In this document: positions 1-64,000 of the stretch, piece after piece
Layout: every line of letters begins with the position of its first letter
Position numbering within the stretch: position 1 is the stretch's first letter
From: Candidatus Flavonifractor intestinipullorum
GTDB lineage: Bacteria; Bacillota; Clostridia; Oscillospirales; Oscillospiraceae
Assembly: GCA_019118925.1 (NCBI GenBank)
Contig: DWYC01000088.1
Location: 27,673-91,672 of the forward strand
DNA length: 64,000 bases
Direction: 5' to 3'
The notes under the pieces: generated by a model
What the model was told of the DNA's origin: nothing
The model's database searches: none
What the model saw: the letters and a program-made list of their open reading frames with translations, nothing else
Program-made: the position numbers and the translations under genes

Positions 1-24
1 TAAACAGCATCGCGCTTCCTCCGG

Positions 25-60
25 AAAAAAGGTGGGGGGACGGAGCGGGTCCGTCCCCCC
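25..60 (-). terminator. Intrinsic terminator downstream of murC
   Basis: An 11-bp GGGGGGACGGA stem with a short loop, read on the minus strand, is followed by a run of six T. It lies just past the murC stop and fits a rho-independent terminator. Confidence 0.75.
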
Positions 61-97
61 ATTATAGCATACCCAAACGGGAAGGGAAAGGGCGTTC

Positions 98-1471
98 TTA
101 CCCCTCCCGCAGCAGGGCTTCTCCGGCGGTGTAGATGTCGCCCGCCCCCACGGTCAGGATCAGGTCGCCGGGCCGGGCCGTCTCCCGCAGGCAGGCGGTG
201 ACCTCCTCCAGCGTGGCGCAGTAACGGCTGCCGGGGATCTCCCGGGCCAGGTCCGCCGAGGAGATGCCCAGCTCGTTGGTCTCCCGGGCGGCGTAGATCT
301 CGGCCAGGATGGTGAGATCGGGTTCCCGCAGGACCCGGACAAAGTCGTCGAAGAGGGCCTTGGTCCGGGAGTAGGTGTGGGGCTGGAAGGCGCAGACGAG
401 ACGCCGGTAGTGCAGCTGCCGGGCGGCGGAGAAGAGGGCCTCCAGCTCCCCGGGGTGGTGGGCGTAGTCGTCATAGACGGCCGCGCCGTGGTAATCCCCC
501 TTGCGCTCAAAGCGCCGGCCCGCCCCCAGGAAGGCGCAGAGCCCCTGCTCCACGGCGGAGGCCGGGAAGTGGAGGGCCCAGGCGGCCGCGGCGGCGGCCA
601 GAGCGTTTTTCACATTGTGCACTCCCGGCACCTGGAGCTCCACATGGGCGAAGAGATTCCCCCGGACCACCACGTCGAAGGCGGGGAGGCCGTTGTGCCA
701 GACGAGATTTTGGGCGTGAACGCCCCCCTCCTCCAGGCCGAAGGTGAGCATCGGGCGCGTCTCCCCCGCCAGGGTGCGCATGGTATTTTCATCGTCCCGG
801 TTGGCGATGATGAGGCCGTCTTCCGGGACCCGGTCGGCAAAGGCACGGAAGGAGCGCTCCACGTCCTCCAAATCCCGAAAGAAATCCAGGTGGTCGGCCT
901 CCACATTCAAAATAACGGCGATGGTGGGGTAGAAGTGGAGGAAGGAGTTGCAGTACTCGCAGCTCTCCAGAATGATGGTGTCCCCGTGGCCCACCCGGTG
1001 GCCCGCCCCCAGGAGAGGGAGGGTGCCGCCGATCATCACGGTGGGGTCGGCGGCAGCGGCCATGGCGATGTGGGTGCACATGGAGGTGGTGGTGGTCTTG
1101 CCGTGGGTTCCGGCGATGCACAGGGCGTTGCGGTAGGCGCGCATGATGGACCCCCAGGCCTGGGCCCGCTCATAGACGGGAAGGCCCAGACGGCGGGCCT
1201 CGGCGATTTCGGGGTTGGAGTCGTGGGCGGCGGCGGTGCGGATGACGAGCTCCGCCCCCGCCACGTTTTCGGCCCGCTGGCCGATGGCAATGGGAATGCC
1301 CAGGGCGCGCAGGTGGTCCACCGCGGGGCTCTCCCGCATGTCGGAGCCGGTGATGGTCATACCCATCCCGTGGAGGACCTCCGCCAGAGGGGCCATGGAT
1401 ACCCCCCCGATGCCCACCAGGTGGGCCCGGCGGCCCGGGACGAGATAGTCGTGGATGCTGCTGTCAGTCAT
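98..1471 (-). CDS. murC: UDP-N-acetylmuramate--L-alanine ligase
   Basis: Cytoplasmic peptidoglycan precursor enzyme that adds L-Ala to UDP-MurNAc using ATP. The 457-residue length is normal for MurC. The N-terminal Rossmann-like domain carries the GIGGVSM nucleotide-sugar motif (about residues 20-26), the central ATPase domain has the P-loop GTHGKTTTT (121-129), and the C-terminal domain contains YDDYAHHPGE, the hallmark of the family. The start is the ATG at 1471, preceded by a weak AAAGGGTG. It appears monocistronic or at the end of a unit: a strong terminator follows it and the upstream gene is unrelated. Confidence 0.96.
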   Translation of the reverse strand: MTDSSIHDYLVPGRRAHLVGIGGVSMAPLAEVLHGMGMTITGSDMRESPAVDHLRALGIPIAIGQRAENVAGAELVIRTAAAHDSNPEIAEARRLGLPVYERAQAWGSIMRAYRNALCIAGTHGKTTTTSMCTHIAMAAAADPTVMIGGTLPLLGAGHRVGHGDTIILESCEYCNSFLHFYPTIAVILNVEADHLDFFRDLEDVERSFRAFADRVPEDGLIIANRDDENTMRTLAGETRPMLTFGLEEGGVHAQNLVWHNGLPAFDVVVRGNLFAHVELQVPGVHNVKNALAAAAAAWALHFPASAVEQGLCAFLGAGRRFERKGDYHGAAVYDDYAHHPGELEALFSAARQLHYRRLVCAFQPHTYSRTKALFDDFVRVLREPDLTILAEIYAARETNELGISSADLAREIPGSRYCATLEEVTACLRETARPGDLILTVGAGDIYTAGEALLREG

Positions 1472-1559
1472 GGGTCATACACCCTTTCCAAAGTGATGTC
1501 AAGTTTAATCGTACCATTATATCCCATCCAAACCTCCGCTTCAAGGGGAAAGGAGGCGT

Positions 1560-1901
1560 TTACCGGGCGGCCTCCTCCGGAGAAGGGGCGGCCGCCCGCT
1601 TCCCCGCGGCCTCCCGGCGCGCCAGGTCCTCGGCCAGGGTGCGGCGGGGCCGGGCGTTGATGCGCTCCCCCCAGCGCGCCGCCCAGGCGCGCAGCGCCTC
1701 CAGCCCCTCCTGCGAGAGAGGGAAGGAGACCTCCTCCTCCACCTGGCTGAACGCGTGGCCGAAGGGACCCTCCCACACCTGGGCGGTCAAGGTACTTCCG
1801 TCCTCCGACGGGACGGCCTGATAGCGCATCCGGCCGGCGCTGGCGGTCCAGGCGTTCCCGTTGACGAAGTGGGAGAGGACGGGCAGAAAGTATTCCTCCA
1901 T
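1560..1901 (-). CDS. Hypothetical protein, 113 aa
   Basis: Not recognised. A 113-residue soluble protein with an AAGGAG ribosome site 9-10 nt before the ATG at 1901. The first 80 residues look folded (alternating aromatic and charged residues, EVSFPLSQEGLEALRAW); the last 35 are Arg/Ala/Glu-rich and probably helical or disordered. It sits between murC and an ABC operon, same strand, with about 90 nt to murC. No signal peptide or membrane segment is visible. It is kept as real because of the ribosome site and codon use resembling the neighbours. Confidence 0.6.
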   Translation of the reverse strand: MEEYFLPVLSHFVNGNAWTASAGRMRYQAVPSEDGSTLTAQVWEGPFGHAFSQVEEEVSFPLSQEGLEALRAWAARWGERINARPRRTLAEDLARREAAGKRAAAPSPEEAAR

Positions 1902-1973
1902 GGGACATAGCTCCTTTTCACGATGGTACTTCCATTATAATGCCTGCCGGGCCGGGCCACAAGCCCGGCGGGC

Positions 1974-2004
1974 AAAAAGACTCCCCGGCCGGCGGGCCGG
2001 GGAG
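1974..2004 (-). terminator. Terminator of the amino-acid ABC operon
   Basis: Stem CTCCCCGGCC / GGCCGGGGAG with a 4-nt loop, followed on the minus strand by TCTTTTT. It lies directly after the ABC ATPase stop codon. Confidence 0.8.
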
Positions 2005-2012
2005 GGTGTGCG

Positions 2013-2789
2013 TTAATAGCGGGAGAGAAACTGCCGGGTGCGTTCCTCCCGGGGGTGCTCAATGACCTGCCGGGCGGGCCCCTGCTCCACAATGACGCCG
2101 CCGTCCATAAAGACCACCTCGTCGGCCACGTCCCGGGCGAAGGCCATCTCATGGGTGACGATGATCATGGTGGTCTTTTGCTCGGCCAGGTTCCGGATGA
2201 CCTTGAGCACCTCGCCGGTGAGCTCCGGGTCCAGGGCGGAGGTGGGCTCGTCAAAGCAGAGGATATCCGGGTGGAGCGCCAGGGCCCGGGCGATGGCCAC
2301 CCGCTGCTGCTGGCCGCCGGAGAGCTGGCTGGGATAGTGGCCGGCGCGCTCGGAGAGGCCCATTTTGGCCAGCAGCTCCCGGCCTTCGGCCTCGATCTGC
2401 TCCAAAATCTCCTTTTTGTTCTGCTTGAAGTCGGGCTGCTCCTGGGCCAGCAATTCCCGGGCCAGGGTCACGTTTTTCAGCGCCGTGTACTGGGGAAAGA
2501 GGTTAAAGGACTGAAATACCAGGCCGAAGTGGAGGCGCTTTTTCCGCACCTCACTCTCCCGCTGGGTGGCGGGATTGTCTGCGTCGAAGATGACCGACCC
2601 GCCCACCGAGATGGAGCCGCGGTCGGGCTTTTCCAGAAAGTTGAGGCAGCGCAGCAGGGTGGTCTTGCCGCTGCCCGAGGAGCCGATGATGGCCAGGGCC
2701 TGGCCCTGTTCCAGGGAGAAGCTGATGTCCTCCAGCACCCGGGTGGCGCCGAAATGTTTTTCGATGTGATGTACCTCTAAGATTGCCAT
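2013..2789 (-). CDS. Polar amino-acid ABC transporter, ATP-binding protein
   Basis: Cytoplasmic ATPase of a HisP/GlnQ-type importer, 258 residues. Visible motifs in order: Walker A GSSGSGKTTLL (about 36-46), Q-loop region VFQSFNLFP, signature LSGGQQQRVAIARAL, Walker B ILCFDEPTSALDPE and the H-loop IIVTHEM. It is the third gene of an operon read SBP, permease, ATPase; the permease stop lies 15 nt upstream and a AGGAGG site precedes the ATG. The substrate is probably a polar amino acid or dipeptide-like amino acid; sequence alone does not say which. Confidence 0.93.
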   Translation of the reverse strand: MAILEVHHIEKHFGATRVLEDISFSLEQGQALAIIGSSGSGKTTLLRCLNFLEKPDRGSISVGGSVIFDADNPATQRESEVRKKRLHFGLVFQSFNLFPQYTALKNVTLARELLAQEQPDFKQNKKEILEQIEAEGRELLAKMGLSERAGHYPSQLSGGQQQRVAIARALALHPDILCFDEPTSALDPELTGEVLKVIRNLAEQKTTMIIVTHEMAFARDVADEVVFMDGGVIVEQGPARQVIEHPREERTRQFLSRY

Positions 2790-2804
2790 ATCCGGTCCTC
2801 CTAG

Positions 2805-3494
2805 TTACTGAAAGAAGGAGAGCTTGCGCTCCAGCTTGCCCAGAAGCACCGTGACGATGCCGCTGAAAATCAGGTAGTATACCGCGGTGAAGAACAGCGG
2901 CCAGGTCAGACCCGCGATGCCGGAGTTGCCCTTCATAAAGGATTCGCCCATCCAGATGACCTCCTGCAGCGCGATGACCCGGGCGAGAGAGGTGTCCTTG
3001 ACCAGGGTGATGATCTCGTTGGAGATGGGGGGGACGATGCGCTTGATCATCTGCAGGAGCGTGACGTGGAAGAAGATCTGCCGCCGGGTCATGCCCAGCA
3101 CCAGACCGGCCTCCTGCTGCCCCTTGGGCACGCCCTGGATGCCGCCCCGGTAGATTTCCGAGAAGTAGCAGGCGTAGTTGATGATGAAAGCCACGCACAC
3201 GGCCAGCATCCGGCCCGACTCGCCGCTGGGCCAGTTGAACCACTTCTGTATCCCGGGCACATAGAACAGCGCGATGATCTGCAGCACCAGAGGGGTGCCG
3301 CGGATGACCCACACCACCGTGCGGGTGACCCACCGCAGGGGAGCAAAGCGGCTCATGGAGCCGAAACTGATGATCAGGCCCAGAGGCAGCGCCCCCACAA
3401 GGGTGATGAAGAACAGCTGGAGGGTCTTGAGGAAGCCGCTGTTCAGGGCGGATATCACCGTTTGAAAGGTGCTGGAAGTAAAAAATTCAAGCAT
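2805..3494 (-). CDS. Polar amino-acid ABC transporter, permease
   Basis: Integral membrane subunit of the His/Glu/Gln/Arg/opine family, 229 residues with about five hydrophobic segments. The family EAA loop appears near residue 135 (YRGGIQGVPKGQQEAGLVLGM, of which the QxEAGLVLG part is typical), where the ATPase docks. The partner ATPase follows 15 nt later and the binding protein precedes it. Only one permease gene is present, so a homodimer is likely. Confidence 0.92.
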   Translation of the reverse strand: MLEFFTSSTFQTVISALNSGFLKTLQLFFITLVGALPLGLIISFGSMSRFAPLRWVTRTVVWVIRGTPLVLQIIALFYVPGIQKWFNWPSGESGRMLAVCVAFIINYACYFSEIYRGGIQGVPKGQQEAGLVLGMTRRQIFFHVTLLQMIKRIVPPISNEIITLVKDTSLARVIALQEVIWMGESFMKGNSGIAGLTWPLFFTAVYYLIFSGIVTVLLGKLERKLSFFQ

Positions 3495-3540
3495 GGTATC
3501 GTCCTCTCCGGATGGTGTGATCAGGGGGAAAAGCCGTCCA

Positions 3541-3570
3541 AAGGCAGAGGGCGAACCCGCCCTCTGCCTT
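3541..3570 (-). promoter_or_regulatory. Intercistronic hairpin between binding-protein and permease genes
   Basis: A 13-bp perfect stem AAGGCAGAGGGCG / CGCCCTCTGCCTT with a 4-nt loop lies between the stop of the binding protein and the permease. There is no U-tract. Such hairpins commonly protect the upstream message and allow excess binding protein; that role is inferred here. Confidence 0.55.
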
Positions 3571-3602
3571 GGCTGCGCGCACAGCGCCCGCTGTATTGGG
3601 AC

Positions 3603-4460
3603 TTAGTCCAGGATCACGGCGTCCTGCAGGCCGTAGGTGGTGGCGGTGTCCGACACGGTGCCGTCGGCCACCTTCTCCGCCCAGAATGTGTTGAATGCAT
3701 CCACCAGGTCGGAGCCCTGCCGGAAGCCCACGCCGTACTCCTCGGAGGGCAGGTCCTGGGCCTCGTTCAGGTTCAGGCTGTAGACCAGGTCGCTGTAGCT
3801 GGTGCCCTCGCCGGTCATCTCGGCGGCCATCAGCACATCGATGACGGCGGCGTCGGAGGTGCCGGCGGAGACCTCCATCAGGGCGTTGGACTGGGCCTGG
3901 ACGGGCACGGTAGTGGCGCCCAGAGCCTCGGCGGCATCCTCGCCGGCGGAACCGGACTCCACGGCGATGTTCAGGCCCTCCAGGCTGGTCAGGCCCTCAA
4001 ACTCCGCGGCCCGGTCGGCGGGGTAGACCAGGGTCTGGTAGTTGGTGCAGTAGGGGTTGGAAGTGCCCATGGCGGCGAGCACGTCGTCGGTGAGGGTCAT
4101 GCCGTTCCACACGCAGTCGATGGCCCGGGAGTTCAGCTCCTCCACCTTGTAGTCCCAGGTGATCTCCTGGAACTCCACGTCCACGCCAAGGCTCTCGGCG
4201 AAGGCCTTGGCCATGTCGGCGTCAAAGCCGATCCACTCATCGCTGCCCTCTTCCTTGTAGTCCATGGGGGCGAAGTAGGTAATGCCCACCACCAGGGTCC
4301 CCTTGCCCTGGACGTAGGCCAGGTCGCTCTCGGCCGGGGCGGCGCTCTCCTGCGAGCCGGAGGGGGCGCTGCTGGGGGCGGAAGCGGTGCCGCCGGAGCA
4401 GGCGGCGAGAGTCAGGCCCATGGCGCCGGCCAGGGCGAGCGCAAGCAGTTTCTCTTTCAT
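3603..4460 (-). CDS. Polar amino-acid ABC transporter, substrate-binding lipoprotein
   Basis: Extracellular solute-binding protein family 3. The ATG at 4460 is chosen over the longer ORF start at 4475 because a GGAGG lies 8 nt before it. The protein begins MKEKLLALALAGAMG and has a lipobox LAAC, so it is a lipoprotein, followed by a Ser/Ala-rich linker. The mature part starts GTLVVGITYFAPMDY, and DEWIGFDADMAKAFAES is the usual family-3 opening. It is first in a three-gene import operon. Confidence 0.93.
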   Translation of the reverse strand: MKEKLLALALAGAMGLTLAACSGGTASAPSSAPSGSQESAAPAESDLAYVQGKGTLVVGITYFAPMDYKEEGSDEWIGFDADMAKAFAESLGVDVEFQEITWDYKVEELNSRAIDCVWNGMTLTDDVLAAMGTSNPYCTNYQTLVYPADRAAEFEGLTSLEGLNIAVESGSAGEDAAEALGATTVPVQAQSNALMEVSAGTSDAAVIDVLMAAEMTGEGTSYSDLVYSLNLNEAQDLPSEEYGVGFRQGSDLVDAFNTFWAEKVADGTVSDTATTYGLQDAVILD

Positions 4461-4586
4461 ATCCGTGTCCTCCATCGTGTTGTTTCAGAAAATGCAGCAC
4501 AGCGCGGTGCTGTTGCTTTAGTATATTAACACAATAAAGCGGATTTGGGAAGAGGGGAATGAAAAAAATTTTTCCAGCCCCCGGAA

Positions 4587-5417
4587 TCAGAGAAAACAGC
4601 GCGCCTCCGCCCGGCCGGGATAGCCCAGCTCCAACTCCTGCTTGTGGTAGAGATAGCCCGGGTCGTCGTAATACCGGGCCTGGACCGGGCAGCCCTTGAC
4701 GCAGGCGCCGCACTTGATGCACACGCCGGGACACCGGGTTACGTCGGCCGGGTCAATGGCCCCCATGGGACAGACCGCCGCGCAGCGGCCGCAGCAGATG
4801 CAGGCGGGGGAGACCTTGGGTTTGACCTTTCGGATGTCGATGGGGCGGCCGGCGCGGTCCCGGGGCTGGTAGTAGGGCCCCACGGGACGGCGGCCGGGAA
4901 CCGGAACCGGGGTCTCGAAGGGACCGGAACGGAGCTTTCGGGCCACGGCGCGGCCGAAGGAGCGGGCCAGGGCCAAATCCTCCCCGTCCGGCCGTCCGGC
5001 GGCCAGAACGGTGGAAAAGGCGTGCTCCCCCACAAAGGCCGCCCCCGCCGCCGTATGGAAGCCCCGGGCTTCCAGCAGCTCCCGCAGCTCCATCAGGGCG
5101 TCGTCGAAGTTCCGGTTGCCGAAGAGGACCACCGGCACGGCCAGGGCGTCCCGGCCCACCCAGGTGTTCAGATAGGGCAGCATCAGGTTGGGCAGCCGCC
5201 CCGCATAGACGGGCAGGCCCGCCACCAACACATCCCCCGGCTCCATGGGGGGCGGGGCCGTCCGCCCGGCGGGCAGCGTGAAATCAAATTCCTCCCAAGG
5301 TGCGTTCAGCTCCTCGGCCAGGGCCCCGGCCAGCGCGCGGACCACGGTACGCGTGGTGCCCGTGGGGCTGAAAAAACAGGCGCGGACCATGCCGCCCGGC
5401 CGATAGGTCAGTTCCAT
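4587..5417 (-). CDS. EFR1-like flavodoxin / 4Fe-4S ferredoxin fusion
   Basis: An electron-transfer type protein. The N-terminal flavodoxin-like domain carries the FMN phosphate loop FSPTGTTRTVV; the C-terminal third contains two 4Fe-4S motifs, CICCGRCAAVCP and CIKCGACVKGCP. The start at 5417 (MELTYRPGG) is favoured over the 5504 ORF start because AGGGGG lies 7 nt upstream of it. Monocistronic; followed by the promoter region of the amino-acid importer. Physiological partner unknown; it probably moves electrons between ferredoxin and an unidentified reductase. Confidence 0.85.
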   Translation of the reverse strand: MELTYRPGGMVRACFFSPTGTTRTVVRALAGALAEELNAPWEEFDFTLPAGRTAPPPMEPGDVLVAGLPVYAGRLPNLMLPYLNTWVGRDALAVPVVLFGNRNFDDALMELRELLEARGFHTAAGAAFVGEHAFSTVLAAGRPDGEDLALARSFGRAVARKLRSGPFETPVPVPGRRPVGPYYQPRDRAGRPIDIRKVKPKVSPACICCGRCAAVCPMGAIDPADVTRCPGVCIKCGACVKGCPVQARYYDDPGYLYHKQELELGYPGRAEARCFL

Positions 5418-5482
5418 AACCATTCCCCCTGTTTTTGTTCTTGGTTCCAGTGTACCACCGGGCCCACCGGAGCGCAAGGCGA

Positions 5483-5519
5483 GAAAAAGCCCCGCCCGGA
5501 TCAAATTCCGGGCGGGGCC
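5483..5519 (-). terminator. Terminator of the LTA-synthase-like gene
   Basis: GCCCCGCCCGGA / TCCGGGCGGGGC stem with a 6-nt loop, followed on the minus strand by TTTTTC. Confidence 0.8.
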
Positions 5520-5522
5520 GCG

Positions 5523-7412
5523 TTAATCTCCGCCGGTGAGCAGGGTGAAGAACCCGCCGGGCCGGTTGGATTTGTCAAAAATATGGTTGTAGAGCACCTG
5601 CTTGTATCCGTCCAGGGCGGACTGGGCGGCGGGGGAGAGTTCCTTCTCATCGGCAGTGTGGACCCATTCGCCCTGATTGTCCACATAGCCCACCGTATTG
5701 ACAATGGGCAGCTCCTCCCACAGATCGCTCAGGTACTTCTGATAGCCGGTCTGGGGGAGATTGGCCGTCTCGGTCAGGAGGGAGGAGAGGTAGTTCAGCG
5801 AGAGCTCCACCCCCTGGGCCTCGGGAATGTCGTAGTTGGCCCAGATGAGGAAGGGGACCATCTGCTTTTTCTGGGCGGCGGCGGCATCCAGAAAGTCCAC
5901 CTCGCCCCCCAGAACGGCGTTGTAAAACTCGGTGTCCACCTGGGGCTGGTGGTCGCCGAAGAGGCAGATCATGGTGGGCTCCTCCACCTGGGAAAAATAG
6001 GAGATCAGCTCCTCCAGGGCCTGGTCGCTCTGATAGACCAGGTTGAGATACTGGTCCACCGTGTCGAACTTCCCCTCGTACTCTCCGGTGAGCCAGACTT
6101 CCCGGGGGAGGTTGGTCCACTCGCCGGTGTAGCCGCTGTGGTTCTGCATGGTCACGTTGAAGAGGAAGAGGGATTCGCCCTCCTCCTTGGCCTCGTAGCG
6201 GGCGATGAGGTTTTCATAGTCGGCCCGGTCGGAGAGGTACTCCCGAATGAGGTCATCCTCGGTATAGGAAAAATCTTCTAGAAAATACTGCTCGTCAAAG
6301 CCCATATCCTCATAGACCGCCACCCGGTTCCAGCCGGAGGAGTAGTAGGGGTGCATGGCCACGGTGCGGTAGCCCAGATCGCCCATCTGACGGGCGAGAC
6401 CGGGCTCGTGATTGCTGATGTACATGTGGTAGGGCACGGTGCCCGCGGGGAGGAAGGCGGTGGTATTTCCCGTGAGGAACTCATATTCGGAGTTGGCGGT
6501 GGTGCCGCCGAACACCGAGGAGTAGGCGTAGCCCTTGACGGTGTTTTCCGTCAGGCTGTGGAGAAAGGGCATGGCGTCCCGGTTGGTCTCCACCCCGGGC
6601 AGGACGCCCAGGTCGGAGAAGGACTCGTTCATGATGACAATCAGGTTCACCGGACGGGTCTCCCCGTCCGAGGCGGCGCGCTCCGCCGCCTCATCCGAGG
6701 GGTACTGCTCCGCCAGAGACGCCACCGCCTGGGCCGAGTAACCCTCAGGAGGCGTGACCCAGCTGTAGCGCACACACAGGGAGAAGTTCAGGGCCAGGCC
6801 GTTTCCGCGGGTGGTCCACATGGAGGGGGAAATCCCCGCGTCGGAGACGGTGTCGGTACAGAAAAACATCCATAAAAAGGACAGGCACAGAGCCTGGGAT
6901 GGGACAAAGAGCTTCCAGGAAAAGGGCCGGCGCCCCTTCGGCGTGGGCAGCAGGGCCATGGCCGCCAGAAAGAGGACCATTACCAGCAGAGTGAGCAGCT
7001 CCTCCGGGCCGGGCATGTAGTTGTAGTTGCCCGCCACGTTCAGCGCGGTGCGGATGGTGACGATATCGCTGGGGAAGATGGTACGGCCCCGGAAGCGGTA
7101 GGCATAGCTGTTGACGACGCCGATGGCCCAGGCGAAGAACATGGCCGCTCGGACAGCCCGCTCCCGGTTGCCCAGTACAAAGTAGAAGAAAATTTCCCCC
7201 ATGTAGTACCACACCAGGTTCAGAGCCAGCTGGAGGGAACTGAACCCCCAGGGGTTGTTGCTGTTGAGGACCTCCACCATCCAGTAGGATACCAGAGGGC
7301 CCGCAAGGAAGAAGAGCCGGGAGAGCCATACGGCCTGCTCTTCCGAGAGGGGAAGCTTGGGATAGCGGATGCCTCCTTCCCTCCGGCGGCGGACAATGGA
7401 AGGAAATTGCAT
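5523..7412 (-). CDS. LTA synthase family membrane sulfatase-fold protein
   Basis: A 629-residue polytopic protein: about five N-terminal membrane segments (residues ~30-190) and a large extracellular alkaline-phosphatase/sulfatase-fold domain. Family landmarks are NLIVIMNESFSD (metal site Glu), FGGTTANSEYEFLTG (expected catalytic Thr) and CLFGDHQP near the C-terminus. Relatives transfer glycerol-phosphate to build lipoteichoic acid or act on other polyglycerol-phosphate or phosphoglycan substrates; which one is not resolvable here. Single gene with its own terminator; AGGAGG precedes the ATG. Confidence 0.88.
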   Translation of the reverse strand: MQFPSIVRRRREGGIRYPKLPLSEEQAVWLSRLFFLAGPLVSYWMVEVLNSNNPWGFSSLQLALNLVWYYMGEIFFYFVLGNRERAVRAAMFFAWAIGVVNSYAYRFRGRTIFPSDIVTIRTALNVAGNYNYMPGPEELLTLLVMVLFLAAMALLPTPKGRRPFSWKLFVPSQALCLSFLWMFFCTDTVSDAGISPSMWTTRGNGLALNFSLCVRYSWVTPPEGYSAQAVASLAEQYPSDEAAERAASDGETRPVNLIVIMNESFSDLGVLPGVETNRDAMPFLHSLTENTVKGYAYSSVFGGTTANSEYEFLTGNTTAFLPAGTVPYHMYISNHEPGLARQMGDLGYRTVAMHPYYSSGWNRVAVYEDMGFDEQYFLEDFSYTEDDLIREYLSDRADYENLIARYEAKEEGESLFLFNVTMQNHSGYTGEWTNLPREVWLTGEYEGKFDTVDQYLNLVYQSDQALEELISYFSQVEEPTMICLFGDHQPQVDTEFYNAVLGGEVDFLDAAAAQKKQMVPFLIWANYDIPEAQGVELSLNYLSSLLTETANLPQTGYQKYLSDLWEELPIVNTVGYVDNQGEWVHTADEKELSPAAQSALDGYKQVLYNHIFDKSNRPGGFFTLLTGGD

Positions 7413-7500
7413 GGGTGGTCAGCCTCCTGTGGATCAGTATTGGAAAGCAACGGACGTCCCTTCCGGGACGCCCGGCGGCGTTACAGACCTTATGATACCA

Positions 7501-7538
7501 CAAAAGTCCGAAAACGCAACCGGGTTTTCGGACTTTTG
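7501..7538. terminator. Bidirectional terminator between two minus-strand units
   Basis: Near-perfect inverted repeat CAAAAGTCCGAAAAC / GTTTTCGGACTTTTG with an 8-nt loop. On the minus strand it ends the NitT/TauT-type ABC operon. Confidence 0.8.
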
Positions 7539-7559
7539 AAAGAAACCTTCATAAATTCT

Positions 7560-8162
7560 TCAGAAATGGCGGAAGGGGTTTCCAACCTGGGGACCGGGGC
7601 GCAGAGGAGGGCCCGAGAGGGGAATGACCCGGTCGGCCAGGGCGGTGAGAGCGGACTCATGCCCGGAGAGGAGCACCGGGACGCCCAGCGCCCGGATGCG
7701 CGCGAGGATGCGCCCGGCCCGGGCCTCGTCCACGCCGGTAAAGGGCTCATCCAGCAGATACAGCCCCCCGCCGCAGGCCAGCGCCCGGGCCAGGGCCAGC
7801 CGCCGGCGCATGCCCCCGGAGAGCGCCCGGGGGTAACGGGCGCCCTCCCCCGCCAGCTCCACCAGGTCCAGCCAGCGCTCCGCCTCCCCCCGCCGGGCGC
7901 GGGGGAGTACGTCGGTAATGTGCTGCTCCGCCGTCCGCCAGGGGAGCAGCCGGTCCTCCTGGAAAAGGAGAACCGGGTCGGGTGGGAGCTCCAGAACCCG
8001 GACGGAGCAGGGCTGCAGGCCCGCCAGACAGCGCAGGAGGGTGGTCTTGCCGCAGCCCGAGGGCCCCGAGAGGGCGGTGACGCCCCCGTCGGGCCAGGTA
8101 AGGGAGAAGTCCTCCAGCACACGCCGGGCGCCGTAGCCCGCCGTCATGCCCTCAATCCGCAT
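7560..8162 (-). CDS. ABC transporter ATP-binding protein (NitT/TauT type)
   Basis: A short 200-residue ATPase. Walker [12 protein letters not shown], signature [15 protein letters not shown], Walker [15 protein letters not shown] and the H-loop LSGHE are all present. It is somewhat shorter than the usual ~250-residue SsuB/TauB proteins because the C-terminal tail is missing, but all catalytic motifs are there. It overlaps the permease stop by 11 nt, indicating translational coupling; third gene of a binding protein, permease, ATPase operon. Confidence 0.9.
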
Positions 8163-8931
8163 GGCGCATTCCTCCTTCCAGACGGACCAGGAGGCTCCCC
8201 AGGGCCCGTTCCAGCAAAAAGCTCAGAATCAGAACCACCAGCGTCCAGGCGAAGAGGGCCGGGGTCTCCAGGTAGATTTTGGAGAAGTAGACCTGGGTGC
8301 CGATGGCCAGGCGGGGGACGCAGAGGACCTCGGCGGCCACCCCGGCCTTCCAGGCCAGGCCCAGAGAGGTGTGGCAGGCGCTGGCGAAATAGGGCAGCAC
8401 CGACGGGGCGTACACCAGGCGCACGGTTTTCCACCGGCTGAAGCGGTACGCCCGTGCGGCCTCCAGCAGAAGGGGATCGGTCTGGGCGATGCCCCGGGAG
8501 ACATTTCCCCAGACCACCGGGAGAACCATCAGGCCGGAGACCACCACCGGAACCCATCCGGTGACCACCCACAGGATAACCAGCAGGCTGAAAGAGGCCA
8601 CCGGCGTGGCCCGGATGACCCGGATGGCGGGAGAAAAGAGCCAGTCGGCCCACTTCCACGCCCGGGTGGCCGCCCCCAGGGCGGTCCCCGCCAGCACTCC
8701 CCAGAGGAGCCCGCCGAAAATCCGCAGCAGCGTGAGAAAGGTAGTATGCCAGAATTCCGCCGTTCCCGCCAGCTCCGCCAGCGTCCGCGCGACCGTGAGG
8801 GGAGCGGGGAGAATCAGGTCGGTCCGGATGCCCCGCACGGCCTGAAGGTACCACACCGCCCCCTGCCACACCAAAAGCCAAACGGCCAGGGGGAGGACCC
8901 CCCTGGCCAGAAAACGCCTCCAGCCCTTCAT
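8152..8931 (-). CDS. ABC transporter permease (NitT/TauT type)
   Basis: Inner-membrane subunit of about 259 residues with roughly six hydrophobic segments and an EAA-like loop around [20 protein letters not shown]. The start is taken at 8931 (MKGWRRFL), 8 nt after the binding-protein stop; the longer ORF start would overlap that gene by over 100 nt. Together with its neighbours it forms an importer related to SsuABC/TauABC/ThiXYZ. Confidence 0.9.
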
Positions 8932-8939
8932 GCGCGCGC

Positions 8940-9980
8940 TCAGGGCAGGTAGAAAAAGCCGTCGTCCGGGTTGGCCCCGCCGATGGAGTCGGGATCGGCG
9001 GCGTAGAGAACGGCGTAGTAGTCCCGGATGGAGAGCATGTCGCTGCCGGTGATGCACACCAGATTGGCCTGGGGGATGGCGGCCAGGGCAATGGGCTCCT
9101 TGGGCACGATGCCGGCCTCCACCACCAGGAGGGCGGCCGTCTCCGGGTTGTTCTTTACAAAGTCGATGGAGGCGGCGTACTCCTCCAGGAAGTTTTCCAC
9201 CGCCTGGGGATTTTCCTGGATGAACTCCGTGCGGGCCACCACGCAGCCCATGGTAAAGGTCCCCTCGGCCCCCGCCTCTTCCCAGGCGGTGTTGAAGTCG
9301 ATGGCCGCGCGCACGTCGCTGTTCTGCATCATCACGGCGGTGGCGGCGGGGACGGGGAGCATGGCCAGGGCGGCTTCGCCGGAAACCATCTTGGCCTGTA
9401 CTTCCTCACTGGTCAGCCACTGGATGTCCACGTCGCGCTCCGGGTCCAGGCCGTTCTGGGTCAGGAGGTAGTCCAGCACATACTCCGGGTTGGCGCCCTG
9501 ACCGGTGGCGTAGAGGGTTTTGCCCGCCAGGTCGGCAAAGGAGTGGACGGTATCCCCGTTTTCCAGAATATAGAGCACGCCCAGGGTATTCAGGGCCAGC
9601 ATCTGGATGTTGCCGGCCTTGTTGTACAAATTGGCCGCCACATTGGTGGGCAGCGCGGCGATGTCCACCTCGCCGGTGGCGAGTTTGCCGGTGAGATCGG
9701 TGGGCTGAGCGGCCACCTCCACTTGGTAATCGTTGCGCGTGGTCCCCTCGGCGTTGTCGGCGATGAGCTTGGCCGCGCCCATACCGGTGGGGCCGTTGAG
9801 CATGGCCAGGTTGACCACGGGGCGCTCCGCCTCCGGCGTGGGGGAGGGGGCGGAGGCCGCGTCCTGCGTGGGGGAGGGGGTGGGCGCTGCGGTGGGCTGG
9901 GTATTGCCGCCGCAGCCGGAGAGAAGGGCGGTGAGCAGCGCCGCGCACAGGGCCAGTGCCGTCCAGGTACGAAACTTCAT
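8940..9980 (-). CDS. ABC transporter substrate-binding lipoprotein (SsuA/THI5-like)
   Basis: A 346-residue secreted lipoprotein with signal peptide and lipobox LLSGC, then a low-complexity Pro/Ser/Thr/Ala linker, then a type-2 periplasmic-binding fold (NLAMLNGPTGMGAAKLI). Related proteins bind sulfonates, nitrate or pyrimidine thiamine precursors; the residues do not allow a substrate to be named. First gene of the operon. The upstream 246 nt hold no gene and no riboswitch I recognise. Confidence 0.88.
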   Translation of the reverse strand: MKFRTWTALALCAALLTALLSGCGGNTQPTAAPTPSPTQDAASAPSPTPEAERPVVNLAMLNGPTGMGAAKLIADNAEGTTRNDYQVEVAAQPTDLTGKLATGEVDIAALPTNVAANLYNKAGNIQMLALNTLGVLYILENGDTVHSFADLAGKTLYATGQGANPEYVLDYLLTQNGLDPERDVDIQWLTSEEVQAKMVSGEAALAMLPVPAATAVMMQNSDVRAAIDFNTAWEEAGAEGTFTMGCVVARTEFIQENPQAVENFLEEYAASIDFVKNNPETAALLVVEAGIVPKEPIALAAIPQANLVCITGSDMLSIRDYYAVLYAADPDSIGGANPDDGFFYLP

Positions 9981-10226
9981 GGGATCACATTCCTTTCTAA
10001 AATGAATCCGTACTGTATAATATAGAGCTTATATAACAAAACGGAGGAAAATTTGTCCGGTTTCCCGGAAAAAATTCATCCGAACGCTTCCAAAGCTAAA
10101 CGGGGGAGTTTTTCCAGAGCACCCTGGGTCTTTTACTTTACCCATTTTTCAGGAAAAAGTCAAGGGCGCGGCGGACGGGCCGGGCGCATAGGATGGGGCA
10201 TCTGACAGCGGAAAGGAGACAGTCCT

Positions 10227-10535
10227 ATGAAACAGCGAGGCCACTGCGGCCCGGACCGGGAGGACCGGGCCAGGAAGGACGCCCAGGTTCTGCTCCGGGC
10301 GGGGCGGGAGCTTGCCGCCGGGCAGGACGCCGACGGAGAGCCCATGCGGCGCTATACCTATCCGGTGGGTCCGGTGGGCGTCCGGTCCGGCCAGGAGGCG
10401 GGAGATCCCCTCCAGACCCGGATTCTGGAGACACTAATCGAGCAAAACCAGCTGCTCACCGATCTGGTGGCGGCGGTGAACTCTCTGACCTCGGCGGTGC
10501 TGGCCAGCCTGTGCCGCACGAGCGGAAGAGAATGA
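10227..10535 (+). CDS. Hypothetical protein, 102 aa
   Basis: Not recognised. GGAAAGGAG lies 8 nt before the ATG. The N-terminal 70 residues are charged and Gly/Pro-rich; the last 35 form a likely amphipathic helix (LIEQNQLLTDLVAAVNSLTSAVLASL). No signal peptide. It stands alone between divergent units; no clear terminator follows it before the LCP promoter. Confidence 0.6.
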   Translation: MKQRGHCGPDREDRARKDAQVLLRAGRELAAGQDADGEPMRRYTYPVGPVGVRSGQEAGDPLQTRILETLIEQNQLLTDLVAAVNSLTSAVLASLCRTSGRE

Positions 10536-10570
10536 GTTCTTACAAAAAGATAAAATTCCAAAATTGTACC

Positions 10571-10599
10571 TTGCCCGGCGGCGTATTTTTCGCTATACT
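10571..10599 (+). promoter_or_regulatory. Sigma-A promoter of the LCP gene
   Basis: TTGCCC, 17-nt spacer, TATACT, located 58 nt upstream of the LCP start codon. Confidence 0.6.
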
Positions 10600-10656
10600 A
10601 TTCCATGTTGACTGTTGACATAATCGGGATTTGCTGAGGAAAGGGGCCTTTGCTCC

Positions 10657-11688
10657 ATGGGAAAACGGGTACTGCGCCGGAAAAAATCCGCTCTGCGCCG
10701 GCTGGCCGGGGTGCTCTACGGACTTCTGGTGGCCTTGTCTGCGGTGATCGTGGCGCTGTATGTGATCTACAATGTGATGAAGGAGGAGCCCACCATGGCC
10801 GCCGGCGGAAGTCCTCCTCCGGTGGCCTCCGGGCAGCAGGACCCCCAGACCTCCGCAGATCCTCAGGGGCTGACCCGAAAAGAGGGGACCTATACCGTTC
10901 TGCTCACCTGCCCCGATGTGGCCAGCGGCAATGCCGACACCATCATGGTGGCCATGTACGACACGGTGAATCAGAAGGCGGGGCTGGTCTCCATCCCGCG
11001 GGATACCCTGGTGGAGGGGGAGAGCCCGGGCGGGAATCGCTATTATAAGATCAACAGCTCCTATCACTACGGGATTGACGAGCTGAAGGAGACGGTCTCC
11101 GACCTGCTGGGCATCCCCATCGACTACTACGTGTCCATTGACGTGGAGACCTTCCCCAAGCTGGTGGACATGGTGGGGGGCGTGGACTTCGAAATCCCGG
11201 TGTACATGGACTACGAGGACCCCACCCAGGACCTGTATATCTACTTCCAGCCGGGAATGACCCATCTGGACGGCCAGGAGGCCATGGAGGTCTGCCGCTT
11301 CCGCCACAACAACTGGTGGAAGACCCAGGTGGCCTATACCGACGTGGAGCGCACCCAGACCCAACAGCAGATCCTCACCCTCATCGCCCAAAAAATCCTC
11401 TCCCAGCCGGACAATATCCCCGGCTACATCGAGCTCATCGCCCAGAATGTGGAGACCGACTTCTCACTGGGGGAGATGCTCTGGTTTGTGGAACCCGCTC
11501 TGGGCTTCGACCTGTCCACCGGACTGAGCACCGCCACCCTTCCCGGCGACGGCGAGGTCACCTATCACGGCTGGACCTACTGCTATGCGCTCTATCCGGA
11601 GGAGACGCTGGAAATTTTAAACGAGATGCTCAACCCCTACACCACGCCCATCACCCTGGAGATGACCAACATCGTACAGGCCTCCTGA
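10657..11688 (+). CDS. LytR-CpsA-Psr (LCP) family cell-wall glycopolymer transferase
   Basis: A 343-residue membrane-anchored enzyme expected to attach teichoic acids or capsule-like polymers to peptidoglycan from lipid-linked precursors. Basic N-terminus, one membrane helix (about residues 20-42), then an extracellular LCP domain. Family signatures are visible: TIMVAMYDTVNQKAGLVSIPRDT, the KINSSYHYG segment, MVGGVDFEIPV and the FRHNN region in place of FRYR. A clear promoter precedes it and a strong terminator follows. Confidence 0.93.
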   Translation: MGKRVLRRKKSALRRLAGVLYGLLVALSAVIVALYVIYNVMKEEPTMAAGGSPPPVASGQQDPQTSADPQGLTRKEGTYTVLLTCPDVASGNADTIMVAMYDTVNQKAGLVSIPRDTLVEGESPGGNRYYKINSSYHYGIDELKETVSDLLGIPIDYYVSIDVETFPKLVDMVGGVDFEIPVYMDYEDPTQDLYIYFQPGMTHLDGQEAMEVCRFRHNNWWKTQVAYTDVERTQTQQQILTLIAQKILSQPDNIPGYIELIAQNVETDFSLGEMLWFVEPALGFDLSTGLSTATLPGDGEVTYHGWTYCYALYPEETLEILNEMLNPYTTPITLEMTNIVQAS

Positions 11689-11714
11689 GGCGGGCTGGAG
11701 CAGGGAAGCGCCTG

Positions 11715-11758
11715 AAACTCTATGCGAATGGGAGGCACCCGTTTGCATAGAGTTTTTC
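11715..11758 (+). terminator. Terminator of the LCP gene
   Basis: Long stem AAACTCTATGC-AATGGG / CCC-TTTGCATAGAGTTT with a short loop, followed by TTTTTCTTTT. Confidence 0.85.
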
Positions 11759-11785
11759 TTTTCCGCCGCGGCGCGGAAAAAGGGC

Positions 11786-11813
11786 TTGACATATGTCCGA
11801 AATCGGATATAAT
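11786..11813 (+). promoter_or_regulatory. Sigma-A promoter of the marR-like gene
   Basis: TTGACA, 16-nt spacer, TATAAT: both hexamers are consensus. A TCCGA-AA-TCGGA dyad lies within the spacer. Confidence 0.85.
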
Positions 11814-11835
11814 ACAGGATGTACGAAATCGTACA
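11796..11835 (+). promoter_or_regulatory. Two operator dyads for the MarR-type repressor
   Basis: Dyad 1, TCCGA-AA-TCGGA, at 11796-11807 sits between -35 and -10. Dyad 2, TGTACGA-AA-TCGTACA (perfect 7-bp arms), at 11820-11835 covers the expected transcription start. They share the core CGAAATCG and their centres are 26 bp apart. Autorepression by the adjacent MarR protein is inferred. Confidence 0.7.
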
Positions 11836-11853
11836 AACGGAGGGGCGAACCGA

Positions 11854-12285
11854 ATGCACTACTTAAAAGCGGGACAGTACACCTATCTGGCCGGGGAGAT
11901 CAACGCGCTCTACCACGAGGCGGCGGTGAAAATGGGCCTTTCAGACAGTGTGCAGAATATTCTGTATGTCATCTGTGAAAAGGGGACCCGCTGCCTCCAG
12001 AGTGAAATCAGCCGCCTGACCGGCATCAGCAGGCAGACCATCAACTCGGCCATTCGGAAGCTGGAGCACGAGGGGATCGTATACCTGGAGCCGGGCCAGG
12101 GGCGCAACACCGTGGTCTGTCTGACGGAACAGGGGGAGGCGTATGCGCAGAAAACCATTCAGCCCCTCTTTGAGATTGAAAACCGCATTTGGAACGATTG
12201 GACGGAAGAGGAACAGGAGGAATACCTGCGTCTGACCCGGAAATACCGGGACGGGCTCAAGACCTATTTGAAAACCATGCTGTGA
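11854..12285 (+). CDS. MarR family transcriptional regulator
   Basis: A 143-residue winged-helix repressor. The ATG at 11854 (MHYLKAGQY) is chosen over the longer ORF start at 11722 because that would read through the LCP terminator and the promoter; GGAGGGG lies upstream. The recognition region is CLQSEISRLTGISRQTINSAIRKLEHEGIV and the wing ends GQGRNTVVCLTEQGEAYA. It has a consensus promoter with two dyads, so it probably represses itself. Its ligand and other targets are unknown; the RNHCP gene 26 nt downstream may be cotranscribed. Confidence 0.88.
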   Translation: MHYLKAGQYTYLAGEINALYHEAAVKMGLSDSVQNILYVICEKGTRCLQSEISRLTGISRQTINSAIRKLEHEGIVYLEPGQGRNTVVCLTEQGEAYAQKTIQPLFEIENRIWNDWTEEEQEEYLRLTRKYRDGLKTYLKTML

Positions 12286-12311
12286 CCGGCCGTCCGGAGG
12301 AGTGAGAGAGG

Positions 12312-12740
12312 ATGAACCGAGAGAACAAGAGAAAACGGTATGAAAAGGGCTATTATAAGACCCACGCGTGCAGCGACAGCTTTACCTGCAAGGTGTGCGG
12401 GCGGCTGGTGGTGTCCGCCGGAGCGGGCAGCGATCACCGCAATCACTGCCCCAACTGCCTGTGCAGCCTGCATGTGGACGTGGAGCCGGGAGACCGGGCG
12501 TCCGACTGCGGCGGGATCATGGACCCGGTGGGCGTGTGGGTGAGAAAGAGCGGGGAGTGGGCCATCATCCACCGCTGCCGCCGCTGCGGACAGCTCCGTT
12601 CCAACCGGGTGGCCGCGGACGACAACCCCATGAAGCTGATGTCCATCGCCATGAAGCCGCTCTCCCAGCCGCCCTTCCCGCTGGAGCGCATCGAGGAGAT
12701 GACCGCGCAGATGGGGGGCGACGGGCGCCTGTACGTCTGA
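12312..12740 (+). CDS. RNHCP domain protein
   Basis: A 142-residue zinc-binding protein named after its conserved Arg-Asn-His-Cys-Pro motif, seen here as DHRNHCPNCLCS. Two further Cys pairs (FTCKVCGR and HRCRRCGQ) suggest two zinc sites. The molecular function of the family is not established; nucleic-acid binding is plausible. It follows the MarR gene by 26 nt and ends at a bidirectional terminator, so the two probably form one transcript. Confidence 0.85.
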   Translation: MNRENKRKRYEKGYYKTHACSDSFTCKVCGRLVVSAGAGSDHRNHCPNCLCSLHVDVEPGDRASDCGGIMDPVGVWVRKSGEWAIIHRCRRCGQLRSNRVAADDNPMKLMSIAMKPLSQPPFPLERIEEMTAQMGGDGRLYV

Positions 12741-12741
12741 A

Positions 12742-12777
12742 AAAACAGCATGTGCCCCCTTGGGCACATGCTGTTTT
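12742..12777. terminator. Bidirectional terminator between RNHCP gene and tyrA
   Basis: Perfect 16-bp stem AAAACAGCATGTGCCC / GGGCACATGCTGTTTT with a 4-nt loop. It serves the plus-strand RNHCP gene and the minus-strand aroF-tyrA operon. Confidence 0.9.
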
Positions 12778-12785
12778 CGCGTGAG

Positions 12786-13652
12786 TTATTCCAGCAGGTC
12801 GGGGCCGGGCAGGTCCATCTTCCGCTTCCGGGCGGCGGAGACGGAGAGCTTTTCGGCCAGGGCCTTGGGGTCCTCCCGGTCCAGGGCCTCCCGGTAGGCG
12901 GTCAGGTGGCCGATGAGCCGGTCCAGAGCGGCGGAGAGGGCGGGGCGGTTCATGGAGAACAGCTCGGTCCACAGCCCCACGTCCAGGGCCGCCACCCGGG
13001 TGCAGCCCCGGAAGGAGGAGCCCTCGAAGCCGCGGCAGGCAAAGAGCATGGGGTCGTCGCACACGCTCACGGCGATGATGTGCATGAGCTGGCTGGTATA
13101 GGCGATCATGGCGTCGTGTTCCTGGGCGGTGGTCCGGTACACGTCCCGGCAGCCGATGTGCCCCGCCAGACGCTCCAGGAGGGCGATGTGTCCGTCCGTA
13201 CTGTTCTCCCGGGGGACCAGAATCCAGTGGCTCCCCTGAAAGAGCTCCGGAAACGCGTGCTCGATGCCCGAGAACTCGGTGCCCGCCATGGGGTGGCAGC
13301 CGATGAAATCCACGCCCTCGGGCAGGACCCGGGCCCCCTCCAGAATGGCGGTCTTGACGCCGCACACGTCGGTGACCAGGCACCCGGGCCGGAAGCGCTC
13401 CCGGTGCTCCTGCAAAAAGCGGACGATGCCCCGGGGGTGGAGGGCCAGCACCACCACATCGGCCCCGGGGAGAACGCCGGCGGCGTCGCCGGTGACCATA
13501 TCGCCCACGCCGTGCTCGGCGGCGTAACGCAGGGTGGGTTCCGAGATGTCCACACCCACAATCTCATAGTCCTCAAAGCCCTTCAGGGCCATGGCCAGAG
13601 AGCCGCCGATGAGGCCCAGGCCCACCACAACCAGGCGCTTTTTCTCCGCCAT
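12786..13652 (-). CDS. tyrA: Prephenate dehydrogenase
   Basis: Converts prephenate to 4-hydroxyphenylpyruvate in tyrosine synthesis, with NAD(P)+ as acceptor. The 288 residues comprise an N-terminal Rossmann domain with VVGLGLIGGSLAMAL and a C-terminal helical domain containing the catalytic-region segment FIGCHPMAGTEFSGIEHA. No ACT or chorismate mutase domain is attached, so allosteric control by tyrosine may be weak; expression control by the upstream attenuator would compensate. It follows aroF by 3 nt. Confidence 0.94.
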   Translation of the reverse strand: MAEKKRLVVVGLGLIGGSLAMALKGFEDYEIVGVDISEPTLRYAAEHGVGDMVTGDAAGVLPGADVVVLALHPRGIVRFLQEHRERFRPGCLVTDVCGVKTAILEGARVLPEGVDFIGCHPMAGTEFSGIEHAFPELFQGSHWILVPRENSTDGHIALLERLAGHIGCRDVYRTTAQEHDAMIAYTSQLMHIIAVSVCDDPMLFACRGFEGSSFRGCTRVAALDVGLWTELFSMNRPALSAALDRLIGHLTAYREALDREDPKALAEKLSVSAARKRKMDLPGPDLLE

Positions 13653-13655
13653 GGC

Positions 13656-14675
13656 TCACACCTCCCGGCCCATGCAGGGGGCCAGCGCGGCCAGACGGTC
13701 CATCACGCCCTGGAACTGCTCCGGAGTCAGGGACTGGGCCCCGTCGCACAGGGCGTTTTTGGGGTCGTTGTGGACCTCGATCATGAGGCCGTCGGCCCCG
13801 GCGGCCACCGCCGCCATGGCCATGCGCTCCACCATCCAGGCCTTGCCGCAGGCGTGGGAGGGGTCCACCACCACTGGCAGATGGGAGAGGGTCTTGACGG
13901 CCAGCACGGCGGACAGGTCCAGGGTGTTGCGGGTAAAGGTCTCAAAGGTGCGGATACCCCGCTCGCAGAGGATCACATTGGGGTTGCCCCCGGCCAGGAT
14001 GTACTCGGCGGACATGAGCCACTCCTCAATGGTGGAGGAGAGCCCCCGTTTGAGGAGGATGGGCTTGGTGGTCCGGCGGCCCAGGGCCTTCAGGAGGGCG
14101 AAATTCTGCATATTCCGGGCCCCCACCTGGATGACATCCACACACTCCTCGAAGAGCTCCACATATTCGGTGCTCATGATCTCGGTGACGATGGGCAGGC
14201 CCGTGGCCTCCTTGGCCTTCTGGAGGAGCTCCAGACCCTGGCACTCCAGCCCCTGGAAGGCATAGGGGGAGGTGCGGGGCTTGAAGGCGCCGCCCCGCAG
14301 GGCGCAGGCCCCGCTCTTCTGCACGGCGCGGGCCACACAGGTGATCTGCTCCGCGCTCTCCACCGAGCAGGGTCCGGCGATGACGGCCAGCTTTTTGCCG
14401 CCCACCGCTGCGCCGCCGCCCAGGGGGACCACCGTATCGTCGGGGTGGTATTTGCGGTTGGCCTTCTTATAGGGCTCGGTGACCCGCATGACCCGCTCCA
14501 CACCGGGGAGCTGCTCCAGCAGCTCCTGGTCGATACGGGCGGCGTCGCCTTCCGCGCCCAGCACGGTGGTCTCGGCGCCTTTGGAGATGTTGACCTGGAC
14601 GCCTCCGGCCTTCATGGCCTGGATGGCCTCCTGAAGCTGCTCGGGCGTAAAGTGGGGTTTCATAATGACGACCAT
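13656..14675 (-). CDS. aroF: 3-deoxy-7-phosphoheptulonate synthase (DAHP synthase)
   Basis: First enzyme of the shikimate pathway, condensing PEP with erythrose-4-phosphate. The start at 14675 (MVVIMKPHFTPEQL) matches the family N-terminus; the longer ORF start lies inside the attenuator terminator. About 340 residues: an N-terminal ferredoxin-like regulatory domain of about 70 residues, then the TIM barrel with VIAGPCSVESAEQ, GGAFKPRTSPYAFQG and DPSHACGK. This is the type Ibeta form common in Firmicutes. It is cotranscribed with tyrA behind a tyrosine-rich leader peptide and terminator. Confidence 0.95.
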   Translation of the reverse strand: MVVIMKPHFTPEQLQEAIQAMKAGGVQVNISKGAETTVLGAEGDAARIDQELLEQLPGVERVMRVTEPYKKANRKYHPDDTVVPLGGGAAVGGKKLAVIAGPCSVESAEQITCVARAVQKSGACALRGGAFKPRTSPYAFQGLECQGLELLQKAKEATGLPIVTEIMSTEYVELFEECVDVIQVGARNMQNFALLKALGRRTTKPILLKRGLSSTIEEWLMSAEYILAGGNPNVILCERGIRTFETFTRNTLDLSAVLAVKTLSHLPVVVDPSHACGKAWMVERMAMAAVAAGADGLMIEVHNDPKNALCDGAQSLTPEQFQGVMDRLAALAPCMGREV

Positions 14676-14704
14676 AACAGTCCCTGCCTTTCTCGTTGTG
14701 CATG

Positions 14705-14743
14705 AAAAAACCGCGGCCGCCCAAACTGGGCTGCCGCGGTTTC
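14705..14743 (-). terminator. Attenuator terminator of the aroF-tyrA operon
   Basis: On the minus strand AAACCGCGGC / GCCGCGGTTT stacked on GCCCA / TGGGC, followed by TTTTTT, ends 29 nt before the aroF start codon and 50 nt after the leader-peptide stop. A terminator inside the transcribed leader, before the structural genes, is the defining feature of attenuation. Confidence 0.9.
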
Positions 14744-14794
14744 CCGTATTCCATCTCCCCACTGGGGGGCGGGAGTTCCACTCGGACAGGCCGG

Positions 14795-14869
14795 TTATGG
14801 GCAGGCAAACAGACCGCTGCTATAATAGTAGCGGTAATCGCCATACGCATAACCGGTGGTGAAGAGCAT
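14795..14869 (-). CDS. Tyrosine-rich leader peptide of the aroF-tyrA attenuator
   Basis: A 24-codon reading frame with AGGAGG 8 nt before its ATG. Six of 24 residues are Tyr, concentrated in YAYGDYRYYY (residues 7-16). CCGGTTATG within codons 5-8 is perfectly complementary to CATAACCGG at the stop codon, giving a possible 1:2 hairpin. The second segment, AACCGGCC, can also pair with GGCC-GC-GGTT in the 3' arm of the terminator. Inferred mechanism: ribosome stalling at Tyr codons frees segment 2 to disrupt the terminator, so expression rises when charged tRNA-Tyr is scarce. Confidence 0.85.
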   Translation of the reverse strand: MLFTTGYAYGDYRYYYSSGLFACP

Positions 14870-14899
14870 CGTACACGCCTCCTGGTGGAAGTTACTTGC

Positions 14900-14928
14900 A
14901 CTTTAGCACATTTTGGTGCGAAAGTCAA
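14900..14928 (-). promoter_or_regulatory. Promoter of the aroF-tyrA operon
   Basis: On the minus strand: TTGACT, 17-nt spacer, TAAAGT with a TGC extended -10, starting transcription just upstream of the leader-peptide ribosome site. Confidence 0.75.
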
Positions 14929-14970
14929 GAGAGAAAATTTCCCGGCGGAGGCCGGCTGCAGGGAACGGGA

Positions 14971-15002
14971 CAACCCCGGCCCGCCAATAGGCGGGACCGG
15001 GG
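14971..15002 (-). terminator. Probable terminator of the tre operon
   Basis: GC-rich stem CCCCGG-CCGCC / GGCGG-CCGGGG with a 4-nt loop after the treC stop. It lacks a strong U-tract, so its strength is uncertain. Confidence 0.5.
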
Positions 15003-15018
15003 CGGCGCGAAGGCGGAG

Positions 15019-16668
15019 TTAGCTCCGGCGCAGGAGCACCAGCGACTCATAGGGCCGCAGCTCCAGGGCCGTGGAAGCTCTGGCGTCCGGGTAGTTGGAC
15101 AGAAGAACCTGACAGCCCTCCAGGGCCTCCGGGCAGGTCCAGGTGCAGGGTTTGGGGTAGAAATTGCTGATGCAGTAGAGGGTATCCCCCTGCCAGCGGC
15201 GGCGGTAGGCCAGTACGGCGGGATGGCCGGGGTCCAGGGCCTCGAAATCGCCGCAGGCGATGACGCCGTACTCCTTCCGCAGGCGCACCAGGGTCTGGTA
15301 ATGGGTAAAGATGGAGTCGGGATCGCCCACCTGGGCCTGGGCGTTGATGCGGGTATAGTTGGGGTTGACGCCGATCCAGGGCGTGCCGGCGGTAAAGCCG
15401 CCGTTGGGGGAGGCGTCCCACTGCATGGGGGTGCGGGCGTTGTCCCGGGAGTGGACGTTCAGAATGTTGTAGGCGCTCTGCGCGCTCATGCCCTTGTCCC
15501 GCAGAATCTGGAAATGGTTCAGACTCTCCACATCCCGGTACTGGGAGAGGTCTGTAAAACCGGCATTGGTCATGCCGATCTCCTCCCCCTGGTAGATATA
15601 GGGGGTGCCCCGCAGGCAGTGGATGACATTGGCCAGCATCTTGGCCGACTGTTTCCAGTAGGTTCCCTCGTCCCCAAAGCGGGAGACCACCCGGGGCTGG
15701 TCGTGGTTGCACCAGAACACGGCGTTCCAGGCGTCGTGCGCCGCCATGCCCTGCTGCCAGGAGAAGAGGATATCCTTGAGCTTGTGGAAGTCGGCAGGCA
15801 CCAGCACCCACTTCTCGTTGCCCATGAAGTCCACCTTCAGGTGGTGGAAGGAAAAGACCATGCTCAGCTCGTGGCTCTCCGCTCCGGCGTACCGGAAGCA
15901 GTTCTCCATGGAGGTGGAGGACATCTCCCCCACCGTGATGATCCCCGGGTCTTGACCAAATGTGGCCTCGTTGAGCTCCCGGAGGTACTGGTGGATGCGG
16001 GGCCCGTCGGTGTAGAACCGGCGGCCGTCCCCCTGGCTGTCGTCCTCAAAGGCGCCCTTGCTGATGAGGTTGATGACGTCGAAGCGGAAGCCCTTTACCC
16101 CCTTGGCCATCCAGAAGCGGACCACATCGGCCACCTCAGAGCGGACCTCCGGGTTGTCCCAGTTCAGGTCGGCCTGAGTTTTGTCAAAGAGATGCAGGTA
16201 GTATTCGTCAAACTGGGGGACGTATTCCCAGGCGTTCCCGCCGAATTTGCTCTCCCAGTTGGTGGGGGGCTCCCCGTTGGGCTTGCCCTTCTTCCAGATA
16301 TAGTAGTCTTTATATTTGGGGTCCCCGGCCAGGGCCTTCCGGAACCACTCGTGTTCGGTGGACGTGTGGTTAAAGACCATGTCCAGCATCAGGCCGAGAC
16401 CCCGCTTTTCCGCCTCCCGGGAGAGCTCTTCGAAGTCGTCCATGGTACCGTAGCGGGGGTCGATCTGCCGGTAGTCGGCCACATCATAGCCGTTGTCGTT
16501 CTGGGGAGAGACGAAGAATGGGGTGAGCCAGAGGTAGTCCACTCCCAGCTCCTTCAGGTAGTCCAGCTTGGCCGTGACGCCCCGGAGTTCCCCCAGGCCG
16601 TCTCCGTTGGTGTCCAGGAAGGACTTGGGATAAATCTGATAGACGGTGCTTGTTCGAAAATCGCACAT
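15019..16668 (-). CDS. treC: Trehalose-6-phosphate hydrolase (GH13)
   Basis: Cytoplasmic glycoside hydrolase cleaving trehalose-6-phosphate to glucose and glucose-6-phosphate. The 549 residues show GH13 landmarks: YQIYPKSFLDTNGDG at the N-terminus, DMVFNHTS, GFRFDVINLISKG (catalytic Asp), ITVGEMSS (catalytic acid Glu) and the NHDQPR region. The assignment as phosphotrehalase rather than oligo-1,6-glucosidase rests on the adjacent trehalose PTS permease (12-nt gap) and TreR-like regulator. AAGGAGG precedes the ATG. Confidence 0.92.
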   Translation of the reverse strand: MCDFRTSTVYQIYPKSFLDTNGDGLGELRGVTAKLDYLKELGVDYLWLTPFFVSPQNDNGYDVADYRQIDPRYGTMDDFEELSREAEKRGLGLMLDMVFNHTSTEHEWFRKALAGDPKYKDYYIWKKGKPNGEPPTNWESKFGGNAWEYVPQFDEYYLHLFDKTQADLNWDNPEVRSEVADVVRFWMAKGVKGFRFDVINLISKGAFEDDSQGDGRRFYTDGPRIHQYLRELNEATFGQDPGIITVGEMSSTSMENCFRYAGAESHELSMVFSFHHLKVDFMGNEKWVLVPADFHKLKDILFSWQQGMAAHDAWNAVFWCNHDQPRVVSRFGDEGTYWKQSAKMLANVIHCLRGTPYIYQGEEIGMTNAGFTDLSQYRDVESLNHFQILRDKGMSAQSAYNILNVHSRDNARTPMQWDASPNGGFTAGTPWIGVNPNYTRINAQAQVGDPDSIFTHYQTLVRLRKEYGVIACGDFEALDPGHPAVLAYRRRWQGDTLYCISNFYPKPCTWTCPEALEGCQVLLSNYPDARASTALELRPYESLVLLRRS

Positions 16669-16680
16669 GGAGCATCCTCC

Positions 16681-18630
16681 TTAAAACTGGATGACCGGGG
16701 TCTCGCCGGCCACGGCGTCCATACCGGTGGTAAAGGCGGGGGCGGTATCGCCGGGGTCGCTGACGATGAAGGCGGTGATGGTGGGGTGTCCGGCGGCGCG
16801 GATCTTATCCAGGTCGAAGGTGATGAGGGGGTCGCCCCGGCGGACATGGTCGCCCTCTTTTACATGGAGCTGGAAGCCGTCGCCTCCCATGGACACCGTG
16901 TCCATTCCCACGTGGATGAGCAGCTCCGCACCGTTGCCCAGGGTGAGGCCCACGGCGTGACGGCTCTCCTCCATAACCGAGCAGACGGTGGCGTCCGCGG
17001 GGGCCACCACGACCTGGCCGGTGGGATCAATGCCCACGCCCTCTCCCAGGACGCCCTGAGAAAAGACCTGGTCCGGAATCTCCTCCAGAGGCAGGATGCG
17101 CCCGGTGATGGGGGAGGTAACAGTCAGGGCGCCGGCGGGGGCATGCTCCGCTGCGGCGGGCGCGGAGACCTCCTCCAGAGGCGCGGAAGCGGTGGGGGCA
17201 TGGCCGGCCCGATCGGCGGCGGAGAGCTTCCGGCTGCCCACGATCAGGGTGAGGACAAAGGGGACCACGATGGCCACCGCCATGGCCAGAAGGAAGTTAA
17301 GCCAGTACTGGGGCATGATGGACAGGATGCCGGGCAGGCCGCCCACGCCGATGGAGTAGGCATATACGCCGGTACCGATGGAGATCACCGCCGCGCAGGC
17401 CGAGCCGATCATGCCGCAGACCAGAGGGAAGCCGTATTTCAGATTCACGCCGAAGAGGGCGGGCTCCGTCACGCCCAGGTAGCAGGAGATGCACGCGGGG
17501 ATGTTCACCTGCTGGGCCCGCTCGTTTTTCTTCTGCAAAAAGCTCATGGCCAGCACGGCGGAGCCCTGGGCGATGTTGGACAGGGCGATCATGGGCCAGA
17601 GATTGGTGCCCTGGTAGAGATTGACCAGCTGGGAGTCGATGGCGTTGGTCATGTGGTGCAGTCCGGTCATGACCAGCGGGGCGTAGACCAGGCCGAAGAT
17701 GGCGGCAAAGAGCCACTTTACATTGGAGGTCAGGCCCAGGTTGACCACGGCGGCGATGGCGTCACCGATCTTCCAGCCGATGGGGCCCACGACGGTGTGG
17801 GCGATGATGACCGCGGGCACCAGGGAGCAGAAGGGGACCACGATCATACTCACGACCTCGGGGCAGTGCTTTTTAAAGAACTTTTCCAGGTAGACCAGAA
17901 CGAAACCGGCCAGCATGGCGGCGATCACCTGGCCCTGATAGCCGATCATCTGCACCTGAATAAAGCCGAAGTCCCAGACGGGGATATCCTCGGCGGCGGT
18001 GGTGGCCACCGAGAAGCCGTTGAGCAGCTGGGGCGAGACCAGGGTCAGGCCCAGAATGATGCCCAGAATCTGCGTGGTGCCCATCTTCTTGGTGATGGAC
18101 CAGACGATGCCCACCGGGAGCATGTGGAACACAGCCTCGCCGATGAGCCAGAGGAAGCTGTACAGGCCCGCCCAGAACTGAGATATGTCGGCCAAACTCT
18201 GGGTGCCGTTATTGAAGAAATTGATCTCGCCGATGACGTTGCGGAAGCCCAGAATCAGACCGCCGCAGATGAGAGCCGGAATAATGGGGGCGAAAATCTC
18301 GCCCAGCGTACCCATGATGCGCTGGATGGGAGACTGGTTGGACTTGGCGGCGTCTTTCACCGCGTCTTTGCTCACGCCCTCAATGCCGGCAAAGGCGGTA
18401 AATTCGTTGTAGAAATTGGCCACGTCGTTGCCGATGATGACCTGGAACTGTCCGGCCTGGGTAAAAGTGCCCTTCACCGAGGGGAGTTGTTCGATCTGGG
18501 CGGTATCCGCCTTTGCGGCGTCCACCAGCACGAAGCGCATGCGCGTCATACAGTGGGAAACGGCCTGAATATTCTCCTTGCCGCCCACCAGACGGAGCAG
18601 CGCCTGCACGTCAGCCTGATACTTTGCCAT
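16681..18630 (-). CDS. treP: PTS trehalose-type transporter, EIIBCA
   Basis: A 649-residue three-domain permease that imports and phosphorylates trehalose. Domain order: EIIB (residues 1-~85, active Cys in VSHCMTRMRFVL), EIIC (about 105-460, ten or so membrane segments, with GLHHMTNAID), and EIIA-Glc-type (about 500-649, phosphorylated His in LLIHVGMDTV). The presence of its own EIIA differs from the IIBC-only TreP of Bacillus subtilis. It heads the treP-treC operon, opposite to treR. Confidence 0.93.
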   Translation of the reverse strand: MAKYQADVQALLRLVGGKENIQAVSHCMTRMRFVLVDAAKADTAQIEQLPSVKGTFTQAGQFQVIIGNDVANFYNEFTAFAGIEGVSKDAVKDAAKSNQSPIQRIMGTLGEIFAPIIPALICGGLILGFRNVIGEINFFNNGTQSLADISQFWAGLYSFLWLIGEAVFHMLPVGIVWSITKKMGTTQILGIILGLTLVSPQLLNGFSVATTAAEDIPVWDFGFIQVQMIGYQGQVIAAMLAGFVLVYLEKFFKKHCPEVVSMIVVPFCSLVPAVIIAHTVVGPIGWKIGDAIAAVVNLGLTSNVKWLFAAIFGLVYAPLVMTGLHHMTNAIDSQLVNLYQGTNLWPMIALSNIAQGSAVLAMSFLQKKNERAQQVNIPACISCYLGVTEPALFGVNLKYGFPLVCGMIGSACAAVISIGTGVYAYSIGVGGLPGILSIMPQYWLNFLLAMAVAIVVPFVLTLIVGSRKLSAADRAGHAPTASAPLEEVSAPAAAEHAPAGALTVTSPITGRILPLEEIPDQVFSQGVLGEGVGIDPTGQVVVAPADATVCSVMEESRHAVGLTLGNGAELLIHVGMDTVSMGGDGFQLHVKEGDHVRRGDPLITFDLDKIRAAGHPTITAFIVSDPGDTAPAFTTGMDAVAGETPVIQF

Positions 18631-18713
18631 GGGTGCGGTCCCTCCTTCAAACGTGTTCGCCTTTGCAGTTTGCCCGGTTTTCAGCGGTTTTTCCGCTTTT
18701 TTAAGGTGAGACT

Positions 18714-18743
18714 ATGATACTCCAACTTGTTTAAACAAGTCAA
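18714..18743 (-). promoter_or_regulatory. Promoter of the treP-treC operon
   Basis: On the minus strand: TTGACT, 18-nt spacer, TATCAT. The -35 and spacer are overlapped by the palindrome at 18725-18740, so a bound repressor would block RNA polymerase. Confidence 0.7.
18725..18740. promoter_or_regulatory. TreR operator 1
   Basis: Perfect 16-bp palindrome ACTTGTTTAAACAAGT in the treP promoter. Its TTGT-N4-ACAA core resembles the known Bacillus TreR operator pattern. Confidence 0.8.
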
Positions 18744-18803
18744 TTGGCCGATTGGATAAATCCAACGCGGCTTTTTTGGACAGGTTTACCAGAACAAAGA
18801 TGG

Positions 18804-18832
18804 TTGACTTTTGAGGGGGAGGGTGGTACAGT
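18804..18832 (+). promoter_or_regulatory. Promoter of treR
   Basis: TTGACT, 17-nt spacer, TACAGT, 35 nt upstream of the treR start. Confidence 0.65.
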
Positions 18833-18841
18833 GAGAAAAAG

Positions 18842-18853
18842 TTGTTCAAACAA
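18842..18853. promoter_or_regulatory. TreR operator 2
   Basis: TTGTTCAAACAA differs from the core of operator 1 (TTGTTTAAACAA) at one position and lies just downstream of the treR -10, where it would permit autorepression. Confidence 0.7.
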
Positions 18854-18866
18854 GGGGGTGGGCGCC

Positions 18867-19604
18867 ATGCCGCGCCAGAAGTATACCGAGATCTATCGGG
18901 CCTTGAAAGACCGGATCGAGGCCGGAGCCTATCCGGTGGGGCAGCTGCTGCCCTCGGAGAACACGCTGATCGCCGAATTTGACTGCTCCCGCAATACGGT
19001 GCGCCGGGCGGTGGCCGGGCTGGTGCGGGACGGCTATGTACAGACCCGGCAGGGCTGGGGGGTGTGCAATATCTTCCAGCCCATCGAGCCTTCGGCCTAC
19101 ACGATGGGGACCATCGAGTCCTTTGCCGAGACTTCCCGCCGCACCGGACAGCACAGCGCCACCCGGGTGGTGGGCTTCTCCCTGTGTACCGCCGGGGAGG
19201 AGCTGGCCCGCCGGTCTGGCTTTGCCGTTGGGACGGAGCTGTTCTATATCCAGCGCATCCATGACCTGGATGGAGTCCCCCGCATCTTCAACCACAACTA
19301 CTTCCGGCGGGATTGCATGCCCGGCCTGACGGCCCGGATCGCCGCGGGGTCCATCTACCGCTACCTGGAGGAGGAGCAGGGGATGTCCATCGTCACCAGT
19401 AAACGCACCATCACGGTGGAGCGGGCCACCGAGGAGGACCGGAAGTGGCTGGAGCTGGGAGAATACAACTGTCTGGCGGTTCTGAGCAGTCAGACCTATA
19501 ACAGCGACGGGATTCTCTTTGAGTACACGCAGTCCCGGCATTACCCGGGCATCTTTCGCTTTCAGGACAACGCCGTGCGCACACCCGAAGGGCGCCGGGC
19601 ATAA
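18867..19604 (+). CDS. treR: GntR/HutC-family repressor of trehalose use
   Basis: A 245-residue regulator: N-terminal GntR winged helix (IYRALKDRIEAGAYPVGQLLPSE...NTVRRAV) and a C-terminal UTRA effector domain (residues ~85-240, with LFYIQRIHDLDGVPRIFNHNYF). The ATG at 18867 is selected because AGGGGG lies 8 nt upstream; the ORF-track start at 18744 overlaps its own promoter. Divergent from treP, with two near-identical operators, so it probably represses both units and responds to trehalose-6-phosphate as in B. subtilis. Confidence 0.9.
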   Translation: MPRQKYTEIYRALKDRIEAGAYPVGQLLPSENTLIAEFDCSRNTVRRAVAGLVRDGYVQTRQGWGVCNIFQPIEPSAYTMGTIESFAETSRRTGQHSATRVVGFSLCTAGEELARRSGFAVGTELFYIQRIHDLDGVPRIFNHNYFRRDCMPGLTARIAAGSIYRYLEEEQGMSIVTSKRTITVERATEEDRKWLELGEYNCLAVLSSQTYNSDGILFEYTQSRHYPGIFRFQDNAVRTPEGRRA

Positions 19605-19636
19605 AAAAAGCACGCCGCAGCGCGGCGTGCTTTTTT
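19603..19636. terminator. Bidirectional terminator between treR and the next gene
   Basis: GCACGCCGC / GCGGCGTGC stem with 3-nt loop, flanked by A7 and T6. Confidence 0.9.
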
Positions 19637-19668
19637 CCAATGGGCGGATGGGGGGCGGAGAGACCCCG

Positions 19669-20067
19669 TTATAGCTGGGAATCGTCGTCGGCGAAATCGG
19701 CCGGAGAGACTCCGCCGCCGGCGGGAGAGACCGGTTCTTCGGGGGGAATTTCCGTCTCCACGGCGGCGACCTCGGAGTCCTTCAGCCGCCCCTCCTCCTT
19801 GATCTGAGCGATGCGGGCCTTATTCTCCTCGATGTTGATCTTGGCCGCGGTGATCTTCTCGCACAGGGCCGTATAACCCGCCTCGGGGGCCATGCCGCGC
19901 TCGGCATAGTAAAGCTTTCCAATCTCCAGGTAGGCTTTGCGGATGGTGTCGTTTTCGCCGGAATTGGCCAGGCTGAGCCGGGCGATCTCCGCCAGCTGCT
20001 TGGATTTGGCCACGCCGGCCTGGGTCAGCTCCACCGCTTTTACCTTCAGTTCATCAATAAGCGCCAT
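19669..20067 (-). CDS. Hypothetical coiled-coil protein
   Basis: A 132-residue protein not assigned to a characterised family. The start at 20067 (MALIDELKVKAVE) has AGGAGG 9 nt upstream; the longer ORF start runs through the promoter. Residues 1-100 are strongly helical with heptad character (ITAAKINIEENKARIAQIKEEGRL); the tail is acidic and Pro-rich. It resembles small Clostridial proteins annotated only as conserved hypothetical. Confidence 0.7.
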   Translation of the reverse strand: MALIDELKVKAVELTQAGVAKSKQLAEIARLSLANSGENDTIRKAYLEIGKLYYAERGMAPEAGYTALCEKITAAKINIEENKARIAQIKEEGRLKDSEVAAVETEIPPEEPVSPAGGGVSPADFADDDSQL

Positions 20068-20107
20068 AATCCGTAACCTCCTCAGAAGGGGAGAACCCCT
20101 TTTTTTC

Positions 20108-20136
20108 ATTGTATCCTGTTTTCCCCCGGCATGCAA
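20108..20136 (-). promoter_or_regulatory. Promoter of the coiled-coil protein gene
   Basis: On the minus strand: TTGCAT, 17-nt spacer, TACAAT, about 40 nt before the start codon. Confidence 0.6.
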
Positions 20137-20218
20137 GAGGGCGGGACGCTTTTCTCTCCGGGAGAATTCCGTCACAGCTGCCAGACGAGGAACATAGGAT
20201 ACTCCGGAGGTCATGCCT

Positions 20219-20986
20219 ATGAATATCTACCAGAATAAAAATATGCCGCAGGACCGTGCGTGCAGGCCCTGTGTCCCCACTTGCTGCCCGCCGTCTCCGG
20301 CGCCGTGCAACGTCAGTATTGTTCCCATTCCCGGCCCCACGGGGGCGACGGGTCCCACCGGAGTGACGGGTCCCACGGGGGCGACGGGTCCCACCGGCCC
20401 GGCGGGCTCTGCGGGCGTTACAGGTACAGCGGCCACTGTGACGGTAGGTACGGTGACCACGGGGGAGCCGGGCAGTCAGGCCGCCGTCACCAACAGCGGC
20501 ACATCCCAGAATGCGCGGCTGGACTTTGTGATTCCGCAGGGCGCCACCGGCAGCGGGGCCGGCCCGGCGGAGTTCCTCAACGCCTACTCCACGCCGGCGC
20601 AGGCGGGGAGCGCGGGGGCAGCCCTGATCTTTGACCGCAACGGCGCGCAGAATGGGACGGCGGTGACTCACGCCAACAACTCCGCCAATGTGGTCCTCCA
20701 GAAGCCGGGATATTACCGGGTTTCGTTCCAGACGGCCATCGGACCGGCCTCGGGCGTGACGTTCCCCTTTTCGGTGCTGCTGTACTTGTCCCAGGATGGA
20801 ACCGGAGTACCGGGGGCCAGCGTCCGCCACACCTTCCACACCTCCGCAGACATCAGCAATGTGGCGCTTTCCCAGATTGTGGCGGTTACCACCGCGCCCT
20901 CCACGCTGAATGTGGTGGGAGGGAGCGGGAGTTTCCTCTACTCAGACGCGGGCATCAGCGTCAACCAGCTCAGCGGCCTGTCCTGA
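20219..20986 (+). CDS. Collagen-like, BclA-type surface protein
   Basis: A 255-residue protein with a Cys/Pro-rich N-terminus (CRPCVPTCCPPSPAPC), a short Gly-X-Thr/Ala collagen-like tract of about ten triplets (GPTGATGPTGVTGPTGATG) and a ~150-residue beta-rich C-terminal domain resembling the trimeric C1q/TNF-like knob of exosporium proteins. The second ATG, at 20219, is preferred because CGGAGG lies 8 nt before it. No signal peptide is seen, which suits a protein added to the spore surface from the mother cell. The collagen tract is very short compared with Bacillus BclA. Confidence 0.8.
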   Translation: MNIYQNKNMPQDRACRPCVPTCCPPSPAPCNVSIVPIPGPTGATGPTGVTGPTGATGPTGPAGSAGVTGTAATVTVGTVTTGEPGSQAAVTNSGTSQNARLDFVIPQGATGSGAGPAEFLNAYSTPAQAGSAGAALIFDRNGAQNGTAVTHANNSANVVLQKPGYYRVSFQTAIGPASGVTFPFSVLLYLSQDGTGVPGASVRHTFHTSADISNVALSQIVAVTTAPSTLNVVGGSGSFLYSDAGISVNQLSGLS

Positions 20987-20998
20987 CGGGATTTCACA

Positions 20999-21036
20999 CA
21001 GCCGCTCCGGCCGGAATTTCCCGGCCGGAGCGGCTG
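20999..21036 (+). terminator. Hairpin downstream of the collagen-like gene
   Basis: Stem CAGCCGCTCCGGCCGG / CCGGCCGGAGCGGCTG. It is strong but has almost no U-tract, so termination efficiency is uncertain. Confidence 0.55.
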
Positions 21037-21185
21037 CATTCCGGGGGGAGGAAAGGATGGTTCATTATTGCTAAAATTCGCAAGTTTCTATAAGAGGTTT
21101 TTCTGCAAATCTGGTAAAGTAAAAGGCGAAAAAAGGGACGGAACTTGTCCCCGCTATATTTTAACAGCAAGGAGTAGAGAGCCCT

Positions 21186-22199
21186 ATGAAACGCGATATG
21201 AAACAGTGGATGAAAGACGTCGTCGACGCGCCCGTAAAGCGGGCGGTTCCCGTCCTGTCCTTTCCGGCGATCCAGCTCATGGGGATCACGGTCCGGGAGC
21301 TCATCTCCAGCAGCGACGCCCAGGCCAAGGGCATGAAAATGGTGGCCGACCGGGTGCCGACCGGCGCTTCGGTGAGCCTGATGGACCTGTCGGTAGAGGC
21401 CGAGTGCTTCGGCTCTCAGATCCGCTTCTCCGATGACGAGGTGCCCACCGTGGTTGGCTCGGTGGTCTCCTCTCTGGAGGAAGTGGAGGCCCTTTCCGTT
21501 CCCGCGGTGGGCGCGGGCCGCACGGGCATTTACATTGAGGCCATCCAGAAGGCGGTGGACCTGATTCAGGACCGCCCGGTTTTTGCCGGTGTGATCGGCC
21601 CCTTCTCCCTGGCCGGCCGTCTGATGGACGTGACCGAGGCCATGATCTACTGCTATGAGGAGCCCGAGATGGTGGCCGCCCTGCTGGACAAGGTCACCGA
21701 CTTCCTCATCGCCTACTGCAAGGCCTACAAAGAGGTGGGGGCCAACGGCGTGGTGATGGCCGAGCCTCTGGCCGGCCTGCTCTCGCCCGCTCTGGCCGAG
21801 GAGTTCTCCGCTCCCTACGTCAAGCGGGTGGTGGACGCCGTTCAGGACGACAACTTCTCGGTGGTCTACCACAACTGCGGCAACGCCGCCATCCAGATGA
21901 TCGACTCCATTCTGGGCACCGGCGCGGCCATGTACCACTTCGGCAACGCCATCTCCATGAAGGAGATGCTCCAGCACATCCCCGCCGGTACCATCGCCAT
22001 GGGCAACGTGGACCCCGCCGGGCAGCTGCGCAACGGGACGCCTGAGTCCGTCCGGGCCGAGACCCTGCGCATCATGGGCGAGTGCTGCGACCACCCCAAC
22101 TTCGTCATCTCCTCCGGCTGCGACATCCCGCCCATGTCCCCCTGGGAGAACATCGACGCCTTCTTCCAGGCGGTGGACGAGTTCTATCAGAAGAAGTAA
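21186..22199 (+). CDS. UroD/MtaA-family cobamide methyltransferase
   Basis: A 337-residue TIM-barrel protein of the uroporphyrinogen decarboxylase superfamily, in the branch that moves methyl groups to or from corrinoid proteins. The zinc ligand pattern of MtaA/MtbA is intact: His229 and Cys231 in VYHNCGN, and Cys312 in SSGCDIPP. An AAGGAG site precedes the ATG at 21186. It faces the corrinoid protein gene across two terminators and lies within a cluster with its activator. I infer methyl transfer between the cobalamin of that protein and a thiol or other acceptor; substrate unknown. Confidence 0.85.
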   Translation: MKRDMKQWMKDVVDAPVKRAVPVLSFPAIQLMGITVRELISSSDAQAKGMKMVADRVPTGASVSLMDLSVEAECFGSQIRFSDDEVPTVVGSVVSSLEEVEALSVPAVGAGRTGIYIEAIQKAVDLIQDRPVFAGVIGPFSLAGRLMDVTEAMIYCYEEPEMVAALLDKVTDFLIAYCKAYKEVGANGVVMAEPLAGLLSPALAEEFSAPYVKRVVDAVQDDNFSVVYHNCGNAAIQMIDSILGTGAAMYHFGNAISMKEMLQHIPAGTIAMGNVDPAGQLRNGTPESVRAETLRIMGECCDHPNFVISSGCDIPPMSPWENIDAFFQAVDEFYQKK

Positions 22200-22241
22200 T
22201 TTTAACCAGATATCTCCTCTCTTCACTCTACCCCTATCCCG

Positions 22242-22280
22242 CACACCGGCCGCCTGAACAGGCGGCCGGTGTGTCCTTTT
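22242..22280 (+). terminator. Terminator of the MtaA-like gene
   Basis: CACACCGGCCGCCTG / CAGGCGGCCGGTGTG with a 2-nt-spaced loop, followed by TCCTTTT. Confidence 0.85.
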
Positions 22281-22290
22281 CGAAGGGATA

Positions 22291-22326
22291 AAAAAACCGG
22301 CCCGGACACTTGTCCGGGCCGGTTTT
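22291..22326 (-). terminator. Terminator of the corrinoid protein operon
   Basis: Stem ACCGGCCCGGAC / GTCCGGGCCGGT with A/T-runs on both sides; on the minus strand it ends in TTTTTT. Confidence 0.85.
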
Positions 22327-22343
22327 ATGCCTGAGGAAAGCGA

Positions 22344-22982
22344 TCAGGCCACGCAGAAGGAAAGGGCGGCCGCAGCAGCGGCGGTGGCGTCGGGGGTGTA
22401 GCAATCGGCGCCGATGGACTCGGCAAAGCTCTCGGTGACGGGGGCGCCGCCCACCATGATCTTGACCTTGCCGTTGAGATCGGACTGATGCACGGCGTCC
22501 ACCACGGTCTTCATCTCGCCCATGGTGGTCGTCAGCAGGGCGGAGCAGGCGATGATCTTGGCGTTGTGCTCCTTGGCCGCGTCGATGAACGCGGAGGCGG
22601 GCACGTCCACGCCCAGGTCCACCACTTTCAGGCCCTTGCCCTCCATCATCATGCGCACCAGGTTCTTGCCGATGTCGTGCAGGTCGCCCTTCACGGTGCC
22701 CAGAATGACGGTGCCCTTCTCCTCCACACCGGCGGCCACCAGCAGGGGACGCAGGACGGTAATGCCCTTGTTCATGGCCCGGGCGGCCACCAGAACCTCG
22801 GGCACAAAGACCTCGTTGTTCTTGAACTTGCCGCCGATGATGTTCATACCGGCCAGCAGGCCGTCCTCCAGAATCTCCTGGGGAGAGATGCCCTCGTCCA
22901 CGGCCTGCTGTACCAGTTCCTTGACCTTGGGGGCCTTACCGGCCTGCAGATAGGTGCTGATCTCGTTGAGAATTTCGCTCAT
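22344..22982 (-). CDS. Corrinoid (cobalamin-binding) methyl-carrier protein
   Basis: A 212-residue MtaC/MtbC/MtvC-type protein that carries a methyl group on the cobalt of its B12. The N-terminal helical cap (residues 1-90) is followed by the Rossmann B12 domain with GDLHDIGKNLV, in which His102 would be the lower cobalt ligand, then SALLTTTM and VGGAPV. Its gene follows the activator gene by 32 nt with its own AAGGAG. It is probably methylated by one UroD-fold protein and demethylated by another. Confidence 0.93.
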   Translation of the reverse strand: MSEILNEISTYLQAGKAPKVKELVQQAVDEGISPQEILEDGLLAGMNIIGGKFKNNEVFVPEVLVAARAMNKGITVLRPLLVAAGVEEKGTVILGTVKGDLHDIGKNLVRMMMEGKGLKVVDLGVDVPASAFIDAAKEHNAKIIACSALLTTTMGEMKTVVDAVHQSDLNGKVKIMVGGAPVTESFAESIGADCYTPDATAAAAAALSFCVA

Positions 22983-23014
22983 CGTTCTCGACTCCTTTTT
23001 TATGATATATTTGG

Positions 23015-24550
23015 TTAAGATTCGGATGCAAAGAGCATGTGCTCCATGTAGTACTCGGAAAACAGACGGTTACCCGACAGGGGAATCTCTCTGGCCCGGC
23101 TCCGAATGGCCGAGAGGGTGTCCAGAAACGCCTCATCCAGCAGTACCGCCGCCGCGCCGGCCAGGGCCGCGTTGCCCAGCACCCGGGCCCGGGGGGCCAG
23201 AACAGGGGGGAAGAGCCCAATGCGGGCGGCGCTGTCCCGATTCATATGGTGCCCAAACCCGCCGGCAATATAGAGGCGGTCCACTTCTTCCGGCGTCAGA
23301 CCGGCCTCTTCCAGCAGCGTGCAGATGCCGGCGCACACGGCGGCTTTGGCCAACTGAATCTGGCGAATGTCCTTTTGTGTAAGAAAGACCTGCGTACCCG
23401 GGATTTGCCAGGCAGAGAGCTCCTCCCGCTGGGTGATGCCGGGCGCCTCGTCGTCCAAAAGGCCCGTCTCATCCATGATCCCCAGCTCCAGCAGAGCGGC
23501 CGCTGCGTCCAGCACGCCCGAGCCGCACAGACCTTCCGCCGCTCCGCTGCCCAGGACCTCCACGGTGACCCCGCCCCGGCCGTCGGGCCGGATGGCGGTA
23601 ATGGCGCCGGGAGCGGCCTGCATCCCGCAGGAGAGGCCCGCGCCTTCAAAGGCCGGGCCCATGGCGGTGGAGGCGCAGTAGAGCGTCCCGCCGTGGGCGA
23701 GCACAATCTCGCCGTTGGTACCCAAATCGATGAGTAAAGCGGTCTCCTCCGGATGGTCCATCAGTCCGGAGGCCAGGACAGCGCAGGTGATATCGGCCCC
23801 CACATAAGCGCCCAGACAGGGCGGGAGATAGGGGGGGACGCCGCCGAGCGTACAGGCGCCGGGTCCGCCGAAGAGGGAGACCGGGACAAACGGGGCCACC
23901 GCGATGCCGCGGGGGTCCAGCCCCTCCCAGAAGTGGAGCATCGTAGTGTTGCCGGTGACCACCGCACAGTCGAGGGCGGAAACGCCGGCCTGGGCCATGC
24001 AGGAGGCGGCCATGCGCTCCAGCTGCTGGTGAATGCACTCCGTCAGGGGAGCGACCCCGTGCTGATTGGAGTGCTCGATGCGGGAGATCACATCGGCCCC
24101 GAAACCGGCCTGCTCGTTGGCGCCCAGGGCCTCCCCGTAAATCCGGCCGTCCTCCAGCCGGTAGAGCTGTGCGGCCACGGTGGTGGTACCGATGTCCACC
24201 GCCAGTCCCCAGCCCTTTTTGCGCAGGGTATGGGCGGGGAGAACTACGGCGGACAGGGTGTCGACCTCTTGCTCAGGCAGCCACACCGACGCATCGCCCA
24301 AAACCTGGACATAGCAGGCCAGACGAATGCCCTGCGAACGCTCCTCCGGAGAGAGACGTTCCGCCTCCTCCGCGCAGGGAGGGGCGAGCTGCCCGGCACA
24401 GCGCACCTTACACTTGCCGCAGGTGTGGTTGCCGCCGCAGGGCATCGGAAAGGGGAGCCCGGCCTCCAGCAGGAGGGAGCGCAGAGACGGCCGGCCCGAG
24501 AAGGTCCGCTGTATTTGCTCGCAGCCGCGATAGAACGTGATAACCGACAT
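23015..24550 (-). CDS. RACE-type reductive activator of corrinoid proteins
   Basis: A 511-residue ATP-dependent activator that re-reduces Co(II) that has dropped out of the methyl-transfer cycle. N-terminal 2Fe-2S ferredoxin domain with CGGNHTCGKCKVRC (about 38-51) and a fourth Cys at LACYVQ; then a linker; then an ASKHA-type ATPase domain beginning LAVDIGTTTVAAQLYRL with TGNTTMLHF and GGFGHHMNRD. It precedes the corrinoid protein gene in the same operon, which fits the role. A promoter lies 27-55 nt upstream of its start. Confidence 0.92.
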   Translation of the reverse strand: MSVITFYRGCEQIQRTFSGRPSLRSLLLEAGLPFPMPCGGNHTCGKCKVRCAGQLAPPCAEEAERLSPEERSQGIRLACYVQVLGDASVWLPEQEVDTLSAVVLPAHTLRKKGWGLAVDIGTTTVAAQLYRLEDGRIYGEALGANEQAGFGADVISRIEHSNQHGVAPLTECIHQQLERMAASCMAQAGVSALDCAVVTGNTTMLHFWEGLDPRGIAVAPFVPVSLFGGPGACTLGGVPPYLPPCLGAYVGADITCAVLASGLMDHPEETALLIDLGTNGEIVLAHGGTLYCASTAMGPAFEGAGLSCGMQAAPGAITAIRPDGRGGVTVEVLGSGAAEGLCGSGVLDAAAALLELGIMDETGLLDDEAPGITQREELSAWQIPGTQVFLTQKDIRQIQLAKAAVCAGICTLLEEAGLTPEEVDRLYIAGGFGHHMNRDSAARIGLFPPVLAPRARVLGNAALAGAAAVLLDEAFLDTLSAIRSRAREIPLSGNRLFSEYYMEHMLFASES

Positions 24551-24576
24551 AGTTCCCTCCCACTCCTTTTTCTAGT

Positions 24577-24605
24577 ATCATAAAGCGAGTTTCCCATTTT
24601 GTCAT
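24577..24605 (-). promoter_or_regulatory. Promoter of the activator-corrinoid protein operon
   Basis: On the minus strand: ATGACA, 17-nt spacer, TATGAT, each hexamer one base from consensus. The upstream DNA to 24670 is A/T-rich. Confidence 0.6.
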
Positions 24606-24730
24606 CCTATTTTGATGAAGTGCACAATAATTTTCAAAAAAACACAAAATAGTTCTAAAAAATCACGAGGGCGGTATGGTATGATAGAGGAGCATTAAAG
24701 GGGAGGGAAGGGACGGCTTTGACTGCGCAG

Positions 24731-25291
24731 TCAATTACCGGGCTTCCCCAGAAGCACCGCCCCGAAATAGGTCACGGTGTTCACCCCGTTGATGTAGCGC
24801 ATCCCGCACAGCCCGGCCAGTCGGGAGACGTCGATGCAGTAGCCCTCCAGAGAGGCCATGGCCTCCTCCGGGAACCGGCAGGCCTCTCCCGTGCGTTTGG
24901 CGCACACGGCACAGCGGCGGCAGCCGCCCGCCCCCAGCTGGAGAAAACCGGACACCCCACGCTCCTGCAGCAGGACGCGGATGTCCCGGGCCAGGCGGTT
25001 CTGCCGTTCTCCTGCGGCCAGCATCCCTTCGATGTCAAAACTGTCCTCCAGAGAAGAGATGGTCTGGTAGACGAGAACCTGATCGTAGGACCGGGCCCGG
25101 GCGATCAGATCGGGGGCCTCTCCCACATCGGGAGGACACATCCAGCACTGCCCATACATCCCGCAGGCGTTGGAGCGGCACATCTCCCGAAAGGAGAGAT
25201 CAAAGGGAATCTCGCCCACGGGCAGGAACGCCGCCGCCTCCGCGCCCAGAGTCCGCACCGCCTGCAGCAGCGCTTCCGGCTGGAAATTCAT
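24731..25291 (-). CDS. DUF2284 Cys-rich metal-binding protein
   Basis: A 186-residue protein with the DUF2284 Cys pattern: SNACGMYGQCWMCPPDVG near residue 45 and CRRCAVCAKRTGEACRFP near residue 125, spaced as for iron-sulfur ligands. The start at 25291 (MNFQPEALL) has AAGGAG 9 nt upstream; the ORF-track start at 25342 lacks one. Members are frequent neighbours of corrinoid methyltransferases; a role in electron supply or cofactor handling is inferred only. It is 180 nt upstream of the activator gene on the same strand. Confidence 0.85.
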   Translation of the reverse strand: MNFQPEALLQAVRTLGAEAAAFLPVGEIPFDLSFREMCRSNACGMYGQCWMCPPDVGEAPDLIARARSYDQVLVYQTISSLEDSFDIEGMLAAGERQNRLARDIRVLLQERGVSGFLQLGAGGCRRCAVCAKRTGEACRFPEEAMASLEGYCIDVSRLAGLCGMRYINGVNTVTYFGAVLLGKPGN

Positions 25292-25342
25292 GGCACTCAC
25301 TCCTTGCATTTTTCTCTCCATGACACCGCAGTCATCTTGCAT

Positions 25343-25492
25343 TGAAACGGATTTTCCTGTAGAATAAGGGAAAGAAACGATGTCGCGGATATCCCGACCT
25401 TTATTATACCGGAAGCCGTGCCGGATCTCTTATAAAAAATCCACTTATTTCGCAAAGTTTTGCCCGGATCCGGCCAGGAGAGAGGAGCGACC
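25343..25492. promoter_or_regulatory. Divergent control region of DUF2284 gene and PocR-AraC regulator
   Basis: A TATAAT for the minus strand is at 25403-25408, next to an imperfect dyad TCGCGGATATCCCGA (25383-25397). No convincing -35 was found. The dyad is a candidate binding site for the regulator encoded to the right. Confidence 0.4.
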
Positions 25493-26764
25493 ATGAGACC
25501 GCGGGAAGAATTTGATGTGGTGCTGTCCAAGGACTGCGCCCGGGCTTTTTCCACTTCCACCGGTCTGGGGAGCGTGGTCTCACTGGCCGACGGAGCGCCG
25601 CTGGCCGCGTTTGGCGGCTACCACTGCGAAAACTGCCGGATCTGCGCCCTGGCGGGAAAGCAGCGCACCCTGTGCGTACAGAGCCATATTTACGGCATGA
25701 ACGAGGCCGAGCGCTTCGGCGGGAAATACGTCTATTTCTGTCCCATGGGGCTGACCTGCTTTACCTCCCCCATTGTGGGCACCGACAGCACGGAGGCCAA
25801 AATCACGGTGGGGCCCTTCTTGATGGTGGACCGGCAGGACTACATTCACGACGATCTGCTGCCCAAGATCCAGGGGGAGTATGACCTGGCGGAACTCACC
25901 GCCGAAGTGGAGAAGCTCCCGGTGGTCCCGGCCGCCCGGGTGGAGGGTATTTCCTCCCTCCTGTTCATGGCGGTGGGCTTTATGAACAACGTCTGGGCGG
26001 CCAACCACATGCTGGAGGTGCAGGAGTCCTACTCCATCCAGAAGCAGGTCTCCTCCTATCTGGCCACGTTAAAAGGCGAAAAGCAGCCGCCGCCCTATCC
26101 TCTGGACCTGGAGAACGAGCTGCTGGACAGCATCAGCCACCTGGACCGGGAGAAGGCCAACCGCTGCCTCAACGAGCTTTTGGGCTATATCTTTTTTATG
26201 GGCGGCAATTTTCAGTTGGCCAAATCCCGCATTTCCGAGCTGCTGGTGCTCATCTCCCGGGCGGCCATCACCGGCGGGGCCGACGCACAGACCATGCTCC
26301 TCATGACCCACGACTATTTGCAGATCATTCCCCGCATCACCAGCATGGACGAGCTGTGCAGCTGGCTGGCCAAGGCCATGAACCGCTTTATGGACAACCT
26401 CTTCCAGTTTGCCGATGTGAAGCACGCCAATGTGATTCACCACGCCACCCAGTACATCCGCGCCCACTACGCCGAAAAAATTACGCTGGACAACGTGGCC
26501 CGGGAGGTCTATCTCTCGCCCACCTACTTCAGCCGCATTTTCCGGCAGGAGACGGGGGTGACCTTCAACGCCTACCTCAACGCCGTGCGCATTGAGCAGA
26601 GCAAAAAGCTCCTCAACGACCCCTCCGTGCGGCTCATCGACATCTCTCTGATGGTGGGCTTTGACAACCAGAGCTATTTTACCAAGGTGTTTAAGAAAAT
26701 CACCGGCCTTTCCCCGCTGCAATACCGGGAAAAGAAGTGCAAAGGCTTTCAGCATATCAATTGA
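25493..26764 (+). CDS. PocR-domain AraC-family regulator
   Basis: A 423-residue regulator. The N-terminal PocR sensory domain (about residues 10-175) contains the Cys-rich segment CENCRICALAGKQRTLCVQ and YFCPMGLTCFTSPI; the C-terminal AraC domain has two helix-turn-helix units (KITLDNVAREVYLSPTYFSRIF and LIDISLMVGFDNQSYFTKVF). PocR domains are known from regulators of propanediol and one-carbon or corrinoid pathways and probably sense small hydrocarbon or alcohol-like ligands. The ATG at 25493 follows a purine-rich AGGAGAGAGGAG. It likely controls the surrounding methyltransferase genes, including the one 69 nt downstream. Confidence 0.9.
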   Translation: MRPREEFDVVLSKDCARAFSTSTGLGSVVSLADGAPLAAFGGYHCENCRICALAGKQRTLCVQSHIYGMNEAERFGGKYVYFCPMGLTCFTSPIVGTDSTEAKITVGPFLMVDRQDYIHDDLLPKIQGEYDLAELTAEVEKLPVVPAARVEGISSLLFMAVGFMNNVWAANHMLEVQESYSIQKQVSSYLATLKGEKQPPPYPLDLENELLDSISHLDREKANRCLNELLGYIFFMGGNFQLAKSRISELLVLISRAAITGGADAQTMLLMTHDYLQIIPRITSMDELCSWLAKAMNRFMDNLFQFADVKHANVIHHATQYIRAHYAEKITLDNVAREVYLSPTYFSRIFRQETGVTFNAYLNAVRIEQSKKLLNDPSVRLIDISLMVGFDNQSYFTKVFKKITGLSPLQYREKKCKGFQHIN

Positions 26765-26832
26765 CCCATTGTTTGTCATAAAATCAGCCTGAGATTCCGA
26801 TCCGGGCGCCAAAAAGAAAGGAAGTCTGAATC

Positions 26833-27867
26833 ATGTCCACCCTGAAAGAACGTAACGCGGAACGCCTGAGAAAGAGCATCGCCGGAGAGAAGGCGGACGG
26901 CCACGCCGTATTCAACTACTACACCTACCCCTTCTTCCACGCGGTGAGCAAAGTGCCCCTGAACGAGTACTTCCACAACCCCAAGGTCATGTTCGAGACC
27001 CAGCTGGAGGTCTTGGAGCAGCTGGACGGCTGCGGCAACCTGGCCCCCGACGCCGGCGCCGTGGCCGAGTGCAGCGCCCTGGGCGGCAAGGTCCGTTTCG
27101 ACGAGCACGGCTTCATCTCGGTGGCCCCCGCCGAGATTGAGGAGCTGGACGACGTGCTGGCCATCAAGCCCGGCGACCCCTATGGGGACAACTATATGCG
27201 CATCGCGCTGGAGACCCTGGAGTACATGGTGGACCACTGCCCCGAGGGCTACAAGGTCAACCCCCACGCCATCATGGGCCCCTTCACCGTGGGCGCCCAG
27301 CTGCGGGGCATCAGCGACTTCTGCGCCGACACCATTGCCGAGCCTGAGCTGGTGCAGGCCATCCTGGACCTGGTCATCGAGACCCAGATCAACTTCCTGA
27401 AGGCGCAGGAGAAGATTTTGGGCGAGCCCCTGCACCACATCCTGGTGTGCGACGACCTGTCCGCCTTCCTCAGCGAGCAGGCCTATCGGGACATCATCCT
27501 GCCCTCCTATGAGAAGCTCTTTGCCGAGTTCCCCCATACTCAGCGCTGGCTCCACAACGACTCCACCGCCCGCCACATCGCCCCGGACATCTCCAAGGGC
27601 GGCATGGTGGCCTGGCAGTATCATCCCAGCATCACGCCTCAGGACGCCCTGACTCTGACCGAGGGCAAGGTCACCCTGCTGGGCGGCCTGAACCCGGTGG
27701 AGCTGGCCGGCCTCACCGAGGAGGAGACCGTGAAGAAGTGCAACGAGGTCATCGACTCCTTCGGCGGCAACAACCGCTGCGTGCTGGCCGCCGGCGGCTC
27801 CATCAACCAGGTGCCGCTGGTCAACCTGCGGGCCATGTTCCGCGTGGCCGACGAGCGGAAGATCTAA
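26833..27867 (+). CDS. UroD-family methyltransferase with altered metal site
   Basis: A 344-residue UroD-superfamily TIM barrel. The positions holding Zn ligands in MtaA are changed: His241 is kept but the second ligand is Asp243 (WLHNDS instead of HxCG), and the third, normally a GC, reads AAGGSINQVP with no Cys; the closest Cys is 316. This is closer to what is seen in substrate-specific (for example O-demethylase MtvB-like) branches, so I infer that it takes a methyl group from the growth substrate. It probably shares a transcript with the regulator upstream. Confidence 0.82.
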   Translation: MSTLKERNAERLRKSIAGEKADGHAVFNYYTYPFFHAVSKVPLNEYFHNPKVMFETQLEVLEQLDGCGNLAPDAGAVAECSALGGKVRFDEHGFISVAPAEIEELDDVLAIKPGDPYGDNYMRIALETLEYMVDHCPEGYKVNPHAIMGPFTVGAQLRGISDFCADTIAEPELVQAILDLVIETQINFLKAQEKILGEPLHHILVCDDLSAFLSEQAYRDIILPSYEKLFAEFPHTQRWLHNDSTARHIAPDISKGGMVAWQYHPSITPQDALTLTEGKVTLLGGLNPVELAGLTEEETVKKCNEVIDSFGGNNRCVLAAGGSINQVPLVNLRAMFRVADERKI

Positions 27868-27893
27868 GCCTCCGCCCGCTCCGGGTCAACGGC

Positions 27894-27934
27894 AAAACAG
27901 CGCCCCTGCCGCTTCAAGCGGCAGGGGCGTTTTG
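27894..27934. terminator. Bidirectional terminator between UroD-like gene and NTF2-like operon
   Basis: AAAAC-GCGCCCCTGCCGCTT / AAGCGGCAGGGGCGTTTT, a stem of about 14 bp with A- and T-runs on either side. Confidence 0.85.
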
Positions 27935-27966
27935 ACGCCTCAGAGGCGCGGAGAAGCCGGAGAGGG

Positions 27967-28518
27967 TTATTCCTGCCCTTCCGGTCCGGCGGGCTGGGAG
28001 GGCGTCTGAACGGCCAGCAGAGCGTCGTGGCTGCGGACCAGCCACTCCTCGGTGATGCGCCAGCGGCCCTCGACCTTCTCCACCCGGCACTCGCACATGG
28101 AGAAACACTTTTTGCCGTCCTCGGCCAGAGACTTGCCGGTGGGAGGGCCGTAGGCGGTCCAGCCGGTGTTGCGCCAGGAGAAATTGGTGCACTGGCCGAA
28201 GCTGTACCCGTCCTCCTCGTTGCCCTCGGCGAAGATGTCCACAAACTCCACCGTCTGGTCGGGGAAGGAGCGGATAGTGGACAGGGTAGCCGCCACCGAG
28301 GCCTCGGCGCCCACGCTGTCCCCGTCGCAGCTGTGCACCACCGTGGAGTCGCAGTAGAACTCATAGATGGCGCCGATGCACTTGTACTGCCAGATCCACT
28401 CGGTGTAGGCCTTGAAGAGCTCGGCCACCTCCTCGGGGAATTGCAGCTTGCACTGGCGGCAGAACTCCGCCACTTTTTTGCGGCCCTCGCTCATGTCGTG
28501 GAGCGTCATCTGAATCAT
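27967..28518 (-). CDS. NTF2/SnoaL-like protein A
   Basis: A 183-residue single-domain cone-fold protein. An N-terminal helical stretch precedes YKCIGAIYEFYCDSTVVHS, then TIRSFPDQTVEFVDIFAEG, GPPTGKSL and WRITEEWLVRSHDALL. The xYEFYxxD, FPDxxxE and GPxTGK motifs are shared with the four relatives in this locus. SnoaL-type folds include aldol cyclases, epoxide hydrolases, isomerases and dehydratases; the catalytic residues here are not obvious. It is the last gene of the eutH operon and its ATG overlaps the stop of protein B (ATGA). Confidence 0.8.
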   Translation of the reverse strand: MIQMTLHDMSEGRKKVAEFCRQCKLQFPEEVAELFKAYTEWIWQYKCIGAIYEFYCDSTVVHSCDGDSVGAEASVAATLSTIRSFPDQTVEFVDIFAEGNEEDGYSFGQCTNFSWRNTGWTAYGPPTGKSLAEDGKKCFSMCECRVEKVEGRWRITEEWLVRSHDALLAVQTPSQPAGPEGQE

Positions 28519-29045
28519 GCTCTGGTTCCTCCTTCCGCGTCGCTGGTCTGGACCTGCCGCAGCAGGCTTTCCGAGTCGGAGTTGACCTCAAAGGGGATTT
28601 TCCAGGCGCCGTCCACCTGCTTGAGATAGAGCATGGACAGGTTCAGGCAGCGCTCCCCCAGAGACTTCCCGGTGGCGGGGCCGTTGGGGCTGAAGCCCAG
28701 ATTGGTGCCCTTCAGGCGCATGCGGCGAAAGACCTTCCAGCAGTCGGGGGCGGCGCGGTAGACGATGATGTGGTCGATCTCGGTGTGCAGGTCAGGGAAG
28801 GCGGCCTCCAGCTCGTTGATCTGGATGGCGATCTCATCCGGATGAGAGTAGCGGATGCCGCTCTGTTTGTGGTACTCCACCTCTTCGGGGTAGAAGTCGT
28901 AGACCAGGCCTACCATCTTATAGTCGTAGATGAGCTTAGTCAGGCAGGTGATGAACTCCCGCACCTGGTCCGGGGTGTCCAGAGTGGGGGAGTAGACCAC
29001 GTCGCTCATGTGCCAGATGGCGTCCATTTTTTCGTCGGATTTCAC
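28515..29045 (-). CDS. NTF2/SnoaL-like protein B
   Basis: A 176-residue relative of protein A. Landmarks: LIYDYKMVGLVYDFYPEEVEYH, AAFPDLHTEIDHIIVYRA, FSPNGPATGKSLGERCLNLS and VDGAWKIPFEVNSDSESLL. It lies downstream of the symporter gene, across the terminator at 29073-29109, and is translationally coupled to protein A. The pairing of A with B suggests a heteromer, as NTF2-fold proteins usually dimerise; this is inference. Confidence 0.8.
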   Translation of the reverse strand: MKSDEKMDAIWHMSDVVYSPTLDTPDQVREFITCLTKLIYDYKMVGLVYDFYPEEVEYHKQSGIRYSHPDEIAIQINELEAAFPDLHTEIDHIIVYRAAPDCWKVFRRMRLKGTNLGFSPNGPATGKSLGERCLNLSMLYLKQVDGAWKIPFEVNSDSESLLRQVQTSDAEGGTRA

Positions 29046-29072
29046 GCAAACACCTCATTTCAAATGGATGAA

Positions 29073-29109
29073 TAAAAAGCGGGCCGCATATCAAGGGATA
29101 TGCGGCCCG
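29073..29109 (-). terminator. Hairpin terminator downstream of the symporter gene
   Basis: CGGGCCGCATAT / ATATGCGGCCCG with a 6-nt loop; on the minus strand CTTTTT follows. As it lies between the symporter and NTF2-like genes B and A, it may reduce rather than abolish their expression. Confidence 0.75.
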
Positions 29110-29129
29110 TTCGAGAAAAACAGTCTGGA

Positions 29130-30806
29130 TTACTTCTTGGCCTTGGCGGGGCTCATGTTCTCACGGATCCAGGCGGAGACGCGGCCGCGGACAAAGAAGT
29201 CCTCGAACACGCCCTGCTGGGCGGTATGCTCCGCATACCACTTCTTCTCGGTGAGGAGGGAGACCACGACCACGGTGATGATGCCGCAGAAGATGGCGGG
29301 GAAGCCCAGGAAGAAGCCGCCCCAGACATAGCGCACGCCGGCGGCGTACAGGCCCAGGTACACGGCCTCGCCCACGAGCATGCTGGCGACAGCGCCCTGG
29401 GGAGTGGCCTTCTTCCAGAACAGGCCGGCCACGATGGTGGGAGTAACCAGCACCATGCCGTTGGTGGCCATATCGGTCAGGAGGGTCAGCAGAGGCAGCT
29501 CGGTGGTGGCGAAGCAGAAGCCGATGATGCCCAGGATGACCACGATGACACGGGTACGGAACACTTCCTGCTTGGCGTGAGCCTCAACGCGGTTGTCGAT
29601 GGTGTCCAGGCTGGCGCCGCCGTCGGCGCCGATGGTGGGCTCACCCTTCTTCAGGCGCAGCATGTTGGTGAGCAGGTCGTTGGACACCAGGCCGGACAGG
29701 GAGATCAGCGTGGAGTCCAGGGTGCCCAGAGCGGCAGCCAGGATGAAGGTGCAGACGATGCCCAGCATGATGGGGCTGCCCGCCATGGAGCACAGCTCCA
29801 GAATACCGGCCTCGGGGTTGGAGACGGTCACGCCCTTGGCCACGGCGCCCAGAACGACGACGCCGAAAAGGCCGTAGATGCTCAGCCAGATGCCGGAGGC
29901 GGCGGTGGCGATGGAGGACTTCTTAACCTCGCGCACGTTCTTGGCCAGGCAGATGCTCATGAAGTTGGAGGGGTAGACCAGCATAACCAGGGTGCCCAGA
30001 ATGACGTTGGAGACCCAGTAGGGAATGTTGAAGTCGCCCACGTTCTCCAGGACGTAAATCTGCTCCTGGGTCTGACCGGCATACAGAGTCTGAGCGGCCT
30101 GATCGGCGGAGTGGAACATATCGCCGACACTGCCGTCGAAGTAGTAGCCGACCAGATAGCCCAGCACCACCAGGGAGCCGCCCAGCATAACGATAGCCGA
30201 GAAGCTGTCCACCATGGACACCGAGTGCACGCCGCCGGTGGCCACATAGATGATGATGATGGTGAAGGCGATGGCGGAGCCCACGATGACGGGCATGGTG
30301 TCGCCGGAGGCCAGGTTCATGGCGATACCCAGAGTACGGATCTCGGTGATGAGCCAGATGATGTTGAAGCAGACAATGATCAGAGACACAAAGAACTTCA
30401 CCCAGCGGCTCTGATACCGCAGCTCCATGATGTCGGGCAGGGTGGAGAGGCGGTACTTCTTGGCCAGGGGCCAGATCTTCTCGCTCAGGAAGAACATCAC
30501 CATACCGGTGGCGGCACAGGTGACCACCGAGTTCAGGCCGGCCACGCCGTAGTTGTAGAAGAAGCCGACGCGTCCGGTGAAGGTGGTGCCGGAGTAGAAC
30601 GTAACACAAGTAATCAGGAAGACCACCACGGCGTTGCGGGACTTGCCGCCGGTGAGGTAATCCTCAAAGGTCTGGTTTTTCTTACGCTCGATTGCCTTTT
30701 TGGAGAAGCCCTGATACCAGGCCATCCAGATGACAACGGCGATATAGGCCAGCATGATAATAAACGGAATTGGGCTTTGAATCAGTTCAGCCTGCATTGC
30801 ATTCAT
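29130..30806 (-). CDS. Sodium:solute symporter (SSS family)
   Basis: A 558-residue permease with about 13 hydrophobic segments (LeuT fold). SSS landmarks include YLTGGKSRNAVVVFLITC near residue 50, SGTTFTGRVGFFYNYG in helix 1-2 and the GTLDSTLISLSGLVSNDL sodium-site segment. Family members carry choline, proline, pantothenate, sugars or carboxylates with Na+. The substrate is not predictable, but the neighbours suggest it feeds the NTF2-like/methyltransferase pathway. A 68-residue membrane protein gene lies 26 nt upstream, as for some two-component SSS carriers. Confidence 0.92.
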   Translation of the reverse strand: MNAMQAELIQSPIPFIIMLAYIAVVIWMAWYQGFSKKAIERKKNQTFEDYLTGGKSRNAVVVFLITCVTFYSGTTFTGRVGFFYNYGVAGLNSVVTCAATGMVMFFLSEKIWPLAKKYRLSTLPDIMELRYQSRWVKFFVSLIIVCFNIIWLITEIRTLGIAMNLASGDTMPVIVGSAIAFTIIIIYVATGGVHSVSMVDSFSAIVMLGGSLVVLGYLVGYYFDGSVGDMFHSADQAAQTLYAGQTQEQIYVLENVGDFNIPYWVSNVILGTLVMLVYPSNFMSICLAKNVREVKKSSIATAASGIWLSIYGLFGVVVLGAVAKGVTVSNPEAGILELCSMAGSPIMLGIVCTFILAAALGTLDSTLISLSGLVSNDLLTNMLRLKKGEPTIGADGGASLDTIDNRVEAHAKQEVFRTRVIVVILGIIGFCFATTELPLLTLLTDMATNGMVLVTPTIVAGLFWKKATPQGAVASMLVGEAVYLGLYAAGVRYVWGGFFLGFPAIFCGIITVVVVSLLTEKKWYAEHTAQQGVFEDFFVRGRVSAWIRENMSPAKAKK

Positions 30807-30832
30807 TGCGTGTTCCCTCCCTCTTTCTTAAA

Positions 30833-31039
30833 TTAGTCGAAGGTATTGTCGTTGCGCTCCCACCAGAAGAGGAACCAGGTGAGACCCACCAGAAGAGCAC
30901 CGATGACCCAGATACCTACAAAGAAGCAGGGGAACGGGCCGATGTACCCCTCGCGGTTCCACACATTCATCAGAGGGGGAATTACGCCGCAGCCGAACAG
31001 GTAGGTAATGGCCAGAAGTACAGTAATAACCTTACGCAT
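30833..31039 (-). CDS. Small membrane partner of the symporter
   Basis: 68 residues with two predicted membrane helices (residues ~5-25 and ~36-60) and a short charged tail WERNDNTFD. The pattern resembles the small DUF3311/YhdT-like proteins encoded next to SSS carriers such as PanF. It has its own ribosome site and lies between NTF2-like gene C and the symporter gene. Confidence 0.75.
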   Translation of the reverse strand: MRKVITVLLAITYLFGCGVIPPLMNVWNREGYIGPFPCFFVGIWVIGALLVGLTWFLFWWERNDNTFD

Positions 31040-31094
31040 GAGTGATATCTCCTTTCTTCGCTCTTATCGATGTGCTGCGGGAGCTCGAATCAGA

Positions 31095-31640
31095 TCACTC
31101 CAGGAGACGGCGGTAGGCATCGTTGCTGCGGATGCTCGCCTCCTTCCCCACGCGCCACTTGCCGTCGATGAACTGAATCCAGCACTCGCACATCTCCAAA
31201 TCCTCATAGGGCTCGAAGCTCAGGTCTTTGCCGGCGCCGTGGGGGCCTACGCCGCCCTTGCCGCAGCCGGTGTTGTAAACGACCTGGCCGAACCGGTAAT
31301 TGTCGCCGTCCCGGACACAGTGAATGTCCACAAACTCCACATTCAGGTCGGGGAACTGGGCCAGGGAGCGCAGGGTGTCCCAGACCACGTGATCGGAGCC
31401 CTCCAGATTGGCGCCGCCGTCCCGCTCTTCCTTCAGACCGTCGAAGTAGAAGTCGTAGACACGGCCCACCTGCTTGTGCTTCCAGATCAGCATGGTGTAG
31501 GCCTCGAACAGGTCGGCGATCTCCTGGGGCTCTTTATAGGTGCAGTTGCGGATGACATCCTCGTAGAGGGCGCGCTCGGCCATGATCTCATCTACGGTCA
31601 TCTCCGTGATTTTCTTATTCTCGGTGATATTGGGCAGCAT
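31095..31640 (-). CDS. NTF2/SnoaL-like protein C
   Basis: A 181-residue paralogue. LIWKHKQVGRVYDFYFDGLKEE, AQFPDLNVEFVDIHCVRDG, VGPHGAGKDLSF and IDGKWRVGKEASIRSNDAYRRLL align by eye with protein A, including the ending RSND/RSHDA. It is likely cytoplasmic (no signal peptide). Third gene of the operon, 49 nt after gene D. Confidence 0.8.
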   Translation of the reverse strand: MLPNITENKKITEMTVDEIMAERALYEDVIRNCTYKEPQEIADLFEAYTMLIWKHKQVGRVYDFYFDGLKEERDGGANLEGSDHVVWDTLRSLAQFPDLNVEFVDIHCVRDGDNYRFGQVVYNTGCGKGGVGPHGAGKDLSFEPYEDLEMCECWIQFIDGKWRVGKEASIRSNDAYRRLLE

Positions 31641-31689
31641 AGGATGTTACCTACCTTTCTTCCGTCAAATTTGAAATGATATGCAGCGC

Positions 31690-32208
31690 TTACTCCTGCT
31701 CGGGCTTGCAGGCGGCCTTGATGCACTCCATGCTGTACATGGTGAACTCCCGCACGATGCGCCAGGTGCCGTTGATCTTGCGCACGGTGGCCATGCTCAT
31801 GGTGATGCACTCCTCGGGCTTGAGCGCGCGCATGGTGGCGGGGCCGTAAATGCTCTGATTGCGGTTCGTGCCCTCCATGGTGTAGTACTGCCACACCTTG
31901 TACTCGTCGCCCTTCTTCACGGCGAAGTAGTCCCGCATGTGGATCTTCAGATCGGGGAACGCGGCGGTGAACTTCAGGGCCTCCTGCATGATGGCGTGGG
32001 CCCCCTCGTAGGCGTCGCCGTTTTCCCGGCGGAGCACTGCGTCGTCGGCGTAGATATCGTAAACGCTGCCGATCCACTTGTGGTTGTAGATCAGCTCTTT
32101 GTAAAGGCGGAAGTACTCCGCGATGGACGCCTCGTCGGTCAGCTCCATGGACTTGACCTTCTCGTTCACTTCCATCATCTCGTTGTAAAGCCGGTCTGCC
32201 TTATACAT
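31690..32208 (-). CDS. NTF2/SnoaL-like protein D
   Basis: A 172-residue paralogue. LIYNHKWIGSVYDIYADDAVLRRENG, TAAFPDLKIHMRDYFAV, YGPATMRALKPEECITMS and INGTWRIVREFTMYSME show the shared fold pattern, although the TGK of the other members is TMR. Second gene of the eutH operon with a 54-nt gap to eutH. Divergence among the paralogues suggests distinct roles rather than recent duplication. Confidence 0.8.
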   Translation of the reverse strand: MYKADRLYNEMMEVNEKVKSMELTDEASIAEYFRLYKELIYNHKWIGSVYDIYADDAVLRRENGDAYEGAHAIMQEALKFTAAFPDLKIHMRDYFAVKKGDEYKVWQYYTMEGTNRNQSIYGPATMRALKPEECITMSMATVRKINGTWRIVREFTMYSMECIKAACKPEQE

Positions 32209-32262
32209 TGCGCCATGACCTCCTAGAAAAAATAAGTTTTCATTTTATCTCAATGGCTGCGC

Positions 32263-33372
32263 TCAACCATCGATTCGGGGGGAAGCTGCGGGGACGTTCG
32301 AATTGCGCAGGCGCTCCTGAATCAGGACGATGGCCACGCCGCACGCACCGGCGGAAAGTTTGGCCACAATCATGGGGACAATCATATCCGGGCGCACGCC
32401 GGCGGTGTAACCCAGGTGATCGCCCAGAGCCGCGCCCACGGTGATGGCCCAGACGGTATTGATGATCGTGCCTTTTCGATCCATGTCTTTGATCATCGTA
32501 AAGACGGGGACCGAGTTGGCCAGAGCGAAAATCAGACCGGCTGTACTGGTGGAGTCGAGGACCATGTGCCTTCCGGCCGCCTTCAAGGGCCTGTCCAGCA
32601 CCTTGAGCAGGATGGACAGCACCGGGAACGTGCCCGCCAGGACAAGGGCAATGTGGCCCACCGTGGACATGGCCTCCGAGATGGGGGTCATGCCCGGGAG
32701 AATGACGGCGCCGGTGATGGCCTCAAACCCCGCGCAGATCAGTCCGAAGTAGATGAGGGCGGTTACCGCCCGGCCGAACCACAGGGAACCGGTCACCATG
32801 GCGTTGGGGGCCAGACGCAGGCCGATGGCCAGCAGAACAGAGATGACAATGATGGGAACCATGTTGCGGAGAATAAACAGGAAGGGGAAGCCGGCCACCA
32901 GACCGCCGAGGATGCTGCCGATGGGGGTGACGATAAAACCGATCAGCAGGCCCTGTGCGAACCAGGGGTGCTTCTCCTTGGGGATAATGCCCAGCCCCAC
33001 CGGGATATGAAAGACCAGAATCACGCCGAACATGGAGGCCACGATGGCGCCGCTGAGAAGTCCGGCCCGCTCGTCCACTGCCAGTTCCATTGCCAGGTCG
33101 TAGCCGCCCATATCGTTGGCCAGGATAGCGCCGAACATACCCGGGTCCACGCCGATGGCCTGAAAGAACGGGGTGATAACGGGGCCCAGGTACCGGCCGA
33201 TCAGAGGAGTCAGACAGATGATACCCGCCATGCCCAGGGCCAGGGTACCCATGGCCTGGAAGCCCTCCTCAAACTTGGGCGCCAGGCCCAGCTTTCCACC
33301 GAAAATTTTGTCGAGGCCGCCCAAAATAAACCCCACGGCAACAATCCAAAGGATGATCTGATCCAGAGACAT
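32263..33372 (-). CDS. eutH: EutH-family (ethanolamine permease-like) membrane protein
   Basis: A 369-residue polytopic protein with about 10-11 membrane segments. The N-terminus IILWIVAVGFILGGLDKIFGGKLGLAPKFEEGFQAMG and the internal ANDMGGYDLAMELA are typical of EutH, which facilitates ethanolamine entry. None of the other eut genes (lyase, cobalamin reactivase, shell proteins) is nearby, so the cargo may be ethanolamine or a related amino alcohol used by the adjacent NTF2-like and methyl-transfer genes. First gene of the operon; its start is about 80 nt downstream of a sigma-54 promoter. Confidence 0.9.
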   Translation of the reverse strand: MSLDQIILWIVAVGFILGGLDKIFGGKLGLAPKFEEGFQAMGTLALGMAGIICLTPLIGRYLGPVITPFFQAIGVDPGMFGAILANDMGGYDLAMELAVDERAGLLSGAIVASMFGVILVFHIPVGLGIIPKEKHPWFAQGLLIGFIVTPIGSILGGLVAGFPFLFILRNMVPIIVISVLLAIGLRLAPNAMVTGSLWFGRAVTALIYFGLICAGFEAITGAVILPGMTPISEAMSTVGHIALVLAGTFPVLSILLKVLDRPLKAAGRHMVLDSTSTAGLIFALANSVPVFTMIKDMDRKGTIINTVWAITVGAALGDHLGYTAGVRPDMIVPMIVAKLSAGACGVAIVLIQERLRNSNVPAASPRIDG

Positions 33373-33451
33373 GAATCTCAGCGCTCCTTAACCAAAATGG
33401 CCGCGTCAGCCGCAAGCCATCCTGCGGACGCGTCGTGTGTCTAATTATTTC

Positions 33452-33467
33452 TGCAACTCTCATGCCA
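33452..33467 (-). promoter_or_regulatory. Sigma-54 (-24/-12) promoter of the eutH operon
   Basis: On the minus strand TGGCATGAGAGTTGCA, with GG-N10-GC spacing exactly as required. It differs from the consensus TGGCACG-N4-TTGCA at one position (T for C). It lies about 80 nt before the eutH start codon. An enhancer-binding activator would be required; none is encoded in the window. Confidence 0.75.
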
Positions 33468-33486
33468 AAACAATTACAAATCGGGA

Positions 33487-33526
33487 ACGTTTGAAGAATA
33501 AAGACAACATTTGAAGAATAAAGACA
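33487..33526. repeat. Tandem 20-bp direct repeat upstream of the sigma-54 promoter
   Basis: ACGTTTGAAGAATAAAGACA followed without a gap by ACATTTGAAGAATAAAGACA: two copies, one mismatch, 20-bp period. The position, 20-60 bp upstream of the -24 element, and the two-helical-turn spacing fit an activator binding site. Confidence 0.75.
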
Positions 33527-33812
33527 AAAATAATACAAAAAAAGCAGGAAAATTTTCAATGAGATCGGCAATATGAAAAATAGAAATCACTTTTTCTCCG
33601 CCGCTTGCAGCGGGAATTTTTCGCGGCGGGCAGCGTCAATTTTGTTGCGTATGAGCATCGGTTGTTGTCCTGATGCAACGATCCGGGGGCAAACGGCGCA
33701 GAAAAGACAGGTACTATCATACATAATTTCGGAACAAATGTAAAATTAAAAAACTGGAAAGTCCGAAGAAAATGAAAATTTTTTCAAAAAGCGGCCGATT
33801 TTATGGAAAAAA

Positions 33813-33841
33813 TGGACAAGACAAACCGGTTCTGATACAAT
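33813..33841 (+). promoter_or_regulatory. Promoter and operator of the lacI-like gene
   Basis: TGGACA, 17-nt spacer, TACAAT. The spacer contains AACCGGTT (33824-33831), the usual kind of LacI-family operator core, so autorepression is likely. Confidence 0.65.
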
Positions 33842-33887
33842 AGAAACCAAAGAGACCGTACATTCGAAACGAGGAAGGTGAGGGGTT

Positions 33888-34943
33888 ATGGCAGAAAGAG
33901 GGCACCGGAACAGCGGCGTGACAGCCACCGACGTGGCCCGGCGAGCGGGCGTGTCTCAATCGACCGTCTCCCGGGTGTTGAATCCAAATGGAAAGGTAAA
34001 GGTCCAGGAAGAGGCCCGGCAGCGGGTGCTCCAGGCGGCCCGGGAGCTGGGATACCGCCCCAACGCCATCGCGCAGACGATGATCTCCGGCCGTTCCAAA
34101 ATTGTGGGGGTGGTGGTGTCCGACTACTTCAACGTCTTTTACTACCAGATGCTCCAGCTGCTGACCAACCGTCTGATGGCTGCGGGACTCCAGGCCATGG
34201 TGTTCTCCTCGCCGCCCCGGTCGGACATCAACGAGCTGCTCCAGCGCTTCTACCGCTATCAGGTGGACGGGGTGATTGTGACCTCCTCGGCGCTCTCCCA
34301 CCATGTGACCGAACAGGGCATCCAGAGGGGGGTGCCGGTGGTGCTCATCAATGGATATTTGCCGGATATGGGGGTCAACGCTGTGCAGAGCGACCAGTTC
34401 GGCAGCGGTATCCTTATGGCGGACTACCTGGTGGGGGTAGGACACCGGCGCTTCGCCTATGTGAGCTCCGAGAACAGCCCCCACCGCAACTACATGCCCC
34501 GGCAGGAGGGCTTCCTGGAGGGCCTGCGCCGCCACGGCGTGGATACCTGCCGGGTGATTCCCGGGGGATACAGCTACCAAAGCGGCCTGGAGGTGGGGGA
34601 GAGCCTGGCCCGGGAGGCGGACATGCCCGACGCCATTTTCTGCTCCGGCGACTGGAACGCCATGGGCGTTCTGGACGCCCTGCGGCGGCACTCCCGGCGG
34701 GAGATCGGACGGGAGGTCTCGGTCACCGGCTATGACACCCCGATCCTCACGGGGCTGGAGGCCTATTCCATCACCGGCCTGACCCAGGACATGGACGGCC
34801 TGTGCAGCGACGCGGTAGAGCTGCTGGAAACGCTGATGGAGGACCCGGAGAGACCGCCGCAGCTTCTGACCCGGCCCATGCATTTGACGATTCGTTCTTC
34901 GTCCCGCCCGCTTCCCCGGGAAATGGAGCAGAAAAAGGGCTGA
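33888..34943 (+). CDS. LacI-family transcriptional regulator
   Basis: A 351-residue regulator: N-terminal LacI helix-turn-helix (VTATDVARRAGVSQSTVSRVLN, residues ~8-30), hinge region, then a type-1 periplasmic-binding effector domain beginning IVGVVVSDYFNVFYYQML. It is divergent from the eutH operon and followed by the double NTF2-like gene, so it probably controls one or both. The effector is unknown. GAGGAAGGTGAGGGG precedes the ATG. Confidence 0.92.
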   Translation: MAERGHRNSGVTATDVARRAGVSQSTVSRVLNPNGKVKVQEEARQRVLQAARELGYRPNAIAQTMISGRSKIVGVVVSDYFNVFYYQMLQLLTNRLMAAGLQAMVFSSPPRSDINELLQRFYRYQVDGVIVTSSALSHHVTEQGIQRGVPVVLINGYLPDMGVNAVQSDQFGSGILMADYLVGVGHRRFAYVSSENSPHRNYMPRQEGFLEGLRRHGVDTCRVIPGGYSYQSGLEVGESLAREADMPDAIFCSGDWNAMGVLDALRRHSRREIGREVSVTGYDTPILTGLEAYSITGLTQDMDGLCSDAVELLETLMEDPERPPQLLTRPMHLTIRSSSRPLPREMEQKKG

Positions 34944-34950
34944 TTTGCTC

Positions 34951-34979
34951 TTGACAGTGGGCAGGAAAGGGCGTATGAT
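34951..34979 (+). promoter_or_regulatory. Promoter of the double NTF2-like gene
   Basis: TTGACA, 17-nt spacer, TATGAT, about 56 nt before the start codon. Confidence 0.8.
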
Positions 34980-34996
34980 GAGAGTATCTCAGATAA

Positions 34997-35008
34997 GAAT
35001 ACGTATTC
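34997..35008. promoter_or_regulatory. Palindromic operator of the double NTF2-like gene
   Basis: Perfect 12-bp palindrome GAATACGTATTC placed just downstream of the -10, a repressor-type position. It has a central CG as in LacI-family operators, but the flanks differ from the AACCGGTT site at the lacI-like promoter. Confidence 0.6.
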
Positions 35009-35034
35009 ACACAATTTAGTTGGAGGTGCCTCTC

Positions 35035-36126
35035 ATGGATGATGTGAAGATCTATTATGGCGATCAGTCTCAAGTCAACCCGCTGGGCCGCCGGAATTAT
35101 GACGAATACCTGACTTATACCGAGAAGAAACAGGAGCTGCCCGGATTTGACCGGGAGTATCTGGACATTGTAGACTATATTATCAAGATCACGCACCGGA
35201 TCTGGGAGGAGAAGGGCGTGGGCATCATTTACGACACCTATGCCAACAACTGTGTGGTCCATACGGGCGACGGCGCTTCGGTGGGCTCGCAAAACGTGGT
35301 GTCCAATACGCTCTCGATGCTCCACGCGTTCCCGGACCGCCGCTCCATGGCGGAGGACGTCATCTGGTCGGAGGACACGCCGGGCGTGTTCCTCTCGTCC
35401 CATCGGATTCTCTCCACGGCCACCAATCTGGGCGAGAGCAATTTCGGCCCGGCCACCGGGAAGAAGGTCTATTTCCGCACCATCGCCGACTGTGCCTGCA
35501 CGGAGAATCTGATTTTTGAGGAATGGCTGGTACGGGACAACCTCTGGCTGGTCAAGCAGCTGGGCCTGGACCCCTGGGCTCTGGCCCGGCAGATGGCCGC
35601 GGGCCAGAGCGCGAAAGCGCCCGCCGGCCGGGACGAGTGCATGGAGGGGCAGTTCCTGCCCGAAGTGTATACCGCCAAGGATGATTCGGTGGGCGAGCAG
35701 CTGCTGGAGGCCCTCAACGACATCTATAACCGCAAGCTGATTAACCGGGTGTGCGATCTGTACGCCGGAAACGCAGTGGTCCACACCGTCTGCAATCAGG
35801 ATCTGGTGGGGCACGACGAGATTCAGGGGTCCATTGTGAGCCTGCTGGCCTCCTTCCCCAACAGCCGCCTGCTGGTGGACCGGGTCACCTGTAACTACCA
35901 TGAGGAGGACAGCTCCTGGCACGTCTCGGCCCGCTGGCGCCTGCGGGGCCTGCACGAGGGCATCGGCCGCTTCGGCGCCCCCACCGGCAAGCAGGTGGAC
36001 ATTCTGGGCATTACCCAATACCGCTTTGTCCAGGGCAAAGTAGTGGAGGCCTGGGAGCTCTATGACGGACTGGATGTGCTCCGGCAGCTCTGCCTGGGGG
36101 ACGGGCATCCCGCCGAGGAGATCTGA
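35035..36126 (+). CDS. Double NTF2/SnoaL-like domain protein
   Basis: A 363-residue fusion of two cone-fold domains. Domain 1 (about residues 45-185) has KGVGIIYDTYANNCVVHTGDG, HAFPDRRS and GPATGKKV; domain 2 (about 215-350) has LINRVCDLYAGNAVVHT, LASFPNSRLLVDR, GAPTGKQVDILGITQYRF and VEAWELYDGLD, a close match to the SnoaL ester-cyclase pattern. The real start is the ATG at 35035 with GGAGGTG 7 nt upstream; the track start at 35020 is a TTG. It is related to proteins A-D but transcribed from its own promoter. Confidence 0.85.
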   Translation: MDDVKIYYGDQSQVNPLGRRNYDEYLTYTEKKQELPGFDREYLDIVDYIIKITHRIWEEKGVGIIYDTYANNCVVHTGDGASVGSQNVVSNTLSMLHAFPDRRSMAEDVIWSEDTPGVFLSSHRILSTATNLGESNFGPATGKKVYFRTIADCACTENLIFEEWLVRDNLWLVKQLGLDPWALARQMAAGQSAKAPAGRDECMEGQFLPEVYTAKDDSVGEQLLEALNDIYNRKLINRVCDLYAGNAVVHTVCNQDLVGHDEIQGSIVSLLASFPNSRLLVDRVTCNYHEEDSSWHVSARWRLRGLHEGIGRFGAPTGKQVDILGITQYRFVQGKVVEAWELYDGLDVLRQLCLGDGHPAEEI

Positions 36127-36174
36127 ACCGGTCCCTTTTCCAAATCGAAGTTTTATAGCGTTTTATAAAATTCA

Positions 36175-36217
36175 CCCCCTCCGCAGCACTCCCGGAAAAG
36201 AGAGGCTGCGGAGGGGG
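36175..36217. terminator. Hairpin between double NTF2-like gene and crp/fnr-like gene
   Basis: CCCCCTCCGCAGC / GCTGCGGAGGGGG with a 17-nt loop, between convergent genes. The U-tracts are weak. Confidence 0.6.
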
Positions 36218-36221
36218 CGGA

Positions 36222-36800
36222 TTATTCTTCGCGTTCCCGCATGATCTTACGGATTTTACTGAGGGTGACGGGCGTCATATTGAGCAGCGACGCGATGTAC
36301 TTATGGCCGATCTGGTCAATCAGGCCGGGGTACTCCCGCAAGAACCACTGATACCGCTGCATGGCGGTGTACTGATAAATTGCGATCTTCAAATCGCGGT
36401 GCCGGTTGGCGGAATTCAGGAGCAATTTGTAGTGCAAATGGTTCAGAGAGGGGTATTTCTCCAGCAGGCGGAGGGTCTCTGGGAGAGAGATCGAGACGAG
36501 CTCGCAGTCCGTCAGGGCCTCCAGCGTAATGGAAGCCGGCTGGGTGTAGTCGTTGTCCGGCATAACCGCATCGCCGCAGCGGAATACGATGCAGTCCGTC
36601 ATATCCTTTCCGTTCAGGTCCAGCAGAAAGCCTCTCAGCACGCCGCTCAGGAGAAAGTACATATGCGTCGGAACTTCGCCCTGCCGGATCAAATAGTCCC
36701 CCTGCTTGAGCATCCTGACTTCCGAACATTTTACCGCCCGGTCGACCAGGGCCTCGTCCGCAAGCTGTAAAATCGATTGATAGAAGTCCAGCAATAACAT
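36222..36800 (-). CDS. Crp/Fnr-family transcriptional regulator
   Basis: A 192-residue protein with an N-terminal cyclic-nucleotide-binding-like beta barrel (GDYLIRQGEVPTHMYFLLSGVLRGF) and a C-terminal winged helix (YIASLLNMTPVTLSKIRKI). No N-terminal Cys cluster, so it is not an oxygen-sensing Fnr; cAMP-contact residues are not obvious either. It belongs to the Firmicutes group whose effectors are mostly unknown. It ends convergently with the double NTF2-like gene, and its targets are unknown. Confidence 0.88.
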   Translation of the reverse strand: MLLLDFYQSILQLADEALVDRAVKCSEVRMLKQGDYLIRQGEVPTHMYFLLSGVLRGFLLDLNGKDMTDCIVFRCGDAVMPDNDYTQPASITLEALTDCELVSISLPETLRLLEKYPSLNHLHYKLLLNSANRHRDLKIAIYQYTAMQRYQWFLREYPGLIDQIGHKYIASLLNMTPVTLSKIRKIMREREE

Positions 36801-36939
36801 GTTCTCACCCCGCCTGTCTTAAAGCTTAAAGTTAGAATTAAGTACTAGTATACAACAGCCCGGCGGGACGCACATTATTCTAGGTTAATCGACAAAAAAT
36901 TTCCGGCGGAGTTTGAGCAGTTTGGCCGGTGAGAAAACA

Positions 36940-36973
36940 ACGGGCGGCGAACACAGCTGTGTTCGCCGCCCGT
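36940..36973 (-). terminator. Terminator of the giant surface protein gene
   Basis: Perfect 34-bp palindrome built on ACGGGCGGCGAACACAG; on the minus strand it is followed by TGTTTTC. It lies 100 nt after the stop. Confidence 0.7.
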
Positions 36974-37076
36974 CTTGCCGGAAGAGAATGGATTAAGAAC
37001 GCAGATTGCCCGAGGGAAAACGCGTTATTTTCCCATTTTTACGGGACCGCCTGGGGTTTACGGATTTTGCAAAAGG

Positions 37077-40000
37077 TTATTTCTCACAAAACCGCATCAG
37101 GACCGCAGCGGCTTCCGCCCGGGTGGCAAAGCCCAGCGGGTTCAGGGCGTTCTGGCCGGTTCCGGAGATCAGCTCCGCCCCAACGGCCCACTGCATGGCG
37201 GTCTGGGCCCAGGCGCTGACCGACGGGGCGTCGGCATAGGCGGAGAGCTCCGCGCGCGCGGCCGTATCCATGCCCTTGTACTGCGCATAGCGGTACAAAA
37301 TGGAGGCCATCTGTTCGCGGGTAATGAGATCGGACGGACCGAAGCGGCTGCTGCTGTAACCGCTGACAATGCCCTCGGACGCGGCCCAGGCCACCGCATC
37401 GCTGTACCACTGACCGGCGGGCACATCTGCAAACGAGGCCGCGCCGGAAACTGCGGGAGAGCCCTCCAGGCGATACAGGATGGAGACAATCATTCCGCGG
37501 GTGGTGGCGGCATCGGGATGGAAGGCCGAATCACTGACGCCGGCCATCAGGCCGTTGGCATAGACGTACTCCACGGCGCTGCGATACCAGGCTTCCGCAG
37601 AGACGTCCTGGAACGGAAGTCCGCCCAGCGGCGTGTCGCCGTCGTCTATGGTACGGACGAACACCGCTTCGACCCGAACCTGGGCGGCGGGCATGGTAAA
37701 GCGATAGGTATTCTCTCCGCCGGCAGACAGCGGAACCGCGGCGCCGTTGGAGCGGAGGACCTCCAGGGACTCCAGCGTATAACCCCGGTCGGGAGAGACC
37801 GTGAGGGTGACCGTCGTTCCGGCAGCCGCACGGGTCCGGCTGGCGGTCACACTGCCGTTGTCCGTGGACGGAAGCGTGATGCTATAAGTGCTGGGCCCGG
37901 ACGAGTCTCCGCCGCCCGACGACCCGGCAGACCAGCGCGCATAGACGGTGGCGTTCTGGGTAAATACGGTCTCTTCCGTAATCCGGGTTCCCCCGGCCGC
38001 CTCGGTATACCAACCCTCAAACGAATACCCGCTGCGGGTCGGGACCGGGAGCTCCGGAAGCATGCCGTCCACGGTCTCCATGTATTCCGGGGAGACGCTG
38101 CCGCCGTTGGCGTCAAATGCGACCGTCACTTCATCGCCCACGGTAATGGTGCTTCCGGCCGTAAAGCCGCCGTCCAGCGTGGTGACGGTGACCTGTGCAA
38201 CGCCGTTGGCCAGAGCCTTTACCGTTGCGGTGCGGCCGTCTTCTTCGGTCAGCTCCACAACGCCCGCCGGCTCCACCGACCAGCGCAGTTCCTGGTTGGA
38301 GGCACTCTCCGGCAATACCGTGGCCCGGAGCGTGGTACTGCCGCCCACGGGCAGCACGGCGCTGGCAGGAGTCAGCGTTACGCCGGTCACGGCGTCGTCC
38401 ACCGTGCCGGTCACCCGGACGGTGAGACTGGCCTCCACAGGAGTGCCGCCAATGCTCTCATTCACCACGGCGCGGATGTGGGCGGTCCCGGCCCCTACGG
38501 CGCGCACCTGGCCCTCCGAGTCGACGGTGGCCACCTGGGTATTGTCGCTCATCCAGCTGATGGTAGCTGCGGCGCCATCCGGGAGAAGCTCACAGGACAG
38601 CTTGCGGGTCTCGCCGGTGTCGGCGTTGAGGGTAATCGCGCCCTCCTCCAGCTCTGCCTCGCTCAGCCCGGTGAACCGGAGCTGAGAGACCGCCAGAGGG
38701 GCCAGAAGCGCCGAAGCGGAGTTGTTGGCCAGGGCGATTTCCGCTCCGCCGGCCTCCGAGACGGAGATGGTAAAGCGCTTGTAGTCGTAGGCGCTGCTTG
38801 CGGTCAGACGGCCGCCGTCTCCGCTCACGGCAAAGGAGACCTCCTGGGATGCGCCCGCAGCCAGACGTCCGAGGGACTGGCTCTCACGGTCGGATACAGC
38901 TTCCTGGGTCAACACTGCGGTAACCTGATCCGCATCAGAGCCGAGATTCCGAATCGTCGCAGTTACCAGAGCGCCCTCGGCCGTGCGGCTGACCTGGACC
39001 TGCTCGACGGCCAGATCCGGCGCGGCCGCCGGCAGCTCGGCCTGCGCCCAGCCCAGAAGGCGGTCGGTTCCGTCATAGATCCGCACGGTCAGAACGTCCG
39101 CCTCCCAGGCATCGGGGAGGGTATACTTGGCGCTGGCCCAGAGGGTCTCGCCCGGGGCCATGCGGCGGAGCAGGACCTCCGCGCGCTCCGGGTCGCTCTC
39201 GTCTATGACATAGAGGGAGGATTTGATCTCTTCCCCGTCCCGACCGGCCACCGTGGCATAGGGGCCCTCTGCGGCGGCTGCGCCCTGATTGGACAGCTGG
39301 AAGGAGACGCCGACCGTATCCCCGGCCTCCGCCTGCATCAGCTCCACATCGGAAAGATAGGCGTCCTCACTTACGATCACCGCGGCCTCCGGCGTATAGC
39401 TCCCCACCGCCAGGTCCGAGCCTCCGAACACAGACGCGCCCCCGGCGACCTCTTCGGCGACCTCCGTGCGGCCCACGGCCCAATGCAGGCGGCCCTCATG
39501 GTCCAGCACGGCGCCGGCGGCACTCAGGCTCATTCCGTAGCTGGTGACCGGGACAGGGGAAGTCCACCCGTCCTGCTCCACCGACAGGTAGAGCTCGTTG
39601 GCAAAGCCGGTGGACTGACGGACCAGGATCATGCGCCGGCCCTCCGAGCTGAGGAGGGTAAACTCCGCGCCGTCCAGCCACAATGTGTCCTCGGCGACGC
39701 CGGTGGAGGTCCCGTCCCAGGAGACCAATCCGCGCGCGTCGCTCCAGTACAGCCGTCCGTCCACCGTCTGAAGGCTGGAGAGCGGGCCGCTGGTGGAGAG
39801 CGTACCCCGGTCCGAAGCGCCGTCCAGGCCATAGTAGCGGAGCTGGTCGTCTTCTGCATACACGACCATGGGCGTACCATCCACCACACCGGCGTCGAAG
39901 CCGGTCAGGCCGCCGGCGGAGACGTGGACGGCGTCCACCGTCTCCGGGGCCGACCAGACGCCGCTGCGCAGCGAGGCGGTCTGAATCTGTACGCCGCCCC

Positions 40001-42650
40001 CGGTCAGCATGACGTTGGCGGGGTCCGTCTCCAACCAGCAGGCCGTCACGCCGTCTCCGGTGGACAGCAGACGCACGGTGGTCTTATAAGTATTCCCGCC
40101 GGAGGTGAGGGACACCTCCGGGCCGAAGGACGCGCCGTCGAACACCGCTGCGCTCAGCTCGATGTTCTCAGCGGCCTCTTCAAAACTGCCGATGGCCTCT
40201 GCGGGGGTCTGACGGTCCTGCCAGACCACCACGGCGCCGGTGCCGGTGGCCGTCAGAACGGGGGTATAGTCGCTGGTCCCATCGCCGGCGCCCTGCTGCA
40301 CCGGAGCGGGGGCGGACCAGACGAGGCCGTCTTCACTCAGCGCGTAATAGAGCGCCGTCTCCGTCTCGGAGCCGGGGGCCATATCCACATAGACCAGCAG
40401 ATATCTCCCGTCGGACAGCCGCACCAATTGGGGGGCGCTGTCTTCGTATACGCCGTTGCGGAACTGGTCCTCCGCGCTGCGGGTACGCACCGGGGTGGGC
40501 GCGCCGATGGGCTGCATACGTTCCGCGCCCTCGTCGGCCAGCAGAACGCCGGCCCGGGCCATGCGGGAGCCGCCCGTCGGATAGAGCTGCACGGAGGCAA
40601 ACGGCTCCTCGGCCTCCAGCTTGAAGCCGAGCAGTTTCAGATTGGCCACAAAACTGCCGCTGAGCTTGACCGTCAGCCCCTCGCGCAAGGTATCGAAGGG
40701 GATGCGCAGGCTCGTATCCAGAGAGCCTTTGAGACCGCCGCCCACGGAAGCGATTCCTTTCACGCCGGCGTTGAGGGTTCCGGTGACAGCGGGCCCGGCC
40801 TCAATGGTTGCCTGGGGGACAAAGGTGACCTTGGCGTCCCGCAGGACCACAAAGTTGAATATACCCTTGGCGTCCATCTCCCATGTGACCTCAAAGAACG
40901 CCCACGGAACCAGGAAAGGACCGCTGGCAATGGGCTTATCCCCGGTGGAGATGCCCAGGACGATGCCGCCGCTCGTCAGATTCAGCGCTCCGGTGGCGTA
41001 GCTGACCTCGGCATAACCGCCGAGGAAATAGTCGCAATTCAGAAGGAAATTGCCGCTCTTTTTCACGCTGCCCCGGAGACTCCGGAAGTCGTTGTAAATT
41101 TCTCGGGCGGATTTCTGGCTGAACTTGCTGACGATGCTCTTATAGATTGGGTAGCGGTCCTCCCAGTAAGAGTCGTTCTCAAAGTCGTGTCCGAAGAGGA
41201 CCTCATATTTCTTCTCTTCCGAGTCGCCCTTGATGCTGACGTCCAGCTCGCCCAGATTAAAGCCGATATCCAGGTCCAGGAGGTTATAGTCCCGGCCCAG
41301 GAGCCGGATTGTCGGCCCGGCGAGGGAGCCGCTGCCGCTGGACGGGTTCTGGAACATCTCCTCCCGGAGCGAAGTGGGCTCCCAGGTCTCGTCCGGGTCC
41401 GGCACTTCGGGGCCCATGGTAAAGGGGACCAGGAAAATCTCCTGGCTCGTCACGTCTACGTTGCCCAGGTTTACGCTGACGTATCCGGCTTTGGAGATGA
41501 CGACATTGGGGATGGGATTGCTGCGGGTGCGGATGGTCACCATGCCGTTGGCGTCCGTGACGGCATTTCCGCCGTTCCAGGTGACAAGGGCCCCGGCTAC
41601 CGGGAGGTTTGTCTCGGAATCCGCCACGCGGAACAGGTAATCCTGCGCCGGACGGGCGCCGCCCAGCACCACCTGCGCGTACTCCAGCAGATCCGCGCGG
41701 AAATCACCGTACAGCTCCACCTGAATGCCGCCGGTATAAGCGGCCAGTGCGCCGTACTCCTCCGCCACATTGCCGGGGGTGACGGTGGAGACCTGGATAT
41801 CCTGCTCCTGAAGCAGGCTCGCCATCTGCTCCAGCCCCGAGATCCCGTGGGTATTGTTGGATTTGCAGCCCGCATCCGTGATCAGGATGGCGAACTTATA
41901 CGCCTCGGAGCTCCAGAGCATACTGCCGTTGGTGAGATTTCCCAGACCGTCGATGGGCGTCTCGTCAGAGTCGCCGCCGCCGCCCACATTTACGCCGGTC
42001 AGCGCGGACACAAACTGCGAAACGTTCATCCACGGCGTGTGATTGGGCTGATGCACGGTGGTGGAATCCGTTCCGTCCGCCGTAATGTCGCGGTAATCGA
42101 TCAGCGCAAGGCGGAGGGTCACTCCCATCTCCGCAAATTCCATCGCAAATTCCGCCACATTTTCCTTGACGTTGGAAATCGCGCTGGACATCGAGCCGGT
42201 GGAGTCGATGACAAAGACCAGGTCCACCTGCGTAGTCTCCGCAGAGTCGGAGAGCAGGCCGGGCTTGACGGCCATCTCATCCAGAATCTTGTACAGGTAC
42301 TCGTTGCTCGTGTCCACATAGTCCTGCGGGAGCTGGTTGAGCGCGGCGCCGTCCGCGGCGTCCAGCTGCTCGGACACCAGACCGGTCACACGCTGCCCCC
42401 ACTCCTCAGGCACCTCAAACCGGTAGCCCTCTTCTGTGGCAGAGAGCTTTTTGGCCGGCGCTCCGGTGAGGGACGACACCAGCGAGGCGGCCATCTCCTC
42501 GCTGACCTCCAAGGGCATGTCCTCATAGGAGCGCGCGTCCGCACCGGCGCTGTTTCGGGCGGCCAGTGCAGACATGGGCAACAGGGATACGACCATGCAA
42601 AAAGTCAATACGATGCTGATGAATCGGCTGCATTTTGGATGTGCGTTCAT
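37077..42650 (-). CDS. Giant vWA / Ig-like / SLH surface protein
   Basis: A 1857-residue secreted protein. Order: signal peptide (1-31, ends ALA), von Willebrand A domain (about 140-345, MIDAS start VFVIDSTGSMSS), a carboxypeptidase-regulatory-like beta sandwich (NLPVAGALVTWNGG), a long region of beta-rich repeats, a CARDB-like domain (APDLAVEQVQVSRTAEG), two BIG2-type Ig domains (WMSDNTQVATVDSEG; TLTPASAVLPVGG), an InlB-type repeat (VAFDANGG...GYSFEGWYTEAAGG) and three C-terminal SLH domains (FQDVSAEAWYRSAVEYVYANG). It would be anchored to secondary cell-wall polymer and may bind matrix or other cells. Monocistronic; a GAGAGGGG site precedes the ATG. Confidence 0.93.
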   Translation of the reverse strand: MNAHPKCSRFISIVLTFCMVVSLLPMSALAARNSAGADARSYEDMPLEVSEEMAASLVSSLTGAPAKKLSATEEGYRFEVPEEWGQRVTGLVSEQLDAADGAALNQLPQDYVDTSNEYLYKILDEMAVKPGLLSDSAETTQVDLVFVIDSTGSMSSAISNVKENVAEFAMEFAEMGVTLRLALIDYRDITADGTDSTTVHQPNHTPWMNVSQFVSALTGVNVGGGGDSDETPIDGLGNLTNGSMLWSSEAYKFAILITDAGCKSNNTHGISGLEQMASLLQEQDIQVSTVTPGNVAEEYGALAAYTGGIQVELYGDFRADLLEYAQVVLGGARPAQDYLFRVADSETNLPVAGALVTWNGGNAVTDANGMVTIRTRSNPIPNVVISKAGYVSVNLGNVDVTSQEIFLVPFTMGPEVPDPDETWEPTSLREEMFQNPSSGSGSLAGPTIRLLGRDYNLLDLDIGFNLGELDVSIKGDSEEKKYEVLFGHDFENDSYWEDRYPIYKSIVSKFSQKSAREIYNDFRSLRGSVKKSGNFLLNCDYFLGGYAEVSYATGALNLTSGGIVLGISTGDKPIASGPFLVPWAFFEVTWEMDAKGIFNFVVLRDAKVTFVPQATIEAGPAVTGTLNAGVKGIASVGGGLKGSLDTSLRIPFDTLREGLTVKLSGSFVANLKLLGFKLEAEEPFASVQLYPTGGSRMARAGVLLADEGAERMQPIGAPTPVRTRSAEDQFRNGVYEDSAPQLVRLSDGRYLLVYVDMAPGSETETALYYALSEDGLVWSAPAPVQQGAGDGTSDYTPVLTATGTGAVVVWQDRQTPAEAIGSFEEAAENIELSAAVFDGASFGPEVSLTSGGNTYKTTVRLLSTGDGVTACWLETDPANVMLTGGGVQIQTASLRSGVWSAPETVDAVHVSAGGLTGFDAGVVDGTPMVVYAEDDQLRYYGLDGASDRGTLSTSGPLSSLQTVDGRLYWSDARGLVSWDGTSTGVAEDTLWLDGAEFTLLSSEGRRMILVRQSTGFANELYLSVEQDGWTSPVPVTSYGMSLSAAGAVLDHEGRLHWAVGRTEVAEEVAGGASVFGGSDLAVGSYTPEAAVIVSEDAYLSDVELMQAEAGDTVGVSFQLSNQGAAAAEGPYATVAGRDGEEIKSSLYVIDESDPERAEVLLRRMAPGETLWASAKYTLPDAWEADVLTVRIYDGTDRLLGWAQAELPAAAPDLAVEQVQVSRTAEGALVTATIRNLGSDADQVTAVLTQEAVSDRESQSLGRLAAGASQEVSFAVSGDGGRLTASSAYDYKRFTISVSEAGGAEIALANNSASALLAPLAVSQLRFTGLSEAELEEGAITLNADTGETRKLSCELLPDGAAATISWMSDNTQVATVDSEGQVRAVGAGTAHIRAVVNESIGGTPVEASLTVRVTGTVDDAVTGVTLTPASAVLPVGGSTTLRATVLPESASNQELRWSVEPAGVVELTEEDGRTATVKALANGVAQVTVTTLDGGFTAGSTITVGDEVTVAFDANGGSVSPEYMETVDGMLPELPVPTRSGYSFEGWYTEAAGGTRITEETVFTQNATVYARWSAGSSGGGDSSGPSTYSITLPSTDNGSVTASRTRAAAGTTVTLTVSPDRGYTLESLEVLRSNGAAVPLSAGGENTYRFTMPAAQVRVEAVFVRTIDDGDTPLGGLPFQDVSAEAWYRSAVEYVYANGLMAGVSDSAFHPDAATTRGMIVSILYRLEGSPAVSGAASFADVPAGQWYSDAVAWAASEGIVSGYSSSRFGPSDLITREQMASILYRYAQYKGMDTAARAELSAYADAPSVSAWAQTAMQWAVGAELISGTGQNALNPLGFATRAEAAAVLMRFCEK

Positions 42651-42965
42651 AATCTCTATTCCCCTCTCATGAAATAATGGTACGGATTATGCGGTCCCAT
42701 GGCCCCCTCTCTCAACGCGGTATTTTCTGTGCCTGTCCATAGCCCTTTGCTATGAATGTATTCCAGTATAATGAGAAAAAACAAATTTTGCATTATCCTG
42801 TGATAATTTGGGAGAAGAAAACATCCGGCGGCCGCGGGCATTTGCCGCAAAAGGCGTCGGAAACTGGATGAGAACGCAAAAAAGCCTTGAACCCGCGGTA
42901 CCGCGGGTTCAAGGCTTTTCCCACCGGAGCAGTAAAATGAGCGCGCGATGCGTTTTACAATGAAA
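42651..42965. other. Intergenic region upstream of the giant surface gene
   Basis: No gene seen. It holds a minus-strand TATACT-like -10 candidate near 42766-42771 without a good -35, and the bidirectional terminator at 42881-42918. Confidence 0.5.
42881..42918. terminator. Bidirectional terminator-like palindrome
   Basis: AAAGCCTTGAACCCGCGG-TA-CCGCGGGTTCAAGGCTTT: an 18-bp perfect stem with A- and T-runs. It insulates the surface gene from the tRNA. Confidence 0.8.
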
Positions 42966-42966
42966 T

Positions 42967-43005
42967 AAAAAGCTCGTCGCAAGCGATATATCGCTTGCGA
43001 CGAGC
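42967..43005 (-). terminator. tRNA-Arg terminator
   Basis: AGCTCGTCGCAAGCGATA and its reverse complement directly abut the tRNA 3' end; on the minus strand TTTTTATTT follows. Confidence 0.85.
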
Positions 43006-43082
43006 TGGCACGCCCGAAGGGACTCGAACCCCCAACATTCAGAACCGGAATCTGACGCTCTATCCAATTGAACTACGGACGC
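43006..43082 (-). tRNA. tRNA-Arg (anticodon CCG)
   Basis: A 77-nt cloverleaf read on the minus strand: 5' acceptor GCGTCCG pairs with CGGGCGT, anticodon stem CAGA/TCTG with loop TTCCGGT (anticodon CCG, for CGG codons), T-loop TTCGAGT, and an encoded CCA. CGG is probably a frequent codon in this GC-rich genome. Confidence 0.95.
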
Positions 43083-43189
43083 ATGTCACCGCTTGGGACC
43101 AGATTATTATAACAGGCCCGGCCGGATTTGTAAAGGGCCGTTTGAAAAAAATTTGGCCCTTTTCTCCGGAGGGGAGCGGGATGCTCATA

Positions 43190-43218
43190 TTGACATATGC
43201 CGGAAATAAGACTATAGT
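43190..43218 (+). promoter_or_regulatory. Promoter of the DUF134-NifX fusion gene
   Basis: TTGACA, 17-nt spacer, TATAGT, 51 nt upstream of the start codon. Confidence 0.8.
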
Positions 43219-43268
43219 TATTTCAGAGCAACAAGCGCCGGAACGCATGGAGAGAAGGACGGTGGGAG

Positions 43269-44042
43269 ATGGCCAGACCGAGAAAATACCGGAATGTATG
43301 CAGCGCGCCGGAGACCGCGGTCTTTTGTCCGGCGGAGGGGAGCGCGGCCCCGCCCGTGGTGCTGACGGTGGACGAGTATGAGACGCTCCGCCTCATTGAC
43401 CGGGAGGGATACTCGCAGGCCCAGTGCGGCGTGCATATGGACATCGCCCGCACCACCGTGCAGATGGTGTACGCCTCAGCCCGAAAAAAGGTGGCCGACG
43501 CCCTGGTGGAGGGGCGGACGCTGCGGATCGAGGGGGGCGACTACCGGCTGTGCAACGGGACGGCGCGGGACGGCGGCTGCCGCGGCTGCCGGAAGCGCCG
43601 CCTCAGCCGGAAATCAGAACAATCAGGAGGAGATCCCATGAGAATCGCAGTGACATTTGAGCAGGGGCAGATTTTTCCGCACTTTGGTCACACAAAGCAG
43701 TTTAAAATCTACGATGTGGCCGACGGCAAGGTGGTCTCCGCCCGGGTAGTGGACACCAACGGCCAGGGACACGGCGCTCTGGCGGGGATGCTGGGGGCTC
43801 TGGGGGTGGATACCCTCATCTGCGGGGGCATTGGCGGCGGAGCCCGCTCTGCCCTGGACGCCCAGGGAATCCGGCTCTACGGCGGCGCCGGCGGGGAGGC
43901 CGACCGGGCGGTGGAAGCCCTTCTGGCGGGCGAGCTGGACTATGATCCCCAGGCCCATTGCAGCGGACACGGCCACGGCGAAGGACATACCTGCGGCGGC
44001 CATGCGGGTGGAGCATCGTGCGGCCACGGCTGCCGGGAATGA
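43269..44042 (+). CDS. DUF134 / NifX-NifB-type cluster-binding fusion protein
   Basis: A 257-residue two-domain protein. Residues 1-~105 are a DUF134 domain, a sigma-70 region-4-like helix-turn-helix (MARPRKYRNVC start, DREGYSQAQCGVHMDIARTTVQMVYASARKKVADAL) with a Cys-rich end. Residues ~122-230 are a dinitrogenase iron-molybdenum cofactor-type domain (AVTFEQGQIFPHFGHTKQFKIYDV). A His/Gly/Cys-rich tail (CSGHGHGEGHTCGGHAGG) suggests metal binding. There are no nitrogenase genes here; I infer a metal- or Fe-S-responsive regulator. Confidence 0.9.
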   Translation: MARPRKYRNVCSAPETAVFCPAEGSAAPPVVLTVDEYETLRLIDREGYSQAQCGVHMDIARTTVQMVYASARKKVADALVEGRTLRIEGGDYRLCNGTARDGGCRGCRKRRLSRKSEQSGGDPMRIAVTFEQGQIFPHFGHTKQFKIYDVADGKVVSARVVDTNGQGHGALAGMLGALGVDTLICGGIGGGARSALDAQGIRLYGGAGGEADRAVEALLAGELDYDPQAHCSGHGHGEGHTCGGHAGGASCGHGCRE

Positions 44043-44054
44043 GGAGGAGAGAGC

Positions 44055-44414
44055 ATGATATTTCTGCACTACCCCGCCTGCGGAACCTGTAAAAAGGCGA
44101 AACAGTGGCTGGAGGAGAAGGGGACGGCCTATACGCCCCGGGATATTAAGGCGGAACATCCGGCTTTGGAGGAGCTGCGGAACTGGGTGGAGCGCAGCGG
44201 CCTGCCGCTGAAGCGGTTTTTCAACACCAGCGGGCAGCAGTACCGCGCTCTGGGCCTCAAAGACCGTCTGAGCGCCCTCTCAGAGGAGGAACAGCTGACG
44301 CTGCTGGCCTCCGACGGGATGCTGGTCAAGCGCCCGATTTTGGTCGGGGAGGACTTCGTCCTGGTGGGATTCCGGCCAAAGGAGTGGGCGGAGAAGCTGG
44401 GCGTATCCGAATAA
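44055..44414 (+). CDS. ArsC/Spx-family thioredoxin-fold protein
   Basis: A 119-residue ArsC-family protein with the CxxC-type redox motif CGTCKKA at residues 9-15 and an RPILV segment near residue 95. Members are either arsenate reductases or Spx-like regulators; no ars operon is present, so the role is open. The gene begins 12 nt after the DUF134-NifX gene with GAGGAGG, so the two are probably cotranscribed. Confidence 0.85.
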   Translation: MIFLHYPACGTCKKAKQWLEEKGTAYTPRDIKAEHPALEELRNWVERSGLPLKRFFNTSGQQYRALGLKDRLSALSEEEQLTLLASDGMLVKRPILVGEDFVLVGFRPKEWAEKLGVSE

Positions 44415-44449
44415 AAAACGGGCGGAGGGATCTTTATCCCTCCGCCCGC
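44413..44449 (-). terminator. Terminator of pyrB
   Basis: CGGGCGGAGGGAT / ATCCCTCCGCCCG with a 4-nt loop; on the minus strand it is followed by TTTTTT. Confidence 0.85.
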
Positions 44450-44468
44450 GGCATATTACATTTAAAGG

Positions 44469-45527
44469 TTAGTGCAGGGCCGCGTCGCAGTAGGCGCAGC
44501 AGGCCACCCCGCCGTTGTCCTTTACCAGCGGGGGCAGGTAGTGGTCGGTCTGGGTGATGCAGCGGGGGTTGGAGCACACCGGGGCCGTTCCGATCTCCAC
44601 CGGCTCCGGCCTCTGCCGGGGCTGATTGGCCAGGTCGGCGAGCAGGGCCATGCGGGAGAACATGCCGTACCGGGCCTGCTCAAAATAGGCCGCCCGAGGG
44701 TCGTCGTCCACGTCCAGAGCGATCTCGTCCACCCGGGGCAGGGGGTGCATGACCAGCATGTTTTTCCGCGCCCGCTCCAGCTTGCGGCGGGTGAGAATGT
44801 AAATGCCCTTGTTGCGCTCGTACTCCAGGGGGTCCACAAAGCGCTCCCGCTGGATGCGGGTCATGTAGAGCACGTCCAGCTGGGGAATGACGTTTTCCAG
44901 ACCCGTGACCTCCACGCTCCAGAGTCCGTGCTCCTTCATAAAGGAGCGGATGTACTCGGGTACCGCCAGCTCCCGGGGGGAGATGAGGTAAAACTTTACG
45001 CGGTCGAACTTGGCCAGGGCCTTGATGAGAGAGTGGACGGTGCGTCCGTTTTTCAAATCGCCGCACAGGCCGATGGAGATGCCGTCCACCCCGCCCAGCA
45101 GGCGGGTGATGGTGGTCAGGTCGGTGGTGGTCTGGGTGGGGTGCATGTGCCCGCCGTCGCCGGCGTTGATGACGGGCACGTCCGAGTAGAGGGAGGCCGC
45201 CTTGGCCGCCCCCTCCCGGGGGTTGCGCATGACCACCACGTCGGCGTAGCCCGAGACCATCTTTATGGTGTCCTTCAGGCACTCGCCCTTGGCCACGGAG
45301 GAGGAGTTGGGGTCGGCAAAGCCGAACACCGTGCCGCCCACCCGGAGCATGGCGGTCTGGAAGGAGAAATTCGTCCGGGTAGAGGGCTCAAAAAAGAGGG
45401 TGGCCGCCACCCGCCCCCGACAGGCGTCCATAAAATCGGCGGGGTGGTCGATGATGGCGCTGGTCCGTTGGTACAGCGCCTCCCACTCCGCCCGGGACAG
45501 ATCTCCAAAGTCGATCAGATGCCGCAT
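44469..45527 (-). CDS. pyrB: Aspartate carbamoyltransferase with C-terminal PyrI-like zinc module
   Basis: Second step of pyrimidine synthesis: carbamoyl phosphate plus aspartate. 352 residues from the ATG at 45527 (MRHLIDFGDLS; GGGAG 8 nt upstream). The catalytic chain shows the carbamoyl-phosphate loop FFEPSTRTNFSF, the HPTQTTTDL segment and LVMHPLPRVDEI. After about residue 305 an extension has four Cys, CSNPRC...CCAYC, arranged like the zinc domain of the regulatory chain PyrI, but the nucleotide-binding part of PyrI is absent. The module may mediate contacts between catalytic trimers without CTP/ATP control. Confidence 0.92.
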   Translation of the reverse strand: MRHLIDFGDLSRAEWEALYQRTSAIIDHPADFMDACRGRVAATLFFEPSTRTNFSFQTAMLRVGGTVFGFADPNSSSVAKGECLKDTIKMVSGYADVVVMRNPREGAAKAASLYSDVPVINAGDGGHMHPTQTTTDLTTITRLLGGVDGISIGLCGDLKNGRTVHSLIKALAKFDRVKFYLISPRELAVPEYIRSFMKEHGLWSVEVTGLENVIPQLDVLYMTRIQRERFVDPLEYERNKGIYILTRRKLERARKNMLVMHPLPRVDEIALDVDDDPRAAYFEQARYGMFSRMALLADLANQPRQRPEPVEIGTAPVCSNPRCITQTDHYLPPLVKDNGGVACCAYCDAALH

Positions 45528-45687
45528 GCCATGCGCTCCCTTTCTTATCATAGGATCGTTTTTCGCCCTATCATATCACACTTTCCACGCGGGGACAAGG
45601 ACGGGAAGATAAATTTTTCGCCCTTGCGGGAACCGGGGCAGGGTGCTATACTAGAGGCCGCAAAGCAGGTGGGGAGGGGGCAAAGGG

Positions 45688-46641
45688 ATGGGCCGGGAGC
45701 TGCGGGGGCGCTTTGCCCCCAGTCCCAGCGGGCGGATGCACGCGGGGAATCTGTTTACGGCGCTGCTCGCCTGGCTCTCGGTGCGCAGCCGGGGCGGAAC
45801 CATGGTGCTGCGGATGGAGGACCTGGACCCGGACCGGTGCCGGGAGGAGTACGCCCGCGTTCTGGCCGGGGACCTGGAATGGCTGGGCCTGGACTGGGAC
45901 GAGGGGTACGGAACGGGCGGGGCCCGGGGCCCGTATCTCCAGAGCGAGCGCACGGACTGCTACGCCGCCTGCTTCCGAAGCCTGGAGGAGCGGGGATTGG
46001 TCTACCCCTGTTTCTGCACCCGGGCCGAGCGTTTGGCGGCTTCCGCTCCCCACCGCGCCGACGGGCAGGCGGTCTACGGCGGGCGGTGCCGGAATCTGAC
46101 GGGCGGGGAGCGGGCGCGGCTGGCCCAAACGCGCCGGCCGGCCTGGCGGGTGCGGGTGCCGGAGGAAGACGTTTCCTTTTCCGACGGCCATCTCGGCGTC
46201 TACCGGGAGAATCTGGCCCGGGACTGCGGGGACTTTATCGTCCGCCGGTCCGACGGGGTGTACGCCTACCAGCTGGCGGTGACGGCCGACGACGGGGCCA
46301 TGGCCATTACTCAGGTGGTTCGGGGGTCCGATCTGCTCTCGTCCACCCCGCGGCAGCTCTACCTCTACCGGCTGCTGGGTCTGGATGCGCCGGAGTTCTA
46401 TCATGTGCCCCTGCTGTGCGCCGCGGACGGCCGGCGGCTGTCCAAACGGGACGGAGACCTGGACCTGGGGGCGCTGCGGGCGCGTTTTTCCCCGGAGGCG
46501 CTCACCGGACGGCTGGCCTGGCTGGCGGGGCTGCTGGAGCGGCCCGAACCGGTGGAGCCCCGGGAGCTCATCCCCTCCTTTTCCTGGGAAAAGATTCCAC
46601 GTGAGGACATTTTGGTTCCAAAGGGACTGTTTGAGAAATAA
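45688..46641 (+). CDS. gluQ: Glutamyl-Q tRNA(Asp) synthetase
   Basis: A truncated glutamyl-tRNA synthetase paralogue, 317 residues, that charges queuosine in tRNA-Asp with glutamate. Class-I signatures: FAPSPSGRMHAGNLFTAL (HIGH-like) and LSKRDGDLDLG (KMSKS-like). Zinc-site segment CFCTRAERL...GRCRNL lies in between. The absence of the anticodon-binding domain and the length identify GluQRS rather than GltX. It stands alone, divergent from pyrB. Confidence 0.93.
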   Translation: MGRELRGRFAPSPSGRMHAGNLFTALLAWLSVRSRGGTMVLRMEDLDPDRCREEYARVLAGDLEWLGLDWDEGYGTGGARGPYLQSERTDCYAACFRSLEERGLVYPCFCTRAERLAASAPHRADGQAVYGGRCRNLTGGERARLAQTRRPAWRVRVPEEDVSFSDGHLGVYRENLARDCGDFIVRRSDGVYAYQLAVTADDGAMAITQVVRGSDLLSSTPRQLYLYRLLGLDAPEFYHVPLLCAADGRRLSKRDGDLDLGALRARFSPEALTGRLAWLAGLLERPEPVEPRELIPSFSWEKIPREDILVPKGLFEK

Positions 46642-46702
46642 ATCGCACGGTATGTAGTATTTTTCTTGATAAAATAATCAAGAAGGTAAAATGACAGAGG
46701 GC

Positions 46703-46731
46703 TTGCATTCAAAATGCCGATATGGTATAAT
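46703..46731 (+). promoter_or_regulatory. Promoter of the grd riboswitch operon
   Basis: TTGCAT, 17-nt spacer, TATAAT; transcription would start shortly before the first glycine aptamer. Confidence 0.8.
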
Positions 46732-46765
46732 CCAACCATCGAAAAAACAAATATTGCTGGATGAA

Positions 46766-46952
46766 AGCTGCGGGAGAGCGTTTTGGACTGCCTCCAGAAC
46801 CACCGAAGGTATAACGGCTCCATGTGCCGAGTGGAGTACGAATTTCTCAGGTATCCGTACCGCAGCTGGACAGAACTCTGAAAAGTCCATGATTTCATGG
46901 CGCCGAAGGTGCAACTCCGTCAAGGGGGAAACTCTCAGGTTAGGTACAGAGT
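46766..46952 (+). promoter_or_regulatory. Tandem glycine riboswitch
   Basis: Two aptamers in series. Aptamer 1 is closed by AGCTGCGG (46766-46773) and CCGCAGCT (46860-46867) and contains GGGAGAG, CACCGAAGG and TTTCTCAGGTA. Aptamer 2 is closed by ACTCTG (46875-46880) and CAGAGT (46947-46952) and contains GCGCCGAAGGTGCAA and AACTCTCAGG, the most conserved glycine-riboswitch sequences. The 3' P1 strand of aptamer 2 is also the 5' arm of the terminator that follows, so glycine binding would turn expression on. The controlled genes (grdX, grdE, grdB) use glycine. Confidence 0.95.
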
Positions 46953-47015
46953 GCAGGGCAAAGGGAGTAATGCATGATAGCCGCATGCATCCGTTTGTGC
47001 CTGCACTCTGTTTTT
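46946..47015 (+). terminator. Expression-platform terminator of the glycine riboswitch
   Basis: ACAGAGTGCAGG (46946-46957) pairs perfectly with CCTGCACTCTGT (47000-47011), followed by TTTTT. The 5' arm overlaps P1 of aptamer 2, making the two structures exclusive. Confidence 0.9.
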
Positions 47016-47036
47016 GTCTGCAGAGGAGGAATCGCA

Positions 47037-47423
47037 TTGCTTCTGGTGACAAACAATGAGAAGGTCCGGGCCAAGTACGCCGCCGTGTGTACGCTCCGCT
47101 TTGTGGAGGGCGGGCACAACGACGTACTTAAGGTTGTGCGGGATCTGGTCCACAAGGGGCACAAGCTGCTCACCCATCCCCTGGCGGGCAGCGTGAAACC
47201 CAATGAGACCCCGTTCCGCTCGGTGGCCCTCACCGAGGAGCCGGGGCCGCTGGATCTGGAGTCTCTGGAGCTCATTGAAAAGGCGCTGGGGATGCTCCGG
47301 CAGTTCAAGCCCCGCTTCCAGCGCGGCGAGGACGCTCCTCCCGACATGCGGGAGGACTTTGCAGAAATCGATTATCGGCTGATTGACGGGGCGCTTGCCT
47401 CGCAGACAGAAGGAAAAATTTAA
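47037..47423 (+). CDS. grdX: GrdX family protein
   Basis: A 128-residue protein conserved at the head of glycine/betaine reductase operons; function unestablished. A TTG start at 47037 is chosen because AGAGGAGG lies 7 nt upstream and the family begins with a short beta strand then TNN (here LLVTNNEKVRAKY). The ATG at 46974 in the ORF track lies inside the riboswitch terminator. It precedes grdE by 17 nt. Confidence 0.85.
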   Translation: MLLVTNNEKVRAKYAAVCTLRFVEGGHNDVLKVVRDLVHKGHKLLTHPLAGSVKPNETPFRSVALTEEPGPLDLESLELIEKALGMLRQFKPRFQRGEDAPPDMREDFAEIDYRLIDGALASQTEGKI

Positions 47424-47440
47424 AAAGGAGAGTGAGACTT

Positions 47441-48721
47441 ATGCGGCTGGAACTTGGTGAAATTCACATCAGCGACATTAAGCTCGGCGACTGCTCCAAG
47501 GTGGAGAACGGTACCCTCTACGTGAACGTGGAGGAGCTGCGTGCTCTGCTTCTGGAGGACGAGGACCTGGCCTCGGTTGACTTCGAGGTGGTCCATCCCG
47601 GTGAGTCCGTGCGCATCATCCCCGTTAAGGACGTCATCGAGCCCCGCGTGAAGGTGGAGGGCCCCGGCGGCGTGTTCCCCGGCATGATCTCCAAGGTCAC
47701 CACCGTGGGCAGCGGCAAGACCCATGTCCTCAAGGGCTGCGCCGTGGTCACCACCGGTAAGGTGGTGGGCTTCCAGGAGGGCATCATCGACATGACCGGC
47801 CCCGGCGCCGAGTACACCCCCTTCTCCAAGCTCAACAACCTGGTCATGATCTGCGAGCCCAAGGAGGGCGTCAAGCAGCATCAGCACGAGCACGCCATCC
47901 GCATGGCCGGCCTGAAGGCCGCCGCCTACCTGGGCGAGCTGGCCCGCAACCTGACTCCCGACGAGACCAAGGTCTACGAGACCGACGGCGTCATGAGCGG
48001 CAAGGAGAAGTATCCCAACCTGCCCCGCGTGGGCTATGTCCTGATGCTCCAGAGCCAGGGCCTGCTCCACGACACCTATGTCTACGGCGTGGATATGAAG
48101 CGCTCCATGCCCACCATCCTCAACCCCACCGAGACCATGGACGGCGCCATCCTGAGCGGCAACTGCGTGTCCGCCTGCGATAAGAACACCACCTATCATC
48201 ACCTGAACAACCCCGTCATCCACGATCTGCTGGAGCAGCACGGCAAGACCCTGAACTTCGTCGGCGTCATCATCACCAACGAGAACGTGTATCTGGCCGA
48301 CAAGGAGCGCTCCTCCGACTGGTCCACCAAGCTGGCCAAGTTCCTGGAGCTGGACGGCGCCCTGGTGAGCCAGGAGGGCTTCGGCAACCCCGACACCGAC
48401 CTGATCATGAACTGCAAGAAGCTGGAGGCCGCCGGCATCAAGACCGTCATCATCACCGATGAGTACGCCGGTCAGGACGGCGCTTCCCAGTCCCTGGCTG
48501 ACGCCGATCCCTCCGCCGACGCGGTGGTCACCGGCGGCAACGCCAACATGGTCATCCACCTGCCCAAGATGGACAAGGTGATCGGCCACATCGAGGCTGC
48601 CGACATCATCGCCGGCGGTCACGACGGCTCTCTGAATGCCGACGGCAGCATCGATGCCGAGCTGCAGGTCATCACCGGCGCTACCAATGAGATGGGCTTC
48701 AACAAGCTCAGCGCCCGCTAA
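47441..48721 (+). CDS. grdE: Glycine reductase component B, proprotein GrdE
   Basis: Substrate-binding subunit precursor of glycine reductase (Stickland reduction of glycine to acetyl phosphate and ammonia). 426 residues from the ATG at 47441 (AGGAG 10 nt upstream; the track GTG has no usable spacing). The proprotein is known to self-cleave before a Cys that becomes a pyruvoyl group; here SGNCVSACDKN places it at Cys242, the position reported for GrdE. The glycine riboswitch favours glycine over sarcosine or betaine as substrate. Followed 19 nt later by grdB. Confidence 0.92.
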   Translation: MRLELGEIHISDIKLGDCSKVENGTLYVNVEELRALLLEDEDLASVDFEVVHPGESVRIIPVKDVIEPRVKVEGPGGVFPGMISKVTTVGSGKTHVLKGCAVVTTGKVVGFQEGIIDMTGPGAEYTPFSKLNNLVMICEPKEGVKQHQHEHAIRMAGLKAAAYLGELARNLTPDETKVYETDGVMSGKEKYPNLPRVGYVLMLQSQGLLHDTYVYGVDMKRSMPTILNPTETMDGAILSGNCVSACDKNTTYHHLNNPVIHDLLEQHGKTLNFVGVIITNENVYLADKERSSDWSTKLAKFLELDGALVSQEGFGNPDTDLIMNCKKLEAAGIKTVIITDEYAGQDGASQSLADADPSADAVVTGGNANMVIHLPKMDKVIGHIEAADIIAGGHDGSLNADGSIDAELQVITGATNEMGFNKLSAR

Positions 48722-48740
48722 GTAAAGGAGGGGAACGGTA

Positions 48741-50045
48741 ATGAGTCTGAGAGTTGTTCATTATATCAACCAGTTCTTCGCCCAGATCGGCGGCGAAGAG
48801 AAGGCCGACTACGCCCCCGAGTATCGGGAGGGCGCCGTGGGCCCCGGCCTGGCTCTGAACGCTGCGTTCAAGGGTGAGGCTGAGATCGTGGGCACCGTGA
48901 TCTGCGGTGACTCCTACTTCAACGAGAATCTGGATGCGGCCAAGAAGACCGTGCTGGACATGATCTCCGCCGCCAAGGCCGACGTGGTCATCTGCGGCCC
49001 CGCCTTCAACGCCGGCCGTTACGGCGTGGCCTGCGGCACCGTGGCCGCCGCCGTGAAGGACGAGCTGCACCTGCCTGTCGTCACCGGTATGTACGAGGAG
49101 AACCCCGGCGCCGACATGTTCAAGAACAAGGTCTATATTGTCGCCACCAAGAACAGCGCCGCCGGCATGCGCGACGCCGCTCCCAAGATGGCCTCCCTGG
49201 CCCTGAAGCTGGCCAAGGGCGAGAAGATCGGCGCCTCCGCCGAGGAGGGCTACATGCCCAACGGCCTGCGCGTCAACTTCTTCGAGAAGGAGCGCGGCTC
49301 CACCCGCGCCGTGAAGATGCTCCTCAACAAGCTGGCCGGCAAGCCCTACACCACCGAGTTCCCCATGCCCTCCTTTGACCGCGTGGCTCCCGGTGCCGCC
49401 ATCACCGACCTGGCCCACACCACCATCGCTCTGGTGACCTCCGGCGGTATCGTGCCCAAGGGCAACCCCGACCACATCGAGTCCTCCTCCGCCTCCAAGT
49501 TCGGCCGCTACGACATCAGCCAGTTCGAGGACCTGACCGCTGCCGACCATGAGACCGCTCACGGCGGCTATGACCCGGTCTACGCCAACGAGGACCCCGA
49601 CCGCGTCCTGCCCGTGGACGTGCTGCGCAAGATGGAGAAGGAAGGCAAGATCGGCGGTATCTACCCCTACTTCTTCACCACCGTCGGCAACGGCACCGCC
49701 GTGGCCAGCGCCAAGAAGTTCGGTGAGGCCATCGGTAAGGAGCTGCGGGATGCCGGCATCAAGGCCGCCATCCTGACCTCTACGTGAGGCACCTGCACTC
49801 GTTGCGGTGCAACGATGGTTAAAGAGATCGAGCGCGCCGGTGTCACTGTGGTTCACATGTGCACCGTCACCCCCATTTCCATGACCGTGGGCGCCAACCG
49901 TATCGTGCCCACCATCGCCATCCCCCACCCCCTGGGCAACCCCGCTCTCACCCACGAGGAGGAGTTCGAGCTGCGCTACAAGCTGGTGGAGAAGGCTCTG
50001 AAGGCTCTGGAGACCCCCGTGGACGATCAGACGATCTTCGACTGA
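48741..50045 (+). CDS. grdB: Glycine reductase component B, selenoprotein GrdB
   Basis: A 434-residue selenoprotein; the ORF track splits it at 49787 because TGA at 49785-49787 encodes selenocysteine. Reading through gives LTST-U-GTCTRCGATMVKEIE, the conserved UxxCxxC site of GrdB/GrdF/GrdH. The downstream ORF at 49815 is in the same frame and completes the family C-terminus ending TIAIPHPLGNP. A SECIS-like hairpin follows the UGA immediately. With GrdE it forms component B, passing the carboxymethyl group to the selenoprotein A. No grdA, grdC or grdD is present in the window. Confidence 0.95.
49785..49787 (+). other. Selenocysteine UGA codon of grdB
   Basis: In-frame TGA at residue 349 within TST-U-GTCTRCG. 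The downstream frame stays open for another 86 codons with full family similarity. Confidence 0.95.
49789..49810 (+). promoter_or_regulatory. Bacterial SECIS-like hairpin
   Basis: Starting one nucleotide after the UGA: GCACC, bulged T, GCA, loop CTCGT, TGC, GGTGC. The bulged U and small loop fit bacterial SECIS elements recognised by SelB. Confidence 0.75.
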
Positions 50046-50075
50046 TCTTCCCGTCTCAAAGCATTCCAACACGCG

Positions 50076-50117
50076 CCGAACCCCGCGGGATTTCCCGCGG
50101 GGTTCGGTGTTTGTTTT
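50076..50117 (+). terminator. Terminator of the grd operon
   Basis: CCGAACCCCGCGGGA / TCCCGCGGGGTTCGG followed by TGTTTGTTTT. Confidence 0.85.
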
Positions 50118-50186
50118 GACGCGCCACGGCGTCAAAACAAAACGCCGGAGCAAGCGCTCAGGGCCTGCTCCGGCCCGGCCGGGTAC

Positions 50187-50220
50187 AAAAAACCGCCGCA
50201 GACCGGAAAGTCTGCGGCGG
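50187..50220 (-). terminator. Minus-strand terminator
   Basis: CCGCCGCAGAC / GTCTGCGGCGG with TTTTTT on the minus strand. It would stop transcription coming from the truncated tRNA side. Confidence 0.75.
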
Positions 50221-50346
50221 CGTGGAACATCCCAACACTATAGATGCCGCTGCTTCAGGTTTGCAGCCAAAACCAAACCGAAGCCCAGCGCAGCGGGTTC
50301 GGTTTGGAGAGGAGGAGCGACGGAATGAGTGAGCGATGACTTTTGT

Positions 50347-50384
50347 AAAAAAGTCGTCGCGGACGATATGCAGTCCGCGACGAC
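50347..50384 (-). terminator. Trailer terminator of the interrupted tRNA gene
   Basis: GTCGTCGCGGAC / GTCCGCGACGAC directly after the tRNA 3' end, followed on the minus strand by TTTTTT. Confidence 0.8.
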
Positions 50385-50385
50385 G

Positions 50386-50411
50386 TGGTGACCCGTCGGG
50401 GGCTCGAACCC
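50386..50411 (-). other. Prophage attachment site: 3' fragment of a tRNA gene
   Basis: On the minus strand GGGTTCGAGCCCCCGACGG + GTCACCA is the T-loop, 3' T-stem, 3' acceptor strand and CCA of a tRNA. The expected 5' T-stem CGGGG is CTGGG here, and no D-arm, anticodon arm or 5' acceptor follows. The implied 5' acceptor GACCCGT is common in Firmicutes tRNA-Lys. The integrase gene starts 45 nt away, so this 26-nt block is one att core. Confidence 0.85.
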
Positions 50412-50455
50412 AGCTCAAAAAATTGTTATAGCCATTCTGCCACAATGGATTGCTA

Positions 50456-51481
50456 TTACTGCGTGTGCAAATTTGTGTGCAATTTTTCTTCGAAATAATG
50501 GTCTACCAGCTGGGCGACATGCTGCTGTTCGCTGGACATTGTATGCTGGTAGACGGTCTTTAACATATGGTCGGTGGCGTGCCCCATGCGCTCCTGGGCG
50601 TAGCGGTTCGGGATTCCAAGAGCCAGCATGACGGAGGCGTTTATATGACGAAGGTCATGAAAACGGTAATGCTGCACTCCGGCTCGCTTACATATAACCT
50701 GGAATCGTGAGTAGAGGCCGCGCCTTGTAAATGGAATGATATGATCTCCGGTTCTGGGCGCTGCATCGATCAGTCCGCGAATATAGGGAGGGAGCGGGAG
50801 ATCGCGCTGGGAACTATAGGTTTTTGTGAGTTTTTCCCCTTCATCCACAAGAGCGCGCCGGATGTGCAAAACTTCTCCCTCCACGTCCTCCCACTTTAAT
50901 CCGAGGATCTCCGACATGCGCAGGCCCAGCCAGACGGCCAGCAAGATCGGAAGTTCGTTCACGGTTCCTTTTGCGACGGCCATAATTTTCCCGATATCGT
51001 CTCCGGAGGGAATGGCAGGCTCATACCGCTTGCGCTGGGGGAGCGTCGTTCTCAGAATGAAATCAGGCCGGTATGCGGCTAGGGCAGCGCTAAGCAGGCC
51101 GTGGGCATTCCGTACACTTTTTGGAGATTTCTCCCGCGCCATCTTATTTACAGCTCTTTGGACCGCTTCTTGGGTCAACAGAACCAGTTTGATCGGCATC
51201 AGTTCCGGAAGCGCATGTTCACGAATCCTCTTGTAGCCGGCAACAGTCGCCGGGGATAGAACCGAATCTTTGCTCTCAATATACCGGTCGATGGCTTGGC
51301 CGACCGTCATCTGGCTGGGAGAGCTTTCACGCTGAGCGGCTTTCAGACCGGCCTTGATCTGCATGGCCTGGGCCACAGCCTCTTTCTCGGTGGCGGCGGT
51401 GATGGAGACGCGCCGCCCATCCACCATCACCTGGCACCGCCAGGCGCCGGAAGGCAATTTTTTTGCAACTGGAGTTTTCAT
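50456..51481 (-). CDS. int: Phage tyrosine integrase
   Basis: A 341-residue site-specific recombinase. N-terminal AP2-like/arm-binding region (LPSGAWRCQVMVDGRRVSITAATEKEA), SAM-like core-binding domain (about 60-150), and a catalytic domain with Arg in WLGLRMSEILGLKW, HxxR in FHDLRHINASVMLALG and the Tyr in TDHMLKTVYQHT. The ATG at 51481 is used (GAGGGAA upstream); the track start at 51538 lacks a site. It borders the tRNA att fragment and marks the left end of the prophage. Confidence 0.93.
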   Translation of the reverse strand: MKTPVAKKLPSGAWRCQVMVDGRRVSITAATEKEAVAQAMQIKAGLKAAQRESSPSQMTVGQAIDRYIESKDSVLSPATVAGYKRIREHALPELMPIKLVLLTQEAVQRAVNKMAREKSPKSVRNAHGLLSAALAAYRPDFILRTTLPQRKRYEPAIPSGDDIGKIMAVAKGTVNELPILLAVWLGLRMSEILGLKWEDVEGEVLHIRRALVDEGEKLTKTYSSQRDLPLPPYIRGLIDAAPRTGDHIIPFTRRGLYSRFQVICKRAGVQHYRFHDLRHINASVMLALGIPNRYAQERMGHATDHMLKTVYQHTMSSEQQHVAQLVDHYFEEKLHTNLHTQ

Positions 51482-51534
51482 TGTCGTTCCCTCTGCCCGC
51501 TCAAACGAGCGGGCTTTTTTCTTATGCCAGAGGA

Positions 51535-51717
51535 TCAAAAGAGGACCGCGGCTTCTTCGTTTTGGAGGACCTGCGTTTTGAGCCGCGCCACGTCGTCCAG
51601 AAGGGCCTGCATCTCCTCCGGTGCACAGCGGTAAGCCATGATCAGATTGTACTCCGCCTCAGTCAGAACAAGTCCGCCTTCCGAGCCTTGGGCGGGGATG
51701 GGGTGAGAGTCCTTCAT
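51535..51717 (-). CDS. Hypothetical small prophage protein, 60 aa
   Basis: Not recognised. Mostly helical (LTEAEYNLIMAYRCAPEEMQALLDDVARLKTQ). GGGAGGTGACCCC precedes the ATG. It lies between the integrase and the cargo membrane protein genes, on the same strand. Confidence 0.6.
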   Translation of the reverse strand: MKDSHPIPAQGSEGGLVLTEAEYNLIMAYRCAPEEMQALLDDVARLKTQVLQNEEAAVLF

Positions 51718-51743
51718 CCGGGGTCACCTCCCTGTGGAAGGGA

Positions 51744-52865
51744 TTACTGATTTTGTTGGGCCTTCCATACCTCGTACTGCCGGATATATGCTTCACTCTC
51801 TTCTCCGCCTTTCTGTAGCATCTCTAGTCGTTCTTCCACGCTGTTACCAGAGCTAGCGCTAGAGGCACGCTGAGGCTGGCAAACAGAGCAAGGGGACTTC
51901 CCATCCACTTTGGCGTCATAAGTAGTGCTGTAGTAGACACGATTCTCCTCCAAAATGCGGTCGGTATATTTGCAGCTAAGGCGGTGGTATTTACTCCCGT
52001 TCATGCTAGCTACATAATTACGCATGAGAACAGGTGTAGGAGTAGGAGCAACGGAGAGGGATGAGCTACCTGTAATACAACGGTAGCAAGGGGTTTTTCC
52101 GTCGTAGCGGGCCGCCTCCTCTGTTTCATAATAAACGCGGTAGGAGGGCGAGATGCCGTCTGCATAATCGCAATCTAGAAGGTGGTAGACTGGGATGGCT
52201 TGCCTGGCATTAGCTACAAAGACCGGGTGTGGACCAAACAAACGCCCCTGGAGCGCAATAAACAGAACCAGGCATAGGCAGGTAAGGCATACGCAGATAG
52301 CGGATAGGGCAATAAGAAGCGGGCGGGACGAGGACACCTTCGGCGTAGATGGGGTCTCCTGTGGCTGGACACTAAAATTGGATGGCTCTGAAGGAGACGC
52401 AGGGCCTGGTTGGGGCGCAGGAGGAGATGGTGTGAAAATAAGGCGTCGCTTTTGGTAATAATAGTAGACGATAGGAAGTATGATAGCACTGGTCAGTACA
52501 CGGGCCAGATTGCTGCTCATGGTGGAGGAGTCTGCCTGAATCTGTATCCCGAGCCATAGGACATAGATATTGTAGATAAGCCCGGAGAGAGAAAGAACCA
52601 TGATACACTGAGGGCCAAACCACCGCCGAAGCTGATTGCCCACGATAGCAGCGGCGGAGAGGCCGATGGATAGGAGCGAATAGAATATGTCCAGGTAGAA
52701 AAGATACGCCACACCTGTCCCAATGAAATCATCTAACGAGGAGACGGTGGAAGCCAGCGTAGTGATTTGCGTTAAAATCCCCAGCGGGAAACCCAAATAA
52801 GTCATTAATTTGTGCCACTTTAACGGAGTCTGTTCCCAGTAAACATATTCCCAGCGCACAGTCAT
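51744..52865 (-). CDS. Membrane protein with duplicated Cys/His module (prophage cargo)
   Basis: A 373-residue protein of unknown function. About four membrane helices in residues 25-145, a Pro/Ser-rich cytoplasmic linker, one more helix (about 185-208), then two similar ~45-residue modules: YHLLDCDYADG...DGKTPCYRC and YHRLSCKYTDR...DGKSPCSVC, each His-x3-Cys plus CxxC, resembling a small metal-binding domain at the end of many Firmicutes extracellular proteins. Base composition is more A/T-rich than its neighbours, pointing to separate acquisition. It lies among lysogeny genes, so it is probably expressed from the prophage. Confidence 0.75.
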   Translation of the reverse strand: MTVRWEYVYWEQTPLKWHKLMTYLGFPLGILTQITTLASTVSSLDDFIGTGVAYLFYLDIFYSLLSIGLSAAAIVGNQLRRWFGPQCIMVLSLSGLIYNIYVLWLGIQIQADSSTMSSNLARVLTSAIILPIVYYYYQKRRLIFTPSPPAPQPGPASPSEPSNFSVQPQETPSTPKVSSSRPLLIALSAICVCLTCLCLVLFIALQGRLFGPHPVFVANARQAIPVYHLLDCDYADGISPSYRVYYETEEAARYDGKTPCYRCITGSSSLSVAPTPTPVLMRNYVASMNGSKYHRLSCKYTDRILEENRVYYSTTYDAKVDGKSPCSVCQPQRASSASSGNSVEERLEMLQKGGEESEAYIRQYEVWKAQQNQ

Positions 52866-52928
52866 CCAATTTTCACCCCTTCAATTTATGGGTTCTTAAT
52901 TTTACGCGCCACACGCCAAAATAAGAGT

Positions 52929-53357
52929 TCAAAAATAGAGCTCGACTGCAAGGTTTCCATGCACATACCAGCAGACGGCCTTCTTCATGAAATCCTCGGT
53001 CACGTCAAAGTATTCGGCCAGGTCCCAGAGCTCCGAGTGACCGTCGGCAACGGCGGCCTCCAGCCGCTCTTTTGGGACGAGCTTCTGGATGGCCCATTTG
53101 TCGGCATGGTTCTCATGCCGCCTGCGCAGGTCGCGGGCGGCCCAGCGGTTATAAAAGGCCCCGGTCTTACAGTGGCCCAGCTCGTGCGCCAGGTGGACGC
53201 GGCGCTGGGCCTCGTTGGGAAAGGCGCCGTAGTCCATGCCGATATAGCACCGCCCGCTCTCCGACTGGATGCACATGGAACCCGTCTTGGGGATCTCCAG
53301 GACCAGGATGGGAATGCCGGCCTCCTCGGCCGCTTGGTAAAGCTCTCGGGTTTCCAT
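52929..53357 (-). CDS. ImmA/IrrE-family metalloprotease
   Basis: A 142-residue zinc peptidase. HLAHELGHCKTG contains the HExxH-type site and HENHADKWA supplies the third ligand region. ImmA-type proteases cleave phage or ICE repressors in response to damage signals. The gene follows the repressor gene by only 2 nt, the standard ImmR-ImmA arrangement, so it probably antagonises that repressor. Confidence 0.9.
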   Translation of the reverse strand: METRELYQAAEEAGIPILVLEIPKTGSMCIQSESGRCYIGMDYGAFPNEAQRRVHLAHELGHCKTGAFYNRWAARDLRRRHENHADKWAIQKLVPKERLEAAVADGHSELWDLAEYFDVTEDFMKKAVCWYVHGNLAVELYF

Positions 53358-53359
53358 GG

Positions 53360-53788
53360 TTATTCCTTTTTCTTCTCCATCTCTTCCCGAAGTTTTACCA
53401 TCTGGGCAAAGCGCTTTACTTCGTCGTACATGGCGTCGGTGATCTCCCCATCGCCGCCGAACAGAGCAAATTTAATATCCTCATCGTTGACTACGCGCTC
53501 ACCCTCCGGGGTGGGCGCTTTCTTTTTTCCTAAATAATCCTTTAACTCCGTGATAGGTACCTCAACAGTGATAGGGTGGTCGTCATCAAACTTACCTTGG
53601 AGAAAATTCAGAGATACCCCTAATGCGTCTGCCAGTTTTTGGGCTGTTTCTAACTTTAAGCTTTTTGTACGCCCCGCATTGAGCTCGGAAAGAGTTGCAC
53701 GCCCAACCCCTGCCTTTTTGCATATAGCTGTAATATTTGTCCCTTGTGCTTTACATAATGCGTCAATTCGATTGTACAATTCGCTCAT
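53360..53788 (-). CDS. XRE-family prophage repressor
   Basis: A 142-residue repressor: N-terminal helix-turn-helix (NITAICKKAGVGRATLSELNAGRTKSLKLETAQKLADALGVSLNFL) and a C-terminal helical extension ending MVKLREEMEKKKE. AGGAGGGG precedes the ATG. It is divergent from the early operon and coupled to an ImmA-like protease, so it is the likely lysogeny switch. Confidence 0.9.
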   Translation of the reverse strand: MSELYNRIDALCKAQGTNITAICKKAGVGRATLSELNAGRTKSLKLETAQKLADALGVSLNFLQGKFDDDHPITVEVPITELKDYLGKKKAPTPEGERVVNDEDIKFALFGGDGEITDAMYDEVKRFAQMVKLREEMEKKKE

Positions 53789-54155
53789 AATTCCCCTCCT
53801 TCATTTGTGCATAGATACAAATTACCGAGTTCAATAAAGAACGGGGTTGACTTTTACAGAGTTCGGTATAATAATAAAGCTACAGTTCTGAGTTCTGTAT
53901 ATTCTGATCTTAAGATTAGTATATTACATGATTCAGTAATTGTCAACGGTAATAGAGATGCCCGGAGAAAAGAGACCGGGCCTCCGCGCTGCCAACGCAG
54001 AGACCCGGCGCACACTTTCGTCTGAACCCGCTGAAATCGGTCATGGATGGCGTCCACTCGCCTTACCACTTTGGCCTGTTTGCTCCAGGCCCCGTCTGTT
54101 TCGGTCATGACCGTCGCCCTGGTGGCACAGAGCTTTTATCAGCGTGTCGAACTTA
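53789..54155. promoter_or_regulatory. Lysogeny switch region with repeated GTTC/GAAC half-sites
   Basis: Between repressor and early genes. TTGACT (53847-53852) with AATAAT 17 nt later gives a plus-strand promoter; an overlapping TATAAT is at 53867-53872. Half-sites recur: ACCGAGTTC, GAACGGGG, GAGTTCGGT and TACAG-N9-CTGTA (53879-53897). These are candidate repressor operators. Beyond 53960 the DNA is GC-rich with no convincing gene on the plus strand. Confidence 0.55.
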
Positions 54156-54284
54156 CTACGCACGCGACGCGTTCACGGAATCGTGAAACCGTAAGTTGTG
54201 GTGTAGTGGCTCACACTCAGACGCGGCAAGAGGCAGTGCCTTTAAAAACAATTCGAGGAAAATATCCAACGGACTGCTTGTCAT
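54156..54284 (-). CDS. Possible small ORF, 42 aa
   Basis: Too short for the ORF track. On the minus strand AAAGGAGG lies 8 nt before an ATG, and the frame (MTSSPLDIFLELFLKALPLA...) runs 42 codons to a TAG. It is amphipathic or hydrophobic at its start. It lies inside the 597-bp gap between repressor and early operon. The only evidence is the ribosome site and the opening peptide, so the call is tentative. Confidence 0.35.
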   Translation of the reverse strand: MTSSPLDIFLELFLKALPLAASECEPLHHNLRFHDSVNASRA

Positions 54285-54384
54285 GGCAATCGCCTCCTTT
54301 CAGTGTTCCCGGGTTGCCGTCTCCGGCCGGGCATCTCTATTTTACCACACCATGTAATGTTAGGAAAGGGGCGAGACGAACACC

Positions 54385-54591
54385 TTGGCAAGCACGACGG
54401 AATTTGGAAAGACCATTGAAAAGAAGCTGATCGACCTGGAGCGCCCTCAGAACTGGCTCATCGAGCAGGTCCGGGCGCAGACGGGGCTGTATTTCGACAG
54501 CTCCTATCTCTACAAGATCAAGACGGGCAAGCTGGCCACGCCCAAGATCGTCCGGGCTATCCGGGAGATTTTGGGACTGGAGGAGGCGTAA
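54385..54591 (+). CDS. Cro-like small helix-turn-helix protein
   Basis: 68 residues from a TTG start; AAAGGGG lies 13 nt upstream, a wide spacing. The chain (RPQNWLIEQVRAQTGLYFDSSYLYKIKTGKLATPKIVRAIREIL) has a helix-turn-helix layout of the XRE class. As first gene of the early operon it may act like Cro; direct evidence is only fold and position. Confidence 0.7.
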   Translation: MASTTEFGKTIEKKLIDLERPQNWLIEQVRAQTGLYFDSSYLYKIKTGKLATPKIVRAIREILGLEEA

Positions 54592-54834
54592 ATGCAAAAC
54601 CGAGCGGAGAGCGCTCCCCGGTACTCGCTGGGAGACCTGAAGGACCTTCTGACCCGGGTCAACTGCGGGGCGGACCTGGTGCTGGCGGTACAGGAGGCCA
54701 TGACGCTGAGCGGAAGCAGCGCGGCGGACTATGGCGGCGCGCTGTACGGCGTGTACTGGTATCTGACCGATGCGTGCGAGCGGCTGGAAACGGCCATCGA
54801 CACGATGATGCAGAAGGAGGGAGCGGCGGTATGA
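54592..54834 (+). CDS. Hypothetical early phage protein, 80 aa
   Basis: Begins immediately after the stop of the Cro-like gene (TAAATG). Helical, acidic C-terminus; GGALYGVYWYLTDACERLETAIDTMM is a likely amphipathic helix. No family recognised. It overlaps the antirepressor start (ATGA). Confidence 0.65.
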   Translation: MQNRAESAPRYSLGDLKDLLTRVNCGADLVLAVQEAMTLSGSSAADYGGALYGVYWYLTDACERLETAIDTMMQKEGAAV

Positions 54835-55547
54835 ACGAGATTATGAACATCAGCGGAATCGAGTGCTACGAACAGGATGGAACGGCCTATCTGAAGCTGG
54901 AAACGGTGGCCCGCGGGCTGGGGTTTACCGAAATCGCCGCGAGTGGGAACGAATGTGTGAAATGGACGAGAGTTCGGAAATACCTGGCTGATCTGGGCTT
55001 CATCGACACGAGTGTCGACGGCGGGAACTTGCCTGATTTCATTCCTGAGAACATCTTCTACCGTCTGGCCATGAAGGCAAAGAACGAGGCGGCGGAGGCG
55101 TTTCAGGCGAAGATCGCCGACGAGGTGATCCCCTCCATCCGCCGCACGGGCGGGTATGTCCAGGGACAGGGCGCGCCGCGCTCGGCCATGGAGCTGCTGC
55201 GCCTCCAGAGCAGGGCCATGTTTGAGCTGGACGACCGGGTGACCTCTCTGGAGGACAAAGTGGAGCGGCAGATGACCATCGACCACGGCCAGCAGCGGGA
55301 GCTCCAGCGGGCGGTATCCGGCCGGGTGATGGAACGCCTGGCCACGGTGGTGCCTGCGCGGATGGTGGACGAGCGCAAGAGGTTCTTCTTCCAGGCCCTC
55401 TATCACGACCTGAAGGACCGCTTCGCGGTGCCCAGCTACCGGGATATCCGCCCCTCCGACTACCCGGACGCCATGGAATATGTGGCCCACTGGGTGGAGC
55501 CCGCCCACCTGCGCGGGGCGGAGGCAAAGGAGGTGAGACCGCTATGA
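54831..55547 (+). CDS. Bro-N-type phage antirepressor
   Basis: A 238-residue protein from the ATG at 54831, overlapping the previous stop. The N-terminal ~110 residues (YLKLETVARGLGFTEIAASGNECVKWTRVRKYL...FYRLAMKAKNEAAEAFQAKIADEVIPSIRRTGGY) match the Bro-N antirepressor pattern; the C-terminal half is a separate helical DNA- or protein-binding domain. Such proteins antagonise phage repressors or regulate early genes. Confidence 0.82.
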   Translation: MNEIMNISGIECYEQDGTAYLKLETVARGLGFTEIAASGNECVKWTRVRKYLADLGFIDTSVDGGNLPDFIPENIFYRLAMKAKNEAAEAFQAKIADEVIPSIRRTGGYVQGQGAPRSAMELLRLQSRAMFELDDRVTSLEDKVERQMTIDHGQQRELQRAVSGRVMERLATVVPARMVDERKRFFFQALYHDLKDRFAVPSYRDIRPSDYPDAMEYVAHWVEPAHLRGAEAKEVRPL

Positions 55548-55783
55548 AAACCTACCGCGTGACCATTCGGAACGGGGCCTACCCGCTCACGTATGATACG
55601 CTCAGCATCGCCAAGGCCTACGGATGTCTGATGGAGGCCCGCAACTGGGCCTGCCATGTGGACTTTGACCCGGAGGAGCTGATGGAGGTGCTGGCCGACC
55701 TGCGCGCCGGGCGCAAGCTGCTCTACGAAACGGACGGCTGGAAGGTGGAAGCGGAAATGGAGGAATCGCAATGCCGAGAGTAG
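55544..55783 (+). CDS. Hypothetical phage protein, 79 aa
   Basis: Coupled to the antirepressor by an ATGA overlap. Sequence MKTYRVTIRNGAYPLTYDTLSIAKAYGCLMEARNWACHVDFDPEEL suggests a small alpha/beta fold. Not recognised. Confidence 0.65.
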   Translation: MKTYRVTIRNGAYPLTYDTLSIAKAYGCLMEARNWACHVDFDPEELMEVLADLRAGRKLLYETDGWKVEAEMEESQCRE

Positions 55784-56040
55784 CGCTGACTGCCGCCCAG
55801 AAGCGGGCCCAGCGGACGGCGGATGGGAATACCGCCCTGCTCAAAGCCCTGCGCCGGAACAAGGCGGAGGAGGATCTGAAGTGGGACGAAGTGGCCGGGC
55901 GGCTGGGTGTCGCCCCCTCCACCCTCCAGCGGTGGAGGCAAAGGCCGGAGATCATCCCGCTGTGCGGTCTGCGGGTCATAGTGGAGACCATCGGGATGAG
56001 CAAGGAGGACTGGCTGAAGGTCGGAGGGTTCCGGCCGTGA
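55771..56040 (+). CDS. Small helix-turn-helix phage protein
   Basis: 89 residues overlapping the previous gene by 13 nt. KWDEVAGRLGVAPSTLQRWRQRPEIIPLCGLRVIVETIGMSKEDWL is a helix-turn-helix with a following helix. Probably a DNA-binding regulator. Confidence 0.7.
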   Translation: MPRVALTAAQKRAQRTADGNTALLKALRRNKAEEDLKWDEVAGRLGVAPSTLQRWRQRPEIIPLCGLRVIVETIGMSKEDWLKVGGFRP

Positions 56041-56054
56041 GAGGAGGAGGAAGC

Positions 56055-56213
56055 ATGCGGGAGACAAGACACCGCAGGCCCAGCCGCCGGCGCCGGCGCT
56101 GGCTGACGGAGGAGGCTAAGTGGGGCCTCGCCATGGCCGGGCTGCTGGTGGTTTACAGCCTGTGCCTGGTGCTGGTGACCAAAGAGTTCGTGCTCTGGTC
56201 GGTGATGGCATGA
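56055..56213 (+). CDS. Small membrane protein, 52 aa
   Basis: An Arg-rich N-terminus (RHRRPSRRRRRW) followed by one hydrophobic helix (GLAMAGLLVVYSLCLVLV). GGAGGAGGA precedes the ATG at 56055. Its stop lies 14 nt before the next start, ATG 56228. Confidence 0.6.
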   Translation: MRETRHRRPSRRRRRWLTEEAKWGLAMAGLLVVYSLCLVLVTKEFVLWSVMA

Positions 56214-56227
56214 GAGGGGGGGACGGG

Positions 56228-56533
56228 ATGCGTGAGGACAAGCCCCTCCGCTTCGTGGTGACCCACCCGGATTACGGGACGGCGGAGGTGACGGCCCTGG
56301 ACAAGGCCGCGGCCACGGTGGAGGCGGCCAGGCTCTGGGGGGCCGTCTGGCGGGAGATCGCGTGCGAGTGCACCGTCTCCCGCGGGCAGCGGGTGCTGGA
56401 GCACTACTGCCGCCGGTGCGGCAGGCGCATCCGGGCCCAGGGGCTGTGCCCGGAGTGCCGGGCGGTGGAGGAGCTTGCCCGGCGCATGGCTGGAAGCATC
56501 CCCACCCGGGACCGCCGGGCCGGGATGCGGTGA
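56228..56533 (+). CDS. Zinc-ribbon phage protein
   Basis: 101 residues from ATG 56228 (GAGAGGGGGGG upstream; an earlier ATG at 56210 overlaps the previous stop). The C-terminal half has HYCRRCGRRIRAQGLCPEC, a CxxC...CxxC zinc ribbon. Function unknown; it overlaps the next gene through GTGA. Confidence 0.65.
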   Translation: MREDKPLRFVVTHPDYGTAEVTALDKAAATVEAARLWGAVWREIACECTVSRGQRVLEHYCRRCGRRIRAQGLCPECRAVEELARRMAGSIPTRDRRAGMR

Positions 56534-56712
56534 GGAGGCGGCAGAAGCTCCGCCGGCGGGTCCAGGTGCGGGTGTTCCGGTGTCAGGAATGCGGGGGCGT
56601 GAACTACGCCACCAAGGCCCGGGGCCTCCCCACCGAAGCAGGCCACCGGAAGGACATGTGGTGCTGGAGGTGCCGGGCGGTTACCGCGCACCTCCAGATC
56701 GACAGCAAATAA
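56530..56712 (+). CDS. Small zinc-ribbon phage protein, 60 aa
   Basis: GTG start at 56530 coupled to the preceding TGA. FRCQECGGVNYATKARG...MWCWRCRAVTAH carries two CxxC knuckles around an Arg/Lys-rich segment, typical of nucleic-acid-binding ribbons. The ORF-track start lies inside the previous gene. Confidence 0.65.
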   Translation: MRRRQKLRRRVQVRVFRCQECGGVNYATKARGLPTEAGHRKDMWCWRCRAVTAHLQIDSK

Positions 56713-56722
56713 GGAGGTACAT

Positions 56723-57082
56723 ATGGACAAGACCAGCATTTTGGACATGGCCATGGGGGCCATCAAAGAGCGGGTGGACTATGAGATGGGCCACATCGTG
56801 GACAACATCCTGGACCCGAACACCCCGCCGAACAAAAAGCGGAAGCTGACGCTTACGCTGGAGTTCACGCCGGACGCAGAGCGGCAGACCATCCAGGTCT
56901 CTGTGACGGCCAAGGCCGCCCTGTGCCCCACCAACCCCATCAGCACCAGCCTGTATGTCACGGGAGACCCGGCGACGGGCCTAGCCCAGGCGGTGGAGAC
57001 GGTCCCCCAGGTGCCCGGGCAGACCAGCCTGGACGGCATGGAGCAGGAGGAGCCCAAGGTCCTGAAGTTCAAGCAGGCGTAA
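56723..57082 (+). CDS. Hypothetical early phage protein, 119 aa
   Basis: AAGGAGG precedes the ATG. N-terminal helical part (LDMAMGAIKERVDYEMGHIVDNIL), then beta strands (KLTLTLEFTPDAERQTIQVSVTAKAAL). I recognise the layout from phage early operons but not a named family. Confidence 0.7.
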   Translation: MDKTSILDMAMGAIKERVDYEMGHIVDNILDPNTPPNKKRKLTLTLEFTPDAERQTIQVSVTAKAALCPTNPISTSLYVTGDPATGLAQAVETVPQVPGQTSLDGMEQEEPKVLKFKQA

Positions 57083-57104
57083 TCAATTGAAAGGAGATTT
57101 TATC

Positions 57105-57827
57105 ATGATCAGAGAAGCGTTGCAGTACCTCGTCTCCCTGAAGGAAAACAAGACCTATGAGATTCACGGGGATATCTACTCGGACCGGGAGCTGGTGCGT
57201 GTGGAGCCCCATGTGGACCGGCCGGAGCCGCTGACGGTGACCGGGCTGGACAGCCTGGCGCAGCTCATCCGGCACGAGGCGGACCTGGTGGACGCCCAGC
57301 CCATCTTCGTGCGGGTGGACGGGCCCCGGAGCGTGACCGCCTTCTCGTCCTGGGACGACACCATGACCCGGGACCGGCTTTACAAGGCCGAGTGCGACGC
57401 CCCTGCGTTCCAGACCGGCTGGATGGACCACGAGGAGGCGGTCATCAAGCTGCGCTCCATGTTTGAGACGGACGAGGACTCGGATCTGAACTATGTGCTG
57501 GACCTCCTCTCCCGGATCAGCAGGGAGAGCAGCGTCTCCAGCAGCGATAACGGCGTCACCCAGACGGTGGAGGCCCGGCAGGGCGTGGCTCTGTCCCAGC
57601 GCGTGGCAGTGCGCCCCCGGGTGGCCCTGCGGCCCTACCGGACCTTTTTGGAGGTCCTCCAGCCCAAGAGCGAGTTCCTCCTCCGTCTGGACGGCGAGGG
57701 CCGGGTGGGCCTCCTGGAGGCCGACGGCGGCATGTGGCGCATGGACGCCAAAAAGGGCATCGCCTGGTATCTGGAGGACAAGCTCAAGGAGCTCGTGGAG
57801 GCCGGGCGCGTGGTGGTGATGGTGTAA
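57105..57827 (+). CDS. DUF2303-like phage protein
   Basis: 240 residues from ATG 57105 (AAGGAG upstream). The opening MIREALQYLVSLKENKTYEIHGDIYSD and the ending with EFLLRLDGEGRVGLLEADGGMWRMDA resemble the DUF2303 family, encoded in many phage early operons before recombination genes. Function not established. Confidence 0.7.
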   Translation: MIREALQYLVSLKENKTYEIHGDIYSDRELVRVEPHVDRPEPLTVTGLDSLAQLIRHEADLVDAQPIFVRVDGPRSVTAFSSWDDTMTRDRLYKAECDAPAFQTGWMDHEEAVIKLRSMFETDEDSDLNYVLDLLSRISRESSVSSSDNGVTQTVEARQGVALSQRVAVRPRVALRPYRTFLEVLQPKSEFLLRLDGEGRVGLLEADGGMWRMDAKKGIAWYLEDKLKELVEAGRVVVMV

Positions 57828-57985
57828 TGTACCGCTGCCGCTGGTGCGGCGCAGCCTTTGAGGAGCCGGACGCCGTCCGGGTCCGGGAAAACCTGGACGG
57901 CGAGAACGGCTGGTGGAGCCACACCGTAGAGAGCTGCCCCTTCTGTGGGGCGGACGAATGCGAAGAAATGGAGGAGGACATATGA
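57827..57985 (+). CDS. Small zinc-ribbon protein, 52 aa
   Basis: Start overlaps the previous stop (TAATG). YRCRWCGAAFEEPDAV...SCPFCGADECEEM has two CxxC pairs of a zinc ribbon. Coupled to the next gene through ATGA. Confidence 0.65.
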   Translation: MYRCRWCGAAFEEPDAVRVRENLDGENGWWSHTVESCPFCGADECEEMEEDI

Positions 57986-58836
57986 ACGGACTGATGAACC
58001 GCAGCGTGAGCAGCAGGGCCGGAGAGTTCCAGGAGAGCAAGGCCCTCTCTGAGATCAAGGGAAAGATGTTTTTGGCCCGGCAGTTCCCCCGTGACACAGA
58101 CTGGTCCCTTCAGGCGGCGCTCCAGGAGTGCCAGCGCAAGGAGCTGGCCGAGGCCGCCCAGTACGAGTTCCCCAAGGGGGACAGCGTGGTCAAGGGGCCC
58201 TCGATCCGCCTGGTGGAGGTACTGGCCCGGCACTGGGGCAACCTGACCAGCGGCGTAGATGAGATCGAATCGAAGAACGGCGAGACGGTGATCAAGGCCT
58301 ATGCCTGGGACTTGGAGACCAACGTCAGCGACGAAAAAACGTTCTCGGTTAAGCACGAGCGCACCACGAGGCGGGGCAGCTACAAGCTGACTGACGAGCG
58401 GGACATCTACGAGATGGTGGCCAACAAGGGCGCCCGGCGCAAGCGCGCATGCCTTCTGGCCGTGCTGCCGGGGTGGTATGTGGACGCTGCGGTAGCCGCC
58501 TGTGAAGAAACGCTGAAGGCCTCTCTGACCGAGGGGAAGAGCATGGAAGAGGTCATCAACAGCATTGTGTCCGCATTCCAGGAATTTTCCATCACGCCGG
58601 CGCAGATCGAGGAGAAGTTGGGGAAAGAGATCGGGAGCCTGTCGAAAAACGACGTGGTAAAACTGCGCCACCTCTATTCCGCCATCAAGGACGGGTTTGT
58701 CAAGGCGGGCGACGCCTTTGGGACGGCCTCCGATCCGGCGGAATCGGGCTTGCCCAGCGAAGAGGAAGCTGGAGCGCTGGATGCCCTGAACGAGCGCCTG
58801 AAGGGAGGGGCGGCCGATGCTGCTGACCCGGGATAA
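57982..58836 (+). CDS. Phage recombination protein, single-strand-annealing type (tentative)
   Basis: 284 residues from ATG 57982. The conserved block GPSIRLVEVLARHWGNLTSGVDEI...YAWDLETNVSDEKTFSVKHER...NKGARRKRACLLAVLPGW occurs in phage proteins encoded next to exonucleases and thought to act in DNA annealing. The 20-nt overlap with the PD-(D/E)XK nuclease gene supports a two-component recombination system. Assignment is by pattern and context only. Confidence 0.65.
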   Translation: MNGLMNRSVSSRAGEFQESKALSEIKGKMFLARQFPRDTDWSLQAALQECQRKELAEAAQYEFPKGDSVVKGPSIRLVEVLARHWGNLTSGVDEIESKNGETVIKAYAWDLETNVSDEKTFSVKHERTTRRGSYKLTDERDIYEMVANKGARRKRACLLAVLPGWYVDAAVAACEETLKASLTEGKSMEEVINSIVSAFQEFSITPAQIEEKLGKEIGSLSKNDVVKLRHLYSAIKDGFVKAGDAFGTASDPAESGLPSEEEAGALDALNERLKGGAADAADPG

Positions 58837-59773
58837 CTACTACACCCCGGAGGCCGACTGGGCCTATATGAGCTGCTCCCAGTACCAGGGCTGGTGCGAG
58901 TGTGAGGCCAGGCAGATGGCCAAGCTCCAGGGGCGGTGGGTGGACGAACCCAAGGAGGCGTTCCTGGTGGGCAACTATTTCCACACCCACTTTGAGAGCG
59001 CGCAGGCCCATGAGCAGTTCTGCCGGGAGCACTTTGAGGAGATCTTCAAGACCAAGACTACCAAGGCCCTGGGAACGGTGGTCACGGGCAAGCGCGCCCC
59101 CTTCGAGCTGGCGGACCGGATGATCGCCGTGGCCGAAGGCGACGAGCTCATACGCTCCCTGCTGGACCTGCCCGGGGAAAATGAAAAAATCATGACCGGG
59201 GAGCTCTTCGGCGTCCCCTGGCGCATCCGGGTGGACAAATACGTCCCCTCCGGCCGCCTGGTGCTCGACTACAAGACTGTGGCCAATATCAACGAGCTGA
59301 AATGGAGTACGGAGCTGCGCGAAAAGGTGACTTTTATTGACGCCTATGGGTACATGATGCGGGCTGCCGTCTATTCGGAGATCGAAAAGCAGTCCGTCCA
59401 CGCGGAGAGCGATCCACATTTCATCATCGTGGCAATCTCCAAGCAGGACTACCCGGATAAAGAGGTGCTGGAGCTCAATCACCGCCAGCGGTATGACTAT
59501 GAGCTGGAGCAGATCAAAGAGCGCCTGGGGCACATTCAGCGGGTCAAAGAGGGGGCGGAGAAGCCTGCCCGATGCGGCTGCTGCGATTATTGCCGGGCGA
59601 CGAAAAAGCTCTTCTCCATCCGGCCTTACTTCAAGCTCATGCCGGAGTTCCGCGAGAGGAGGGAGGAGGACTATGCCGCAGACGAGGGACCGGTGCTGGC
59701 TGACGCACCGGACACGGGAGCCGTGGGAAACGTGCCCGCTGTGCGGGGCTCCGGTCACCTGGCGCAGGACTGA
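58817..59773 (+). CDS. PD-(D/E)XK nuclease-like phage exonuclease (DUF3799 type)
   Basis: 318 residues. GNYFHTHFESAQAHEQF begins the nuclease core; the acidic and lysine residues appear in WRIRVDKYVPSGRLVLDYKTV (D...DYK), and C-terminal Cys residues CGCCDYC together with an earlier Cys pair CSQYQGWCEC could hold an Fe-S cluster. Such enzymes resemble RecE/exonuclease VIII. Partner of the annealing-type protein upstream. Its 3' end overlaps the next gene by 101 nt. Confidence 0.85.
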   Translation: MLLTRDNYYTPEADWAYMSCSQYQGWCECEARQMAKLQGRWVDEPKEAFLVGNYFHTHFESAQAHEQFCREHFEEIFKTKTTKALGTVVTGKRAPFELADRMIAVAEGDELIRSLLDLPGENEKIMTGELFGVPWRIRVDKYVPSGRLVLDYKTVANINELKWSTELREKVTFIDAYGYMMRAAVYSEIEKQSVHAESDPHFIIVAISKQDYPDKEVLELNHRQRYDYELEQIKERLGHIQRVKEGAEKPARCGCCDYCRATKKLFSIRPYFKLMPEFRERREEDYAADEGPVLADAPDTGAVGNVPAVRGSGHLAQD

Positions 59774-60011
59774 TCTGGACGGCTGGGTCCCCTGTGACGA
59801 TCTGCCGGTCCTCTTCACCACGGGCGGCCGTCTGCGCCTGCTGGTCCGCCGGGAACTGGTAGGCGGCTGCCGCATCTACTCCCCCCAGAGGGACCGGGGC
59901 GTCCGGCCGAGATACGCGTATATGCCGCATTATTATACCTGCCCGGTCCTGTGCCAAGAGCGAGCGGAATGGAGATTCCGGCAAGCATGTGCGGCGAGGG
60001 GGTGGCGGTGA
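59673..60011 (+). CDS. Hypothetical Cys-containing phage protein overlapping the nuclease gene
   Basis: 112 residues from ATG 59673, preceded by GGGAGGAGGACT. CPLCGAPVTW and a later CPVLCQER provide possible metal ligands. It starts inside the nuclease gene in another frame, an unusually long overlap. Not recognised. Confidence 0.55.
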   Translation: MPQTRDRCWLTHRTREPWETCPLCGAPVTWRRTDLDGWVPCDDLPVLFTTGGRLRLLVRRELVGGCRIYSPQRDRGVRPRYAYMPHYYTCPVLCQERAEWRFRQACAARGWR

Positions 60012-60012
60012 T

Positions 60013-60369
60013 ATGGAGGGCTCGTGGTTCGGGGTAGGGTGCAACATCTATACCCATCCCAAAGTCCTGGGGCTGGCCCGGGAGCTGAAGCTGGATGTGG
60101 ACGCCGCCGTAGGGAAACTGGGCCGCCTGTATGCCTGGGCCGCCCAGAACGGCAATGAGACGGGAGAAATCTCCTATCTCCCGCCGGAGGAGATCGCCGC
60201 CATCATGCGTTGGAAGAAGCGTCCTCAGACGCTCCTCGCCGCCCTGGAGGCCCAGGGCCTATTGGAACGCCAGGAGAGTGGATTGTTCATCCACGATTGG
60301 GAGGAGTACAACGGGGCGTTCTTGCGGAAAAAACGCCGGGACCGAGAGCGGAAAAAAGAAGGGGGATGA
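60013..60369 (+). CDS. Phage replisome organizer N-terminal domain protein
   Basis: 118 residues. WFGVGCNIYTHPKVLGLARELKLDVDAAVGKLGRLYAWAAQNGNETGEISYLPPEEIAAIMRWKKRPQTLL is the winged-helix N-domain of phage replisome organizers. A full protein normally continues after the basic linker; here the frame stops right before a cluster of repeats that resemble origin iterons. It may be a naturally short initiator or a truncated one. Confidence 0.75.
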   Translation: MEGSWFGVGCNIYTHPKVLGLARELKLDVDAAVGKLGRLYAWAAQNGNETGEISYLPPEEIAAIMRWKKRPQTLLAALEAQGLLERQESGLFIHDWEEYNGAFLRKKRRDRERKKEGG

Positions 60370-60377
60370 CCTAGAAC

Positions 60378-60476
60378 TTCCGTGGAATTTCCGCGGAATT
60401 TCCACGGAAGGCTCCGTGAATATTCCAGAGAAATGAGCACGAATTTCCATGGAAAATCCGAAGGCATTCCGTGGAA
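60378..60476. repeat. Helically phased iterons, probable prophage replication origin
   Basis: Five copies of the palindrome TTCC-NN-GGAA at 60378, 60389, 60400, 60445 and 60467. The first three have an exact 11-bp period and the last two are 22 bp apart. GCACGAATTTCC (60437-60448) and GGAAATTCGTGC (60473-60484) form a further inverted repeat. The location just after the initiator-like gene fits a phage origin. Confidence 0.75.
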
Positions 60477-60640
60477 ATTCGTGCGCTACCTGACCTAACC
60501 ATACCGTACCAGTTACGGATACGGCAGTCTAAGCAACCAACGAAAGCTTGTACTTACCTGGAGGCTGGAGGAGGTTCTACCGGAAGTCCGGCAATAGACC
60601 GGGAGAGCCTCCCCCGCCTCCGTGAGGGGAGGGCGTGAGA

Positions 60641-61093
60641 TTGAACGCGAAAGAAATGGACGCCCTGTGGGAGATGCTGGGCATTTTGCGCCCGAAGGAT
60701 GCCCGCTTGCGCAACGAAACGCTGAAGCTCGTGTGGAGCCGGGCCTTGGAGCCCTATGCCTGGAGCGACGTCCACGAGGCTGTGCTCACCCATTTCCGCA
60801 CGCAGAAGTATTTCCCGGACGTAGCCGACATTACCGGGCGCTGCCCGCAGCCCAGAGAGCCGGAGGCACTGGAGGCCGTGCGGTACAGGCAGCCCACCGC
60901 CGGGGAGCGGCAGCGGACGGCGGAGATGGTCCGCCGCTGGCGCGCCTACCGCGCCGCCCTGGAGGCCGCGGGACTCCCCAGCCTCTCCCAGGCCCAGGCG
61001 AATGGGATGCGCTGCGCGGACTGGGACGCGCTCACCCGGGGCGCGGGGATTTGCCTGGAGGATTTTTTGAGCGCGGAGGAGAGCCATGCCTAG
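60641..61093 (+). CDS. Helicase-loader-like replication protein (tentative)
   Basis: 150 residues from TTG 60641, 8 nt after AGGGGAGG (the GTG at 60635 is too close). MDALWEMLGILRPKDARLRNETLKLVWSRALEPYAWSDVHEAVLTHFRTQKYFPDVADI resembles the N-domain of G39P/DnaI-type helicase loaders. It lies after the iterons, as expected for replication genes. Confidence 0.6.
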   Translation: MNAKEMDALWEMLGILRPKDARLRNETLKLVWSRALEPYAWSDVHEAVLTHFRTQKYFPDVADITGRCPQPREPEALEAVRYRQPTAGERQRTAEMVRRWRAYRAALEAAGLPSLSQAQANGMRCADWDALTRGAGICLEDFLSAEESHA

Positions 61094-61304
61094 AGCATTC
61101 CAATGCCCGTACTTCCGACGGGCCAGCGCCCCCAGACGGCGGGTGAACTGCTCCTGCGGGGCGCTGCAATTCCCATCGCTCCAGGGGTATCTGGAGCACA
61201 CCAAAACCTACTGCGCCGCCAACCCGGGGTGGGAGAACTGCACCCTGGCCCAGGCGCTCAACGAGGAGGAGATGCGGCGTGAGGCCGGAGAGAAACTGCG
61301 ATAA
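61086..61304 (+). CDS. Hypothetical Cys-rich phage protein, 72 aa
   Basis: Overlaps the previous gene by 8 nt. FQCPYFRRA...VNCSCGALQFPSLQGYLEHTKTYC contains several Cys and His in a zinc-finger-like layout. Function unknown. Confidence 0.6.
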   Translation: MPRAFQCPYFRRASAPRRRVNCSCGALQFPSLQGYLEHTKTYCAANPGWENCTLAQALNEEEMRREAGEKLR

Positions 61305-61617
61305 GATCAAGCGCCTGGAGCGGGAGCTGCGCACGTGCGAAGAGCGGCGGAAGGCCGCCGGTCAGGAGGTGAGGCGCCTGCATCGGGAGCTGGAGCGCAC
61401 CCGGCAGGCCTATGCCGGAGCCGCCCGGGAGACCCAGACGGCGGCCGACCTCATCCTGGGGGCCGCCGCCCTCTCCCGGGGCGCCCGGGTGGGCGCGGGA
61501 GCCTGGGAGCTGCGCATCTCCGCCCAGGCCGCCCGGGGCATCCGGCAGGGCTACCGGGTGCTCGCCCGCAAGGACGGGGAGCACTACATCATCCGGGTGG
61601 AGGAGGTGAAGCCGTGA
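61279..61617 (+). CDS. Coiled-coil phage protein, 112 aa
   Basis: GTG start. Residues 8-55 are a charged coiled coil (IKRLERELRTCEERRKAAGQEVRRLHRELERTRQAY); the remainder is alpha/beta with an Arg-rich segment. Overlaps its neighbours on both sides (26 nt and GTGA). Confidence 0.6.
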   Translation: MRPERNCDKIKRLERELRTCEERRKAAGQEVRRLHRELERTRQAYAGAARETQTAADLILGAAALSRGARVGAGAWELRISAQAARGIRQGYRVLARKDGEHYIIRVEEVKP

Positions 61618-61802
61618 GCCGCCGCAAGCGCAACCTGCGCCGGGTGTCCCTGCTTGTTACCGCGCAGACCTGGTATCACCTCCAGGAGCTGGCCAGGATG
61701 GACGGGCATCACGACCCTGGAGTGGTGGTGGACAAGCTCACCCGGGAGCGGATGCTGCTCTTCCGGCGCTCCGGGGAGGAGGGACGCCATGGGCACAGTT
61801 AA
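61614..61802 (+). CDS. Small ribbon-helix-helix-like protein, 62 aa
   Basis: GTG start in a GTGA overlap. RRVSLLVTAQTWYHLQELARMDGHHDPGVVVDKLTRERM has the beta-helix-helix look of CopG/Arc regulators. The ORF-track version with a longer N-terminus runs through the previous gene. Confidence 0.55.
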   Translation: MSRRKRNLRRVSLLVTAQTWYHLQELARMDGHHDPGVVVDKLTRERMLLFRRSGEEGRHGHS

Positions 61803-62262
61803 GGGCAAGCCGGGCTACAACCTGGACGCCCCGGAGCTCATCGGGCAGTGCCTGCGCTGCGACAAGCCTGAGTGCGACAACTGCCTGGAGCGGAGCGCGG
61901 GGGCAGACGCGCGCCGCGCGTTCGACCGCTGGGAGGAACTGATCGAGCTCTACAACGCCGGGGTGATCTACCGGGACATCGGGGCGCGGCTCGGGGTCAG
62001 CAAGGAGAAGGCCGGGCGGCTGTGCGCGCTGGCCGTCCGGATGGGACTGGTCCGGGACCGCGGCTATCACGTCCAAAGGGCCCCGAAGCGGCGCGCACGC
62101 TATCGCGTCCGGGACCGGGCGACCGGGGAGATCCTCGCGGAGGGGACGCGGGAGGAGTGCAGCCGGCAGCTGGGATTCAAAGGCAAAAAATCCTTCTGCG
62201 CATTGGTGACCCGCTCGAATCAGGGCATCGGCGCACGCCTGGTGGAGCGGATGGAACCGTGA
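61789..62262 (+). CDS. Helix-turn-helix phage protein
   Basis: 157 residues from ATG 61789. CLRCDKPECDNCL is a small Cys cluster, followed by a helix-turn-helix (LYNAGVIYRDIGARLGVSKEKAGRLCALAVRMGL) and a C-terminal basic region (RDRATGEILAEGTREECSRQLGF). Such proteins in this position of a phage often act as late or packaging regulators; not proven. Confidence 0.65.
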   Translation: MGTVKGKPGYNLDAPELIGQCLRCDKPECDNCLERSAGADARRAFDRWEELIELYNAGVIYRDIGARLGVSKEKAGRLCALAVRMGLVRDRGYHVQRAPKRRARYRVRDRATGEILAEGTREECSRQLGFKGKKSFCALVTRSNQGIGARLVERMEP

Positions 62263-62627
62263 AGCGGGCCGTCAACGCGCACCCGGGCGAGGCGCTCTGG
62301 GTGGTGTATGAGCACTTTTACTACCCCGCGGCGGGGGCGCTGGTGCAGAAGGAGTATTGCGTGGTCCGGGCGGAGGTTGTGGAGGTCAACGAGTACGGCT
62401 GGATGACGCTCGGCGGGTGCGGATACTGGGACAAACTGGGGACGGGCTCCCTCGGGACGTTGGTTTTCCGGAGCGCGCAGGAGGCCGCCCGGCGCGCCCA
62501 GGCGCTGACCGACCGGGAGGACCGGGTCTGGGGCGGCATGGGGGAGGCGCCCATGCGCAGGACGTGGGAGCGCTACCTGCGGGAGGACCCGCCCCCGCCG
62601 GAAGGGGCGCAGATGTCGCTCTTCTGA
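62259..62627 (+). CDS. Hypothetical phage protein, 122 aa
   Basis: GTG start coupled by GTGA. Mixed alpha/beta sequence (ALWVVYEHFYYPAAGALVQKEYCVVRAEVVEVNEYGWMTLGG) with a Pro-rich tail. Not recognised. Confidence 0.6.
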   Translation: MKRAVNAHPGEALWVVYEHFYYPAAGALVQKEYCVVRAEVVEVNEYGWMTLGGCGYWDKLGTGSLGTLVFRSAQEAARRAQALTDREDRVWGGMGEAPMRRTWERYLREDPPPPEGAQMSLF

Positions 62628-62645
62628 GCGGAAGGAGTGGATGCG

Positions 62646-62972
62646 GTGGATCAGATCAGTCTGTTTTCGGCCTTCCCGGGCGTAGGGGACTGGGTAGAGA
62701 CGCACGGCCGGGAGCTTACCTTCGATGAGATCGCGGCCCGGGTAGGCCAGTGCATTGTCTATGACATGTCGACGCAGTCCCACGCCTGGTACAAGATTGT
62801 GCGGGTCAAAGAGATAATCCGGCACGAAGGCCAGAGACGGCTCATTTATTCGGACGGCGGACGGTATCCCGGCCTGGTGAATGAGATGTACTTCAGCCCG
62901 GAATTTGGGGAGCGCCGGGCGCGAGCTTATGAAATTTCGGAAAGCGAGGCGATGGACCATGGCCAACTGTAA
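62646..62972 (+). CDS. Hypothetical phage protein, 108 aa
   Basis: GTG at 62646 chosen because AAGGAG lies 8 nt upstream; the track start at 62637 overlaps that site. Beta-rich (CIVYDMSTQSHAWYKIVRVKEIIRHEGQRRLIYSDGGRYPGLVNEMYFSPEF). Not recognised. Confidence 0.6.
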   Translation: MDQISLFSAFPGVGDWVETHGRELTFDEIAARVGQCIVYDMSTQSHAWYKIVRVKEIIRHEGQRRLIYSDGGRYPGLVNEMYFSPEFGERRARAYEISESEAMDHGQL

Positions 62973-63165
62973 GATCTGCGGAGAACCGGTGCGCTGCGCC
63001 CGCGTGTTCCACGCGGCCTGCTGGGAGACGGCGGCGAAACGGGAACTGGAGACGTTTTGCGATCACGACTGCCGCTGGCCCCGGGAGTGCGGGGACGAAG
63101 AGAGCCTGCGGGAGCTGCACTGCAGCGGCTGCGCGCTGGTACGGCTGCTCAATCTGGGACTGTAA
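62959..63165 (+). CDS. Small Cys-rich phage protein, 68 aa
   Basis: CKICGEPVRCARVFHAACW and FCDHDCRWPRECGDEESLRELHCSGC give eight or more Cys/His in 60 residues: a likely zinc or Fe-S binding protein. It overlaps the previous gene by 14 nt. Confidence 0.6.
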   Translation: MANCKICGEPVRCARVFHAACWETAAKRELETFCDHDCRWPRECGDEESLRELHCSGCALVRLLNLGL

Positions 63166-63179
63166 AGGGGAGTACCAAA

Positions 63180-63575
63180 ATGGACCAAAACGAACTGAAA
63201 AAGGCCCTCCTGTGGGCGGAGAAGGAGGCCAAGCTCCGGGAGGACATGGCCCGGGAGACCATTGGGGGCCTGCATGAGCAGGTCCAGGGCGAGGCCGGGC
63301 GCTACCGCATCGCCGCCGGGTGCATGTGGGCGGTGTTGGAAGAATTGGATAGGTGGATTCCCGTCGCGGAGCGGCTGCCGGATGAGTACCAGGGGGTGCT
63401 GTGCATCGTGGACGGTCAGCCGGCGAAGAATATCACGCTGAAGGGCGCGTATCAGATCGGCGAGTGGGACGGCTGCGGCGGCTGGATTATTGAGGAGTGG
63501 CCGGAGTGGGAGGACGCCAAGGTGAGCTGGTGGCGGCCTCTGCCTGGCCCGCCGGAGAGGGGTGACGGAGCGTGA
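63180..63575 (+). CDS. DUF551 phage protein
   Basis: 131 residues. The C-terminal 65 residues (DRWIPVAERLPDEYQGVLCIVDG...VSWWRPLPGPP) are a DUF551 domain, frequent in phage early operons and of unknown function. GGGGAGTACCAAA precedes the ATG. Confidence 0.8.
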   Translation: MDQNELKKALLWAEKEAKLREDMARETIGGLHEQVQGEAGRYRIAAGCMWAVLEELDRWIPVAERLPDEYQGVLCIVDGQPAKNITLKGAYQIGEWDGCGGWIIEEWPEWEDAKVSWWRPLPGPPERGDGA

Positions 63576-63769
63576 AGATCGCCGCGGTGGTCGTGCTGGC
63601 AATGACCGCGCTGGCCTTGCTGGCGCTGATCCTGGCTAGCGTGGCCGTCATCTTCGCCGAGCGGGAGATGCCGGACTTCGAGGACAAGGCGTTTGTATTT
63701 GGGGCTTTGGCGGGGTCAGCGGGGGTGGGGCTGTTCCTCTGCCTGCTGGCCATGACAGTCATTTCCTAA
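63572..63769 (+). CDS. Small membrane protein, 65 aa
   Basis: GTG start coupled to the DUF551 gene. Two hydrophobic helices (residues ~3-24 and ~43-62) separated by EREMPDFEDK. Last gene before a terminator. Confidence 0.6.
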   Translation: MKIAAVVVLAMTALALLALILASVAVIFAEREMPDFEDKAFVFGALAGSAGVGLFLCLLAMTVIS

Positions 63770-63774
63770 GAGAG

Positions 63775-63806
63775 GGGCGGGAACTCGCAAGAGTTCCTGC
63801 CCTTTT
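63775..63806 (+). terminator. Terminator at the end of the early operon
   Basis: GGGC-G-GGAACTC / GAGTTCC-T-GCCC with loop GCAA, followed by TTTTG. Confidence 0.8.
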
Positions 63807-63936
63807 GTTATGCTTGGATGGGGGGAGGGGGGACTATAGGGGGGAGGGGGGAGAACCCACAGAGGGGGGACGGCAGGGGCCGGGAGATGTGATACCATCA
63901 GAGCGAGAGATTATCGTTCGAAAGGAGGGGGAGACG

Positions 63937-64000
63937 GTGCGGGCCGGAGGGAAAAAGAAGCCCAGGCCGAACGGGGGAGGCCGGAGCAAATACGAGAGCC
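63937..64000 (+). CDS. Start of a further phage gene, cut by the window edge
   Basis: AAAGGAGGGGG lies before a GTG at 63937 and the frame stays open to the end of the window (MRAGGKKKPRPNGGG...). The basic start and the position after the early operon would suit a terminase small subunit, but only 21 codons are visible. Confidence 0.45.
   Translation, partial: MRAGGKKKPRPNGGGRSKYES

Follow-up and report, generated by a model that had tools for sequence, protein, structure and literature searches.

A probable theta replication origin behind a short initiator gene in a prophage of Candidatus Flavonifractor intestinipullorum

The 64,000 nucleotides analysed here (the window; contig DWYC01000088.1 of Candidatus Flavonifractor intestinipullorum, positions 27,673 to 91,672) include the early region of a prophage, which encodes a tyrosine integrase, an IrrE-type peptidase, a Cro/CI-type repressor, an antirepressor and an exonuclease. 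The exonuclease gene is followed by an initiator gene, an array of short palindromic repeats and a helicase-loader-like gene; the contig and the window end together, so that the view stops before further downstream genes such as a helicase. The loader-like protein shows weak G39P-type similarity (phrog_2289 'helicase loader', E 0.002), and its counterpart in the related locus L017 matches the same family with an E value of 7.6e-11. The glycine reductase selenoprotein GrdB is encoded at 48741-50045 (PF07355, E 2.4e-170); its gene contains an in-frame TGA at residue 349, which probably encodes selenocysteine, and is therefore shortened by standard ORF calling. The features of the prophage region are as follows.

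50456-51538, tyrosine integrase, early region of the prophage
60013-60369, plus strand, short initiator of 118 aa: winged helix, then a long C-terminal basic helix
60328-60366, plus strand, codons of the basic motif, K106-KRRDRERKKEGG-118, with D110 (0), K114 (+4) and G118 (+8) as putative reader residues
60378-60387, no strand, iteron 1 TTCCGTGGAA, exact site
60389-60398, no strand, iteron 2 TTCCGCGGAA, exact site
60400-60409, no strand, iteron 3 TTCCACGGAA, exact site
60423-60432, no strand, degenerate iteron TTCCAGAGAA, one mismatch, a sixth copy
60445-60454, no strand, iteron 4 TTCCATGGAA, exact site
60467-60476, no strand, iteron 5 TTCCGTGGAA, exact site
60488-60512, plus strand, tract ACCTG ACCTA ACCAT ACCGT ACCAG with a 5-bp period, candidate unwinding or strand-loading element
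60635-61093, plus strand, helicase-loader-like gene

The five exact TTCCNNGGAA sites reported in the initial annotation of this DNA were confirmed at 60378, 60389, 60400, 60445 and 60467, and one further copy is present elsewhere in the 64 kb (46581). Chance alone would give a mean of 1.57 copies over the 64 kb, and 20,000 dinucleotide-preserving shuffles of 60360-60500 yielded at most two copies, compared with the five observed. As described previously, the sites are phased and adjoin the initiator gene; they are palindromes spaced by 11, 11, 45 and 22 bp, and the 45-bp gap between iterons 3 and 4 is partly filled by the one-mismatch copy at 60423. The proposal that all sites lie on one helical face holds within the group of three and within the group of two, but not across all five: because 45 bp does not correspond to a whole number of helical turns, the two groups are on different faces, and at 10.5 bp per turn the last two sites are rotated by about 137-171 degrees from the first. 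The last two iterons form part of an 18-bp, 94% inverted repeat (60437-60484), the arms of which reach beyond the iterons; it is predicted to fold into a strong hairpin (z -6.55), and the fold differs in L017. A strict two-copy array scan of 394 genomes of the order identified one other genome with such an array (L043), which is not located at an initiator. A similarity search of the array DNA against the phages collection gave no match, and the spacings of TTCCNNGGAA pairs in viral contigs gave no clean phase statistic among the matches listed, since spacings in multiples of 3, probably derived from coding repeats, are common. No TTCCNNGGAA iteron in any phage origin was found in open-licence papers, a body of literature in which absence proves little.

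The gene at 60013-60369 had been described as initiator-like, and this assignment is borne out by a match to phrog_9474 ('replication initiation protein', E 4.5e-25). The match covers the N-terminal positions 2-113 of 288, where the ORF stops, and the helicase-recruiting C-terminal half of the phrog_9474 relatives is absent from the 118-aa protein. AlphaFold2 (58 rows) predicts a winged helix and a helix comprising residues 96-117, with a mean pLDDT of 87.9; the score against phage_rep_org_N (TIGR01714) is 13.4 bits, which is below the curated cut-off of 49.8, and a fold search of the PDB gave no match below E 0.001. Close relatives of the 118-aa protein were not found in viral contigs, one was found in genome contigs, and plasmid records contained no usable relatives. 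The array lies directly behind the gene, whose TGA (60367-60369) is located nine bases before the first iteron, and is non-coding for the annotated 118-aa protein, as originally stated. Beyond this TGA, the initiator frame stays open for 42 codons up to a TAA at 60496 (PRTSVEFPRNFHGRLREYSREMSTNFHGKSEGIPWKFVRYLT), as expected if a longer gene once enclosed the array, and the peptide of this open frame resembles the in-gene iteron linkers of relatives. The initiator has most likely been reduced to its DNA-binding part.

Just beyond the array lies the 5-bp-period tract, which was absent from the initial annotation; the periodicity of 60488-60512 has an empirical p of 0.0012 compared with 803 background windows taken from the 64 kb. 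Short-period tracts, most often ACCNA, occur shortly after the iterons in 64 of 74 winged-helix initiators, which represent distinct tails and were mostly fetched by protein similarity alone; in these origins the tract is no less constant than the iterons. Among named phages, the tract consists of ACCTA in Harrison, AGACC/AGAGT in Lagaffe and nd4, CCCGA in Dardanus and 6-bp units in Rousseau and Mae-JY24. When the iteron pattern was used to find unrelated phages, their tract again began 6-11 bp beyond the last iteron, and viral contigs found by this pattern alone have the units AAGAT or AACCGT. A 5- or 6-bp tract behind iterons is probably a general origin element across very different phages. 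The region 60485-60525 has an AT content of 46% and is not AT-rich like that of lambda. By analogy with lambda (PMC7466680) and with the DnaA-trios and the DnaD recognition element (DRE) (PMC10201434), the tract may act in unwinding or strand loading. Tracts of 5- or 6-bp period immediately behind the iterons are present in L017, L001-L012, L020, L027, L261-L264 and L280-L359. TTCCNNGGAA arrays, most of them with an AACCGT-type tract, are also present in L003, L004, L011, L020, L022, L023 and L026, where they sit between tail-like genes (judged by eye) and away from recognisable initiators. The virus contigs L001, L002, L005-L010 and L012, with a GC content of about 37-38%, combine a TTCCAAGGAA-type array with a tract of AAGAT repeats; these arrays are located near an integrase-like gene, and no initiator was recognised at the array.

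The whole arrangement is repeated in L017 (55% identical), in which an exonuclease gene, a short initiator running into the array, a tract (ACCTT ACCAT ACCTA ACCGT ACCAG) and the loader-like gene follow each other; its array contains two iterons that are exact (TTCCGTGGAATTTCCGCGGAA), and degenerate ones lie alongside. Relatives with the iterons inside a full-length initiator gene, whose existence had been asserted, were found in L027, L030 and L092. L027 and L030, whose initiators of 261 aa are near relatives of the window protein, have four in-gene TTCCNNGGAA sites in a 33-11-22 bp register, which are followed by CAGTACAGTACAGTAC, a CAGTA-repeat tract. Alignment with related prophages had been suggested as a check for truncation of the gene: the window protein is indeed shorter than those of L027 and L030, but this is no one-off decay, since the short form of L017 identifies it as a lineage and not an isolated accident. 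It had also been stated that related phages lacking the repeats while keeping replication genes would speak against an origin; most relatives do lack TTCCNNGGAA, but they have another iteron instead, and the difference tracks the residues of the basic helix. A 103-aa winged-helix ORF directly followed by a second, full-length initiator in L237 / L251 (G150 C11:105294-106504) is another short initiator present as a separate gene.

Among the protein-selected initiators, the helix that follows 'HDWxEYAG' has the variable pattern [D/N]0xxR3[K/M]4[RK]5xx[R/other]8, and this variation is associated with the half-site of the iteron: D/K/non-R accompanies TTCC, D/K/R accompanies GTCC, N/K/R accompanies GTCA(C) and N/M/R accompanies TGCA(C). 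The rule is correct in 46 of 50 and 44 of 50 initiators (two countings), compared with at most 27 and 26 in 20,000 label shuffles; it is post hoc, being derived from the 50 loci that it describes, which applies especially to the R8 rule. These 50 initiators were selected mostly by protein alone, and for four of the loci (the window, L017, L027 and L092) the TTCC iteron was already known in advance. The window helix, DRERKKEGG (D110, K114, G118), fits the D/K/non-R class with its TTCC half-site. Compared with the expectation from uniform composition, TCCG is found 6.5-fold and TCAC 0.2-fold in D..RK initiators, TCAC 8.3-fold in N..RK initiators and GCAC 8.9-fold in N..RM initiators. Six loci outside the rule-building set also fit, namely L372 and L373 (NMR, GCAC-type sites) and L361-L364 (D-K, TTCC), the latter being no test of D and K because they were fetched by a pattern fixing those residues. 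L362 and L363 have TTCC despite an R at +8; the proline ahead of this residue may mark the end of the helix there. Failures or ties of the rule are L330, L348 and L353 of the small N-M class, which is the weakest part of the code, as well as L275, L338 and L343. On strongly supported branches, four independent D/N pairs are present, three of which co-switch with the iteron, none in the opposite direction and one unchanged, which is too few for significance; widening of the sample via related families and orders added few new loci.

The motif is not confined to winged-helix initiators. Among loci found by the iteron pattern, [KR]D[RN]xRK precedes an array with a 10/11-bp register in 15 of 49 clusters, compared with 1 of 131 other clusters, and a second initiator class, which has a short helical N-terminus without a winged helix, also has TTCC iterons. 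In a profile-profile alignment, RRAKDRERK is the only part common to both classes, and AlphaFold2 places the motif within a long terminal helix in both. The main ground for seeing the basic helix, and not the winged helix, as the candidate iteron reader is that the two classes have both this motif and the iteron in common but differ in the remainder of the domain; the code, which is based on the association between residues and iterons, suggests such a reading. Basic regions of bZIP and bHLH proteins read a palindromic half-site with a basic helix whose contacting residues are on one face. The likeness is one of principle only, as the window protein is a phage protein in which no zipper is seen. 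The iterons of phage Harrison (L261) include TCACGTGA, an E-box-like palindrome, beside a helix with ERKR; the resemblance to the basic regions of bHLH proteins in eukaryotes is curious but probably coincidental. The RDRERK motif was not found in open-licence papers, where absence again proves little. Chances are about even that many phage initiators, from two otherwise unrelated classes, read their iterons by a portable [D/N]xxR[K/M][R/K]xx[R/other] helix with a simple residue-to-base code, so that nine residues would predict the origin sequence. If so, iterons and helix would switch together as a specificity module.

Taken as a whole, 60378-60512 is likely to be a prophage theta origin of the lambda/SPP1 kind, which consists of iterons and a putative unwinding tract and would be bound by the upstream 118-aa protein, whose basic helix would read the iterons, with a candidate loader encoded separately. 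It is a variant of this kind in that its initiator is short and split and its tract is a C-rich 5-bp repeat. The sites, the tract, the gene order, the homology, the association of residues with iterons and the predicted helix are the observations behind this reading; binding, dimerisation, melting of the tract and helicase loading are the steps that we infer. The 118-aa protein would bind the array, most likely as dimers with one dimer per 10-bp palindrome; the main reader of the iterons would be the basic C-terminal helix (KKRRDRERKKEGG), in which residues 0, +4 and +8 are predicted to lie roughly on one face and to contact the half-site. The nucleoprotein complex built by adjacent dimers 11 bp apart would put strain on the DNA, the adjoining ACCNN tract would open, and the helicase would be loaded there by the separately encoded loader (60635-61093), which would replace the missing C-terminal domain of the initiator.

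Several known systems resemble this proposed origin, and for those of SPP1 and lambda the comparison is one of layout. In SPP1, the origin-binding protein gp38 has 256 aa, oriL lies inside gene 38 and gp39 is the helicase loader (PMC6316719). There, the initiator binds direct repeats of its own gene beside an unwinding region, and the small separate loader follows (PMC6316719). The window has a similar layout, with repeats at the initiator's own gene, a putative unwinding tract beside them and a loader-like gene behind; however, its initiator has only 118 aa, its array lies behind the gene, and its tract is a C-rich 5-bp repeat, whereas that of SPP1 is AT-rich. Lambdoid origins, which comprise the iterons of the O protein and an AT-rich region, are similar in that their iterons sit midway along the initiator gene and are followed by a tract that melts (PMC7466680), as the window tract may do, but the lambdoid iterons are longer and different, and the window tract is not AT-rich. 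Paenibacillus phage Harrison (NC_028746) encodes an initiator of the same winged-helix and basic-helix family and has iterons and then an ACCTA-type tract inside the initiator gene; unlike the window, with its D..RK helix and TTCC, it combines an N..RK helix with GTCAC half-sites, and its initiator is full-length with a C-terminal part. In the oriC of Bacillus, the DnaA-trio/DRE motif, which directs strand opening or helicase loading, is also a short-period motif beside initiator boxes (PMC10201434). Its period is 3 nt and its motif is a different one, and the function of the window tract is putative.

In Rep proteins, iterons are usually read by a winged helix, and the same origin might be read by that of the initiator, with the residues of the basic helix travelling along by descent. 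The helix class is indeed clustered on the winged-helix tree; however, on the best tree it must have changed 15 times, close winged helices can have different iterons, as in L298 (N, GTCA) beside L303/L319 (D, GTCC), and the motif and the TTCC iteron also occur in initiators without a winged helix. A winged-helix reader is therefore unlikely. The origin could also be a dead remnant, left over inside a full-length initiator gene that was broken by a stop. The short initiator could be such a decaying remnant because the frame stays open beyond the stop, for 42 codons that encode a linker-like peptide, but in L017, at 55% identity, iterons and tract are intact beside a likewise short initiator, a separate loader-like gene lies next door in both loci, and the five sites are exact, which makes decay quite improbable.

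Two further explanations dispense with replication at this site. Phased palindromes that adjoin the gene of a small winged-helix protein and are intergenic, as they are in the window, could form an operator for autorepression by the short protein or for another regulator, which would control the operon. This is considered very unlikely: no promoter-like site was found on the coding strand around the array (sigma-70 consensus only), and an operator would leave unexplained the mid-gene sites of the relatives, which are usually followed by a short-period tract. Alternatively, hairpins formed by the repeats in the transcript could act as an attenuator or terminator. The region 60430-60495 folds at -29.5 kcal/mol (z -6.55) and 60370-60415 has a z of -4.65, but such pairing is inevitable for palindromic repeats with complementary centres. 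The fold of L017 is different and weaker (z -2.58), no terminator-like site was found, and no Rfam family came near its gathering score; an RNA element was rejected on these grounds, and hardly any likelihood is left to it.

A theta origin read by the basic helix thus remains the preferred explanation, and it has consequences beyond this prophage. The origins of most phages have yet to be mapped; if the iteron can be told from three residues of the initiator and the opening site from a 5- or 6-bp tract, sequence could serve to locate the origins of many uncultured phages, and specificity switches between related phages would become visible. The window is a natural minimal system in which the DNA-binding part, the origin and the loader are separate, and binding, melting and loading are therefore separately testable. 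Residues 166-261 of the L027 initiator, its C-terminal part, lie behind a different N-terminal part in L257-L260, which points to domain swapping in initiators.
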